Source: a virus
IMG/VR virus record: IMGVR_UViG_3300036759_000183
Coordinates: 1-36,376 of that record
Length of the DNA stretch: 36,376 nucleotides
Reading direction: 5' to 3' (one strand)
Position numbers and translations under genes: made by a program. Under the pieces are notes generated by a model that was given only the letters and a program-made list of their open reading frames with translations, was not told where the DNA came from and did no database searches. This document shows positions 1 through 36,376 of the stretch, in pieces (within the stretch, counting starts at the first letter, position 1; each line of letters begins with the position of its first letter).

Positions 1-5
1 ACGAC

Positions 6-705
6 GTCTCAGTTCTTTTCCCACTGAGCAGGGCTTTGCAACAACTTCCGGCGGCGGGTGCAGTGGGTTTTTGTACGGTCTCAGTTCTTTTCCCACTGAG
101 CAGGGCTTTGCAACCATGCGCGCCATGCTGCCCTGGGAAGTGCAAGAGCGGGTCTCAGTTCTTTTCCCACTGAGCAGGGCTTTGCAACGCGGTATTCCGC
201 GCATGTAACATTGAGGAAATCCTGTCTCAGTTCTTTTCCCACTGAGCAGGGCTTTGCAACGGTCGCATCCCGGAAAACGGATTCTAACCACATGCCATGT
301 CTCAGTTCTTTTCCCACTGAGCAGGGCTTTGCAACGAAACCAGTGCCCGCGCTTGATAGCGGCAATCGTTCGTCTCAGTTCTTTTCCCACTGAGCAGGGC
401 TTTGCAACCAATAAACGAGTCCCGAAATCTTCGGCAGCAGGCATGTCTCAGTTCTTTTCCCACTGAGCAGGGCTTTGCAACGCCAAGCAGGGCTGATTAA
501 GTGTCCTTCGCGCATCCAGTCTCAGTTCTTTTCCCACTGAGCAGGGCTTTGCAACAACTTCAGACGCGCAACCCTCGGTTAACTAGCTATGTGGTCTCAG
601 TTCTTTTCCCACTGAGCAGGGCTTTGCAACCACGCCATCTGCTCTCCAGTAGCCCGGACGCTCTTTGTGTCTCAGTTCTTTTCCCACTGAGCAGGGCTTT
701 GCAAC
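6..705 (-). CRISPR. CRISPR array, leader-proximal part (10 repeats, 9 spacers)
   Basis: Ten identical 37-nt repeats start at 6, 78, 152, 224, 299, 372, 445, 519, 594 and 669; each begins GTCTCAG and ends GGGCTTTGCAAC on the plus strand. Spacers are 35-38 nt and all differ. Read on the minus strand the repeat begins GTTGCAAAGCCC and carries a 6-bp hairpin (CTCAGT / ACTGAG, 9-nt loop) next to its 3' end, the usual layout of a type V crRNA handle. The minus orientation also matches the Cas12 gene, which ends at 768, so the leader end lies near 706-767. The array continues across the window ends into 35596-36376. I saw no spacer that matches the rest of this window, but I could not search exhaustively. 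Confidence 0.98.
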
Positions 706-767
706 TGCTTCATAAACTATACTATCGAAGGCTTTTACCCGTTGCCGATTCACTCGAAACGCGAAGA
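706..767 (-). promoter_or_regulatory. short leader between cas12 stop and first repeat
   Basis: Only 62 bases separate the Cas12 stop codon from the first repeat in the minus direction. The stretch is AT-rich near the array and holds a possible -10 hexamer TATAGT about 10 bases before the repeat, without a convincing -35. The array may be read through from the cas operon, have a weak promoter here, or both. The leader call rests on repeat orientation and on the decayed repeats at the opposite end. Confidence 0.45.
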
Positions 768-2444
768 TCACGCTTTTGCTTCCAATACCGGCCGATCTGC
801 GAACTCACGCAATAAGTTCTGCGCTGCATTGTAGTCCTGATCCCAGACGCTCTGGCACAGGTCGCATCTATGTATCACGGATTCCGCCGCATCCCAGCGT
901 GCCGTATTCCCGCAGACATGGCACCGCTGTGTAGTCAGTCGAGCCTCCCTCTTTTCAATTTGCGTGCCTTCGCGTGCCGCCGTATTCTCTAGCGTCGTTC
1001 GCAGTTCGGAGATCGATGCAATTTGCCGATAGCGTGCTGCTCTCGTTTCAACCGCTTCTTCTTTGGCCTCGGGCTGCGCGTGCTCGGCTACTCGCCGCAG
1101 ATCGAATTCTTCTAAGATAATCCGGTCGTAATGACCCGCTATCTGCGCGGCAAAATTCCGGTAAATATATCGGCGGCGCTTGACGACTTGATCCTGAAGA
1201 TTGGCTGCCCATTGGTACAAATGCATCTGCTTGCGCCTCCAGTTCTCCAGTTCCACGTCCGCAAGGCCTGCCTCCTTCGCTTTCCGCGCCCAGCCATAGA
1301 GCCGTCCCGGTGAACGCCACTGCGCGATCGTTGCGAGTTCCTGCCGCAATTCCTCGGTCGGTACAGCTAGTTCTTCATGCCCAACCCGATCAATCAAATA
1401 TGCCTTTATCTCCTCGAATTTCTTATCGATCGTCGATTGCAGGGTGCGGACTCGTTCAAACTCCCATAACACCGAATGTGACAGTCTCAAGCTGCCATGC
1501 TGGCCCTCCGCGTCGGCCCAATAGGCCACGCGCAATTCTGGTTTCTTTTCGTCGCTTGGAACCAGGCGCCACCCGACGTCAATCGCACACACACGTTCGC
1601 CCGCTTTGGGTTCGACATCGACCAAATCGTTTACGGTAATCAGCAACTTGTATCGCGGGCGCCCGGCCACCACTTCTCGCTTGATCGCGGCTGCACGCAC
1701 GATTCCATCTTCTGGCAGAGGGCGATGCAGGACGACGGGCAAGCGAAACCAAATGGGAGCGCGGCGGAGGCTACCCACGCGTAGGGCGACCTCATGACGT
1801 GCCTTTGGGTTTTTCCGTCCTGTCGCTCGGATCTCTTCCTCACTCAGGGCACGTAGCTGCAAGCGTGTATCCTCGCCGAAGACCTTCTCGACAGGCAGTC
1901 CCGTTTGATAGCGTATGGAAACCTTTCCTTCCCCGCGAAACGCATGAAACCGCAACCCCGTCCGGCTGCGCTGCCGTGCCGTATCGTAGCTTGCCAAAAC
2001 ATCATCGTAATTACACCAATACAACTCTGCCGCATGGGTTGCTTGTTTCATGGCTGTAACGCGCTGTTGGTTTAACTCGGTGAGCTGAGATTTGCGCTCC
2101 GCTACCCGTTCTTTGCGTTTGGCCTTGGCGATGGCGATGGACCCGTTCAATTGCACTTTTGTGGCTGCGATCTCAGTTTTCAGCTCGCTCACGTCCACTT
2201 TGGTGGACCGCGCGGCTTGGCGCTTCTGTTTGATGGCCGTGCGCAAATCTTGCAAGGTTTCGAGGGCTTGGGTCACGGGAGCCTGCTCTTCCGGCTCACT
2301 CAAGAGTTCTGCTGCCTTTTGGCGATGTGTCGTTTCGACCTCAACCAAGGCGTTCCACAGCCGGTTGCGCCGCCGCATTTGTTCCATTGCTTCTGCTTCG
2401 CCAGCGATAGGGCGAAGGCAACCATATTCATAGACGCGTATCAT
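768..2444 (-). CDS. cas12m: compact Cas12 effector, Cas12m-like (type V-M), phage-encoded
   Basis: A 558-residue RNA-guided effector of the TnpB/Cas12 superfamily. The N-terminal half has long charged helices (about 20-140), then LYWCNYDDVL (141-150) and a beta-rich region. The C-terminal half is a split RuvC domain: motif I AIDVGWR (D289), motif II IILEEFDL (E445), a zinc ribbon with C508, C511, C527 and C530, and motif III WDQDYNAAQNLL (D535/D537). From memory, many blocks parallel Mycolicibacterium mucogenicum Cas12m, for example LYW..., the ...GWR motif and QW.SP.R; that protein is similar in size and is reported to bind DNA and silence without cutting. Here the motif I acid is present. 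The start lies 2 bases after the stop of the upstream gene, and the array lies immediately downstream. Family assignment is by eye; the alternative is another small type V-U lineage. Confidence 0.88.
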   Translation of the reverse strand: MIRVYEYGCLRPIAGEAEAMEQMRRRNRLWNALVEVETTHRQKAAELLSEPEEQAPVTQALETLQDLRTAIKQKRQAARSTKVDVSELKTEIAATKVQLNGSIAIAKAKRKERVAERKSQLTELNQQRVTAMKQATHAAELYWCNYDDVLASYDTARQRSRTGLRFHAFRGEGKVSIRYQTGLPVEKVFGEDTRLQLRALSEEEIRATGRKNPKARHEVALRVGSLRRAPIWFRLPVVLHRPLPEDGIVRAAAIKREVVAGRPRYKLLITVNDLVDVEPKAGERVCAIDVGWRLVPSDEKKPELRVAYWADAEGQHGSLRLSHSVLWEFERVRTLQSTIDKKFEEIKAYLIDRVGHEELAVPTEELRQELATIAQWRSPGRLYGWARKAKEAGLADVELENWRRKQMHLYQWAANLQDQVVKRRRYIYRNFAAQIAGHYDRIILEEFDLRRVAEHAQPEAKEEAVETRAARYRQIASISELRTTLENTAAREGTQIEKREARLTTQRCHVCGNTARWDAAESVIHRCDLCQSVWDQDYNAAQNLLREFADRPVLEAKA

Positions 2445-2446
2445 AG

Positions 2447-2611
2447 TCAGGCCGTCCCCGCAGCTTGCCGCTTACGAAATCTGCGCACCGTTGCGCGGTT
2501 CTTGCATTTCGCGCACTCGCCGCACGTGCAGCTCGGTGCTCGCCCGCCGCGCTTATGCTTGCGCAGCGCGGCCAGGGCGCGGGCGATCTCACTCTTCTCC
2601 GTCTTCGTCAT
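2447..2611 (-). CDS. small Cys-rich basic protein upstream of Cas12
   Basis: A 54-residue protein with a basic C-terminus (RATVRRFRKR) and a compact cysteine cluster CTCGECAKC that could bind a metal ion. The start was chosen at 2611 because it overlaps the preceding coding region by 23 bases, as expected in this coupled operon, and because the upstream extension is low-complexity shadow sequence. Its stop lies 2 bases before the Cas12 start codon, so the two are probably translated together. Similar small CxxC/Arg-rich proteins are common in phages and have no assigned function. A role with the CRISPR effector is possible from position only. Confidence 0.6.
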   Translation of the reverse strand: MTKTEKSEIARALAALRKHKRGGRAPSCTCGECAKCKNRATVRRFRKRQAAGTA

Positions 2612-2831
2612 GGCCGTTATCTCCGTCGCCGTCCCTCTGTTCCAGATCGCGCAGCCGCGCTTCGTGATCGAAGAGCATGACCCGCGCAATCCGCGTAAAG
2701 ATGCGAATCTCGCGGCTGAGCTTCTTTAATTCCTGATCGGTCTTCTGCTGCGCGTGAAGCAGATGCTCGACGCTCTCGGCCAGCGCCTCATGACGCTCGA
2801 CCAGTTTTTCCAGTCGTTCGTCGATCGTCAT
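2589..2831 (-). CDS. coiled-coil small protein
   Basis: An 80-residue protein starting MTIDERLEKLVERHEAL. It has heptad-like leucines and charges through most of its length, predicting a coiled coil, and an acidic tail (DGDGDNGHDEDGEE). The start at 2831 overlaps the stop of a 12-codon open frame as TTATGA, which suggests translational coupling. This type of phage protein often lies beside small membrane proteins. No enzymatic motif is visible, and its function is unknown. Confidence 0.6.
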   Translation of the reverse strand: MTIDERLEKLVERHEALAESVEHLLHAQQKTDQELKKLSREIRIFTRIARVMLFDHEARLRDLEQRDGDGDNGHDEDGEE

Positions 2832-2866
2832 AACGACTGGCACACTTCGAGATCGGATTTGGTCAT
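2828..2866 (-). CDS. 12-codon minigene bridging two operon genes
   Basis: A 12-residue open frame, MTKSDLEVCQSL. Its ATG overlaps the stop of the upstream gene (ATGA) and its stop overlaps the ATG of the downstream gene (ATGA again). This double overlap would carry ribosomes across an otherwise untranslated gap of about 30 bases. It may act only as a coupling device rather than make a functional peptide. It is too short to judge by composition. Confidence 0.3.
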   Translation of the reverse strand: MTKSDLEVCQSL

Positions 2867-3096
2867 CGCTCCACCTCAATCGTCGCCTCTGCCCGTACGT
2901 CTTGTTGTTCTGTGTCGCGCCAGGCGATTGCTCCAAACAGGTCTTCAGCGTCGCGCTTCGCGCTCGCGACCGAGCCCGCATTGCGCGTGCTCATGAACAA
3001 CCTTCGTCCGTCCGAGGCGATGAGCTTGCAGCGATACCGGCCGGATTTGTGCAACTCGCTCATGCGGTCGCGCTCGATCGAGAGGTGGATAGTCAT
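2863..3096 (-). CDS. small hypothetical protein (possible DUF1508-like fold)
   Basis: A 77-residue protein with a beta-type pattern: GRYRCKLIASDGRRLF followed by NAGSVASAKRDAEDLF. This loosely resembles the YegP/DUF1508 repeat, in which a substrate-like hairpin is followed by a helix with S.ASAK, but the resemblance is weak. It sits in the minus operon that ends in Cas12, 15 bases after the membrane protein gene. An internal ATG at residue 12 (MSELHKSG) is an alternative start. Confidence 0.5.
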   Translation of the reverse strand: MTIHLSIERDRMSELHKSGRYRCKLIASDGRRLFMSTRNAGSVASAKRDAEDLFGAIAWRDTEQQDVRAEATIEVER

Positions 3097-3111
3097 AAGC
3101 GCTGAGGTCTT

Positions 3112-3330
3112 TTAATCCAGCTTGATATGCGCCTTGATTTTAAAGATCTGTTCGCTCCAGCGCGTCATGTCGCCTTGGATCACTTCGAGTGTGTGTTCGA
3201 TGCGATCCAGGCGGCGGTTTGTTTCCTTACCGCCCGCGACGTAAGCAAAAATTGCTCCGCCTAGCACCAACACAGCCGAAATCACCACTCCGCACGCCGC
3301 GATGATAGCGATCAGCACGTTGTCAGTCAT
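3112..3330 (-). CDS. small membrane protein with C-terminal coiled coil
   Basis: A 72-residue protein. One hydrophobic segment spans about residues 4-31 (VLIAIIAACGVVISAVLVLG and on). A basic/polar helix with heptad spacing follows (NRRLDRIEHTLEVI). The ATG at 3330 overlaps the upstream stop as TAATG, which fixes the start. Its layout resembles two other small proteins in this genome (22505-22738 and 35191-35460), each with one membrane helix followed by a coiled coil. Holin or antiholin function is possible but not shown. Confidence 0.65.
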   Translation of the reverse strand: MTDNVLIAIIAACGVVISAVLVLGGAIFAYVAGGKETNRRLDRIEHTLEVIQGDMTRWSEQIFKIKAHIKLD

Positions 3331-3833
3331 TAGCGCTCTTGCTCGCCAACTGTGGCGGCCCAGGCGTCCAGACCCGCTTTTACCGCTTCGTGAAAGTCCC
3401 AGCCGCTCGCGAGGGAATCGAACTTTGCACCGCGCCGCAAATCGCGGCCGTCCAGCTCGGCAGCGATTGCTTCGTCCGTTTTCTCGTCGGTCAGTGCGTT
3501 GAAATCGGGGTGTTCGTCGTACCACTCGTTCTTCGCTGCGACTTCTGCATCGCATACCTTCGCTTGATCGTCATCGAAGCGCTGCTCGCCTACAGCGAAG
3601 TACCAGCCGTCCTCGTCTTGCGCCGCCCAGGCAAGCGAGCCGTTCTCCATTTCCCGCAGCGTCTCTTCCGCCTCTTCCAGCGTCTCATTCCATGAACGCA
3701 ATGCGATGTCGTTCGTCTCACGTGACGCGCCTTGTCTGCATTCCTCGATCAGATCGATCAATTCCTGCTTCGCAATGCGATTCCAGCGCTCCGCATCCGG
3801 AGCTGCTTTGTACTCTCGAATCATCTGTGCCAT
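3330..3833 (-). CDS. acidic hypothetical protein, first gene of the cas operon
   Basis: A 167-residue acidic protein with clusters such as NETLEEAEETLREMENG and DEKTDEAIAAELDGRD. The start at 3833 is well supported by AAGGAGAT about 6 bases upstream. It is the first gene of the minus operon that leads through five small frames to Cas12. I do not recognise a family. Its negative charge and first position would fit an early anti-host or DNA-mimic protein, but that is speculation. Confidence 0.7.
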   Translation of the reverse strand: MAQMIREYKAAPDAERWNRIAKQELIDLIEECRQGASRETNDIALRSWNETLEEAEETLREMENGSLAWAAQDEDGWYFAVGEQRFDDDQAKVCDAEVAAKNEWYDEHPDFNALTDEKTDEAIAAELDGRDLRRGAKFDSLASGWDFHEAVKAGLDAWAATVGEQER

Positions 3834-4093
3834 TTGTTATCTCCTTCTCCAAGGGGAGAGCGTTTGCTCGCTCTCTCTGTTTATAGATTACAACAGCGCA
3901 GTAGTCATCGCAACTAGGAAAATCTATAGCATTGGTGCAAGCACGGTGTTTCACGCTCGTCCGCTTTCGTGTATGCTGTTGATAATTCAGCCCGGCGAGC
4001 GCACGCCGTAAAACCAATGCGTGTCCTGTAGCGTTTCTACCCCTGTTTCAAAATTCGAAAATCCGGCTGTTTCGTGACGGCGAATATGTCGGC
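3834..4093. promoter_or_regulatory. divergent intergenic region between cas operon and packaging genes
   Basis: About 260 bases separate the minus cas operon from the plus packaging operon, and the start of the first plus gene is unclear. On the minus strand a weak pair TTGCGA, 17 bases, TAATCT lies upstream of the good ribosome site (AAGGAGAT) of the 3833 start. AT-rich stretches such as TTGATAATTCAG near 3978 could serve the plus strand. No strong sigma-70 consensus is visible on either strand. Confidence 0.4.
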
Positions 4094-4414
4094 GTGCGCA
4101 CCCGCTCGACGATTGAGGCTCTCTATGCGCGCGGCCTCGTCACGCTCGAACACAACGCCAAGGGCGCCATCGTGGCCGCTCACGAGCGCCATCTGCGGAA
4201 GCTCGATTCTGTTGACAGAATCCAGCTAGCAGGAAATGGTCACGGTTCGTCCTCAGGTCATCTTGCTCCTACCCGCTATTCCTTCGAAGACACTTCGATC
4301 GAAGGCCGTCCCTGGGACCTGAAGCGGCTGAACGGCAAGCGCAGCGGGCTGCATTACGCCCCACCAGAAGTGCAACCGATCTTTCTGCGCGTGGTGCTGG
4401 AATGCCTGGCGTAA
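4094..4414 (+). CDS. hypothetical protein at the head of the packaging operon
   Basis: A 106-residue protein if the GTG at 4094 is used. The same frame stays open upstream and reads LFRDGEYVGV just before, which looks like real protein, so the true N-terminus may lie further left at a rare start codon. The C-terminal part (YAPPEVQPIFLRVVLECL) looks globular. The stop overlaps the next start. It may be a small packaging-associated protein; no family is recognised. Confidence 0.45.
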   Translation: MRTRSTIEALYARGLVTLEHNAKGAIVAAHERHLRKLDSVDRIQLAGNGHGSSSGHLAPTRYSFEDTSIEGRPWDLKRLNGKRSGLHYAPPEVQPIFLRVVLECLA

Positions 4415-4602
4415 CCATTGACCACGACGTAGGCTTGAAGCTCAAGATCAAATGCCTTGAGGGCACCTGGCGCGTGATTCTGCCGGTGACACACCCGAAC
4501 TGGGTCGACATCGCGCGGATTCCACATGCCAGCTACCGCGAGGCGCTGGAGGCGGCCCGAATGTGGGCGGAGGCGATCGAGCGGAAAGCCCTCTCGGCAT
4601 GA
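4402..4602 (+). CDS. small hypothetical protein before terminase
   Basis: A 66-residue protein. Its ATG overlaps the end of the previous frame by 13 bases and its stop overlaps the small terminase start as ATGA. The sequence alternates hydrophobic and polar residues (LKLKIKCLEGTWRVILPV) and then has an amphipathic helix (YREALEAARMWAEAIE), giving a small alpha/beta fold. Function is unknown; the coupling places it in the packaging operon. Confidence 0.55.
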   Translation: MPGVTIDHDVGLKLKIKCLEGTWRVILPVTHPNWVDIARIPHASYREALEAARMWAEAIERKALSA

Positions 4603-5225
4603 AGCAGAAACGGTCCAAAAAGCTCACCGAAAAGCAAAAATTGTTCGTCGCAGAGTATTTGGTCGATCTGAACGCGACAAAGGCTGCTGTTCGAGCAGGT
4701 TACACAGAAAAGACCGCACGCATTCACAGCTCGAAAATGTTAGCAAATGCTAACATTCAGCAGCTCATTTCCGAGAGCCTCCGCAAACGCACGGACAAGC
4801 TCGAAATCACCTCCGAACGCATCCTTTCCGAACTCGCCTACATGGGCTTTTCGAACATGCTCGACTACATCGGCACAACCGAGTTCGGTGACGCGTATGT
4901 GGATCTCTCCAGCCTGACCCGCGAGCAAGCCAAGGCGATTCAGGAAATCACGGTAGAGGCCTACACGGAAGGACGCGGCGAAGACGCGCGGGAAATCAAA
5001 CGGACCAAGTTCAAGTTGGCGGACAAGCGCGGATCGCTGGAACTCCTGGGTAAGCATCTGAAGCTCTTCACCGACCGGCACGAGCACCACTTGGATCTGG
5101 ATGAACTCTCCGATAATCAGCTCCTCGACCTGCTCGCCCGCCTCGAGGGCCAGAGTCGCCGATTGGCTCTACTCCGAGATTCTGGCGCGGCGCGCACGGC
5201 AGGCGGAGCGGAAGCGCTACAGTGA
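4599..5225 (+). CDS. terS: terminase small subunit
   Basis: A 208-residue DNA-recognition subunit of the packaging motor. The N-terminus LTEKQKLFVAEYLVDLNATK followed by AAVRAGYTEKTA is the classic Terminase_2 signature: a helix-turn-helix that binds the pac or cos site, then oligomerisation helices. The start at 4599 was chosen because it overlaps the preceding stop as ATGA and begins directly before the conserved domain. It precedes the large subunit, as usual. Confidence 0.93.
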   Translation: MKQKRSKKLTEKQKLFVAEYLVDLNATKAAVRAGYTEKTARIHSSKMLANANIQQLISESLRKRTDKLEITSERILSELAYMGFSNMLDYIGTTEFGDAYVDLSSLTREQAKAIQEITVEAYTEGRGEDAREIKRTKFKLADKRGSLELLGKHLKLFTDRHEHHLDLDELSDNQLLDLLARLEGQSRRLALLRDSGAARTAGGAEALQ

Positions 5226-6612
5226 CTCGCTCGCCCGCTATGTGGAAGCTGCCTGGCCGCTGCTCGAACCCGTCACGCCGCTCATCGCCGGCCGCCATCT
5301 CGACGCGCTATGCGAATATCTGACCGCCGTCACACTGGGCCAAATCCGTCGGCTGATCATCAACATCATGCCGCGGGTCGGCAAGTCGAGCGCGGTTTCC
5401 GTGCTGTGGCCCACCTGGGAGTGGGCGCGCGACCAGGCCACCTCCCGTTGGATGTTCGCCACCTATGCGGCCGATTTGAGCGTCCGGGATTCGGTGCGGC
5501 GCAGAAACGTCATTCAATCGGAATGGTTCCGCGGGTATTGGGGCGTGGATGTCCAGCTTTCGGCCGACGTGAATTTGAAGGACGAGTATGTCTCGACACA
5601 TGCCGGCTCGATGTTCTCCACCTGGATCGGGGGCGGTACCGGCCGCGGCGGCAAGCGCCTGGTCATCGACGATCCGCATTCCCCGAAAAAAGCCTTGTCT
5701 GATGCCGAACGCGAAACGGCGGTCACCTACATTCGCAACGTGCTGATTTCGAGACTCGATAATCCGGCGACCGATTCGATCGTCATGATCATGCAGCGGC
5801 TGCATGAGAACGACGCCACGGGCGAGCTGCTGGCGGACGGCGGCTGGACGCATCTCGACCTGCAAGCCGAGGCGGAGGACCGCACCATCATTTCGATGCC
5901 GCTGTCCGGTGTCGATTGGATCCGGGAAAAAGGGGATCTGCTCGAGCCGGTCCGCTTTCCGAAGGAAGTTCTCGGGAATCTGCAGCGTGAAATGGGCTCG
6001 GCTGCGTATTCCGGCCAATACCAGCAACGGCCGGCGCCGAAGTCGGGCATCCTGTTCCAGCCGGGCTGGTGGCAGTTTTATAAAACCGCTCCCGCCTTCG
6101 ACTTTGTTGTTCTCAGCGTCGATTGCGCGTTTAAAGACTACAAAACGAGTGACTACGTCTCCCTCGAGGTGATTGGCTTTGTGGGCCCCAAAGCTTACCT
6201 CATCGAGAAGAAAACTGAACATCTCGGCTACTCGGCGACCAAAGCGGCGATCCGCTCGATACGAGCGGACGATAAACGCATCTCACACATTCTGATCGAG
6301 GATGCAGCGAACGGGCCGGCCGTGATCGAAGAACTGTCACGCGAGATCCCGGGCATCATTGCGCTGAAGCCGGAGGGCGGCAAAGTGGCGCGTGCGCAGG
6401 CCGCGACGGCCGATGTGGAAGCCGGCAATGTTTATTTGCCGGAGAACAAAGCCTGGACTCATCAATGGGTCACGCTTTTCAGTAAGTTCCCGAACGTGAA
6501 GAACGACGACGACGTGGACGCCTTCAGCCAGGCCATGAACTGGCGCCGCAAACGGACGCTGCCGAAAGTCTACCGCTTGTATAGCAAGAGCCCCAGCGAA
6601 GAAACCGAATGA
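5101..6612 (+). CDS. terL: terminase large subunit (ATPase and nuclease)
   Basis: A 503-residue packaging motor. The ATPase domain has a Walker A-like MPRVGKSS (90-97) and Walker B VIDDPHS (188-194). The C-terminal RNase H-like nuclease shows VLSVDCAF (D341), ILIEDAANGP (E400, D401) and DDDVDAFSQA (470-473). It cuts concatemeric DNA and pumps it through the portal. The ATG at 5101 overlaps terS by 125 bases; a GTG at 5242 is the alternative, but the region between them (RQAERKRYSDSLARYVEAAW) matches the usual start of this family, so 5101 is preferred. Confidence 0.95.
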   Translation: MNSPIISSSTCSPASRARVADWLYSEILARRARQAERKRYSDSLARYVEAAWPLLEPVTPLIAGRHLDALCEYLTAVTLGQIRRLIINIMPRVGKSSAVSVLWPTWEWARDQATSRWMFATYAADLSVRDSVRRRNVIQSEWFRGYWGVDVQLSADVNLKDEYVSTHAGSMFSTWIGGGTGRGGKRLVIDDPHSPKKALSDAERETAVTYIRNVLISRLDNPATDSIVMIMQRLHENDATGELLADGGWTHLDLQAEAEDRTIISMPLSGVDWIREKGDLLEPVRFPKEVLGNLQREMGSAAYSGQYQQRPAPKSGILFQPGWWQFYKTAPAFDFVVLSVDCAFKDYKTSDYVSLEVIGFVGPKAYLIEKKTEHLGYSATKAAIRSIRADDKRISHILIEDAANGPAVIEELSREIPGIIALKPEGGKVARAQAATADVEAGNVYLPENKAWTHQWVTLFSKFPNVKNDDDVDAFSQAMNWRRKRTLPKVYRLYSKSPSEETE

Positions 6613-7940
6613 AGCAGGGCCGTCCCATCACCTGGAAGGATCGCGCCAAATTTGCTTGGCGGATCCTAACGAAATCCTCTGCGATCGCGCCTTATATTGC
6701 GCGCATGTATGGCAACCGGGCGGTCTGGACGGGAGGCGACTACACTTCACTCGTACAAGCGGGTTTTGTGCGCTGCGGTGATGTCTATTCCTGCATCACC
6801 ACCATCCTGATTGCCGGCCGGCAATTGCGGATCGGTCTCTATCAGGGAACCGAAGACGACAACGAGGAGCTGACCGGTTCAAATTTTCCATTGGCGCAAT
6901 TGATGCGGCGGCCGAACCCCGCGCAATCGCTGGGGGACCTGCTCGAATACACGGTGGGCTATCTGCTCTGCGGCGGCAATTGTTTCCTCGAAGCCGTACG
7001 TCCCTTCACTAGCCGGCCGCCGAATGAACTCTACACGCATCGGCCCGATCTCATCCAGGTTTACCTGACAAACGATGTCGCGACTTCGTCCACACTCATC
7101 GATCACTATGGTTTGATTGGAACGCAGATTCGCTGGTCTCCCGAAGACATGGGCCACGCGAAGCTATTCAATCCGCTTGAGCCCTGGTACGGCATGTCGC
7201 CGCTGCGGGCCGCCGCCTATGGGATTGACACGATCAATGAATCGAAACACGTCCAAAAATCTCTTTTACAAAACTCGGGACGCCCGCCGGGCATTCTGCA
7301 AGCCAAGGCGGATCTGACGCCCGAGCAGCAGGATCAGCTCAAACGCGACCTGCGCGATGAGTATATGGGGAGCGCCGCCGCCGGCACGCCCATGGTGGTG
7401 AGTGGAGATTTTTCCTGGCTGGGCCAGGCGTTTTCGCCCGAGCAGATGCAGGCGCTCGAACTGCGGGGCCTCGAAAAGCGTGACATCGCCGCTATCTTGC
7501 ATGTACCGCCCGAGCTGGTCGGCGATACGCAAAACAAGACCTACAGCAATTACCAAGAGGCGCGGAAGGGTCTCTATACCGAAGCGGTCCTGCCGCTGTG
7601 GGATCTCGTGTGCGGATTCCTGACGCTGTGGCTCTGCCCGCAATTTGGAGAGAATCTTTTCCTGGCGGTCGATCGGGATTCGGTCGACGCCCTGCAGGAA
7701 GATCGCGAAAAGACCTGGAACAGGGTCTTCGGAGCCGTCGATCGCGGTCTCATCGATCGGGATGAAGGACGGCTTGAACTCGGCTATGCAAAGCGCACAG
7801 AGAAAATTGCCGGCCAATTGACCGTAGGCGCGGGGACGGTCTTGCTCGAGGAACTGGCGCTGCCGCCGGACCAGCCGCCGATGGAAGGCGTACCGCCGCC
7901 CCAGTTGTTGAACGGGAAACCGGTCGCGGCCGTGCAATGA
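6609..7940 (+). CDS. portal protein, HK97 family
   Basis: A 443-residue portal forming the dodecameric DNA channel at one capsid vertex. HK97-type signatures include VRCGDVYSCITTI, GNCFLEAVRP, LEPWYGMSPLRAAAYGI, QNSGRPPGILQ and KRDIAAILHVPPELVGD with KTYSNYQEARKGLY. The start overlaps the terL stop (ATGA). The C-terminus is proline-rich (LPPDQPPMEGVPPPQ). Length is normal for the family. Confidence 0.95.
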   Translation: MKQGRPITWKDRAKFAWRILTKSSAIAPYIARMYGNRAVWTGGDYTSLVQAGFVRCGDVYSCITTILIAGRQLRIGLYQGTEDDNEELTGSNFPLAQLMRRPNPAQSLGDLLEYTVGYLLCGGNCFLEAVRPFTSRPPNELYTHRPDLIQVYLTNDVATSSTLIDHYGLIGTQIRWSPEDMGHAKLFNPLEPWYGMSPLRAAAYGIDTINESKHVQKSLLQNSGRPPGILQAKADLTPEQQDQLKRDLRDEYMGSAAAGTPMVVSGDFSWLGQAFSPEQMQALELRGLEKRDIAAILHVPPELVGDTQNKTYSNYQEARKGLYTEAVLPLWDLVCGFLTLWLCPQFGENLFLAVDRDSVDALQEDREKTWNRVFGAVDRGLIDRDEGRLELGYAKRTEKIAGQLTVGAGTVLLEELALPPDQPPMEGVPPPQLLNGKPVAAVQ

Positions 7941-8134
7941 TGCTGGTGACAGACTGGAGCGCCATCGCCGCCGCGGCCTACGAAGCCTACGGTCAAGTGA
8001 CCGATCACAAGAACTATCAGCAATTGCCGATGCCCGAGTGGGAACAGTTGCCGCCGCGGATCCAGGAAGCCTGGCAGGAAGCGGTGAAGGAAGCCGTACG
8101 TCTGGTCCAGGAAGCGGAGCCGAAGAATGACTAG
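7937..8134 (+). CDS. small conserved phage protein between portal and gpF
   Basis: A 65-residue protein (MMLVTDWSAIAAAAYEAYG... LPPRIQEAWQEAVKEAV). Small proteins with this pattern (AAYEAYG, W..LP..IQEAW) are common in phages and have no known role. The start overlaps the portal stop, and the stop overlaps the next start. An alternative ATG lies one codon downstream. Confidence 0.7.
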   Translation: MMLVTDWSAIAAAAYEAYGQVTDHKNYQQLPMPEWEQLPPRIQEAWQEAVKEAVRLVQEAEPKND

Positions 8135-8891
8135 CCTGCGTACGGGTCGGGCCCGGGGCCGCTACTGGCAACAGATCGATCGCCGGCGTAAGGTCTGGGT
8201 ACACCGCGGAGCTGCCAAAGCCGCTGAGCGCTTTGGGCAGGAAGGCCAGTATGTAACGTATGTTTTTTATCGGGCGGGCGTCGAGGCAGCCTTGACGGCG
8301 GTCACAGCACATGCGCCGCAATGGCTCGACTATTACGCCAAGCTCTATCACGGTGTCGCGGGCGAGTTCGGCGAACACATTCTGGGTCAGATCGAGGCCG
8401 CAAAGTCACACTCGAAAAGCGTCAGTGACCTGTTTCGCTCGGCAGTAAATAGCTGGCTGGTCCGGCACGGAGCGCGGCGCGTGAACGATTTGACAGCTAC
8501 CAGCCGGGAGGTACTGGCGAACGATCTGGCGCAGGGAACCGCGGCGAACGAAAGCATCCCGCAGCTCGCCGGCCGGATTCAGGGCCGCTACAACGATTGG
8601 TCCCAAACGCGGGCGCGCACGATTGCCCGCACGGAAGTGATCGCGGCTTCGAATCTGGGTAGCTATGAAGCCGCGCGGGCCTCCGGGATCCCGCTCGATA
8701 AGGTTTGGGTGGCGACCAACGACGATCGGACACGGCCGGCGCATGCGGCCGCCGACGGCCAGAAACAACATCTGGATGAATTCTTTCTCGTCGAGGGCGA
8801 GCAGTTGCTGTGGCCGGGGGATAGTTCACATGGAGCGACCCCCGACAATACGATCAACTGCCGGTGTACGGTGGGCTATCAGGCGGCTTGA
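8127..8891 (+). CDS. minor head protein, Mu gpF-like (SPP1 gp7-like)
   Basis: A 254-residue head morphogenesis protein. The C-terminal Mu gpF domain is clear: RARTIARTEVIAASN, DKVWVATNDDRTRPAHAAADGQ and the closing PDNTINCRCTVGY motif. Proteins of this family sit inside the capsid near the portal and are encoded right after it, as here. The N-terminal 130 residues are less conserved. The start overlaps the preceding frame by 8 bases. Confidence 0.92.
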   Translation: MTSLRTGRARGRYWQQIDRRRKVWVHRGAAKAAERFGQEGQYVTYVFYRAGVEAALTAVTAHAPQWLDYYAKLYHGVAGEFGEHILGQIEAAKSHSKSVSDLFRSAVNSWLVRHGARRVNDLTATSREVLANDLAQGTAANESIPQLAGRIQGRYNDWSQTRARTIARTEVIAASNLGSYEAARASGIPLDKVWVATNDDRTRPAHAAADGQKQHLDEFFLVEGEQLLWPGDSSHGATPDNTINCRCTVGYQAA

Positions 8892-8916
8892 CGTAATTAA
8901 TAATTATCGGAAGCGG

Positions 8917-9126
8917 CTATTCGTTCGGACGATTGACGGATTCCGAAAACTGTTGTAACGAGTCCTGTAATTTTTTGAGCAATTGCCGGATAGCGAGGGG
9001 ACTCTCAGAACCAATCGGCAGATGCAAGGCGGGCTGCAAGGCCAGAATCGTTTCGAGAGACTTCAAAATAATGCGCCATTCGGAAACGGCAAGGACCGCG
9101 ATGAGTTTTTCGTCACTCGGGGGCAT
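8917..9126 (-). CDS. small antisense-strand protein, paralog of the next gene
   Basis: A 69-residue minus-strand protein within the plus-strand head operon. It starts MPPSDEKLIAVLAVSEWRII, which parallels the neighbour at 9130-9306 (MPPETKINIPLSLREWSQIL): both have MPP, a K, hydrophobic residues, then (S/R)EW..IL..L. The shared pattern argues that both are real and arose by duplication. A GAGG stretch precedes the ATG by about 8 bases. Function is unknown; an oligomeric helical protein is likely. Confidence 0.6.
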   Translation of the reverse strand: MPPSDEKLIAVLAVSEWRIILKSLETILALQPALHLPIGSESPLAIRQLLKKLQDSLQQFSESVNRPNE

Positions 9127-9129
9127 TTC

Positions 9130-9306
9130 TCAATCCTCGTCGATCTTCACTTCTGCCGGAATCTTTTCAGAATCCAGGTCCAACAGTTGAAGCGTCCCGG
9201 CGATCTTCGCGTGCAGATCGAAAGAGCCCACACGATGCAGCGCCATGAGAATCTGGCTCCACTCTCTGAGCGACAGGGGAATATTGATTTTCGTCTCAGG
9301 CGGCAT
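9130..9306 (-). CDS. 58-residue antisense-strand protein, paralog of previous
   Basis: A minus-strand frame of 58 codons that ends 3 bases before the start of its paralog at 9126. It reads MPPETKINIPLSLREWSQIL and ends with an acidic tail (PAEVKIDED). AGAGGG lies just before its ATG. The two genes form a mini-operon transcribed against the head genes. Such inserted opposite-strand genes in a morphogenesis block are often morons expressed from the prophage; that is inference. Confidence 0.55.
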   Translation of the reverse strand: MPPETKINIPLSLREWSQILMALHRVGSFDLHAKIAGTLQLLDLDSEKIPAEVKIDED

Positions 9307-9390
9307 CCCTCTGATTATCAGGCTAAATTTTTGATTTGACGGCGCCGCTGTATTTGCTTTTTTGGTCCTGGAGTTTCTAAGACTCGCGTT

Positions 9391-9468
9391 GTGGTTGCAC
9401 TGATCATCACGGCGATTCTCATCTTTCTGGTTCTCATATGGGTGCTCTGGAGCTTAGGAAAGTTATGA
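9391..9468 (+). CDS. single-helix membrane micropeptide
   Basis: A 25-residue frame from GTG at 9391: VVALIITAILIFLVLIWVLW then SLGKL. It is almost entirely a membrane helix. Its stop overlaps the ATG of the next gene at 9465 as ATGA, the coupling used throughout this operon, which is the main support. The frame is open upstream to 9340 without a better start. It could be a holin-like or signal-anchor peptide, or chance. Confidence 0.35.
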   Translation: MVALIITAILIFLVLIWVLWSLGKL

Positions 9469-9707
9469 TCCGGCGTCGCTTTCTCTGGCTCTTGTCCGCA
9501 TGGCCAGCCGAGGCCGGACTACTCGATTGGCGCATTCATGAAATGGCCCGCCATGTGTGCGCGAACGGTCCGGTCATGATGCTGATTGTCACAGGCCGGC
9601 TCTGGAGATTGACCGATAGAGAGCGCGAATTCCTAGATCAGGCTGCGCAGGAGATGAACAACCTGGAGAGGCCCGCGGCCGGAAAGCGCTTTCCGGCGAA
9701 GGAGTAA
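9465..9707 (+). CDS. small hypothetical protein before the protease
   Basis: An 80-residue protein from the ATG at 9465, chosen because it overlaps the micropeptide stop; an ATG at 9438 in the same frame would add nine residues. It has basic N-terminal residues (MIRRRFLWLL), a mildly hydrophobic centre and a charged C-terminus (DREREFLDQAAQEMNNLE). No family is recognised. It ends 6 bases before the prohead protease. Confidence 0.5.
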   Translation: MIRRRFLWLLSAWPAEAGLLDWRIHEMARHVCANGPVMMLIVTGRLWRLTDREREFLDQAAQEMNNLERPAAGKRFPAKE

Positions 9708-9713
9708 CACGCG

Positions 9714-10358
9714 ATGCTGCACAAAGCGTTTTGGTTTGAAATCAAACAGACCTCCGACGAAGGAAAGATTCTCGGGTATGCCTCGACGTTTAACAATGTC
9801 GACGAGCAAGGGGATGTCGTGCGGCCGGGTGCCTTTCTCGATACGATTGCCGCGACCGGCGGCCAGGTGCCGATGCTCTGGCAACACCGCACCGCCGAGC
9901 CGATCGGCAAGACTACATCGCTTCAGGAAAACACCAACGGCCTTCTGATGGAGGGCGAGCTTCTCATGACCCTGCAGCGCGCCCAGGAAGCACTGTTGCT
10001 CATCAAAGAAGGCATCGTCAAGGGCCTTTCCATCGGCTACGACCCAACCAAATATGCCTATCTCGAAGACGGAGTCCGGGAACTGCTCGGCATCAAGCTC
10101 TATGAGATTTCGCCGGTGACCTTTCCGGCCAACGAACAGGCGCAGATTCTTTCTGCCAAAGATCTGAGAACCATACGGGATTGGGAAAGCTTCTTGCGGG
10201 ACGCGGGGCTTCCTACTGCCTTGGCCAAAGCGCTACTGGCCGAGGGCTATGGCGGTATTCAAAAGCACACGCGGGACGCTGTGCCGGCGGATATCGCGAA
10301 GGCAATTGAAGCGCACTTACTCGACATCAGCATGGAGGCTATCTATGGACTACAGTGA
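9714..10358 (+). CDS. HK97-type prohead protease
   Basis: A 214-residue serine protease (peptidase family U35/S78) that trims the capsid scaffold during head maturation. Signatures: GYASTFNNVDEQGDVVRPGAF, PMLWQHR with the catalytic H58, IVKGLSIGY with S106, and YEISPVTFPANEQA. The C-terminal helical tail (about 150-214) is probably removed by self-cleavage. The ATG at 9714 precedes the domain directly. The end overlaps the capsid start. Confidence 0.95.
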   Translation: MLHKAFWFEIKQTSDEGKILGYASTFNNVDEQGDVVRPGAFLDTIAATGGQVPMLWQHRTAEPIGKTTSLQENTNGLLMEGELLMTLQRAQEALLLIKEGIVKGLSIGYDPTKYAYLEDGVRELLGIKLYEISPVTFPANEQAQILSAKDLRTIRDWESFLRDAGLPTALAKALLAEGYGGIQKHTRDAVPADIAKAIEAHLLDISMEAIYGLQ

Positions 10359-11859
10359 GCTGACCCGACTACTCGATCAGCACAAGCAATCAATCACCAC
10401 CCAATTAACGGAAACCAAGCAGGCCCTGCAGGAGATCAAGGCCAAGGGTTATCTCGATCCGGAGACAAAGGAGAAGCTCATCAAGCTCGAGGCGAAGGGT
10501 GAGGAAATCGGCAACGCCTATAAGGATTTTCGCGAAAAAGACTTCAAGACGCTGCAGGACGAAAACAAGCAGATGCGCAAGGACCTTGACGAGGTTGCGA
10601 CGCGCTTGAACCGGAAATCGATTCCCGGCGCTCCGGGTTTTGAGGGAATGAAGACCTACGGGGAAGCCTTCACGGACAGTTCGGTCTTCAAGGAATGGCA
10701 TAAGCGCGGCAAGCAAGGCCCGGTCAGTGTGGAGTTCGCCAAGGGTCATTTCCAAATCGGTGTACCGTTTACGCCCGGAGTGAAAGCCGATGGCACGGCT
10801 GGCGGTGGAGTCACTATCACGCCAGGGACTTCCGGGGCGCCGGGGGCTCCGGCACTGCAAGCCGCTCCCGCCTATGGCCCACAACCCGTTCCGTCACTTT
10901 TTCCGAGCGGCCAGTGGTTTCCGGTGGCGCCTACGCTCGTGCCCGGTATCCAGCGCCCGCCCGATTGGACACCAACGATGCGCTCGATTATTCCCAGCGC
11001 ACCCACCTCGAGCGACTCCATCCGCTACTTGCGGGAGAAAGCGCCGTATGATTACTCGACCTACACCGCCGACTATCAGGTCCAGTACGGCGACAAAAAG
11101 AAGCTGTCGACGCTCGCCTATGAAGTGATGGCATTGCCCGTCGTCACAATCGCCCACTACATCAAGGTCCCAACCCAAATGCTCGATGATGCTCCCATGC
11201 TGGCCGGCGATATCAATAACCGGTTGCTTATCGGCATCGATCGCAAGGAAGACTACGAGATCCTCTACGGCGACGGCGCGGCCGGGCATCTCTACGGCAT
11301 CGTGCCGCAGGCGACTCCGTTCGACAAAGCCGCCTTTGATGCGGCAGTGACAAACGCCACCGCGATTGACTATTTCGCCGGCATGCTGATGCAGCTCGCC
11401 GCCGGGCGTTACGTCGCAACAGCCGCCGTCGTCAGCAACTCCGCCTGGTGGAATATGGCGCTCATGAAAAACGCCATGGGGATGTATATTCTGGGCGGCC
11501 CGCAGGCGACCACGCCTCTTTCTCTGTGGGGAACGCGCGTGGTGCTGAACCCGATGATGAATCCGGGCAGCGCCCTGGTCGGTGACTTCGCAACCGGCGC
11601 CGAGATCTTCGACCGCATGACGGCGAATATCCAGGTCGCGAATCAAAACGAGGACGACTTCATTCGAAACCTGGTCACCATCCGCGCCGAAGAGCGGCTG
11701 GCATTGGCGGTCTTTCTGCCCGACGCTTTTGTGTATAACGCCGGCCTCTCCTCGCAGACGGTTTCAGCCTTTGGGCAGCAACTACCCAAGCCACCGCACG
11801 CCGATCACGAATCCGATGCCTCACGCACAGCGGAACCGGCGAAGCCAACAAGAAAATAA
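10345..11859 (+). CDS. major capsid protein, HK97 fold with N-terminal scaffold
   Basis: A 504-residue capsid subunit. Residues 1-90 form a coiled-coil delta domain (LTRLLDQHKQSITTQ...) that acts as scaffold and is cut away by the upstream protease. The HK97 core follows, with signatures such as VTIAHYIKVPTQMLDDAPML, LIGIDRKEDYEILYGDG and VLNPMMNPGSALVGDF. Between them lies an unusual Pro/Gly/Ala-rich stretch (about 150-215). The start has GGAGG 6 bases upstream. The C-terminal tail is polar (HADHESDASRTAEPAKPTRK). Confidence 0.95.
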   Translation: MDYSELTRLLDQHKQSITTQLTETKQALQEIKAKGYLDPETKEKLIKLEAKGEEIGNAYKDFREKDFKTLQDENKQMRKDLDEVATRLNRKSIPGAPGFEGMKTYGEAFTDSSVFKEWHKRGKQGPVSVEFAKGHFQIGVPFTPGVKADGTAGGGVTITPGTSGAPGAPALQAAPAYGPQPVPSLFPSGQWFPVAPTLVPGIQRPPDWTPTMRSIIPSAPTSSDSIRYLREKAPYDYSTYTADYQVQYGDKKKLSTLAYEVMALPVVTIAHYIKVPTQMLDDAPMLAGDINNRLLIGIDRKEDYEILYGDGAAGHLYGIVPQATPFDKAAFDAAVTNATAIDYFAGMLMQLAAGRYVATAAVVSNSAWWNMALMKNAMGMYILGGPQATTPLSLWGTRVVLNPMMNPGSALVGDFATGAEIFDRMTANIQVANQNEDDFIRNLVTIRAEERLALAVFLPDAFVYNAGLSSQTVSAFGQQLPKPPHADHESDASRTAEPAKPTRK

Positions 11860-11879
11860 CTTACGTCGCATAGACGAAG

Positions 11880-11937
11880 AGGGCGGAGCTGTATGAAAAA
11901 ACCTCCAAAACGAACCATCTCGCTCCGCCCTTCTTTC
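11880..11937 (+). terminator. terminator-like hairpin after the capsid gene
   Basis: A perfect 10-bp inverted repeat, AGGGCGGAGC (11880-11889) and GCTCCGCCCT (11922-11931), encloses a 32-base loop and is followed by TCTTTCT. It starts 20 bases after the capsid stop. A partial terminator here would let capsid mRNA outnumber tail mRNA. The loop is long, so it may instead be an mRNA-stabilising end. Confidence 0.6.
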
Positions 11938-11952
11938 TCGGAAAGGAACGCC

Positions 11953-12180
11953 ATGAAAACCGATTACACAAACAAGGGAAACGCGCCGCACGAAACAAAG
12001 CAGCCGAAGCCGGATCCCAAACCCGAACCAAAACCCGAGCCCGAACCGAAACCCGAAAAGGAACCCGATGCTCCAGGACGTGAAGGTGACGACGCCGGCG
12101 GCGATCCCGCTGACGCTGGACGATCTGAAACTGAACGCGCGGGTGAACGGCCAGCCGGACGCGACGCTGTTAACCGATAA
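11953..12180 (+). CDS. Lys/Pro/Glu-repeat small protein
   Basis: A 75-residue low-complexity protein. Residues about 14-40 are a KPEPKPEPEPKPEKEP-type repeat, followed by an Asp/Gly/Arg-rich tail. GGAAAGGA lies just before the ATG at 11953; an ATG at 11893 within the hairpin loop would extend it. The last 113 bases overlap the connector gene in another frame, so the tail may not be under coding selection. It could be a capsid-associated linker or not expressed. Confidence 0.45.
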   Translation: MKTDYTNKGNAPHETKQPKPDPKPEPKPEPEPKPEKEPDAPGREGDDAGGDPADAGRSETERAGERPAGRDAVNR

Positions 12181-12712
12181 GGCCGCGGCGGCGGTGGCTG
12201 CATGCGAGCGGTATACCTCGCGGCCTCCCTATCGCCAATCCTACGAGGCCTTCTACGACTGTGATGCGCAGGAGCGCATTTTGAAGGTTCCACGCTGGCC
12301 GCTGACGAAAATCCTCGCCTTTGAGCTGCAAGCGAGCGATGGAACCTGGAGCCAAATGGCTTCCGGAACGTATCAACTCCTGGGCGCGCGCATCTATCTT
12401 TACCCCAGCGGCCTGGCGCTCAATGATGCTTTTATCCGCAACCTGACGCCCTTTGATCTGAGTTACCGCGATGGCGGATTGGCGGAGGGAAGCCAGGCGC
12501 ATTTCTACTACCGGATTCAGTTTGAAGCGGGCTATGACCAGATCGAGAACCCCATGCCCGGTAACATGCTGCAGGGCATTTATCAATTGACGAGCTGGCT
12601 CTATGACCACCGCGACGGCGAGGCCTCGGATCCGAGTCCCGAGAATGTGGTGAATAATCTGCCGCCCACGGTGCGGACGCTCTGGTATCCGCTGCGCGTG
12701 CAATGGCTCTGA
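12068..12712 (+). CDS. head-tail connector, HK97 gp6-like
   Basis: A 214-residue connector adaptor that forms the ring under the portal. The N-terminus (AIPLTLDDLKLNARVN... DATLLTDKAAAAVAACERYT) is the typical helical gp6/Phage_connect start. The Trp/Tyr-rich C-terminal half contains IYQLTSWLYDHRDGE. The start codon at 12068 lies inside the preceding low-complexity frame; the conserved region begins within ten residues of it. Confidence 0.85.
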   Translation: MLQDVKVTTPAAIPLTLDDLKLNARVNGQPDATLLTDKAAAAVAACERYTSRPPYRQSYEAFYDCDAQERILKVPRWPLTKILAFELQASDGTWSQMASGTYQLLGARIYLYPSGLALNDAFIRNLTPFDLSYRDGGLAEGSQAHFYYRIQFEAGYDQIENPMPGNMLQGIYQLTSWLYDHRDGEASDPSPENVVNNLPPTVRTLWYPLRVQWL

Positions 12713-12975
12713 AGGGACAGTTAACGGGAGACGAACGGGCTGCTGTGCAAGCCCTGCGCGACGTTGCGGACGGGAGGATCTCCTACCGCGAAGGAAAACG
12801 CCGTTTCGAAGGGAACCCAAGAAAGCTGCTCACGTTATCGGGAGCCATGCGTATTCTCGGCGAGGCTGCTCTCTTGATCGTCGCCTGGCAGAACGCACAC
12901 TGGTCGGTGGCGACGATTCTGACCCTCGTGACCATTCAAATAGAACTGATGGTGCGGTTTGGCGAGCGTCCTTGA
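12703..12975 (+). CDS. small membrane-associated hypothetical protein
   Basis: A 90-residue protein whose ATG overlaps the connector stop. A charged N-terminal half (TGDERAAVQALRDVADGRIS) precedes one or two hydrophobic helices (about 44-82; GEAALLIVAW, ATILTLVTIQIELMV). It lies between two head-completion genes, an odd place for a membrane protein. The hydrophobic stretch may instead be buried. Confidence 0.5.
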   Translation: MALKGQLTGDERAAVQALRDVADGRISYREGKRRFEGNPRKLLTLSGAMRILGEAALLIVAWQNAHWSVATILTLVTIQIELMVRFGERP

Positions 12976-13351
12976 AGCGTCCGAGTTGCGTGATACGGCG
13001 GTTTTCTATCAGCGCCAGGCGGTCGATGATGGCGCCGGCGGTCAGGTCGAAACCTGGGCGGAATTTCATCGCGATTGGGCCAAAATTACCCCGCAAGCGC
13101 TGCCGGAGCGCTATGCCGGCGAGCAGATGGCGATTGAGGCGACCTACAAAATCGAAATCCGGCGGCCGCCCATGGGAATCACGCATCAGAACCGGGTGGA
13201 ATTGCCCGAAATCGTCGACGCGAATCCGGATGGCAGCCCGAATCTGCTGGACATTCGCAGCGTGGTCTGGGGCTTGACCCAATTCACGATTCAGGCGGAT
13301 CAAATCGCGCGTGGAAGAAACGGTACAAGTACAAGGGCTGCCCGAAATTAA
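12959..13351 (+). CDS. head-tail joining (head closure) protein
   Basis: A 130-residue stopper protein of the SPP1 gp16/HK97 gp7 type. The signature is DTAVFYQRQAVDDGAGGQVETW, then WAKITPQALPERY, matching the Phage_H_T_join pattern. It is a beta-barrel ring that closes the filled head. The start is a TTG at 12959 overlapping the preceding stop region. The next gene starts within its 3' end. Confidence 0.85.
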   Translation: MASVLEASELRDTAVFYQRQAVDDGAGGQVETWAEFHRDWAKITPQALPERYAGEQMAIEATYKIEIRRPPMGITHQNRVELPEIVDANPDGSPNLLDIRSVVWGLTQFTIQADQIARGRNGTSTRAARN

Positions 13352-13667
13352 GGCGACCTGGGACAACCTGCGCGGTTGGCCCGACTGGATCCGCCGTGAG
13401 TTTACCGTCACCGCTTTCGACATCCAGGCGCGTGCCCAGCGCGCCGCGCCCGTTCGCACCGGGCGGTTGCGGGCTTCGATTGCGGTGATCAACAATCCAC
13501 CGCAAGGCGGCGTGGTCGGGGTGGGTGTGAACGTGAATTACGCGGGCTTTGTCGAATACGGAACACGGCATATGCGGCCGCGGCCCTACTTCTGGCCCTC
13601 CGTCGATCTCGCGATGGAAAATTTCTACGCGCGCCTCGCCACGCTCATCGGTGGAAGGGCGGCATGA
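13311..13667 (+). CDS. HK97 gp10-like tail completion protein
   Basis: A 118-residue neck/tail protein. The signature is AQRAAPVRTGRLRASIAV, then NYAGFVEYGTRHMRPRPYFWP, which is diagnostic of the HK97 gp10 family. A GTG at 13311 starts it inside the previous gene. It joins the head-completion and tail genes in the normal order. Confidence 0.9.
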   Translation: MEETVQVQGLPEIKATWDNLRGWPDWIRREFTVTAFDIQARAQRAAPVRTGRLRASIAVINNPPQGGVVGVGVNVNYAGFVEYGTRHMRPRPYFWPSVDLAMENFYARLATLIGGRAA

Positions 13668-13710
13668 ACCCGCGCTTCCCAGCGAGGCGAAGACGCAAAG
13701 AATGAGCCCG
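13664..13710 (+). repeat. interspersed gene-junction repeat, copy A
   Basis: The element ATGAACCCGCGCTTCCCAGC then GAGGCGAAGACGCAAAG lies between the gp10-like gene and the tail terminator and includes the ATG of the latter. It matches copies at 15704 and 19583. GAGGCGAAG may act as a ribosome site. Confidence 0.7.
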
Positions 13711-14124
13711 GATCTCTTCGATATCCAGGTGGCCCTGGTCGAACGCATGCGCAACGAAAGCCTGCTCATGAGCCGCGTCTCGGGCGTGTATGACTATGTG
13801 CCCGACGACGCCCAGTATCCCTATGTCGTCGTCGATCAACTGAATGCCGTTCGCGATGGGATGATTTCGCAGAGTTCCTCTCTCTCGATCCAGCAGCTCC
13901 TGACGGCGCTTTCTACCGACGATGCGAGCGAAAAGGGATTCCGCCAGGTGCGCGAGATCGGCTCGTGCCTGATTGCGCTGTTCGAAGCCAGGCCCCTCAT
14001 TGTGACGGGTTGGGCCAGTGGTCTGAAGCGCCAACTCCAGACCGCTATCGCAGCGGCCTCCATCCGCCGGGTAGACGACAAGCTTCGCGCGGCCTTGGTG
14101 ACCGTGCAGATCTTCGGTTTTTAA
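13702..14124 (+). CDS. tail terminator-like protein (DUF3168-type)
   Basis: A 140-residue protein (MSPDLFDIQVALVERMRNES... YPYVVVDQL) at the position of the tail terminator/completion protein that caps the tail tube. The pattern of a short N-terminal helix, a YVVVDQ strand, and a C-terminal strand ending the protein (LRAALVTVQIFGF) fits the DUF3168/gpU-like group. The start was chosen at 13702, after the repeated leader GAGGCGAAG. Confidence 0.7.
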   Translation: MSPDLFDIQVALVERMRNESLLMSRVSGVYDYVPDDAQYPYVVVDQLNAVRDGMISQSSSLSIQQLLTALSTDDASEKGFRQVREIGSCLIALFEARPLIVTGWASGLKRQLQTAIAAASIRRVDDKLRAALVTVQIFGF

Positions 14125-14145
14125 CGCAGAAAGGAAGGGTTTTCT

Positions 14146-15015
14146 ATGGCCACAACACTGACAGCCGATATGGATGCAGTTACAACCACTGCCGCCTTAA
14201 ATGCAGGGCATGATCCGGTAAAAGCAAACGACATCTTGCAAATCGATGCGGAAAAAATGAAAGTGACATCGATTGCAGGGGACCCGATTCTCACTGTGAC
14301 CCGGGCGCAGGCGGGCACGACCGCGGCAGCGCATACGACGGGTGCGAATGTCGGGATCACATCCGGCGGCGCGAGCATCTGTGAACAGATTGCGCCGGGT
14401 GGCACCTATCCGGGCTTCATGCCGGTGCCGGCGTATGTCTATCTCGGCACGTGTGCCGATAGCTCGAGCGAGCCGACCTGGCAGGAGATTTCCAACGTCG
14501 AATCCGTGACGATCGCTTCCCCGTCGACCGCCATGCTCGATGTGACGAATTTGAATAATCCGAGCCGCATCGTGCAGCAGATTCCTGGTCTCACCACGCC
14601 GGGAGATGTGACCCTGACGGTCAACTACTGGCCGGACGATCCCACGCATGATGAAACGACGGGTCTGATTCATCTCTCGCAGACGAAAGAAATCCGGCCC
14701 TATCGGGTGGTGTGCAACTACGATTTGACCGATCCATCTAAGCAGCTTGTCGTCACGTTTGCCGGGTCGGTGACGGGTCTGCCCCTGAATTTCCAGGGCA
14801 CCGCTGTCATGAAACTGGTCGCGACCATCAAGCAGTATGGAGCGATGACAGTGGAACATGGTCAGAACGTGATGCCGGTTTCCGAAGGCAAGCCCGCGAC
14901 CTTGAAATTCGGCGGATCGACCCTGGGCGCTCCGACAGGCTCTCCGATCCCGACAAGACCCGTTCCCTCCATGCCATTGGCCAATGCGGTCCAAAGCTCT
15001 CCGATCCAGGCTTAA
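14146..15015 (+). CDS. major tail tube protein with N-terminal add-on domain
   Basis: A 289-residue tail protein. Residues 1-70 form a small beta module ending VTRAQAGTTAAAHTTGANV, a widespread phage add-on. The tail tube domain follows (PTWQEISNVESVTIASPSTA, NPSRIVQQIPGLTTPGDVTL, RVVCNYDLTDPSKQLVVTF). The tube forms stacked hexameric rings guided by the tape measure. AAGGAAGG precedes the ATG. Confidence 0.88.
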   Translation: MATTLTADMDAVTTTAALNAGHDPVKANDILQIDAEKMKVTSIAGDPILTVTRAQAGTTAAAHTTGANVGITSGGASICEQIAPGGTYPGFMPVPAYVYLGTCADSSSEPTWQEISNVESVTIASPSTAMLDVTNLNNPSRIVQQIPGLTTPGDVTLTVNYWPDDPTHDETTGLIHLSQTKEIRPYRVVCNYDLTDPSKQLVVTFAGSVTGLPLNFQGTAVMKLVATIKQYGAMTVEHGQNVMPVSEGKPATLKFGGSTLGAPTGSPIPTRPVPSMPLANAVQSSPIQA

Positions 15016-15018
15016 CCT

Positions 15019-15378
15019 ATGCCACAACGACAACCGAAGAAAATCGATCCCGTTCCGATCTTCCTCGCCGACGGCAAGGAACGGCATCTCTACTACACCT
15101 TCGAAGCCGCCGAAGTGATCGAGAAGGCGAATCAGGACAATTTGCCCAAAACGCGCCAGATGATTGTTATGTTGCATGCCGGCCTGGTTCATGACGAGCC
15201 CGATCTCACGCTTGAAAAGGTCCGTTCGCTCTGCGAGATGGCGAATGCGGAGTATTACAACGAGTGCATCCAGGAAGCGCTGAACCTGCAGCAGGCAAAC
15301 CCTACGCCGGCGCCGGAGGCGGACGCGATTCCCTCGGCGCCCGTCAACGGCCAGGCTCGACTGACTGGTACGAATTAG
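15019..15378 (+). CDS. tail assembly chaperone, short form (G-like)
   Basis: A 119-residue protein of the tail chaperone class placed between tail tube and tape measure. It is helical (YYTFEAAEVIEKANQDNL...). The last 25 codons overlap a second frame that supplies the extension of the long form. The short form would be the abundant product that keeps the tape measure soluble, as lambda gpG does. Confidence 0.8.
   Translation: MPQRQPKKIDPVPIFLADGKERHLYYTFEAAEVIEKANQDNLPKTRQMIVMLHAGLVHDEPDLTLEKVRSLCEMANAEYYNECIQEALNLQQANPTPAPEADAIPSAPVNGQARLTGTN
15297..15303 (+). promoter_or_regulatory. -1 frameshift slippery heptamer AAACCCT
   Basis: A AAC CCT is in the reading frame of the short chaperone and fits X XXY YYZ. 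A -1 shift here joins residue 94 to the downstream frame. It is followed within 10 bases by the GC palindrome CCGGCGCCGG, a possible stimulator. Confidence 0.75.
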
Positions 15379-15698
15379 TCGGATTCGCGCGCCTGCACCT
15401 GCATGTCCCGCAGGAGGAATTCTGGCAACTCACCCCGCGGCTCTTCTACGAGATGGTCGAACTCTGGCGTCGCTCGAATGAACACTGGGAAGCGGTGATC
15501 GGGCAGATTACCTTGCTGTTCTATCACGCAAACAAGAACTCTGAGGCGCCGGATTTGACGTTGCGGGACTTCACCCCTAGCGCGAAGGCGTGGATCGAAC
15601 CGGGCGCGCCTGGCGCGCACAGGCGGCCGGAATACGCGACCATGGGCGATCTCGACCGCTTCCTGAAGGGTATTCCCGGCATGCGGGTCCATAGCTGA
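15300..15698 (+). CDS. tail chaperone frameshift extension (GT-like long form)
   Basis: The -1 frame reads YAGAGGGRDSLG then GSTDWYELVGFARLHLHVPQ, EEFWQLTPRLFYEMVELW. The DWYEL and EFW.LTPR.FY patterns are typical of gpT-like or GTA gp10.1-like domains. No start codon with a ribosome site precedes this domain, so expression by frameshift from 15019 is likely, giving a long form of about 226 residues. The C-terminus ends 42 bases before the tape measure. Confidence 0.78.
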   Translation, partial: PYAGAGGGRDSLGARQRPGSTDWYELVGFARLHLHVPQEEFWQLTPRLFYEMVELWRRSNEHWEAVIGQITLLFYHANKNSEAPDLTLRDFTPSAKAWIEPGAPGAHRRPEYATMGDLDRFLKGIPGMRVHS

Positions 15699-15703
15699 AG
15701 CAG

Positions 15704-15742
15704 ATGAGCCCGCGATTTTGAGCGAGGCGAAGACTCCAATAT
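15704..15742 (+). repeat. interspersed gene-junction repeat, copy B
   Basis: ATGAGCCCGCGATTTTGAGC then GAGGCGAAGACTCCAA ends at the tape measure start codon. Same element as at 13664, in the same orientation and at the same place relative to the next gene. Confidence 0.7.
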
Positions 15743-18665
15743 GGAAACCTGGGAACGAGTCATCAACGTCATTCTCGGCTTGAAGACGGATCAGTACGCA
15801 TCCGCTCTGGCCTCGATCACGAAAGGCACGGATGCCGCCATGGCGAGCGTCCAGAAGTCCATGGGCACGGCGAACGTCTCGATGGACGGCGTGACGCAGG
15901 CGGCGGGCGCTACCTCTGCCGCCATGCAGGAGATCGCGAAAACGAGCGCGGTGGCCGGCATGGGCATGGATGCCGCTGCCAAGGGTACCAGCTCCACCAC
16001 GGCGGCCATGATGGCGTTGAATGCGTCCACCACCGCGGCCGGGAGTGGACTCGGGTTGGTTTCCAATGCCGCCGCGAGCACGGCGAAAGCCACCGAATCG
16101 AGCGCCGCGGCGATGAAGACGGCCAGCGTGAGCGCCGAAACGCTGGGCAGCTCGGCCGCGAAAGCGGCGGAAGCGACGGCGGCGAGTGCAACGAATCTGC
16201 AGAAAGCTTCCGGCTCGATCCAGCAGGCTGGCCAAACGGCCTCGAGTGCCAGCTCGTTCTTCCAGAATCTCGGAACGCGCGTCAGCTCTCTGATTCCGGG
16301 TCTCGGCAGCCTGGTCACGGTTGCCGGCGGCGTCGCGACGGGATTCGCCGGCATGCAGATCGCCGAAACGGTAGGCACCTGGCTCTTGAATACCGGGACC
16401 AAGGCGCTCGCCGCATCCGATGCGTTCAAGTCGATCAATAAGGCAGTTGGGGACGCGCAGGCAGCCTTTCAGGCAGCGGCCGGGAAGGGCATCGAGACGC
16501 TGGCGACAGCCATTACCCAGTTGCTGGGTCCTTCGCTCGAAAAACTGGTCTCCTGGGTGACCGAAGGGCTGAAATGGGTGACCGCTTTCGGCGATTGGTT
16601 CCAGAAATCGGGCATTCTGACCAGTGCCGCTAAGAGCTTATTCGACCAATTGGGCTTAGGGTTCAACAACGTAAGCACGACTGCGAATTCCACACTGGCG
16701 GGCATACTAGAAGCGCTCGGCATTCTTGGAACTAAACTCGATGCGAATGGACGGCAAGTCATCGATTGGCAGGCTACCTGGGCGAAGGCCTGTAAGGCTA
16801 TCGAAGATTCAGTCGTAGCGCTGCTAGCCGTGGTCGCTGTGGCTTCGGACCAATTGACCGGCCAATTGAACGATGCCAATGACAAGGTACAGCAGATGGG
16901 GAAGAAACATCATGATGCTCTCGTCAAGCTCTTTGATTTGCTGCCCGACAAGATCAAAAAGACCTTTCACGATATGGGCGATGATTTCGGCTATCTGTTT
17001 GGAAAGATCGGGGCTGGCCTCAATAGCGTCAATGAACAATCGAACAAGGGAGTCTTTTCGCCGGACCTAGCCCAACAATTCAAGGACAAAAAGGCCGCCA
17101 TACAAGGCTTTTTCGATAGTGTCGGCGAGGGCGTATCGAAACAGAAAGCGCTCAATGATGCCGCCCAGAAAACAACGCAGGCCATCCAGGGGCAAACAGC
17201 GGCGATCGACCAGTTAGCCACGACGCACGCCCGAGATTTCGCGAAGCTCTATAAAGACTGGCAGGACTTTCTCGACTTACAGCGAAAAGTAAATGCGGCG
17301 GTGGCGGCTTTTATCCCGACGTATGAACAGGCCGATAAGGTCTTTCAACAGATGGGCCGGGATGCGGTCTCGAGCCTCGATCGCGTCACGCAGGCCATGA
17401 ATTCGCTCAAGTTTGCGACCGACAAAGACATCGATGACATGGTCTACAACGTCAAAACCGGTTGGGAAAAGCAAGTGTCGCTCGCCGGCACATCGACGCA
17501 GGAAATCATGCGGCTCAACAAAGTCGCCTGGGATCAGATTGTACAGATCGTGCAGACGCAGTGGGCCACCATGAACGAGACGCAGCGCCAGGCCATCGCG
17601 CAGGCCGGGGACGAGATTCAGAAATCAGCCGCCAAATATAACCAGATCCTCGGCAAAACCACAACCGATACCGCGAAGGCGACCGATGATCAGTCCAAGC
17701 TCTGGCAGCAGTGCGCGCAGAACATGAACCGCGCCATCAAGCAGGCAGCCTCGGACATCACGGATACGCTCTGGTCGGGCGACAAGAGTTTCGGAGAAGT
17801 CACCAAATCGATGTTGACCGATATCGGCAAGATGTTCACGCAGACATTCGTGCAGACCGGTCTCCAGGCGGTTCAGAAATTTGTGACGGATGGCACGAAA
17901 GGCTTGCAGGATTTCTTCAAAAACATGGGTGGCCTTGGCGGGCTCTTCGGCGGCGGCGGATCCACCACTGTGCAGACGGGGACGCAAACGGGAACTGGCA
18001 CAGGCAGCAGTGCCGCCGGGGCCTTATCCGGCATCGGCGGGGCGGTCAGTCTGGTTTCAGGCGCGGTTTCCGCCATCAGCGGCGTAATCAGCAATTTTCA
18101 GCTCAAAGGCCAGACAAAGGTCATGGAAAACACGCAGCAGCTGACGGGCATGATCTTTTACGATGTCCATGGCTTGGCCATCGAGGGCATTGCGTATTTC
18201 CATTTCATGGAAAAGTGGGTTTTCGCGTTTGCCAGCAAACTCGATACCCTGGTGAGCGGCGTAGCCGGCCTCGTGAGTCGCATCGACCGCGATATCATGC
18301 CCATCCTGCGTGATTTTCGTTTCGATGTGGTGGGCCGTATCGACCGCGACATCATGCCGGCGCTGCGAACCATGGCCGGTTTGGGCGGCCTTGCTAGCGC
18401 AGCCCCCAGCTTCAACCTTCAGCCCATCATCGACAGTTTCCAGAGCGCGATTTCCTCCATCCAGTCCTCTTTCAGCTCAATTTCATTGGGCAATCTGAGC
18501 ATCGATTTGTCGCCCTTGGTTTCCGTCATGTCCGATGTCCGCGCAGCACTCTCACAAGGCGCTTTGCGGCCAAATGTCGTGTTGACGGTCCAAACCGGCG
18601 TCTCGACACAGCAAGTCGCCAATGAAATCGTGCGGCAGCTGCAATTGGCTGGCGTGATCCGTTGA
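15741..18665 (+). CDS. tail tape measure protein
   Basis: A 974-residue protein that sets tail length. The N-terminal 200 residues are Ala/Ser/Thr-rich helix. A hydrophobic region lies near 190-215 (GLGSLVTVAGGVATGFAGMQ), followed by helices. A Gly-rich linker (about 735-780) precedes the C-terminal part, where two copies of RIDRDIMP occur close together. It is the longest gene of the window and sits after the chaperones, as expected. At about 0.15 nm per residue it would imply a tail near 145 nm. Confidence 0.93.
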   Translation: METWERVINVILGLKTDQYASALASITKGTDAAMASVQKSMGTANVSMDGVTQAAGATSAAMQEIAKTSAVAGMGMDAAAKGTSSTTAAMMALNASTTAAGSGLGLVSNAAASTAKATESSAAAMKTASVSAETLGSSAAKAAEATAASATNLQKASGSIQQAGQTASSASSFFQNLGTRVSSLIPGLGSLVTVAGGVATGFAGMQIAETVGTWLLNTGTKALAASDAFKSINKAVGDAQAAFQAAAGKGIETLATAITQLLGPSLEKLVSWVTEGLKWVTAFGDWFQKSGILTSAAKSLFDQLGLGFNNVSTTANSTLAGILEALGILGTKLDANGRQVIDWQATWAKACKAIEDSVVALLAVVAVASDQLTGQLNDANDKVQQMGKKHHDALVKLFDLLPDKIKKTFHDMGDDFGYLFGKIGAGLNSVNEQSNKGVFSPDLAQQFKDKKAAIQGFFDSVGEGVSKQKALNDAAQKTTQAIQGQTAAIDQLATTHARDFAKLYKDWQDFLDLQRKVNAAVAAFIPTYEQADKVFQQMGRDAVSSLDRVTQAMNSLKFATDKDIDDMVYNVKTGWEKQVSLAGTSTQEIMRLNKVAWDQIVQIVQTQWATMNETQRQAIAQAGDEIQKSAAKYNQILGKTTTDTAKATDDQSKLWQQCAQNMNRAIKQAASDITDTLWSGDKSFGEVTKSMLTDIGKMFTQTFVQTGLQAVQKFVTDGTKGLQDFFKNMGGLGGLFGGGGSTTVQTGTQTGTGTGSSAAGALSGIGGAVSLVSGAVSAISGVISNFQLKGQTKVMENTQQLTGMIFYDVHGLAIEGIAYFHFMEKWVFAFASKLDTLVSGVAGLVSRIDRDIMPILRDFRFDVVGRIDRDIMPALRTMAGLGGLASAAPSFNLQPIIDSFQSAISSIQSSFSSISLGNLSIDLSPLVSVMSDVRAALSQGALRPNVVLTVQTGVSTQQVANEIVRQLQLAGVIR

Positions 18666-19558
18666 AATTCGATATCTACATCAACGGCGTGCGCCTCGAT
18701 AGCTGGACACGGGCGCAGATTGTCTTGGATGCGGCCTATAACACGAATGCATCATTTACCGCCTGGACGGCGGGCACGGGACCATGGTTGACCAATCTTT
18801 CCAAGGTCCGGATTACGGGCCGGGAGTGCCGGCCGGAAACCGCGAGCTGGGGATTCGAGGAAACGAACGATCTGGACGCCTGGTCTCTCGCCGGTTTGAC
18901 GAGCGCGGGCATCGATTCAACGCAATCGGCCTACGGCATGGGGTCCTGGGCGTTGAACTGGAGCGACCCGGCAAATGCGGCGAAAATCTATCGATCGTTT
19001 TCCGCGCCGGAGAACATGCACGGCCTCGTGTTCTGGGGCTGGCTGAACCTCGCGTATCGGCAACCGACCTTCAAGCCGCAAGTGACCGTCCAGGCCTATG
19101 CGCATAACGCGGACGGTACCGAATGGACGTCAGGCTTGGCCGTCGTTCCCGAAAGCAGTGCGTGGAAAGCGATCGGGCTGCGGATCGCGCCCACGCCAGC
19201 GATCGAGAAGTATCCGACGCAAATCAGCGAGTGGGGCTTTCGCCTGCAATTTGCCGATCCGATCCCGCCGGCCTTGCGCGGGCAGTTACTCTTTACCATC
19301 CATCTCGATTCGATCGAATTATGCGGCCGGGTGTATTCGCAAACGATTACACTGCCGCCATTCCGTGCGGATACGCCGGCGGGATGTCTGCTGCCCTTCA
19401 GCCCGCATCCGTGCCAGCAATGGAACAGTTTCACTTGGGCCGATGAGCTGCATGTGAAGCCCACCGATTCCGGTTGGTGCCCGACGGGCGGCCTGTGGAA
19501 TCAGTTCACTTGGGCGAGTGAACTGAATGTGAATCCGAATGACGTGCAATGGGGATGA
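18662..19558 (+). CDS. distal tail protein with repeated Trp motif
   Basis: A 298-residue protein starting at a TTG that overlaps the tape measure stop. A beta-sandwich-like centre (GFEETNDLDAWS... GSWALNWSDPANAAKIY... LVFWGWLNL) resembles carbohydrate-binding modules of distal tail proteins. Near the C-terminus two related segments occur: WNSFTWADELHVKPTDSGW and WNQFTWASELNVNPNDVQW. It is likely at the tail tip and may bind host glycans; this is inferred from fold pattern and position. Confidence 0.6.
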   Translation: MKFDIYINGVRLDSWTRAQIVLDAAYNTNASFTAWTAGTGPWLTNLSKVRITGRECRPETASWGFEETNDLDAWSLAGLTSAGIDSTQSAYGMGSWALNWSDPANAAKIYRSFSAPENMHGLVFWGWLNLAYRQPTFKPQVTVQAYAHNADGTEWTSGLAVVPESSAWKAIGLRIAPTPAIEKYPTQISEWGFRLQFADPIPPALRGQLLFTIHLDSIELCGRVYSQTITLPPFRADTPAGCLLPFSPHPCQQWNSFTWADELHVKPTDSGWCPTGGLWNQFTWASELNVNPNDVQWG

Positions 19559-19627
19559 ACCGCAAGGCGAAGGCGCAGAGTGTTGAGCCCGCGCTTCTCA
19601 GCGTGGCGAAGGCGCAGAGTGTTGAGC
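19553..19627 (+). repeat. interspersed gene-junction repeat, tandem copies C
   Basis: Two copies in tandem: one partial (GGCGAAGGCGCAGAGTGTTG) and one full (TTGAGCCCGCGCTTCTCAGC, then GTGGCGAAGGCGCAGAGTG). They overlap the start of the small gene at 19555 and are translated as AKAQSVE twice. Confidence 0.7.
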
Positions 19628-19815
19628 GCCGGCGCTATCTGTTCTCCGAGCAGGAGTACGCCTTCGTCCTACGCCATCGCCAGGCGATCGAGAAGCTGGA
19701 AAGCGCCTTGCAAGGCGGTCTGCAATTGATCGCTGACCAGCAGGGCCTGGCGGATGGAAAGTTTGTCTTGACCGCCGATCTGACGGCATTGGAGGAAGAA
19801 CATGGCGTGGCCTAG
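19555..19815 (+). CDS. small tail-region hypothetical protein
   Basis: An 86-residue protein from the ATG at 19555, which overlaps the previous stop as ATGA. Its first 20 codons are two copies of a repeated DNA element (translated AKAQSVE twice), so the functional start may be further in, for example the GTG at 19603. The rest is helical (QEYAFVLRHRQAIEKLESAL) and ends LTADLTALEEEHGVA. Function is unknown. Confidence 0.55.
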   Translation: MNRKAKAQSVEPALLSVAKAQSVERRRYLFSEQEYAFVLRHRQAIEKLESALQGGLQLIADQQGLADGKFVLTADLTALEEEHGVA

Positions 19816-20671
19816 TCCGGTTACTGCCGGCCAGACGGCAACGGCGAATCAATATAACGCGCTCGTCACGGCCGTGCAGACCTGGGGCGGCGATGTCGAC
19901 GCGGCCGGTTATGCGCTGAAAAATCTCGGCAGCCTCGTCATCAACGCGAATGGCTCGATCGATGTCTCAGCCGGCGGCTTCTCGATCAAAGGTCCAGTCA
20001 ATCTGACGGGCATCGAAGGCAATGGCGTCACGGCCACGGCCGGTGATGCAGCCGCCATCAGCCTTTACACGAAATCGGGGCAGAATCCCGCTCTGGTCAG
20101 TTCGAAGTCGATTGTAGAAGTCCGCAGCGCAGATACATCGCGGCTAATCCGCCTGTCGGCCGTGCCCGGACAGGAAGAATTCATTCAGCCCGCTTCCGGC
20201 CGATTGCGCCTCGCTTCCAGCGTCGATGTCGATACGGATCTGAGCCTGGGTGGAAAGCTGACGGTAGGCGGTGCGACGCAATTTTCCGCCCCGCAAAGTA
20301 TCAGCTTCGGATCCAATTGGCAAACTTGGACTCCAAGCATAACAGCGTTAAGCCCGATGACTTTCACCGGGACGGGTTATCTTCTCAATGTATATATCCG
20401 TATTGGCCCGCTCCTCTTCTTTCATTTGAGCTTTCAAGGGAATCTCAGCGGCACCGCTTCGGGGCAAATCAATTTCAGCTTGCCCGTGCTGTTCACAGGG
20501 CCTTATGCTCAGATTTACGGCAGCGGTAATGTTGGTAGCGGCAACTCCCAAACGAACTTTATCGCGCTTGTGACCTCCTCCGGCGGCCAGGCGAACCTGC
20601 CTGGGAATGTCAACTTCGCTTTAGGAAACAATCTGGTGTTTCATTTCAGCGGTTTTTACCGCTGCGCTTGA
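19802..20671 (+). CDS. tail fibre-like / receptor-binding candidate
   Basis: A 289-residue protein. The N-terminus MAWPSPVTAGQTATANQYNAL is typical of phage fibre proteins. A beta-rich repeat region follows (ALKNLGSLVINANGSIDVSAGG, LSLGGKLTVGGATQFS). The C-terminal domain (WQTWTPSITALSPMTFTG..., ending FHFSGFYRC) looks like a trimeric jelly-roll tip. It is a likely host-recognition determinant. Confidence 0.75.
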   Translation: MAWPSPVTAGQTATANQYNALVTAVQTWGGDVDAAGYALKNLGSLVINANGSIDVSAGGFSIKGPVNLTGIEGNGVTATAGDAAAISLYTKSGQNPALVSSKSIVEVRSADTSRLIRLSAVPGQEEFIQPASGRLRLASSVDVDTDLSLGGKLTVGGATQFSAPQSISFGSNWQTWTPSITALSPMTFTGTGYLLNVYIRIGPLLFFHLSFQGNLSGTASGQINFSLPVLFTGPYAQIYGSGNVGSGNSQTNFIALVTSSGGQANLPGNVNFALGNNLVFHFSGFYRCA

Positions 20672-20674
20672 TGA

Positions 20675-22036
20675 ATGATTCTCGTTGTCGATCGCTCGAA
20701 AGGCGCGGGCACCATCCGGTTAGCCCAATTTCCGCCCACCGATTATCGCGGCAGCGACTTCTCGATGGAAGTCGCCTGGCCCAAAGGCGGGCCTGGTGGC
20801 GACTGGTGGTTCCGCGGCCGCTTGGTGGATGCGGAAGGCTATAGCTGGTCCTCTGAAACGATCCAATCGCCGAATCCGAACGGGCCCGAACCCGCAAGCA
20901 CGTATCTGATTCCCTGGCTCATCGGGCCGGACGCCTTGCCTCCCCGGATGGCGAAGACCTTCGACCCCTCCCGCGTCACGGAAATCTGGTTCGACTGCTG
21001 GCTCTCGCCGGACTTGACGCAAACGTTTGAAATCGGCGTGGACTGGGTGATTCTAGGAGCGCCAAAATTTGCGCCCTGGTCGTTGAGAACATCCACTCTG
21101 CCGGCAAGCGTGATACAAACACTTTTCGGCGGTCTCATCAGCTCCGTCCAGATGCGCGATCCCGGTGCCTCCGATGGGACGGTGACGCTGAATTACACGT
21201 GCCGCGACTACAAGTTATTCACCGATGGCCGGACCTGGAACAAAGACTACACGAATCTCGGTCTCTGGGATGACCAGATCATCAGCGAAGTGCTGACGGG
21301 CACGGGCTTGACGCCTTCGATTCTCAAACTGGGACCGATCGCGCATACGGCCGTCCTGGCTTTGAACTTTCAATATCAGACTGTCACGCAAGTTCTCGAT
21401 ACGATCGCCAAGGCGACGGGCCTGGTCTGGTTCATCGATGCTGACGGCACGTTCAACTATGTCGTGCCCGATTCCCAGCCCGTGATTGTCGCCTTGACGG
21501 ATCAGCCAGGCGGCGATAATTTCCGCGTCGATGAATATGACGAGGACTTCTTCGCACCCGCCAATGATGTGACCTTTATCGGCGATGGCGTGACGGCGCA
21601 TGTCTATGATCAGGCCTCGATCGATACCTACGGCCTGCTCCAATGGACCGATTACGACATGCGCGTCACGAAGGCGGACACCGCGCTACAATTCGCGCAG
21701 ACTGATCTCGCCCGCAGCTCGACGCCGAACGAGCGCGGCCAATTCACATGCTGGAAAGTCGGCGCGAAGCCGGGAAACATCGTGCGAGCGACGGCGGCAC
21801 GGTACGGCTGGAATCAGAAAGATTTTGCGGTGCAGCGTGTCGAGATGACGCAGATGGCGAATCGGGCGGCCGATACGGAAGTCGTCCTCACCGTTGGCGA
21901 TTACAACCCGACGTTGGCGGATGCCATGGCGCAGATCGCAAAACAGGTCGCGACCAGCTCGGGGCCGGAAGGACCCCCAGGAGCGCAAGGCCCCGCGGGA
22001 GCGCCCGGAAAAGATGGCGAGATGGTCTGGACTTAA
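20675..22036 (+). CDS. tail hub/baseplate-like protein with collagen-like tail
   Basis: A 453-residue protein. The first 140 residues are a beta-rich module similar in style to the upstream distal tail protein (WWFRGRLVDAEGYSWSSETI, EIGVDWVILGAP). The middle (FGGLISSVQMRD, TLNYTCRDYKLFTDGRTW, ITQ-like hub strands, DTIAKATGLVWFIDADGTFNY) resembles siphovirus tail hub proteins of the gp27/gpJ core. The C-terminus is a short Gly-X-Y stretch (GPEGPPGAQGPAGAPGKDG). It is the last gene of the plus morphogenesis block. Confidence 0.75.
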   Translation: MILVVDRSKGAGTIRLAQFPPTDYRGSDFSMEVAWPKGGPGGDWWFRGRLVDAEGYSWSSETIQSPNPNGPEPASTYLIPWLIGPDALPPRMAKTFDPSRVTEIWFDCWLSPDLTQTFEIGVDWVILGAPKFAPWSLRTSTLPASVIQTLFGGLISSVQMRDPGASDGTVTLNYTCRDYKLFTDGRTWNKDYTNLGLWDDQIISEVLTGTGLTPSILKLGPIAHTAVLALNFQYQTVTQVLDTIAKATGLVWFIDADGTFNYVVPDSQPVIVALTDQPGGDNFRVDEYDEDFFAPANDVTFIGDGVTAHVYDQASIDTYGLLQWTDYDMRVTKADTALQFAQTDLARSSTPNERGQFTCWKVGAKPGNIVRATAARYGWNQKDFAVQRVEMTQMANRAADTEVVLTVGDYNPTLADAMAQIAKQVATSSGPEGPPGAQGPAGAPGKDGEMVWT

Positions 22037-22057
22037 GATCTGCGCTGTTCACTACGT

Positions 22058-22486
22058 CTAGGGCAAGGAGCCGCAAACCTGGGTCACCGTTGACCACTGC
22101 TCTTTCAGTCCAGAGACATCGAATTCGACGGTGGCGGGCCGGGCCTGAAAAGGTGTGAATTCCAAATAAAAGTGCTTTGAATTCAAAAGTTGCTTGGCAA
22201 GTTTATTGGGATTTGGAGAAAACAGCGCATTGCGGCTATTGGCTTCGCCCCAATCTTCCTGAATAGGAGCACCTTCATCGAATTTGAGCCGAACGCTGGC
22301 TTTGTTAGTCCCGTATTTGGCCTCGACAACAGTCGTCGCAAAGAGATAAAGCTCTAAACCCTCCTTTTTTCCGTTGTTGCAGCGGACGTAGTTTTATTGC
22401 GCTTCATCTCCCAAGGGGCCGAATTCGACTGCCCTAGCAGAAGAGTTCCCATTAAGCCCATTAAGACTGGCAGCTTTGGATACATG
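22058..22486 (-). pseudogene. secreted VasI/TagO-like protein, apparent frameshift
   Basis: On the minus strand an ATG at 22486 with GGGAGG upstream opens MYPKLPVLMGLMGTLLLG..., a signal peptide followed by APWEMKRNK, and then stops at 22354. A second frame continues without a break: NYVRCNNGKKEGLELYLFA..., VRLKFDEGAPIQEDWG, ALFSPNPNKLAKQLL, FYLEFTPFQARPATVEFDV, and ends CGSLP at 22058. Adding one A to the A-run at 22392-22395 would fuse them into one reading frame of about 142 residues. The C-terminal pattern (F.DG..W, LF.P, F.PF...P.T..FDV.GL) is that of VasI/TagO-like secreted proteins; family assignment is from memory. Confidence 0.65.
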
Positions 22487-22504
22487 GCGAGAACCTCCCT
22501 TCGC

Positions 22505-22738
22505 CTAGCGTATTTTCAAAATTTGTTCGACCTGACTCAAGCGCGCATCGAGCACGCCTTCGACACGTAAAAGCTCAGACTTAAGTTCGTTCCGTAACGA
22601 AGTGATTTGTTGATTGATGTTCTTATCCAGGCTCTGTATCGCATAGCGGACCCAGAAGGTGTTCAGGATCAGAGCCGTGATGGCGACAATAAGAGCGCTC
22701 GAAGCAGAGACGATCGCGACGGTTGTGTTCGTGTCCAT
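22505..22738 (-). CDS. small membrane coiled-coil protein (holin-like candidate)
   Basis: A 77-residue protein. One hydrophobic helix (about 8-30; VAIVSASSALIVAITALILN) is followed by a long coiled coil (SLDKNINQQITSLRNELKSE... LSQVEQIL). The ATG follows the upstream stop directly (TAA ATG). The shape is like hemolysin XhlA-type or other phage membrane proteins, and like those at 3112-3330 and 35191-35460. Lysis or exclusion roles are both possible. Confidence 0.65.
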   Translation of the reverse strand: MDTNTTVAIVSASSALIVAITALILNTFWVRYAIQSLDKNINQQITSLRNELKSELLRVEGVLDARLSQVEQILKIR

Positions 22739-22921
22739 TTACTTGGCTTCGCTATTCCTCTTGATCCATTCGTCGAAAATCTCGTCCAGGACATACCTCA
22801 GCTTCAGGCCCCGTTCGTCGGCTAGCTTTTGAAGCATTTTCCATTTCTTTTCTGATACGTTCCGCACAGAAATAGTCACCCGGCGATCCCCCGACGAATT
22901 CTTGGGTTCCTTCCTGGTCAT
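22739..22921 (-). CDS. ribbon-helix-helix-like DNA-binding protein
   Basis: A 60-residue protein from the ATG at 22921 (an ATG one codon upstream is equivalent). RRVTISVRNVSEKKWKML gives the strand and first helix, and LADERGLKLRYVLDEIFDEWI gives the second half of a CopG/Arc-like fold. It heads the minus trio that ends in the secreted protein and lies next to a palindrome at the divergent promoter. It probably autoregulates and may repress the plus early promoter. Confidence 0.6.
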   Translation of the reverse strand: MTRKEPKNSSGDRRVTISVRNVSEKKWKMLQKLADERGLKLRYVLDEIFDEWIKRNSEAK

Positions 22922-22977
22922 CATTTGCAGTGTATGACATGAGTCATTCTCTGGTTGGACCATGATTGCATGTGTGA

Positions 22978-23006
22978 TTGACAAATGTCAAGCATATGGT
23001 TACACT
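22978..23006 (+). promoter_or_regulatory. early promoter with overlapping palindrome
   Basis: TTGACA (22978-22983), a 17-base spacer and TACACT (23001-23006) form a good sigma-70-type promoter for the plus early genes. The -35 lies within TTGACAAATGTCAA, an inverted repeat of six bases that also gives a TTGACA on the minus strand for the divergent RHH operon. This is a natural site for a switch-type repressor. Confidence 0.65.
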
Positions 23007-23027
23007 AGATTGAGGGGAGTTGCGTAA

Positions 23028-23252
23028 ATGCACTGTGAATGTGATTTTGATTGCGTCGGCGATCCGCCGCGCTACATCCGGGCCAACCACTCGACGCTCT
23101 GCCCGATCCACGACACATGCTGCTGGTGCGACGAGCGCCTGGCGGTGGTGATCGACCAGGGCGACAAGCTGTGCCGCGAGTGCCTGGAAGAGCTGCAGGA
23201 AGAAGATCGGAAGCGCGAGGCGCTGCTGGAAAGCCTCAAAGCGAGCGCCTGA
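23028..23252 (+). CDS. Cys-rich zinc-binding small protein
   Basis: A 74-residue protein with many Cys/His residues (HCECDFDC, CPIHDTCCWC, LCRECLEEL), enough for two zinc knuckles, and a charged helical C-terminus. It is the first gene of the early plus operon, with GAGGGGAG 8 bases before the ATG. Such proteins often bind nucleic acid or host factors; the target is unknown. Confidence 0.65.
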   Translation: MHCECDFDCVGDPPRYIRANHSTLCPIHDTCCWCDERLAVVIDQGDKLCRECLEELQEEDRKREALLESLKASA

Positions 23253-23468
23253 ATGCCGAACCTGCACGAAAGCGTGGCCTACTGCCAGGGTCTCTGCGAC
23301 ACAATCCTGGCCATCGATTGGCTGGAAGATTGTTCCGCGTGCGGCGCGCGCGTCTGTGGGAATTGTTCCCGCGCCTGGCGCAATCGTCTCCTGTGCCCCA
23401 CATGCTACCAGGCCGAACTCCGGGCGGACTTCACGGCCAAGCCGCGGGAACGCTGGGAGACCACATGA
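23253..23468 (+). CDS. zinc-ribbon small protein
   Basis: A 71-residue protein starting immediately after the preceding stop. CSACGARVCGNC and CPTC form a classic four-pair zinc ribbon, and the N-terminal helix (ESVAYCQGLCDTILAIDWLE) may dimerise. Its C-terminus (ERWETT) lies in a 23-bp tandem duplication that also contains the next start codon. Confidence 0.65.
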   Translation: MPNLHESVAYCQGLCDTILAIDWLEDCSACGARVCGNCSRAWRNRLLCPTCYQAELRADFTAKPRERWETT

Positions 23469-23494
23469 CCGAACGCTGGGAGACCACATGACCG
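23449..23494 (+). repeat. 23-bp tandem duplication at a gene junction
   Basis: The unit GAACGCTGGGAGACCACATG plus ACC occurs twice in a row. Each copy carries an ATG overlapping a stop (ATGA). The first ATG would give only MTERWETT before stopping; the second starts the exonuclease. Confidence 0.8.
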
Positions 23495-24114
23495 CCCCTG
23501 CCACAGGCAAGCCGCGTCCCACGCTCGAGCTGCCGGCGCACATCTATCGCCTGGACGGGGAGGTCATTCCGGGCGTGACGGCGACCTTACGCGCAGCGGG
23601 CGTGATCGACTACTCTATGATTCCGCAGGAGGTCCTGCAGGCCGCCGCCCATCGCGGTACCGCCGTGCATCAGGCCATGCATTTGTATGCCAAAGGCACG
23701 CTCGATCCGGAATCGATCGATCCGGCGATTGCGGGCTACGTTGCCGCCGGCATCCGGTTTCACGAGGAGTCGCGGCTCACGATCGCCCACGCCGAGCAGA
23801 TGGTGTTTCACGAACAGTACCGCTATGCCGGCATGTTCGATCTGGATTGCGTGATTGAAGACGAACTTTTACTGTGTGATTACAAGACGGGAATAGTGCT
23901 CGACGGCCACCGTGCCCAGCTCGCCGCCTATCTGAATTGCCGGCCGAAACCACGCCGCTGGCGCCGGGCTGCCGTGCAACTGAATGAGGACGGCTCCTAT
24001 CGAGTGCATGAATTCCCCCGCGCTGATTTCGATCGCGACCTGGATTTGTTCCTGTGGGCGCTTGCTCATCAACAAACATCTCTGCCGGGCCAGAATGGAG
24101 GACCAATACGATGA
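23488..24114 (+). CDS. PD-(D/E)XK exonuclease (RecB/Cas4-like superfamily)
   Basis: A 208-residue nuclease. Core motifs: RGTAVHQAM with H61, HEQYRYAGMFDLD with the GxxD aspartate D118, LLLCDYKTG with D131 and K133, and the Q144 of AQLAAYL. Together these are the RecB-type PD-(D/E)XK signature. With the putative annealing protein at 25255 it would form a phage two-component recombination system. It lacks neighbouring cas1/cas2, so a Cas4 role is not implied. The start was chosen after the tandem duplication. Confidence 0.85.
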   Translation: MTAPATGKPRPTLELPAHIYRLDGEVIPGVTATLRAAGVIDYSMIPQEVLQAAAHRGTAVHQAMHLYAKGTLDPESIDPAIAGYVAAGIRFHEESRLTIAHAEQMVFHEQYRYAGMFDLDCVIEDELLLCDYKTGIVLDGHRAQLAAYLNCRPKPRRWRRAAVQLNEDGSYRVHEFPRADFDRDLDLFLWALAHQQTSLPGQNGGPIR

Positions 24115-24572
24115 CACTCGTTTGTAATTATTGCGGCCGCGACTATGAAGTGCCCGCTTGTCACTTTCACCGAAGGCTCCATTGTTCGCGGGCTTGTTTT
24201 GCTGCGAATACTGTAGCTAATGGTTCGCGAAAAGGAGCCCGCAATGGCCGGTGGAAAGAAGGCAGAATTATTCGAGACGATGGATATGTTCTGTTGTATG
24301 CTCCTGCTCACCCGCGCGCCGTTAACGGTTACGTGCTCGAACACATTTTGATCGCTGAACGCTGGCTAGGCAAGGCGCTTCCTCCTCACGCAGTCATCCA
24401 CCACAGCAACGGAAATAGATCCGATAATCGGCCAGAAAACTTAGTGATTTGTCCCGATCAGGCTGCTCACGCCAGATTGCATGGAAACCGGCGACACCCG
24501 ACCACTGGGCGGTTTCTGGCGGCCAGCCAAAGAAACATCCCCACCGAATTAGGAGTAAAAAGAACCGCATGA
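24111..24572 (+). CDS. HNH endonuclease with zinc-finger N-terminus
   Basis: A 153-residue protein. An N-terminal ribbon (CNYCGRDYEVPACHFHRRLHC) precedes the HNH_3-type core GYVLEHILIAERWLGKALPP, VIHHSNGNRSDNRPENLVIC with the HH and N..N residues. It resembles free-standing homing endonucleases. It is inserted between the exonuclease and the coiled-coil gene with ATGA overlaps at both ends and is more AT-rich than its neighbours, suggesting acquisition. Confidence 0.88.
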   Translation: MTLVCNYCGRDYEVPACHFHRRLHCSRACFAANTVANGSRKGARNGRWKEGRIIRDDGYVLLYAPAHPRAVNGYVLEHILIAERWLGKALPPHAVIHHSNGNRSDNRPENLVICPDQAAHARLHGNRRHPTTGRFLAASQRNIPTELGVKRTA

Positions 24573-25258
24573 GCGCACTCGTCACCACATCCGAACAACA
24601 ATTAACCCACCAGACGGCTTACTGGATCGAGATCGCACAACATACCGAGATCATCGACCAGCCGAGCTACGAGATGGCGGCCGCCCATCTGCGGGCGATT
24701 AAAGGCCTACAGGCCGAAGCGGATCAGACCTTTGATCCGATCATCCAGAAGGCCTATGCCGCACATCGGGAAGCGCTCGCGCAGAAGAAGCGCATCTGCG
24801 AACCGCTCACGCAGGCTGAAGCCTTGCTGAAGCGCAATATGGGCGCTTACGTTCAGGAGCAGGAACGGCTGCGACGGGAAGAAGAGCGCCGGCTGCGGGA
24901 AGAAGCCGAGCGCCTGGCGGCGGAAGAACGCGAACGCGAGATTGAAGCGGCGGAATCTCTCGGCGTCTCAGCAGAAGAGATCGCGGTGATCGCCGAAGCG
25001 CCGCTGCGCCGGCCGCCGGTTGTGGTGGCTGCGCCGCCGAAAGTTGCAGGCATCTCTTCGCGGGAGATCTGGAAGGCCGAAGTGACTAACTTGCAGTTAC
25101 TGGTGAAATATGTAGCGGCGCATCCGGAACTTTCGAACTTACTGAGTCCGAACATGCCCGCGATCAACGCGCTGGCTCGCAGCCTGCGTTCGGCCCTTCA
25201 CGTGCCGGGAATCAAGGTATATCCGGAAGCGAATATCGCGAGTAGGAGAAGTTCATGA
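24569..25258 (+). CDS. coiled-coil protein of the recombination operon
   Basis: A 229-residue protein. A long charged helix (about 75-135; QEQERLRREEERRLREEAER) predicts a coiled coil. The C-terminal region (SREIWKAEVTNLQLLVKYVA ... PGIKVYPEANIASRRSS) is globular. Proteins of this build usually sit beside phage single-strand annealing proteins. It overlaps both neighbours as ATGA, so a shared role in recombination is likely. Confidence 0.7.
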   Translation: MSALVTTSEQQLTHQTAYWIEIAQHTEIIDQPSYEMAAAHLRAIKGLQAEADQTFDPIIQKAYAAHREALAQKKRICEPLTQAEALLKRNMGAYVQEQERLRREEERRLREEAERLAAEEREREIEAAESLGVSAEEIAVIAEAPLRRPPVVVAAPPKVAGISSREIWKAEVTNLQLLVKYVAAHPELSNLLSPNMPAINALARSLRSALHVPGIKVYPEANIASRRSS

Positions 25259-26079
25259 GTGAATCTGCTGTTTTAACCCCCACGATCGTCGAGCCCGATG
25301 ACGGCTTTACGCTGCGGTTGCAGCGCAAGCCAGAAGTGATCGTAGCGGAAGCCCGGCTCTGTGCGGATGCGTTAATCGCCGCTGTCAAACGCAACGGCTG
25401 GGTGCAAAAGTTCGGGGGCGGAGACCATCTCTTCTTCGAGGCCTGGTCGTTTCTGGCCAGCATGTACCGGGTTACCCCGCGCACCTGCGAAACGCGCTTG
25501 GTTCAGATCGGTGAGGTGACAGGCTACGAGGCCTTTGCCGAAGCGTTCCATGTTCCGAGCGGCATCGTGATCGGCAAAGCGGATTCCATGTGCCTCGATG
25601 ACGAAGAGAACTGGGATATGCGGCCGGTGTACGAATACGATGAGCAATTGAAAAAGCGTGTCCAGGTGGGAGAACGGCCCGTGCCGCTCTTCCAACTCCG
25701 CTCGATGGCGCAGACGCGGGCGCAGGCCAAAGCGCTCAAAGGTCCGTTCTCCTGGATCGTGGCGATGGCGGGCTACGCCCCGACTCCGGCGGAAGAAATG
25801 GGCGGCCGGCGTACACCGTCCGGCGAAGGACAGCCGATTCAACAACCGCGCGAGAAGACGCAGCCGGCGGCTGAAAACGGCAATGGCGGTGCGAAGACCA
25901 TCAGCGGCAAGCAGGCCTCGCGCATCTGGGCGATCGGCTTTTCGCAAGGCGTGGACAAAAAGATCATCGGCCAGATCCTGCGCGCGCATGGCTTCGAGCG
26001 GGCCGAAGATGTCACGACGGATAAGTACGAAGAGATCATCGCGGCGGTCGAGAATGCGGGGGCTGGGGCGGCACAGTAG
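25255..26079 (+). CDS. putative ssDNA-annealing / recombination protein
   Basis: A 274-residue protein. Its core has QKFGGGDHLFFEAWSFLASM and PLFQLRSMAQTRAQAKALKG, then AMAGYAPTPAEEM. The middle motif (S.AQTRA.AKAL) resembles the conserved helix of Rad52/Erf/Mgm101-type annealing proteins, and the exonuclease three genes upstream fits this role. The C-terminal 60 residues (SGKQASRIWAIGFSQGVDKK...) look like a small helical DNA-binding domain. I cannot assign a precise family. Confidence 0.6.
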   Translation: MSESAVLTPTIVEPDDGFTLRLQRKPEVIVAEARLCADALIAAVKRNGWVQKFGGGDHLFFEAWSFLASMYRVTPRTCETRLVQIGEVTGYEAFAEAFHVPSGIVIGKADSMCLDDEENWDMRPVYEYDEQLKKRVQVGERPVPLFQLRSMAQTRAQAKALKGPFSWIVAMAGYAPTPAEEMGGRRTPSGEGQPIQQPREKTQPAAENGNGGAKTISGKQASRIWAIGFSQGVDKKIIGQILRAHGFERAEDVTTDKYEEIIAAVENAGAGAAQ

Positions 26080-26083
26080 CCAG

Positions 26084-26230
26084 CTAATCCTTCTTGGGCG
26101 CTGGAGGTTGCGGCGGTGACGGTGGTAGGGGCGGTCTTCGCGGAGGTGCTGGATAGGGCGATCTCGGCTCGATATTCTTGTGACGATCGGGCGGCGGAGG
26201 CTGGCGATCGCGTCCGGGAATCGGTATCAC
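26084..26230 (-). CDS. proline-rich 48-residue peptide
   Basis: A minus-strand frame that starts GTG directly after the stop of the membrane gene (TGA GTG). It reads VIPIPGRDRQPPPPDRHKNI and ends PPSPPQPPAPKKD. Proline makes up nearly 40 percent. The adjacency suggests coupled expression. Proline-rich short proteins occur as outer spanin-like lipoproteins, but no lipobox cysteine or signal peptide is visible here. Confidence 0.4.
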   Translation of the reverse strand: MIPIPGRDRQPPPPDRHKNIEPRSPYPAPPRRPPLPPSPPQPPAPKKD

Positions 26231-26578
26231 TCAACAGCATTTCGCATTGCGCTCGCAGCAGAGTGTAACCAACATGGAGCCGTTCGGTACTTCGAATCTG
26301 CGCGCGCAGGCGGCTGAAGGGAAGCAAAACCCGATGAGCGAGGCAACGGCGGCCAGTCCAGCCGGAACAAGATCGGGCAAACGCAAGGCCGGCGTCGTTG
26401 TCACAGCGGCAAGCCCGGCAAAGACGCCGCCCAGCGCTTGAAGGCGTTGATCCCGATGCGAGAGACTCATCGCCTGGGCCGCGTAATAGTCTTCATTCAA
26501 TACCGCGTGTCGAAAACGGTCGTAATTGCGGGCCACAAAGCGGTATACGGCCTCTTCTTTCTCCTCTTGCGCATTCAT
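26231..26578 (-). CDS. two-helix membrane protein on the minus strand
   Basis: A 115-residue protein from the ATG at 26578 (MNAQEEKEEAVYRFVARNYD). A charged N-terminal helix is followed by a hydrophobic hairpin (about 50-90; LGGVFAGLAAVTTTPA, LVPAGLAAVASLIGFCF) and a short Cys-containing tail. The layout is like small two-TM effectors such as SLATT-type proteins, but it is shorter. It lies against the early operon, downstream of a repeated motif at 26599, and could be a prophage-expressed moron. Confidence 0.5.
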   Translation of the reverse strand: MNAQEEKEEAVYRFVARNYDRFRHAVLNEDYYAAQAMSLSHRDQRLQALGGVFAGLAAVTTTPALRLPDLVPAGLAAVASLIGFCFPSAACARRFEVPNGSMLVTLCCERNAKCC

Positions 26579-26767
26579 ACCGTCAGTATGCACATTGCTT
26601 TCCCGCTACACTGGGAGGCGCGTTTACCAAATTTCGTCTGAGGAGACAGCCGCCGCGCTCGCATGGGAAGTAAGAAGGGCCTTTGGGTGCGGCGGTTCTT
26701 TTCGTATGGATCCCGGACGTAATCCTTTTGGGCCGGCTTAGGCCGGCGCTCCTCTATACTGCGAGGA
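26579..26767. promoter_or_regulatory. intergenic region with shared motif and hairpin
   Basis: It contains TTTCCCGCTACACTG (26599-26613), repeated at 28290, then an inverted repeat CCGCCGC / GCGGCGG (about 26651-26695) followed by TTCTTTTC. TATACT near 26755 could be a -10 for the 26768 gene. A 19-codon frame (26663-26722) reads MGSKKGLWVRRFFSYGSRT. Confidence 0.35.
26599..26613 (+). repeat. shared motif TTTCCCGCTACACTG, copy 1
   Basis: An exact 15-base match to 28290-28304. It lies 21 bases upstream of the minus gene starting at 26578; on the plus strand TACACT resembles the -10 of the early promoter at 23001. Confidence 0.6.
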
Positions 26768-27001
26768 ATGCCCCCTGACTGGAAACAGCAGCTACGCGCA
26801 CTTGAGCCGGGATGGGATTCATATAAAGGCAAGCCGATCACGGAAGCCGCCATAACAGCCGTAGAGAATGCACTCAAGTGTTTTCAGGAAATGCCGCACA
26901 TCGTCCCCTGTGGCGACGGCGGCATTCAGATCGAGTGGCATAACCACGGGGTGGATATCGAGATTCAGTTCTCGCCCAACGGCGAACAGAAGCTCGATTG
27001 A
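26768..27001 (+). CDS. small conserved hypothetical protein (WDSY motif)
   Basis: A 77-residue protein: LEPGWDSYKGKPITEAAI then VPCGDGGIQIEWHNHGVDIE. This arrangement (GWDSY, P.....GGI..EW, D.E) recurs in small bacterial proteins often found near mobile or toxin-antitoxin genes; its role is unknown. GAGGA lies just before the ATG. Confidence 0.65.
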   Translation: MPPDWKQQLRALEPGWDSYKGKPITEAAITAVENALKCFQEMPHIVPCGDGGIQIEWHNHGVDIEIQFSPNGEQKLD

Positions 27002-27014
27002 GGAGATCTGAGAA

Positions 27015-27230
27015 ATGCCCCCTGTGTCGGAAAATAGCTTGCCCGACTGGTATCGGATCGCGCAGAGCCGTCTGAAACGTATCGAAGAACTAGAGGCAAA
27101 ACTTGCAGAAACAGAAGCCAAGTTCGATCTGGAGCATGAGGCGTACATGGATCTGTTCCATCAGCTTTCCGAATACGAACGTAAGGAACTGGCCCAGCAA
27201 CTGCCTTCTCGCAAAACTACCGACGACTAA
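27015..27230 (+). CDS. short coiled-coil protein
   Basis: A 71-residue protein with a continuous heptad-type helix (RIEELEAKLAETEAKFDLEH). GAGGAG lies about 9 bases before the ATG. It follows the WDSY protein by 13 bases and is probably co-transcribed. No family is recognised. Confidence 0.55.
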   Translation: MPPVSENSLPDWYRIAQSRLKRIEELEAKLAETEAKFDLEHEAYMDLFHQLSEYERKELAQQLPSRKTTDD

Positions 27231-27282
27231 GCCCAACAAAACAAGCCTATTTCCGATAATGCCCATTCTGTGAAAGAGGCGT

Positions 27283-27672
27283 TTAGCGGCGTGGATTTCC
27301 CGGAAATAGATAGCGCGCCACGATGGCGATCAGGCCCAGGATTCCGGTGGCGGTCCCGGCGATCAAAGAGATCACTACCGGGTCGCCGAGATGAAAACCC
27401 CGGAACTGAAATCCGTCGATCAGAATGACAACCACGATAAAGGCGAGCCAGGTCACCAGCACGAAAAAAATGCGCGAGGCGTATAGCTTGCGTTCGGCAG
27501 TATCCTGCCGCATGCTGCGGACGTGTTCGTGCTCCCGGTCGGTTTCGAGCGCCGCTTGCTCTTCTTCGGATTTCTGATCGGGTTGATCACTGACATGTGC
27601 GGGACGGGCTTTCAGGATTTCATCCCGTATACGATCGGCATTGCTCTCTGGAGGGTCAGTCGGCTCGGGCAC
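27283..27672 (-). CDS. two-TM protein, candidate toxin partner of PanA
   Basis: A 129-residue protein. A charged N-terminal half (about 1-62) precedes two membrane helices (about 66-86 IFFVLVTWLAFIVVV and 97-119 DPVVISLIAGTATGILGLIA). The ATG lies inside the end of the upstream Panacea gene (17-base overlap), so the two are co-translated. Toxins paired with Panacea antitoxins are very diverse and, as I recall, include membrane proteins; a toxic or membrane-depolarising role here is inference. This two-TM family is common in bacteria. Confidence 0.7.
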   Translation of the reverse strand: MPEPTDPPESNADRIRDEILKARPAHVSDQPDQKSEEEQAALETDREHEHVRSMRQDTAERKLYASRIFFVLVTWLAFIVVVILIDGFQFRGFHLGDPVVISLIAGTATGILGLIAIVARYLFPGNPRR

Positions 27673-28168
27673 TGACGAAATGTTCTCTTATGACCTGGTC
27701 CGGGATGGTCAGCCCCTTGCGTCCTGGATTCTTGTTGTACACCGAAAACCAGGGCGAGTCCGGGGCATGCGTAAGGTTAGAAAGCTGAATGGCGGAAAAA
27801 CCGCCATAGGCTTCCCAGACTGTATCGAGAAGCGCCTTCGTTTGCTGGTTGATGCCCAGATACGGATAGTCGTCGATCGACGGCGTCACGAACTGATAGG
27901 GGTCCAGTTCGCTCGGCGCGAACTCGGTCGCCTTCGTTGTAATCGGGCCACTGCCATATCGCTTGAACTCCTCATACAGCGAGCGTATGACCGGGCCATA
28001 AGTCCAGGCCTGGATGAACTCATCTATCAGCGGCCGATTGTAAAAGACCAGATTCCAGGCGTGCGCGTAGTACACCAGCTTCTGGATCTTCATGGGATTC
28101 AGAGTTTGCCCGTGGATACGCGCCAGGTCGAGGAAATAGTTGGCGATCGCTTTGGCCGAGTAGGGCAT
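27656..28168 (-). CDS. panA: Panacea-domain (SocA-like, DUF4065) antitoxin
   Basis: A 170-residue protein. YSAKAIANYFLDLARIHGQT, LNPMKIQKLVYYAHAWNLVF, then AWTYGPVIRSLYEEFKRYG are the hallmark of the Panacea/SocA domain, a promiscuous antitoxin fold. The C-terminal part (SAIQLSNLTHAPDSPWFSVY) also matches. The start was chosen at 28168 just before the domain. The downstream overlapping gene is the likely toxin. On a temperate phage such a pair can stabilise the prophage or block other phages. Confidence 0.88.
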   Translation of the reverse strand: MPYSAKAIANYFLDLARIHGQTLNPMKIQKLVYYAHAWNLVFYNRPLIDEFIQAWTYGPVIRSLYEEFKRYGSGPITTKATEFAPSELDPYQFVTPSIDDYPYLGINQQTKALLDTVWEAYGGFSAIQLSNLTHAPDSPWFSVYNKNPGRKGLTIPDQVIREHFVSARAD

Positions 28169-28204
28169 CCGTTCGTGACGCGAGCAGCTATTAGACAGTC
28201 CCAA

Positions 28205-28502
28205 AAAGAACAGGGATGTATAAAATCTGGCAGCCTGAAAAGCTGCCGCTCACCAGCGCTTCTAGCATAGACCAGGCGCAACGAGCCCGTTTCCCGCTAC
28301 ACTGTTTCTACTACTCCGACACCAAGAGCGGTTCGCGTCCAAACGGGAAAAAGAAAAAGAGTGACTGTTAGGGTGCGGGCCGCTCCGGGTCAATCCCGAC
28401 CGACGTCGAAGCATGCCTTCGGGCGTCTGGCGGTTCTTGCATGCACCTAGGCCGCCGACAAGGGGGCTAACGGGATGACGTTAAATCCGGAGGGCATCGG
28501 GC
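28205..28502. other. non-coding stretch upstream of PanA and RHH
   Basis: About 300 bases between two minus genes. It holds the second copy of TTTCCCGCTACACTG (28290-28304) and, 125 bases on, GCCTTCGGGCG...GCGGTTCTT, which parallels 26679-26700. A 21-codon plus frame (28413-28478) begins MPSGVWRFLHAP. The panA promoter should lie on the minus strand here, but I see no clear consensus. Confidence 0.4.
28290..28304 (+). repeat. shared motif TTTCCCGCTACACTG, copy 2
   Basis: The second exact copy, 122 bases upstream of the minus panA start at 28168. Both copies are followed on the plus side by a GCCTTYGGGYG...GCGGTTCTT segment. Confidence 0.6.
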
Positions 28503-28832
28503 CTATTCCGCGCGAAAGATTTTTGCAAAGACTCTTCCTGCCACCTGAAAATCTTTGGTCTTGAGCAATCGCGCGAAAGCCCGGATCTTCTCACGGTCTT
28601 GCTCGCGTCGAGGAATGTCGGCTGTATCGATAAATGACTTTCTTGTTGGAATCGCTTCGCCAAGACTTTTTTCCAGCGACCGAATCACATACTTCTTTAT
28701 CGTCGAGCCCTCTTGTTCAACTCGTATTCCGAGCTTCTTTCGGAGTGAAGCGGGCACGCGTATGCATAGATTCATCTCCTCTTTAGAGATTGCCCCGACT
28801 TGATCTTCGGGCTTTTGTGATGGCGCGCTCAC
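28503..28832 (-). CDS. ribbon-helix-helix regulator (ParG/CopG-like)
   Basis: A 109-residue protein from a GTG at 28832. Residues about 20-57 (MNLCIRVPASLRKKLGIRVE, QEGSTIKKYVIRSLEKSLGE) form a ribbon-helix-helix domain, and the C-terminal part is a basic helix-rich extension (REKIRAFARLLKTKDFQVA). Directly upstream are two 19-base direct repeats (28852-28893), a probable operator. No ParA partner is visible, so a repressor is more likely than a partition protein. Confidence 0.75.
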   Translation of the reverse strand: MSAPSQKPEDQVGAISKEEMNLCIRVPASLRKKLGIRVEQEGSTIKKYVIRSLEKSLGEAIPTRKSFIDTADIPRREQDREKIRAFARLLKTKDFQVAGRVFAKIFRAE

Positions 28833-28851
28833 TCATAAAAAAAGGTATCAA

Positions 28852-28893
28852 TGCATTCAAGCATGCAACATTGTTGCATTAAAGCATGCTACA
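28852..28893. promoter_or_regulatory. direct-repeat operator with palindrome
   Basis: TGCATTCAAGCATGCAACA (28852-28870) and TGCATTAAAGCATGCTACA (28875-28893) are near-identical copies with a 23-base period. Between them lies the perfect inverted repeat ATGCAAC ATT GTTGCAT (28863-28879). The element is 20 bases upstream of the RHH gene, the expected place for its binding site. Confidence 0.7.
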
Positions 28894-29114
28894 ACTGGGG
28901 ATTTAGTACTAGGTCTCAAGCCCTCTAGGACCCAGTACCCTCCTTCCCTGCCATAAGCCCGTATTTCATTGAAATGACAACCGCTTTCCAAACAAAAACG
29001 CTTTGCAATGTGCTTCGTAATGCAAGTGTAATTACGTGGTTCTCGAAACAAGGCAAGGGCTTGTGAGACAAAAAACTCTTGCATCCAGAGGTCAATCGGA
29101 GCTAAATTCGCCAT
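28857..29114 (-). CDS. hypothetical protein upstream of RHH gene
   Basis: An 85-residue minus-strand frame: MANLAPIDLWMQEFFVSQAL, then NYTCITKHIAKRFCLESGCH and YGREGGYWVLEGLRPSTKSP. The amino-acid composition looks like real protein. The last codons overlap the operator repeats. The ATG lacks a good ribosome site. No family is recognised; a small helical DNA-binding protein is possible. Confidence 0.4.
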   Translation of the reverse strand: MANLAPIDLWMQEFFVSQALALFREPRNYTCITKHIAKRFCLESGCHFNEIRAYGREGGYWVLEGLRPSTKSPVVACFNATMLHA

Positions 29115-29177
29115 TGTCAGTTTTACTGGTACGCACCTCCCTCGGTACCAGGACCGACGTCGAATTCGCTCAGGGAA

Positions 29178-29333
29178 ATTCGTAAAACGATATGGCTGTG
29201 CCCGTGGTGTCTCCGTTGCCTGCGAACGAACGATCTGGCGAGTCTGCGCGACATGATCGATTCGCTCACCTCGCACGAGCAGATTGACTTGTGGACCGAG
29301 CGGGCGCTGGATGTAGGGATTGATCCGTGGTGA
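29178..29333 (+). CDS. short CxxC protein lacking a clear start
   Basis: The frame reads IRKTIWLCPWCLRCLRTNDL and DMIDSLTSHEQIDLWTERAL, ending at TGA 29331-29333. CPWC..C and the helical tail look genuine, but no ATG, GTG or TTG lies before the cysteine motif; the first in-frame ATG is within DMID. It may use a rare start, or it may be the remnant of a longer gene lost when the neighbouring region was acquired. Confidence 0.4.
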   Translation: MRKTIWLCPWCLRCLRTNDLASLRDMIDSLTSHEQIDLWTERALDVGIDPW

Positions 29334-29360
29334 GGGAGTTCTAAGAAAGGAAGTACGAGC

Positions 29361-29657
29361 ATGGCCGCGAGCGAGGTTCGGTTGAAGAAAGTATCGCAAA
29401 CGCAGGAATGCGCCGCTATGCCCCTGACGATCGAGGAAGTGTTCCGGCGTACCATTCGCGACGAATTCGAGCGGCTGCACGTCGTCCAGCGCGTGCTGGT
29501 GGATATCGATGAGGTATCCGAGATGTACGGCATGAGCGTGGGCGGAGTGCGCAACCTGGTGGCAGAAGGCAAACTGACGCCGGTGGACGGCCTGGACAGC
29601 CGTTTGCGCTTCGACATCAACGAAGTGCTGGCGCTGGTGAAGAAAAAGAAGAAGTGA
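29361..29657 (+). CDS. excisionase-like helix-turn-helix protein
   Basis: A 98-residue protein. The C-terminal half (VDIDEVSEMYGMSVGGVRNL, VAEGKLTPVDGLDSRLRFDI, NEVLALVKKKKK) is a winged helix of the MerR/excisionase type. AAAGGAAG precedes the ATG. Lying just before the integrase genes, it is the likely directionality factor or a local regulator. An internal ATG (MPLTIEEVF) is an alternative start. Confidence 0.7.
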   Translation: MAASEVRLKKVSQTQECAAMPLTIEEVFRRTIRDEFERLHVVQRVLVDIDEVSEMYGMSVGGVRNLVAEGKLTPVDGLDSRLRFDINEVLALVKKKKK

Positions 29658-29682
29658 TTTGAGTTTGTGTCGTAATTTTGGC

Positions 29683-29706
29683 GTAATTACTGGTATAATT
29701 ATGCTA
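29683..29706 (+). promoter_or_regulatory. extended -10 promoter giving a leaderless transcript
   Basis: TGGTATAAT (29691-29699) is a perfect extended -10. Transcription would begin near 29705-29707, at the ATG of the next gene, so the mRNA would be leaderless. GTAATTAC (29683-29690) is a palindrome, and GTAATT recurs just upstream, a possible operator. Confidence 0.55.
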
Positions 29707-30002
29707 TGCCGCCCAAGCCTGGAACTCCCAAGCGCCCACATGGCGCCGGATCGTTAGTTCGCCGTCCAAACAACCGATGGAAGCTGCATTATCAGAAGGA
29801 AAACGGCGAATACCACACCGAGACGATCACAGCCGAAACGCAAGAGCATGCCGAACGCGAACTTTTTCTCCGTACACTTCCACGGCGGCGCCGCTTGCTT
29901 GCGCGCGGCCGCGTCGATACTCAACAGCAATGGCAGGAATTGCTGCGCGAGCTGATGCACACCGCCGAGGCAGCGCTCGCCGATGCGGAGAAGAATGTAT
30001 GA
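29706..30002 (+). CDS. stand-alone integrase arm-binding-like protein
   Basis: A 98-residue basic protein. GAGSLVRRPNNRWKLHYQKE, TITAETQEHAERELFL parallels the N-terminal domain of the integrase just downstream (GDGTVRETKTGWQCEYRRQ, YPAKNREELL), a three-strand arm-type DNA-binding domain. It overlaps the integrase start as ATGA. It may compete for or help bind the arm sites around attP. The relation is by eye. Confidence 0.6.
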   Translation: MPPKPGTPKRPHGAGSLVRRPNNRWKLHYQKENGEYHTETITAETQEHAERELFLRTLPRRRRLLARGRVDTQQQWQELLRELMHTAEAALADAEKNV

Positions 30003-31186
30003 GCAGGCCCAAGCGCTCGCACGGCGACGGCACGGTCCGCGAAACCAAAACCGGCTGGCAGTGCGAATACCGGCGACAATGCCAAACCTTTTCCAAGAGG
30101 GACTATCCCGCTAAGAATCGCGAGGAGCTTTTACGAAACCGCGCCTTCCGCAAAACATACCAGCAATGGCGCGACGAACTGGACGCGAAGGCGGAGCGCG
30201 GTCCAGTTGTTACCATGAGCCAGCTCTTTGACAAATACCTGGCGCAGCTTCTAATCAACAAGCGCAGTGTATACATCGAGCAATTGCGCGTGGAGAAATA
30301 CCTCCGTCCGCGCCTCGGGCATTTGGACGGCTCGAAATTCAACTTGCAGCATGTGGGCGATTACGTTATGGGCCGCAAGCAGGAAAAGACCCGGACCGGC
30401 GAATACACGAGCAATGGAACGATCAACCGGGAACTGTCGATTATCACCAGTTCACTACGCCTGCTGTGGCCGGAGCCGCGCCTTCTGTTTATCAAAAAGT
30501 TGGACGAGTCCGACCGCATCCGGCAGGGCATCGTCGGCATGGAAGATTATCAACTTCTCCTGCGCGAACTGGAGGACTACCAAAAGCCGGTCTGGTGTTT
30601 CAGTTATTACACTGGCGTCCGCCGGGGCCAGCTACTCAAGCTGCGACGGGAATGGACCAAGGACTGGGAGACGACGGGGATCCTTGAAGTACCGGGCTGG
30701 TTTCAAGGCGAGCGTATGACGAAGAATGGTAAACCGCATCCTGTGCCGATCTATTCCCAGGCGATGCGGGAAATGCTGAAATGGGCGCTCCAGATTGGCG
30801 ACCCGGCTTGTCCCTATCTGTTCCAGCGCGGAGGAAAGCGCATCAGCAAATCTACATTTAGCCACGCCTTTAAACGTGTCGCCCGGCGCGTCGGCCGCGA
30901 CTGGATAGTATTCCATGATTTACGCCGCACCGCCGTAACCAATATGGATGAGGCCGGAATTCCGCCTAAAGAAGCTATGGCCGTCGCAGGCATGCTCACC
31001 ATGAGCATCTATGAGCGTTACAACATTCGTACCTCTGCCACGGCCAGAAAGAGCGTCCGGGCTACTGGAGAGCAGATGGCGCCGTGGCATGAAAAAAATT
31101 TTTCGGGCGCGGATTACGAGAAGATTACGAGACAGAATCCGGCGCCACTCGCGCCAGGATTGGACGATGGCACCAAACCTAACTAA
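29999..31186 (+). CDS. int: tyrosine recombinase (phage integrase)
   Basis: A 395-residue integrase. Arm-binding domain about 8-55, core-binding about 70-165, catalytic about 175-345. Catalytic residues: R208 in TGVRRGQ, a lysine in the beta hairpin near 242-245, H306 and R309 in FHDLRR, and Y341 in YERYNI. The second conserved His (usually AGH) is Met332 here (VAGMLTMS). The start overlaps the preceding stop. It integrates the genome at attP (31200-31265) into a tRNA-Leu gene. The 3' end of the gene contains a paired arm site. Confidence 0.93.
   Translation: MSRPKRSHGDGTVRETKTGWQCEYRRQCQTFSKRDYPAKNREELLRNRAFRKTYQQWRDELDAKAERGPVVTMSQLFDKYLAQLLINKRSVYIEQLRVEKYLRPRLGHLDGSKFNLQHVGDYVMGRKQEKTRTGEYTSNGTINRELSIITSSLRLLWPEPRLLFIKKLDESDRIRQGIVGMEDYQLLLRELEDYQKPVWCFSYYTGVRRGQLLKLRREWTKDWETTGILEVPGWFQGERMTKNGKPHPVPIYSQAMREMLKWALQIGDPACPYLFQRGGKRISKSTFSHAFKRVARRVGRDWIVFHDLRRTAVTNMDEAGIPPKEAMAVAGMLTMSIYERYNIRTSATARKSVRATGEQMAPWHEKNFSGADYEKITRQNPAPLAPGLDDGTKPN
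31111..31133. repeat. attP arm site, left pair
   Basis: Two tandem copies of GATTACGAGA with an 11-base period lie inside the 3' end of int. The same 23-base block recurs exactly at 31349-31371, on the other side of the tRNA-derived core. Spacing and symmetry suit integrase arm-type sites. Confidence 0.75.
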
Positions 31187-31199
31187 AGAAAGGAGTTGT

Positions 31200-31265
31200 T
31201 GGTGCGGATGGGGAGACTTGAACTCCCACGCCCATTACAGGCGCTGGAACCTAAATCCAGTGTCT
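31200..31265 (-). other. attP: attP core: 3' part of tRNA-Leu(UAG)
   Basis: Read on the minus strand this gives an anticodon arm CTGGA TTTAGGT TCCAG (anticodon UAG), a long class II variable arm, a T arm GGGAG TTCAAGT CTCCC, the acceptor strand and the encoded CCA end. The 5' acceptor and D arm are missing, so it is not a functional tRNA. Position 14 bases after int and the flanking repeats identify it as the attachment site; integration would restore the host gene. Confidence 0.9.
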
Positions 31266-31348
31266 ATGTGTTTCCCTAGGATCGAATACAGCCTAAGTGC
31301 TTGATATTTTGTTTGGCTGATTGCACAGAAACACACAACTGTATACAC

Positions 31349-31371
31349 GGATTACGAGAAGATTACGAGAC
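31349..31371. repeat. attP arm site, right pair
   Basis: An exact second copy of the 23-base block at 31111-31133, again two tandem GATTACGAGA units. The two blocks flank the attP core at 66 and 83 bases, like P and P' arms. Confidence 0.75.
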
Positions 31372-31414
31372 GCCGATTTGCATCCCGATTCATTCCGCAG
31401 TAAAACACAACTTC

Positions 31415-31660
31415 ATGACCGCGCTTCGCTCCGACTCATCCCTCACCCGCAAAACCTCCGTCCTTGTCCAATCCAAGCCGCTGGTCGTGACGCTCCACGA
31501 CCGCTATCTGGAGATCCGGCGCGCCGGCGCGCGAGAGGCCTTCTCTGTGAGCTACGAGGGGCTGTATTTGCACGCGGCGCAGCGGGCGGCCGAGAAGATC
31601 CGGGCCGAGCGACAAGCCCAACGCAGAGCGGGAAAAGCGCGTAAGGAGCGTGCGGCGTGA
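31415..31660 (+). CDS. small basic hypothetical protein
   Basis: An 81-residue protein: VLVQSKPLVVTLHDRYLEIR, then a very basic Ala/Arg helix (AAEKIRAERQAQRRAGKARK). The beta hairpin plus basic tail suggests nucleic-acid binding. The start at 31415 was chosen just before the conserved part. The stop overlaps the next GTG start (GTGA). Confidence 0.55.
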   Translation: MTALRSDSSLTRKTSVLVQSKPLVVTLHDRYLEIRRAGAREAFSVSYEGLYLHAAQRAAEKIRAERQAQRRAGKARKERAA

Positions 31661-31911
31661 GCAGGAAAGACCCACGGACACGCGAAGAGTGGCAACTGGC
31701 TGTCGATGCAGCCTGCGCCTTGCGGCTGATTGCCGATTGCAAGATGTATGGGCTCATTGCGGGTGGTCCGACGATCGACGTCGGGCGTTGCGACGACATT
31801 CTCGATCGCGGCAAAGCGCACGGTATTCATCCCTCCAAGCCACAGGCAGATCTTGCCATCGCGATCATCGCCGCTATCAATGAAGAAGCTGCGGAGAAAG
31901 TCGAAACCTGA
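31657..31911 (+). CDS. small helical hypothetical protein
   Basis: An 84-residue protein from a GTG that overlaps the preceding stop. It has mixed helices (REEWQLAVDAACALRLIADC, KPQADLAIAIIAAINEEAAE) with a Gly-rich loop (GLIAGGPTIDVGRC). The end overlaps the next ATG (TGATG). Part of the late-early operon of small genes; no family is recognised. Confidence 0.55.
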   Translation: MSRKDPRTREEWQLAVDAACALRLIADCKMYGLIAGGPTIDVGRCDDILDRGKAHGIHPSKPQADLAIAIIAAINEEAAEKVET

Positions 31912-32162
31912 TGCAAACCAAACTTCTCCGTTGCGACGTCTGCGGGATCACGCACGAAGGACCGGCCGAAGATTGGTACGCGCTGCATTTCGGAGTTTCG
32001 TCGCCCTGCGTGCTGGTCGAGCCGAGTGAAACTGACTCGCAGCGGCTGGGCGAAAAGCACGCCTGCAGCCGGAAATGCCTGATCAAGCTGGTCGTCGATT
32101 GGGCCGATAGCTGGCGCGCGAAGCGGGAGAAGGAGGCAAAGATATGCGTCGAAATGAATTGA
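31911..32162 (+). CDS. small zinc-binding hypothetical protein
   Basis: An 83-residue protein with CDVCG near the N-terminus and HACSRKCL in the second half, a likely four-ligand zinc site. The pattern (rCDvCg...HaCSrkCl) recurs in phage early genes without known role. It overlaps the following gene by 19 bases. Confidence 0.6.
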   Translation: MQTKLLRCDVCGITHEGPAEDWYALHFGVSSPCVLVEPSETDSQRLGEKHACSRKCLIKLVVDWADSWRAKREKEAKICVEMN

Positions 32163-32491
32163 CGGCCGCAAGTCCGGTCGAAAAACGGGAAGCGACCTTC
32201 ACGCCGGGTCCGTGGGCCGTCGTTGCTGATACCGATAGCGGCTGCCTGATTGGTGAGACAGAATTCTGGTTTATCGTGGCACCGGAATCGGGCATTGCTT
32301 CGGATGAGCAAGATGACGCGAACGCGCGCCTGATTGCCGCGGCGCCGGAGCTATACGAGGCGCTGCGTTTCGTTGAAGCGATTACCACTGAAGAATTGTC
32401 GTTCGCGAAGGTAGGAACCGGCGCGGAAGTTGCTCTGCGCCATGCGAACCGCAAAGCCAGAGAGGCGCTGGCGAAAGCGGAGGGCCGATGA
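32144..32491 (+). CDS. conserved phage protein (FTPGPW / ANARLIAAAPELYEAL)
   Basis: A 115-residue protein. FTPGPWAVVADTDSGCLIG and DDANARLIAAAPELYEALRF are hallmarks of a family found widely in phages of Proteobacteria and others and still without a function. The C-terminal helix is charged. It overlaps the next gene as ATGA. Confidence 0.8.
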   Translation: MRRNELTAASPVEKREATFTPGPWAVVADTDSGCLIGETEFWFIVAPESGIASDEQDDANARLIAAAPELYEALRFVEAITTEELSFAKVGTGAEVALRHANRKAREALAKAEGR

Positions 32492-32829
32492 GCGACGTAG
32501 ACCAACTGATGGACTTTGCTCGGCGCGGCCTGGCCGCGCAGCAGGCTGCGGACGACGTCATTTCGGAGGCAGAAGGCAGGCGCGAGGAACAAAGCGGTAG
32601 GAAAGGAGGGTGCGAGTCTTCGGAGCAAACTTCGCGCTTGCTTGCGCTCGAAGACCGCGTATTCGATCTGCTCTGGCGCGCTGCGAAAGAGATCCGGCCG
32701 TGCAAGGCCTGCGGCGTCACCCTCTACTTCATCGAGCATGCCAGCGGTAAGATCGCGCCGTACACGGCGGATGCGGTGAATCACTTCGCGAATTGCCCGG
32801 AAGCGAAGCAGTTTCGGAGGAAGGCGTGA
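32488..32829 (+). CDS. zinc-ribbon hypothetical protein
   Basis: A 113-residue protein. A helical N-terminal half (LMDFARRGLAAQQAADDVIS) is followed by PCKACGVTLYFIEHASGKIA and HFANCPEA, giving a C-x2-C...H...C zinc site. The last residues overlap the methyltransferase start. Function is unknown; DNA or protein binding is likely. Confidence 0.6.
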   Translation: MSDVDQLMDFARRGLAAQQAADDVISEAEGRREEQSGRKGGCESSEQTSRLLALEDRVFDLLWRAAKEIRPCKACGVTLYFIEHASGKIAPYTADAVNHFANCPEAKQFRRKA

Positions 32830-33869
32830 AGGCACTCAAAGCGCCCTTCCCTTGGTTTGGTGGCAAGGCGCGAGTTGCGCATCTCATCTGGGAACGTTTC
32901 GGTGACGTTCCGAATTATGTCGAACCCTTCGCCGGCAGCCTGGCTGTTTTGCTCTCGCGACCAGGTGGCCCGGGCCGCAATGAAACGGTCAACGACAAAG
33001 ACTGCTACCTTGCCAATTTCTGGCGGGCTCTTCAGTATGATCCCGAAACTCTTGCGCACCATGCTGACTGGCCGGTAAATGAGGCCGATCTACATGCGCG
33101 TCATCGCTGGCTCGTTGCGCAGTCGGAATTCCGCGAGCGGATGATCGGGGATCCGGAATTTTTTGACGCAAAGATCGCGGGCTGGTGGGTTTGGGGCGTT
33201 TCGCTATGGATTGGATCCGGCTGGTGTGTGCGTCCGGACTGGACTGGACGAAGTTCTTGTGAGCGATCGCATCGCGGAATCCATGCAGAAAACTGGTGGA
33301 AGCGTCCAAATTTGAAGCGTGGAGGCTGCGGAATTCATCGAGCGGCCAAGCTGCCCTTGCAAAAGCCGGATATCAGCGGCGACGGCGGGGCAAGCGGTCG
33401 CGGCATCCATGCCCTCTACGCGTCGGATATTCACAGCTATTTCATGGCATTGGCAGCGAGGCTCCGACGAACGCGCGTCTGTTGTGGCGACTGGTTGCGA
33501 GTTCTAGGTCCGTCCCCGACGACAAAGATCGGACTTACAGGTATTTTTCTGGATCCGCCCTATTCGGCCGATCGACAAGACTGTTACGCCGAAGAGGATC
33601 GCCACATTGCAGCGGATGTTCGGAATTGGGCGATCGTCCACGGTTCGGACCCAATGCTACGGATTGCACTCTGCGGCTACGAAGGCGAGCACGAAATGCC
33701 GGTGAATTGGCAATGTGTTGCATGGCGAGCGAACGGCGGCTACGCGAACCAGCAAAGTGGCGAAACGCGGGGGCGTACGAATGCCGCCCGTGAGCGCATC
33801 TGGTTCAGCCCGCACTGCCGGCAGATTGGGCTGTTTGAGTGGGCAGACCTGGCTTCGGTCTCAGCTTGA
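32826..33869 (+). CDS. DNA adenine methyltransferase, D12 (Dam) class
   Basis: A 347-residue N6-adenine methyltransferase. Motifs: FPWFGGK (8-14) with VEPFAGSLAVLL (motif I region, 32-43), and the catalytic FLDPPYSAD with DPPY (243-246). It transfers a methyl group from SAM to adenine and would protect phage DNA from restriction or mark it. The start is a GTG overlapping the preceding stop. The target-recognition segment between the motifs is unusual in Trp and Cys content. No partner nuclease is visible. Confidence 0.92.
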   Translation: MKALKAPFPWFGGKARVAHLIWERFGDVPNYVEPFAGSLAVLLSRPGGPGRNETVNDKDCYLANFWRALQYDPETLAHHADWPVNEADLHARHRWLVAQSEFRERMIGDPEFFDAKIAGWWVWGVSLWIGSGWCVRPDWTGRSSCERSHRGIHAENWWKRPNLKRGGCGIHRAAKLPLQKPDISGDGGASGRGIHALYASDIHSYFMALAARLRRTRVCCGDWLRVLGPSPTTKIGLTGIFLDPPYSADRQDCYAEEDRHIAADVRNWAIVHGSDPMLRIALCGYEGEHEMPVNWQCVAWRANGGYANQQSGETRGRTNAARERIWFSPHCRQIGLFEWADLASVSA

Positions 33870-33879
33870 GGAAATCCGT

Positions 33880-34890
33880 ATGGCGTATCCCCATCGTCCC
33901 GCTTTCCAGTTCTACAACGGCGATTGGTTCAAGGATCCGCGGGTGCGCATGTGCAAGCCGGCGACGCGGGGCATCTGGTTCGACTTGATCTGCGCCATGG
34001 AGGAGCTTGCGGACGAGGGCTCAATCACTGGAACGATTCTGGAACTGGCCCGCATTTGCGCCGCGACGCCCGAAGAAGTCCGCTCGGCAATCGATGAACT
34101 AAACGAGAAGAAAACAGCCGACGTAACGGAGCGTAACGGCAAAATAACGCTCGTTTGCCGCCGCATTCAGCGTGAAGCTCGAACTGCGCAAGATAATGCA
34201 AACAGGCAACATAGATGGCGGGAACGGAAGCGCACGACGGAACAGGCAACTCCCGTAACGCCTGTGTTACGCGAGAATAACGCTCCTTCTTCATCTTCTA
34301 CTTCGGTATATACAGCAGCAGCTTCGGCTGCTGCTGCTAGCGCGCGCGAGGAGCGCTCTCCGCAGGCCGTGCAACCCGCGGCGCAGGGGCAAGCAGCCGC
34401 CGCAGCCGCCGGGGCGTCGCGTTTCGCGCAAAATTTCCCGAAAACGGAGAGGCTCGTCCGCGAGGCATTCCCCGGAACCGACAGCGAGCTGGTCCGGCAG
34501 ATCGTCGAACGCGCCCGCCAGGTGAAACCGGACGCCGATGACGGCGAAATCTCGGACGCGGTGCTCGCCACGCACAAGGGCAAACTGCAGCGATCCGCTG
34601 CACTTTGGCGCGAGACGGTGCCGGCGTATCTCGAAACGCGCTGTCGCGGGCAACCCGCCGGCCTGGTGAACGGCACTGGTCCGCCGGATCGCGCAGGCGA
34701 AGTGTGCCCGGAGTGCGGCGGAACGGGCGAAATTTTCAACCCGGAATGCGAGCAGGTGCCGAATTCGGTCTGGCTCGATTGGCCGCCTGAGCGGCAGTTC
34801 TTACCCTGTCCGCGTTGCCGCGGTGCGCCGCGCAAACCGCCGCGCCAGGCTGAAAATCCGAGTGCGCTTCTGGAGGCGAAGCATGGCTGA
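33880..34890 (+). CDS. replication initiator-like protein (DUF1376/YdaU-type)
   Basis: A 336-residue protein. The N-terminus FQFYNGDWFKDPRVRMCKPA, TRGIWFDLICAMEELADEGS is the typical winged-helix start of phage replication proteins of the DUF1376 group. A Ser/Ala-rich linker (about 140-180, with long Ala runs) leads to a helical domain and a C-terminal zinc-ribbon (CPECGGTGEIF ... CPRCRG) like that of DnaJ-type ribbons. GAGGA precedes the ATG at 33880. It may load a host helicase. Confidence 0.72.
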   Translation: MAYPHRPAFQFYNGDWFKDPRVRMCKPATRGIWFDLICAMEELADEGSITGTILELARICAATPEEVRSAIDELNEKKTADVTERNGKITLVCRRIQREARTAQDNANRQHRWRERKRTTEQATPVTPVLRENNAPSSSSTSVYTAAASAAAASAREERSPQAVQPAAQGQAAAAAAGASRFAQNFPKTERLVREAFPGTDSELVRQIVERARQVKPDADDGEISDAVLATHKGKLQRSAALWRETVPAYLETRCRGQPAGLVNGTGPPDRAGEVCPECGGTGEIFNPECEQVPNSVWLDWPPERQFLPCPRCRGAPRKPPRQAENPSALLEAKHG

Positions 34891-35194
34891 AACGACCGAA
34901 GTGCAGGTCGATCCCGCGGCCTTGCGTCGCGCCCGCCAGCCGATGGTGGTCACGGCGAAGACTTGGCCGGCGCGCGCGAGAGCCGCAAAATTCTGCGCCT
35001 ATACCGGCCCGCTCTCTCTTTCCACGGCGATTCAAGCCGACGGCATTTCGCGAGAAGAGGCGCGCCGGAGAGTCACAGAATGGGAAGAGGCTACCGGGCA
35101 GACGTTCCGCGTGGTGGAACCGGAGAGGGTGGCGGTGAAGCCGAAGCCGGCCTCGACGGAAACGGTGGTGGCCGCCGTGGAGAAGGCCTCATGA
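34883..35194 (+). CDS. hypothetical protein after the replication gene
   Basis: A 103-residue protein overlapping the previous gene by 8 bases. The N-terminal part is basic (PAALRRARQPMVVTAKTWPA); the centre has IQADGISREEARRRVTEWEE, resembling a small helix-turn-helix. It ends with a flexible PKPKPASTE tail. Function is unknown. Confidence 0.5.
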   Translation: MAETTEVQVDPAALRRARQPMVVTAKTWPARARAAKFCAYTGPLSLSTAIQADGISREEARRRVTEWEEATGQTFRVVEPERVAVKPKPASTETVVAAVEKAS

Positions 35195-35460
35195 CCGAGC
35201 CATTGTTGTGGAAGCTTCTGGGTCTCGCCTGCAGCTTCGTATTGGGCTACTTGATTTCTACAGCGGTTTTCTGCGTCGTGCGCCTAGTGTGCCTCTGGAA
35301 CGAGATCGAAGTTGGAGTAAAAGACCTTCGAGTCGAAAGCAGGGTTATCGAAGGCCAAATCAGAAGCATACAGGCCGAGATCCAAGCCTTACGATGTGAT
35401 CTCGCCGATACCTCCGAACGATTGGGGCCTGAGGCTCCGCGAAAGGCGTGGCTGCAATGA
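35191..35460 (+). CDS. membrane-anchored coiled-coil protein
   Basis: An 89-residue protein whose ATG overlaps the preceding stop (ATGA). One membrane helix (about 6-33; LLGLACSFVLGYLISTAVFC) is followed by a coiled coil (IEGQIRSIQAEIQALRCDLA). It is the last clear gene before the CRISPR trailer. It repeats the build of the proteins at 3112-3330 and 22505-22738. Confidence 0.65.
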   Translation: MTEPLLWKLLGLACSFVLGYLISTAVFCVVRLVCLWNEIEVGVKDLRVESRVIEGQIRSIQAEIQALRCDLADTSERLGPEAPRKAWLQ

Positions 35461-35648
35461 CGACGCCCGCTCTGCGCACTGCGTTCGTCCACTGCCGGCG
35501 CGTGAACGGCTCGATCGGCTCGTGTCCGGCGGGCGACGGACTGAACAGGGACTTGCAACCGATACTGGATTCAGAACTTGAGAGTTCGAGATCTTGTCTC
35601 AGTTGTTCTCCCACTGAGCGGGGCTTTGCAACCTTTCGTTCTCATTGA
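35457..35648 (+). CDS. possible small gene running into the CRISPR trailer
   Basis: A 63-codon frame whose ATG overlaps the preceding stop (ATGA). It reads MTTPALRTAFVHCRRVNGSI, then PAGDGLNRDLQPILDSELES, and then continues into the first, degenerate repeat. The first 40 residues may be a real C-terminally replaced protein; the rest is repeat-encoded. It could equally be non-coding trailer. Confidence 0.3.
   Translation: MTTPALRTAFVHCRRVNGSIGSCPAGDGLNRDLQPILDSELESSRSCLSCSPTERGFATFRSH
35523..35559 (-). repeat. eroded CRISPR repeat remnant beyond the array
   Basis: ACTGAACAGGGACTTGCAAC (35540-35559) matches 17 of 20 bases of the repeat end. It is exactly 36 bases, one spacer length, from the degenerate repeat at 35596. 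The other half is no longer recognisable. This fits gradual decay at the trailer end. Confidence 0.5.
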
Positions 35649-36376
35649 ACTCCTCGCAGCGATTTTGGTCTCAGTTCTTTTCCCACTGAGCAGGGCTTTG
35701 CAACCAATTTGGATCAGGGTGGATTTCTGTTTACTGCTCAGTCTCAGTTCTTTTCCCACTGAGCAGGGCTTTGCAACCGTGGACAAGCGCAAACAGCTTT
35801 GGTTCATCGGGAGTCTCAGTTCTTTTCCCACTGAGCAGGGCTTTGCAACCCACTTCAAAGACATTGTGCACGAGAATTAGCAGTGTCTCAGTTCTTTTCC
35901 CACTGAGCAGGGCTTTGCAACCATGCGCGCCAAGCATCCCCGCATCTCGCATGTGCTGTCTCAGTTCTTTTCCCACTGAGCAGGGCTTTGCAACAGTGGC
36001 GTTTACCGCCGTGGGCGAATCGAGGATCAATGTCTCAGTTCTTTTCCCACTGAGCAGGGCTTTGCAACACGACGCGAGATGATCAAACTCGGTCGTTGAA
36101 ACGACGTCTCAGTTCTTTTCCCACTGAGCAGGGCTTTGCAACAACTTCCGGCGGCGGGTGCAGTGGGTTTTTGTACGGTCTCAGTTCTTTTCCCACTGAG
36201 CAGGGCTTTGCAACCGTGGACAAGCGCAAACAGCTTTGGTTCATCGGGAGTCTCAGTTCTTTTCCCACTGAGCAGGGCTTTGCAACGAAACCAGTGCCCG
36301 CGCTTGATAGCGGCAATCGTTCGTCTCAGTTCTTTTCCCACTGAGCAGGGCTTTGCAACCAATAAACGAGTCCCGA
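35596..36376 (-). CRISPR. CRISPR array, trailer part, continuing across the window end
   Basis: Eleven repeats start at 35596 (degenerate), 35668, 35741, 35813, 35885, 35958, 36032, 36106, 36178, 36250 and 36323. The 35596 copy differs at several positions (AGTTGTTCTCCCAC..., GAGCGGGG), as expected for the oldest, trailer-end repeat. Spacers are 35-37 nt. The spacer at 35778-35812 is repeated exactly at 36215-36249. Spacers at 36143, 36287 and 36360 equal those at 43, 336 and 409, so this block joins the left array in a circular molecule. Together there are about 16 distinct spacers. Confidence 0.98.

Follow-up and report, generated by a model that had tools for sequence, protein, structure and literature searches.

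The window, i.e. the whole stretch of 36,376 bp that was analysed, is the complete IMG/VR record IMGVR_UViG_3300036759_000183. It carries genes for the small and large terminase subunits, portal, capsid, tape measure and a tyrosine integrase (29777..31186, plus strand), the last denoting a temperate lifestyle, and this gene content identifies it as a tailed temperate phage. The long tape measure gene suggests a siphophage-like morphology. No tRNA genes were found in the window. Phage exonuclease-like genes are present within 23356-26079 and adjoin a gene without assigned function (25255-26079); a recombination module there could promote repeat-repeat exchange in the CRISPR array described below.

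Four further IMG/VR records from other samples, hereafter called G001-G004, are near-identical copies of the window phage, and searching IMG/VR by protein and by repeat recovered the identical four. In the 34.9 kb of non-array sequence 2-3 SNPs separate them from the window, and at position 29009 the base in the window differs from that in all four. The first part of G004 (IMGVR_UViG_3300036835_000554) is an 89 % divergent allele of window 24560-25548, which meets the common sequence at window 25549 and points either to recombination with, or to assembly joining to, a sister phage of its sample.

The minus-strand gene cas12m (768..2444) encodes a protein of 558 amino acids with the RuvC motifs AIDVGWR, LEEF and DQDYNAA, a zinc ribbon and a Pfam TNB domain. 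Its residues 2-548 match PADLOC Cas12u1 (E 1.3e-111) and residues 6-546 match the Cas12m chain 23vw_A in PDB (E 8e-103), alignments which identify the effector as homologous to Cas12m over its full length. Searches with the PF01867 and PF09827 profiles, for which the controls were positive, found no cas1 or cas2 in the window. On these sequence features we class the locus as a phage-borne type V-M (Cas12m, formerly V-U1) system without Cas1/Cas2. The RuvC site has D-E-D residues, in contrast to the inactive H-D-D of MmCas12m2. The Cas12m proteins tested in one study, D-E-D variants included, are reported to bind dsDNA without cleavage (PMC11013384).

The array lies directly downstream of cas12m in the same orientation, as in V-M systems, which likewise lack Cas1/Cas2, and wraps across the ends of the record. 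Its 37-nt repeat, GTCTCAGTTCTTTTCCCACTGAGCAGGGCTTTGCAAC (GTTGCAAAGCCCTGCTCAGTGGGAAAAGAACTGAGAC in the cas12m direction), is present in 21 copies in the window, 20 of them exact and one (35596-35632) with three changes. The spacers are labelled S01-S09 in order from 43 to 668 and S10-S16 from 35633 to 36105. The cas12m-proximal part (6..705, minus strand) contains S01-S09 and ten exact repeats, and the distal part (35596..36214, minus strand) the degenerate terminal repeat, S10-S16 and S01. Since the degenerate repeat is the one farthest from cas12m, the cas12m side is likely to be the leader end, and the stretch that separates the cas12m stop codon from the last repeat (706..767, minus strand) is presumed, from its position and from comparison with other V-M loci, to be the leader. 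The first 11 nt of S02 (115-151) and S14 (35922-35957) are identical, CATGCGCGCCA, a similarity above chance among 16 spacers.

The repeat is of the V-M type, with the end ...CTCAG...CTGAGAC that is also kept in the V-M-like loci of the Allomeiothermus plasmid pMESIL02 and of two phages, Virus Rctr197k (KX853510) and the 90-kb viral contig IMGVR_UViG_3300007351_000277; all three loci also share the gene order of the window. The predicted repeat stem CTCAGT/ACTGAG has an energy of -7.3 kcal/mol, no better than that of shuffled sequences, so the putative hairpin rests on conservation and not on energy. For type V-M a T- or C-rich 5′ PAM is expected; the 5′ flanks of two candidate protospacers only could be compared with it, and these end in ...GATC and ...GGCC. 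In both Rctr197k and the 90-kb contig a virus-borne cas12m-like gene is followed directly by the array; the window Cas12m protein is 30 % identical to that of the former and 42 % to that of the latter, and both genomes are larger. The cas12m-like gene of Rctr197k (fragment 3947-7363 of KX853510) is annotated merely as "similar to transposase", beside an annotated CRISPR array. A search of 84,980 bacterial and archaeal species, with one genome for each, did not find the exact repeat and hence revealed no host array that carries it, and a search of the same genome collection with peptide patterns, which detect close relatives only, found no relatives of the Cas12m.

The spacer order S10-S16 followed by S01-S07 is common to the window, G001, G003 and G004, and in the last three records the array is a single unbroken block. 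G002 is broken at the leader end; its exact repeats are equally numerous, and junction counts gave the same spacer junctions.

The initial annotation had drawn attention to matches between the two ends of the window, and these are confirmed. Bases 1-114 are identical to 36101-36214, and the match extends by one base (115 = 36215) before A at 116 faces G at 36216; the second match, 336-425 to 36287-36376, is part of a longer exact match of 127 nt between 299-425 and 36250-36376. At 115 and 127 nt the end matches are far above chance. The right-end copy of window 1-115 (36101..36215) contains the tail of S16, a repeat, S01, a repeat and the first base of the next spacer, whereas 36250..36376 contains a repeat, S05, a repeat and the first 17 nt of S06, where the record ends. 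Between the matching segments the left end does hold three spacers, S02, S03 and S04 with their repeats (115..335, minus strand; here called form A), and these are replaced at the right end by the single spacer previously noted there, a second copy of S12 (36215..36249, minus strand; form B), identical to 35778-35812 and giving the order S01-S12-S05. The segment 36101..36215 is thus the branch point between the two forms and 36250..36376 the point at which form B merges back into form A, the base before the 127-nt re-entry at 299 being A (S12) at the tail and T (S04) at the head.

The length of 127 nt is not specific to the window. The end of each of the five records is repeated elsewhere in that record over exactly 127 nt and no more, starting at position 1 in G001, 2 in G002, 1 in G003, 1034 in G004 and 299 in the window. 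A repeated suffix of this length is what a de Bruijn graph with k = 127 would leave, the assembler being presumably metaSPAdes at that k, as is usual at JGI. A physical terminal repeat at the ends of the window was considered and ruled out, the shared 127-nt suffix occurring at unrelated positions in every record. G001 and G003 have exact 127-nt end repeats with different breakpoints, and both close to a unit of 35,950 bp. Their closing at different breakpoints supports a circular or circularly permuted genome, and the circular molecule that had been claimed from the window ends is upheld in that sense. The window, G002 and G004 do not close because in each of them a variant joins at most 127 nt from the break. 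In G004 the re-entry at 1034 is at the edge of the 89 % divergent allele. In G002, re-entering at base 2, the tail has A (S07) as the preceding base and the head has T, which is the last base of S09; from this one base, which is weak evidence, the G002 sample may have a mixed leader end. The deposited window record can be read literally as a linear molecule with an array segment at either end, but G001-G004 contradict this: the array is one unbroken block in G001, G003 and G004, and the contigs of all four break at other places. A linear molecule of that kind is highly improbable and was rejected.

The likely explanation of the whole structure is that the window traces a single path in the assembly graph of a temperate phage, circular or permuted, whose V-M array exists in two or more forms. 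This path would begin immediately ahead of S02-S03-S04, the form A segment, run once round the genome and through form B, and end 127 nt into the shared sequence where the two forms have merged again. The fit is imperfect at the left end, which shares 115 nt, rather than 127, with the branch; this indicates that the S16-S01-S02 connection was broken in the window assembly. The order S01-S02-S03-S04-S05 was found in all four other records, so form A is well supported by its presence in five assemblies, and neither the S01|S12 nor the S12|S05 junction occurs in the assemblies of G001-G004.

These missing junctions leave room for form B to be an assembly or library chimera, produced for example by PCR template switching between the 37-bp repeats, in a sample that contained only S02-S03-S04. 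Repeats of this kind favour chimeras, and S12 is already present at its ordinary place. Set against this, a chimera would have required a switch on each side of a single spacer, occurring frequently enough to persist in the graph. The unit repeat-S12-repeat is also, at 109 nt, shorter than k, so that, if k = 127, it should have been bridged by individual reads, 128 nt or longer, that also contained bases of S01 and S05. The expectation that reads spanned the S12 unit leads us to regard form B as probably a real minor variant in the window sample, and the chimera as rather unlikely. Recombination between repeats, which the initial annotation had invoked, would be a sufficient route to form B: a duplication of the block S12...S01 via the repeats could be followed by deletion of everything between the second S12 and S05 (S13...S04). 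It counts against the graph-path explanation that two recombination events are needed for form B, not one. For host arrays, recombination between repeats, or their misalignment during replication, has been discussed as a source of duplicated and deleted spacers (PMC8047081).

The earlier proposal that the population holds two array forms therefore stands in part. Array variation is supported, but the S12 form is seen in the window record and in no other, and the firmer difference lies chiefly elsewhere, at the cas12m end. Two repeat-spacer units, S08 (556-593) and S09 (631-668), together exactly 150 bp (519..668, minus strand), are present in the window and missing from the assembled arrays of G001-G004. 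The window circle of 36,100 bp exceeds the 35,950-bp unit by the same 150 bp. This leader-end variation among samples is, from the compared assemblies, a stronger result than forms A and B, and suggests that the array gains or loses spacers at the cas12m-proximal (leader) end, separately from form B.

The position of the two units favours their gain in the window lineage. It is exactly the two endmost units that differ, and the cas12m-proximal end has the most uniform repeats, both here and in the arrays of IMGVR_UViG_3300007351_000277 and Rctr197k, as expected of the site of new insertions. The opposite direction, in which recombination of the repeat at 519 with that at 669 removed both units from the other lineages, appears somewhat less probable; a single deletion between identical repeats would suffice for it, and since the window also differs from G001-G004 at 29009 the lineages cannot be polarised. 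As the phage has no recognisable Cas1/Cas2, spacer acquisition would depend on an adaptation module of the host acting in trans.

Two spacers had candidate targets. S14 (35922..35957, minus strand) matches the terminase large-subunit gene of IMGVR_UViG_3300037153_000711 at 33 of 36 positions, a match with a chance expectation of about 1e-9; the best match of S14 in the window's own genome is 22/36. The target contig is from a sister phage, with DNA 89 % identical to window 4400-8912, and its metagenome is shared with G002. S09 has a near-match in the phage's own integrase gene (31046..31083, plus strand), with 35 of 38 positions identical, 34 of them contiguous. The mismatch at guide position 2 suggests that S09 originated from a relative, or that self-targeting is weak; self-regulation of the integrase and a spacer taken from a relative are thus both possible. 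Apart from these, no protospacers were found in the sets searched: all spacers gave no matches, or non-significant ones only, against 50,697 phage records and 72,556 plasmids, the 20-nt core of S08 was not found in IMG/VR, and there was no match above background in the relatives L029, L059, L064 and L065 or in the records G006-G008.

The predicted and most likely function of the array is to direct Cas12m against co-resident sister phages, which it would bind and silence. Viral arrays described in connection with inter-virus competition similarly contain a spacer against a close relative of the same environment, but have one or two spacers and rely on host Cas, whereas the phage described here has its own effector and 16 spacers. 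We tentatively propose that the V-M array of this small phage gains leader-end spacers via a borrowed host adaptation module and is reshuffled by repeat recombination, and that Cas12m, maybe without cutting, silences the terminase and integrase genes of sister phages that rival it for a shared host and possibly tunes the phage's own integrase via S09.

The leader-end difference and duplicated spacer seen here, and the proposed internal block deletion, are also known from host arrays (PMC8047081), unlike which the present array is on a phage without Cas1/Cas2. V-M systems have been reported on plasmids and prophages (PMC11656645). The present locus differs from the known V-M systems in that the carrier is a small temperate phage of 36 kb and that the spacer content varies among near-identical genomes.

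To our knowledge, most reports of CRISPR systems that phages carry without adaptation genes concern single genomes. With near-identical phages (2-3 SNPs per 34.9 kb) that differ by two whole leader-end spacers, change in such an array becomes visible, and the place at which a contig of a circular genome fails to close can serve to locate strain variation. Together with the spacer match to a sister phage, this makes it possible to test from existing reads whether the array of a V-M phage system turns over and what part this plays in competition between phages.
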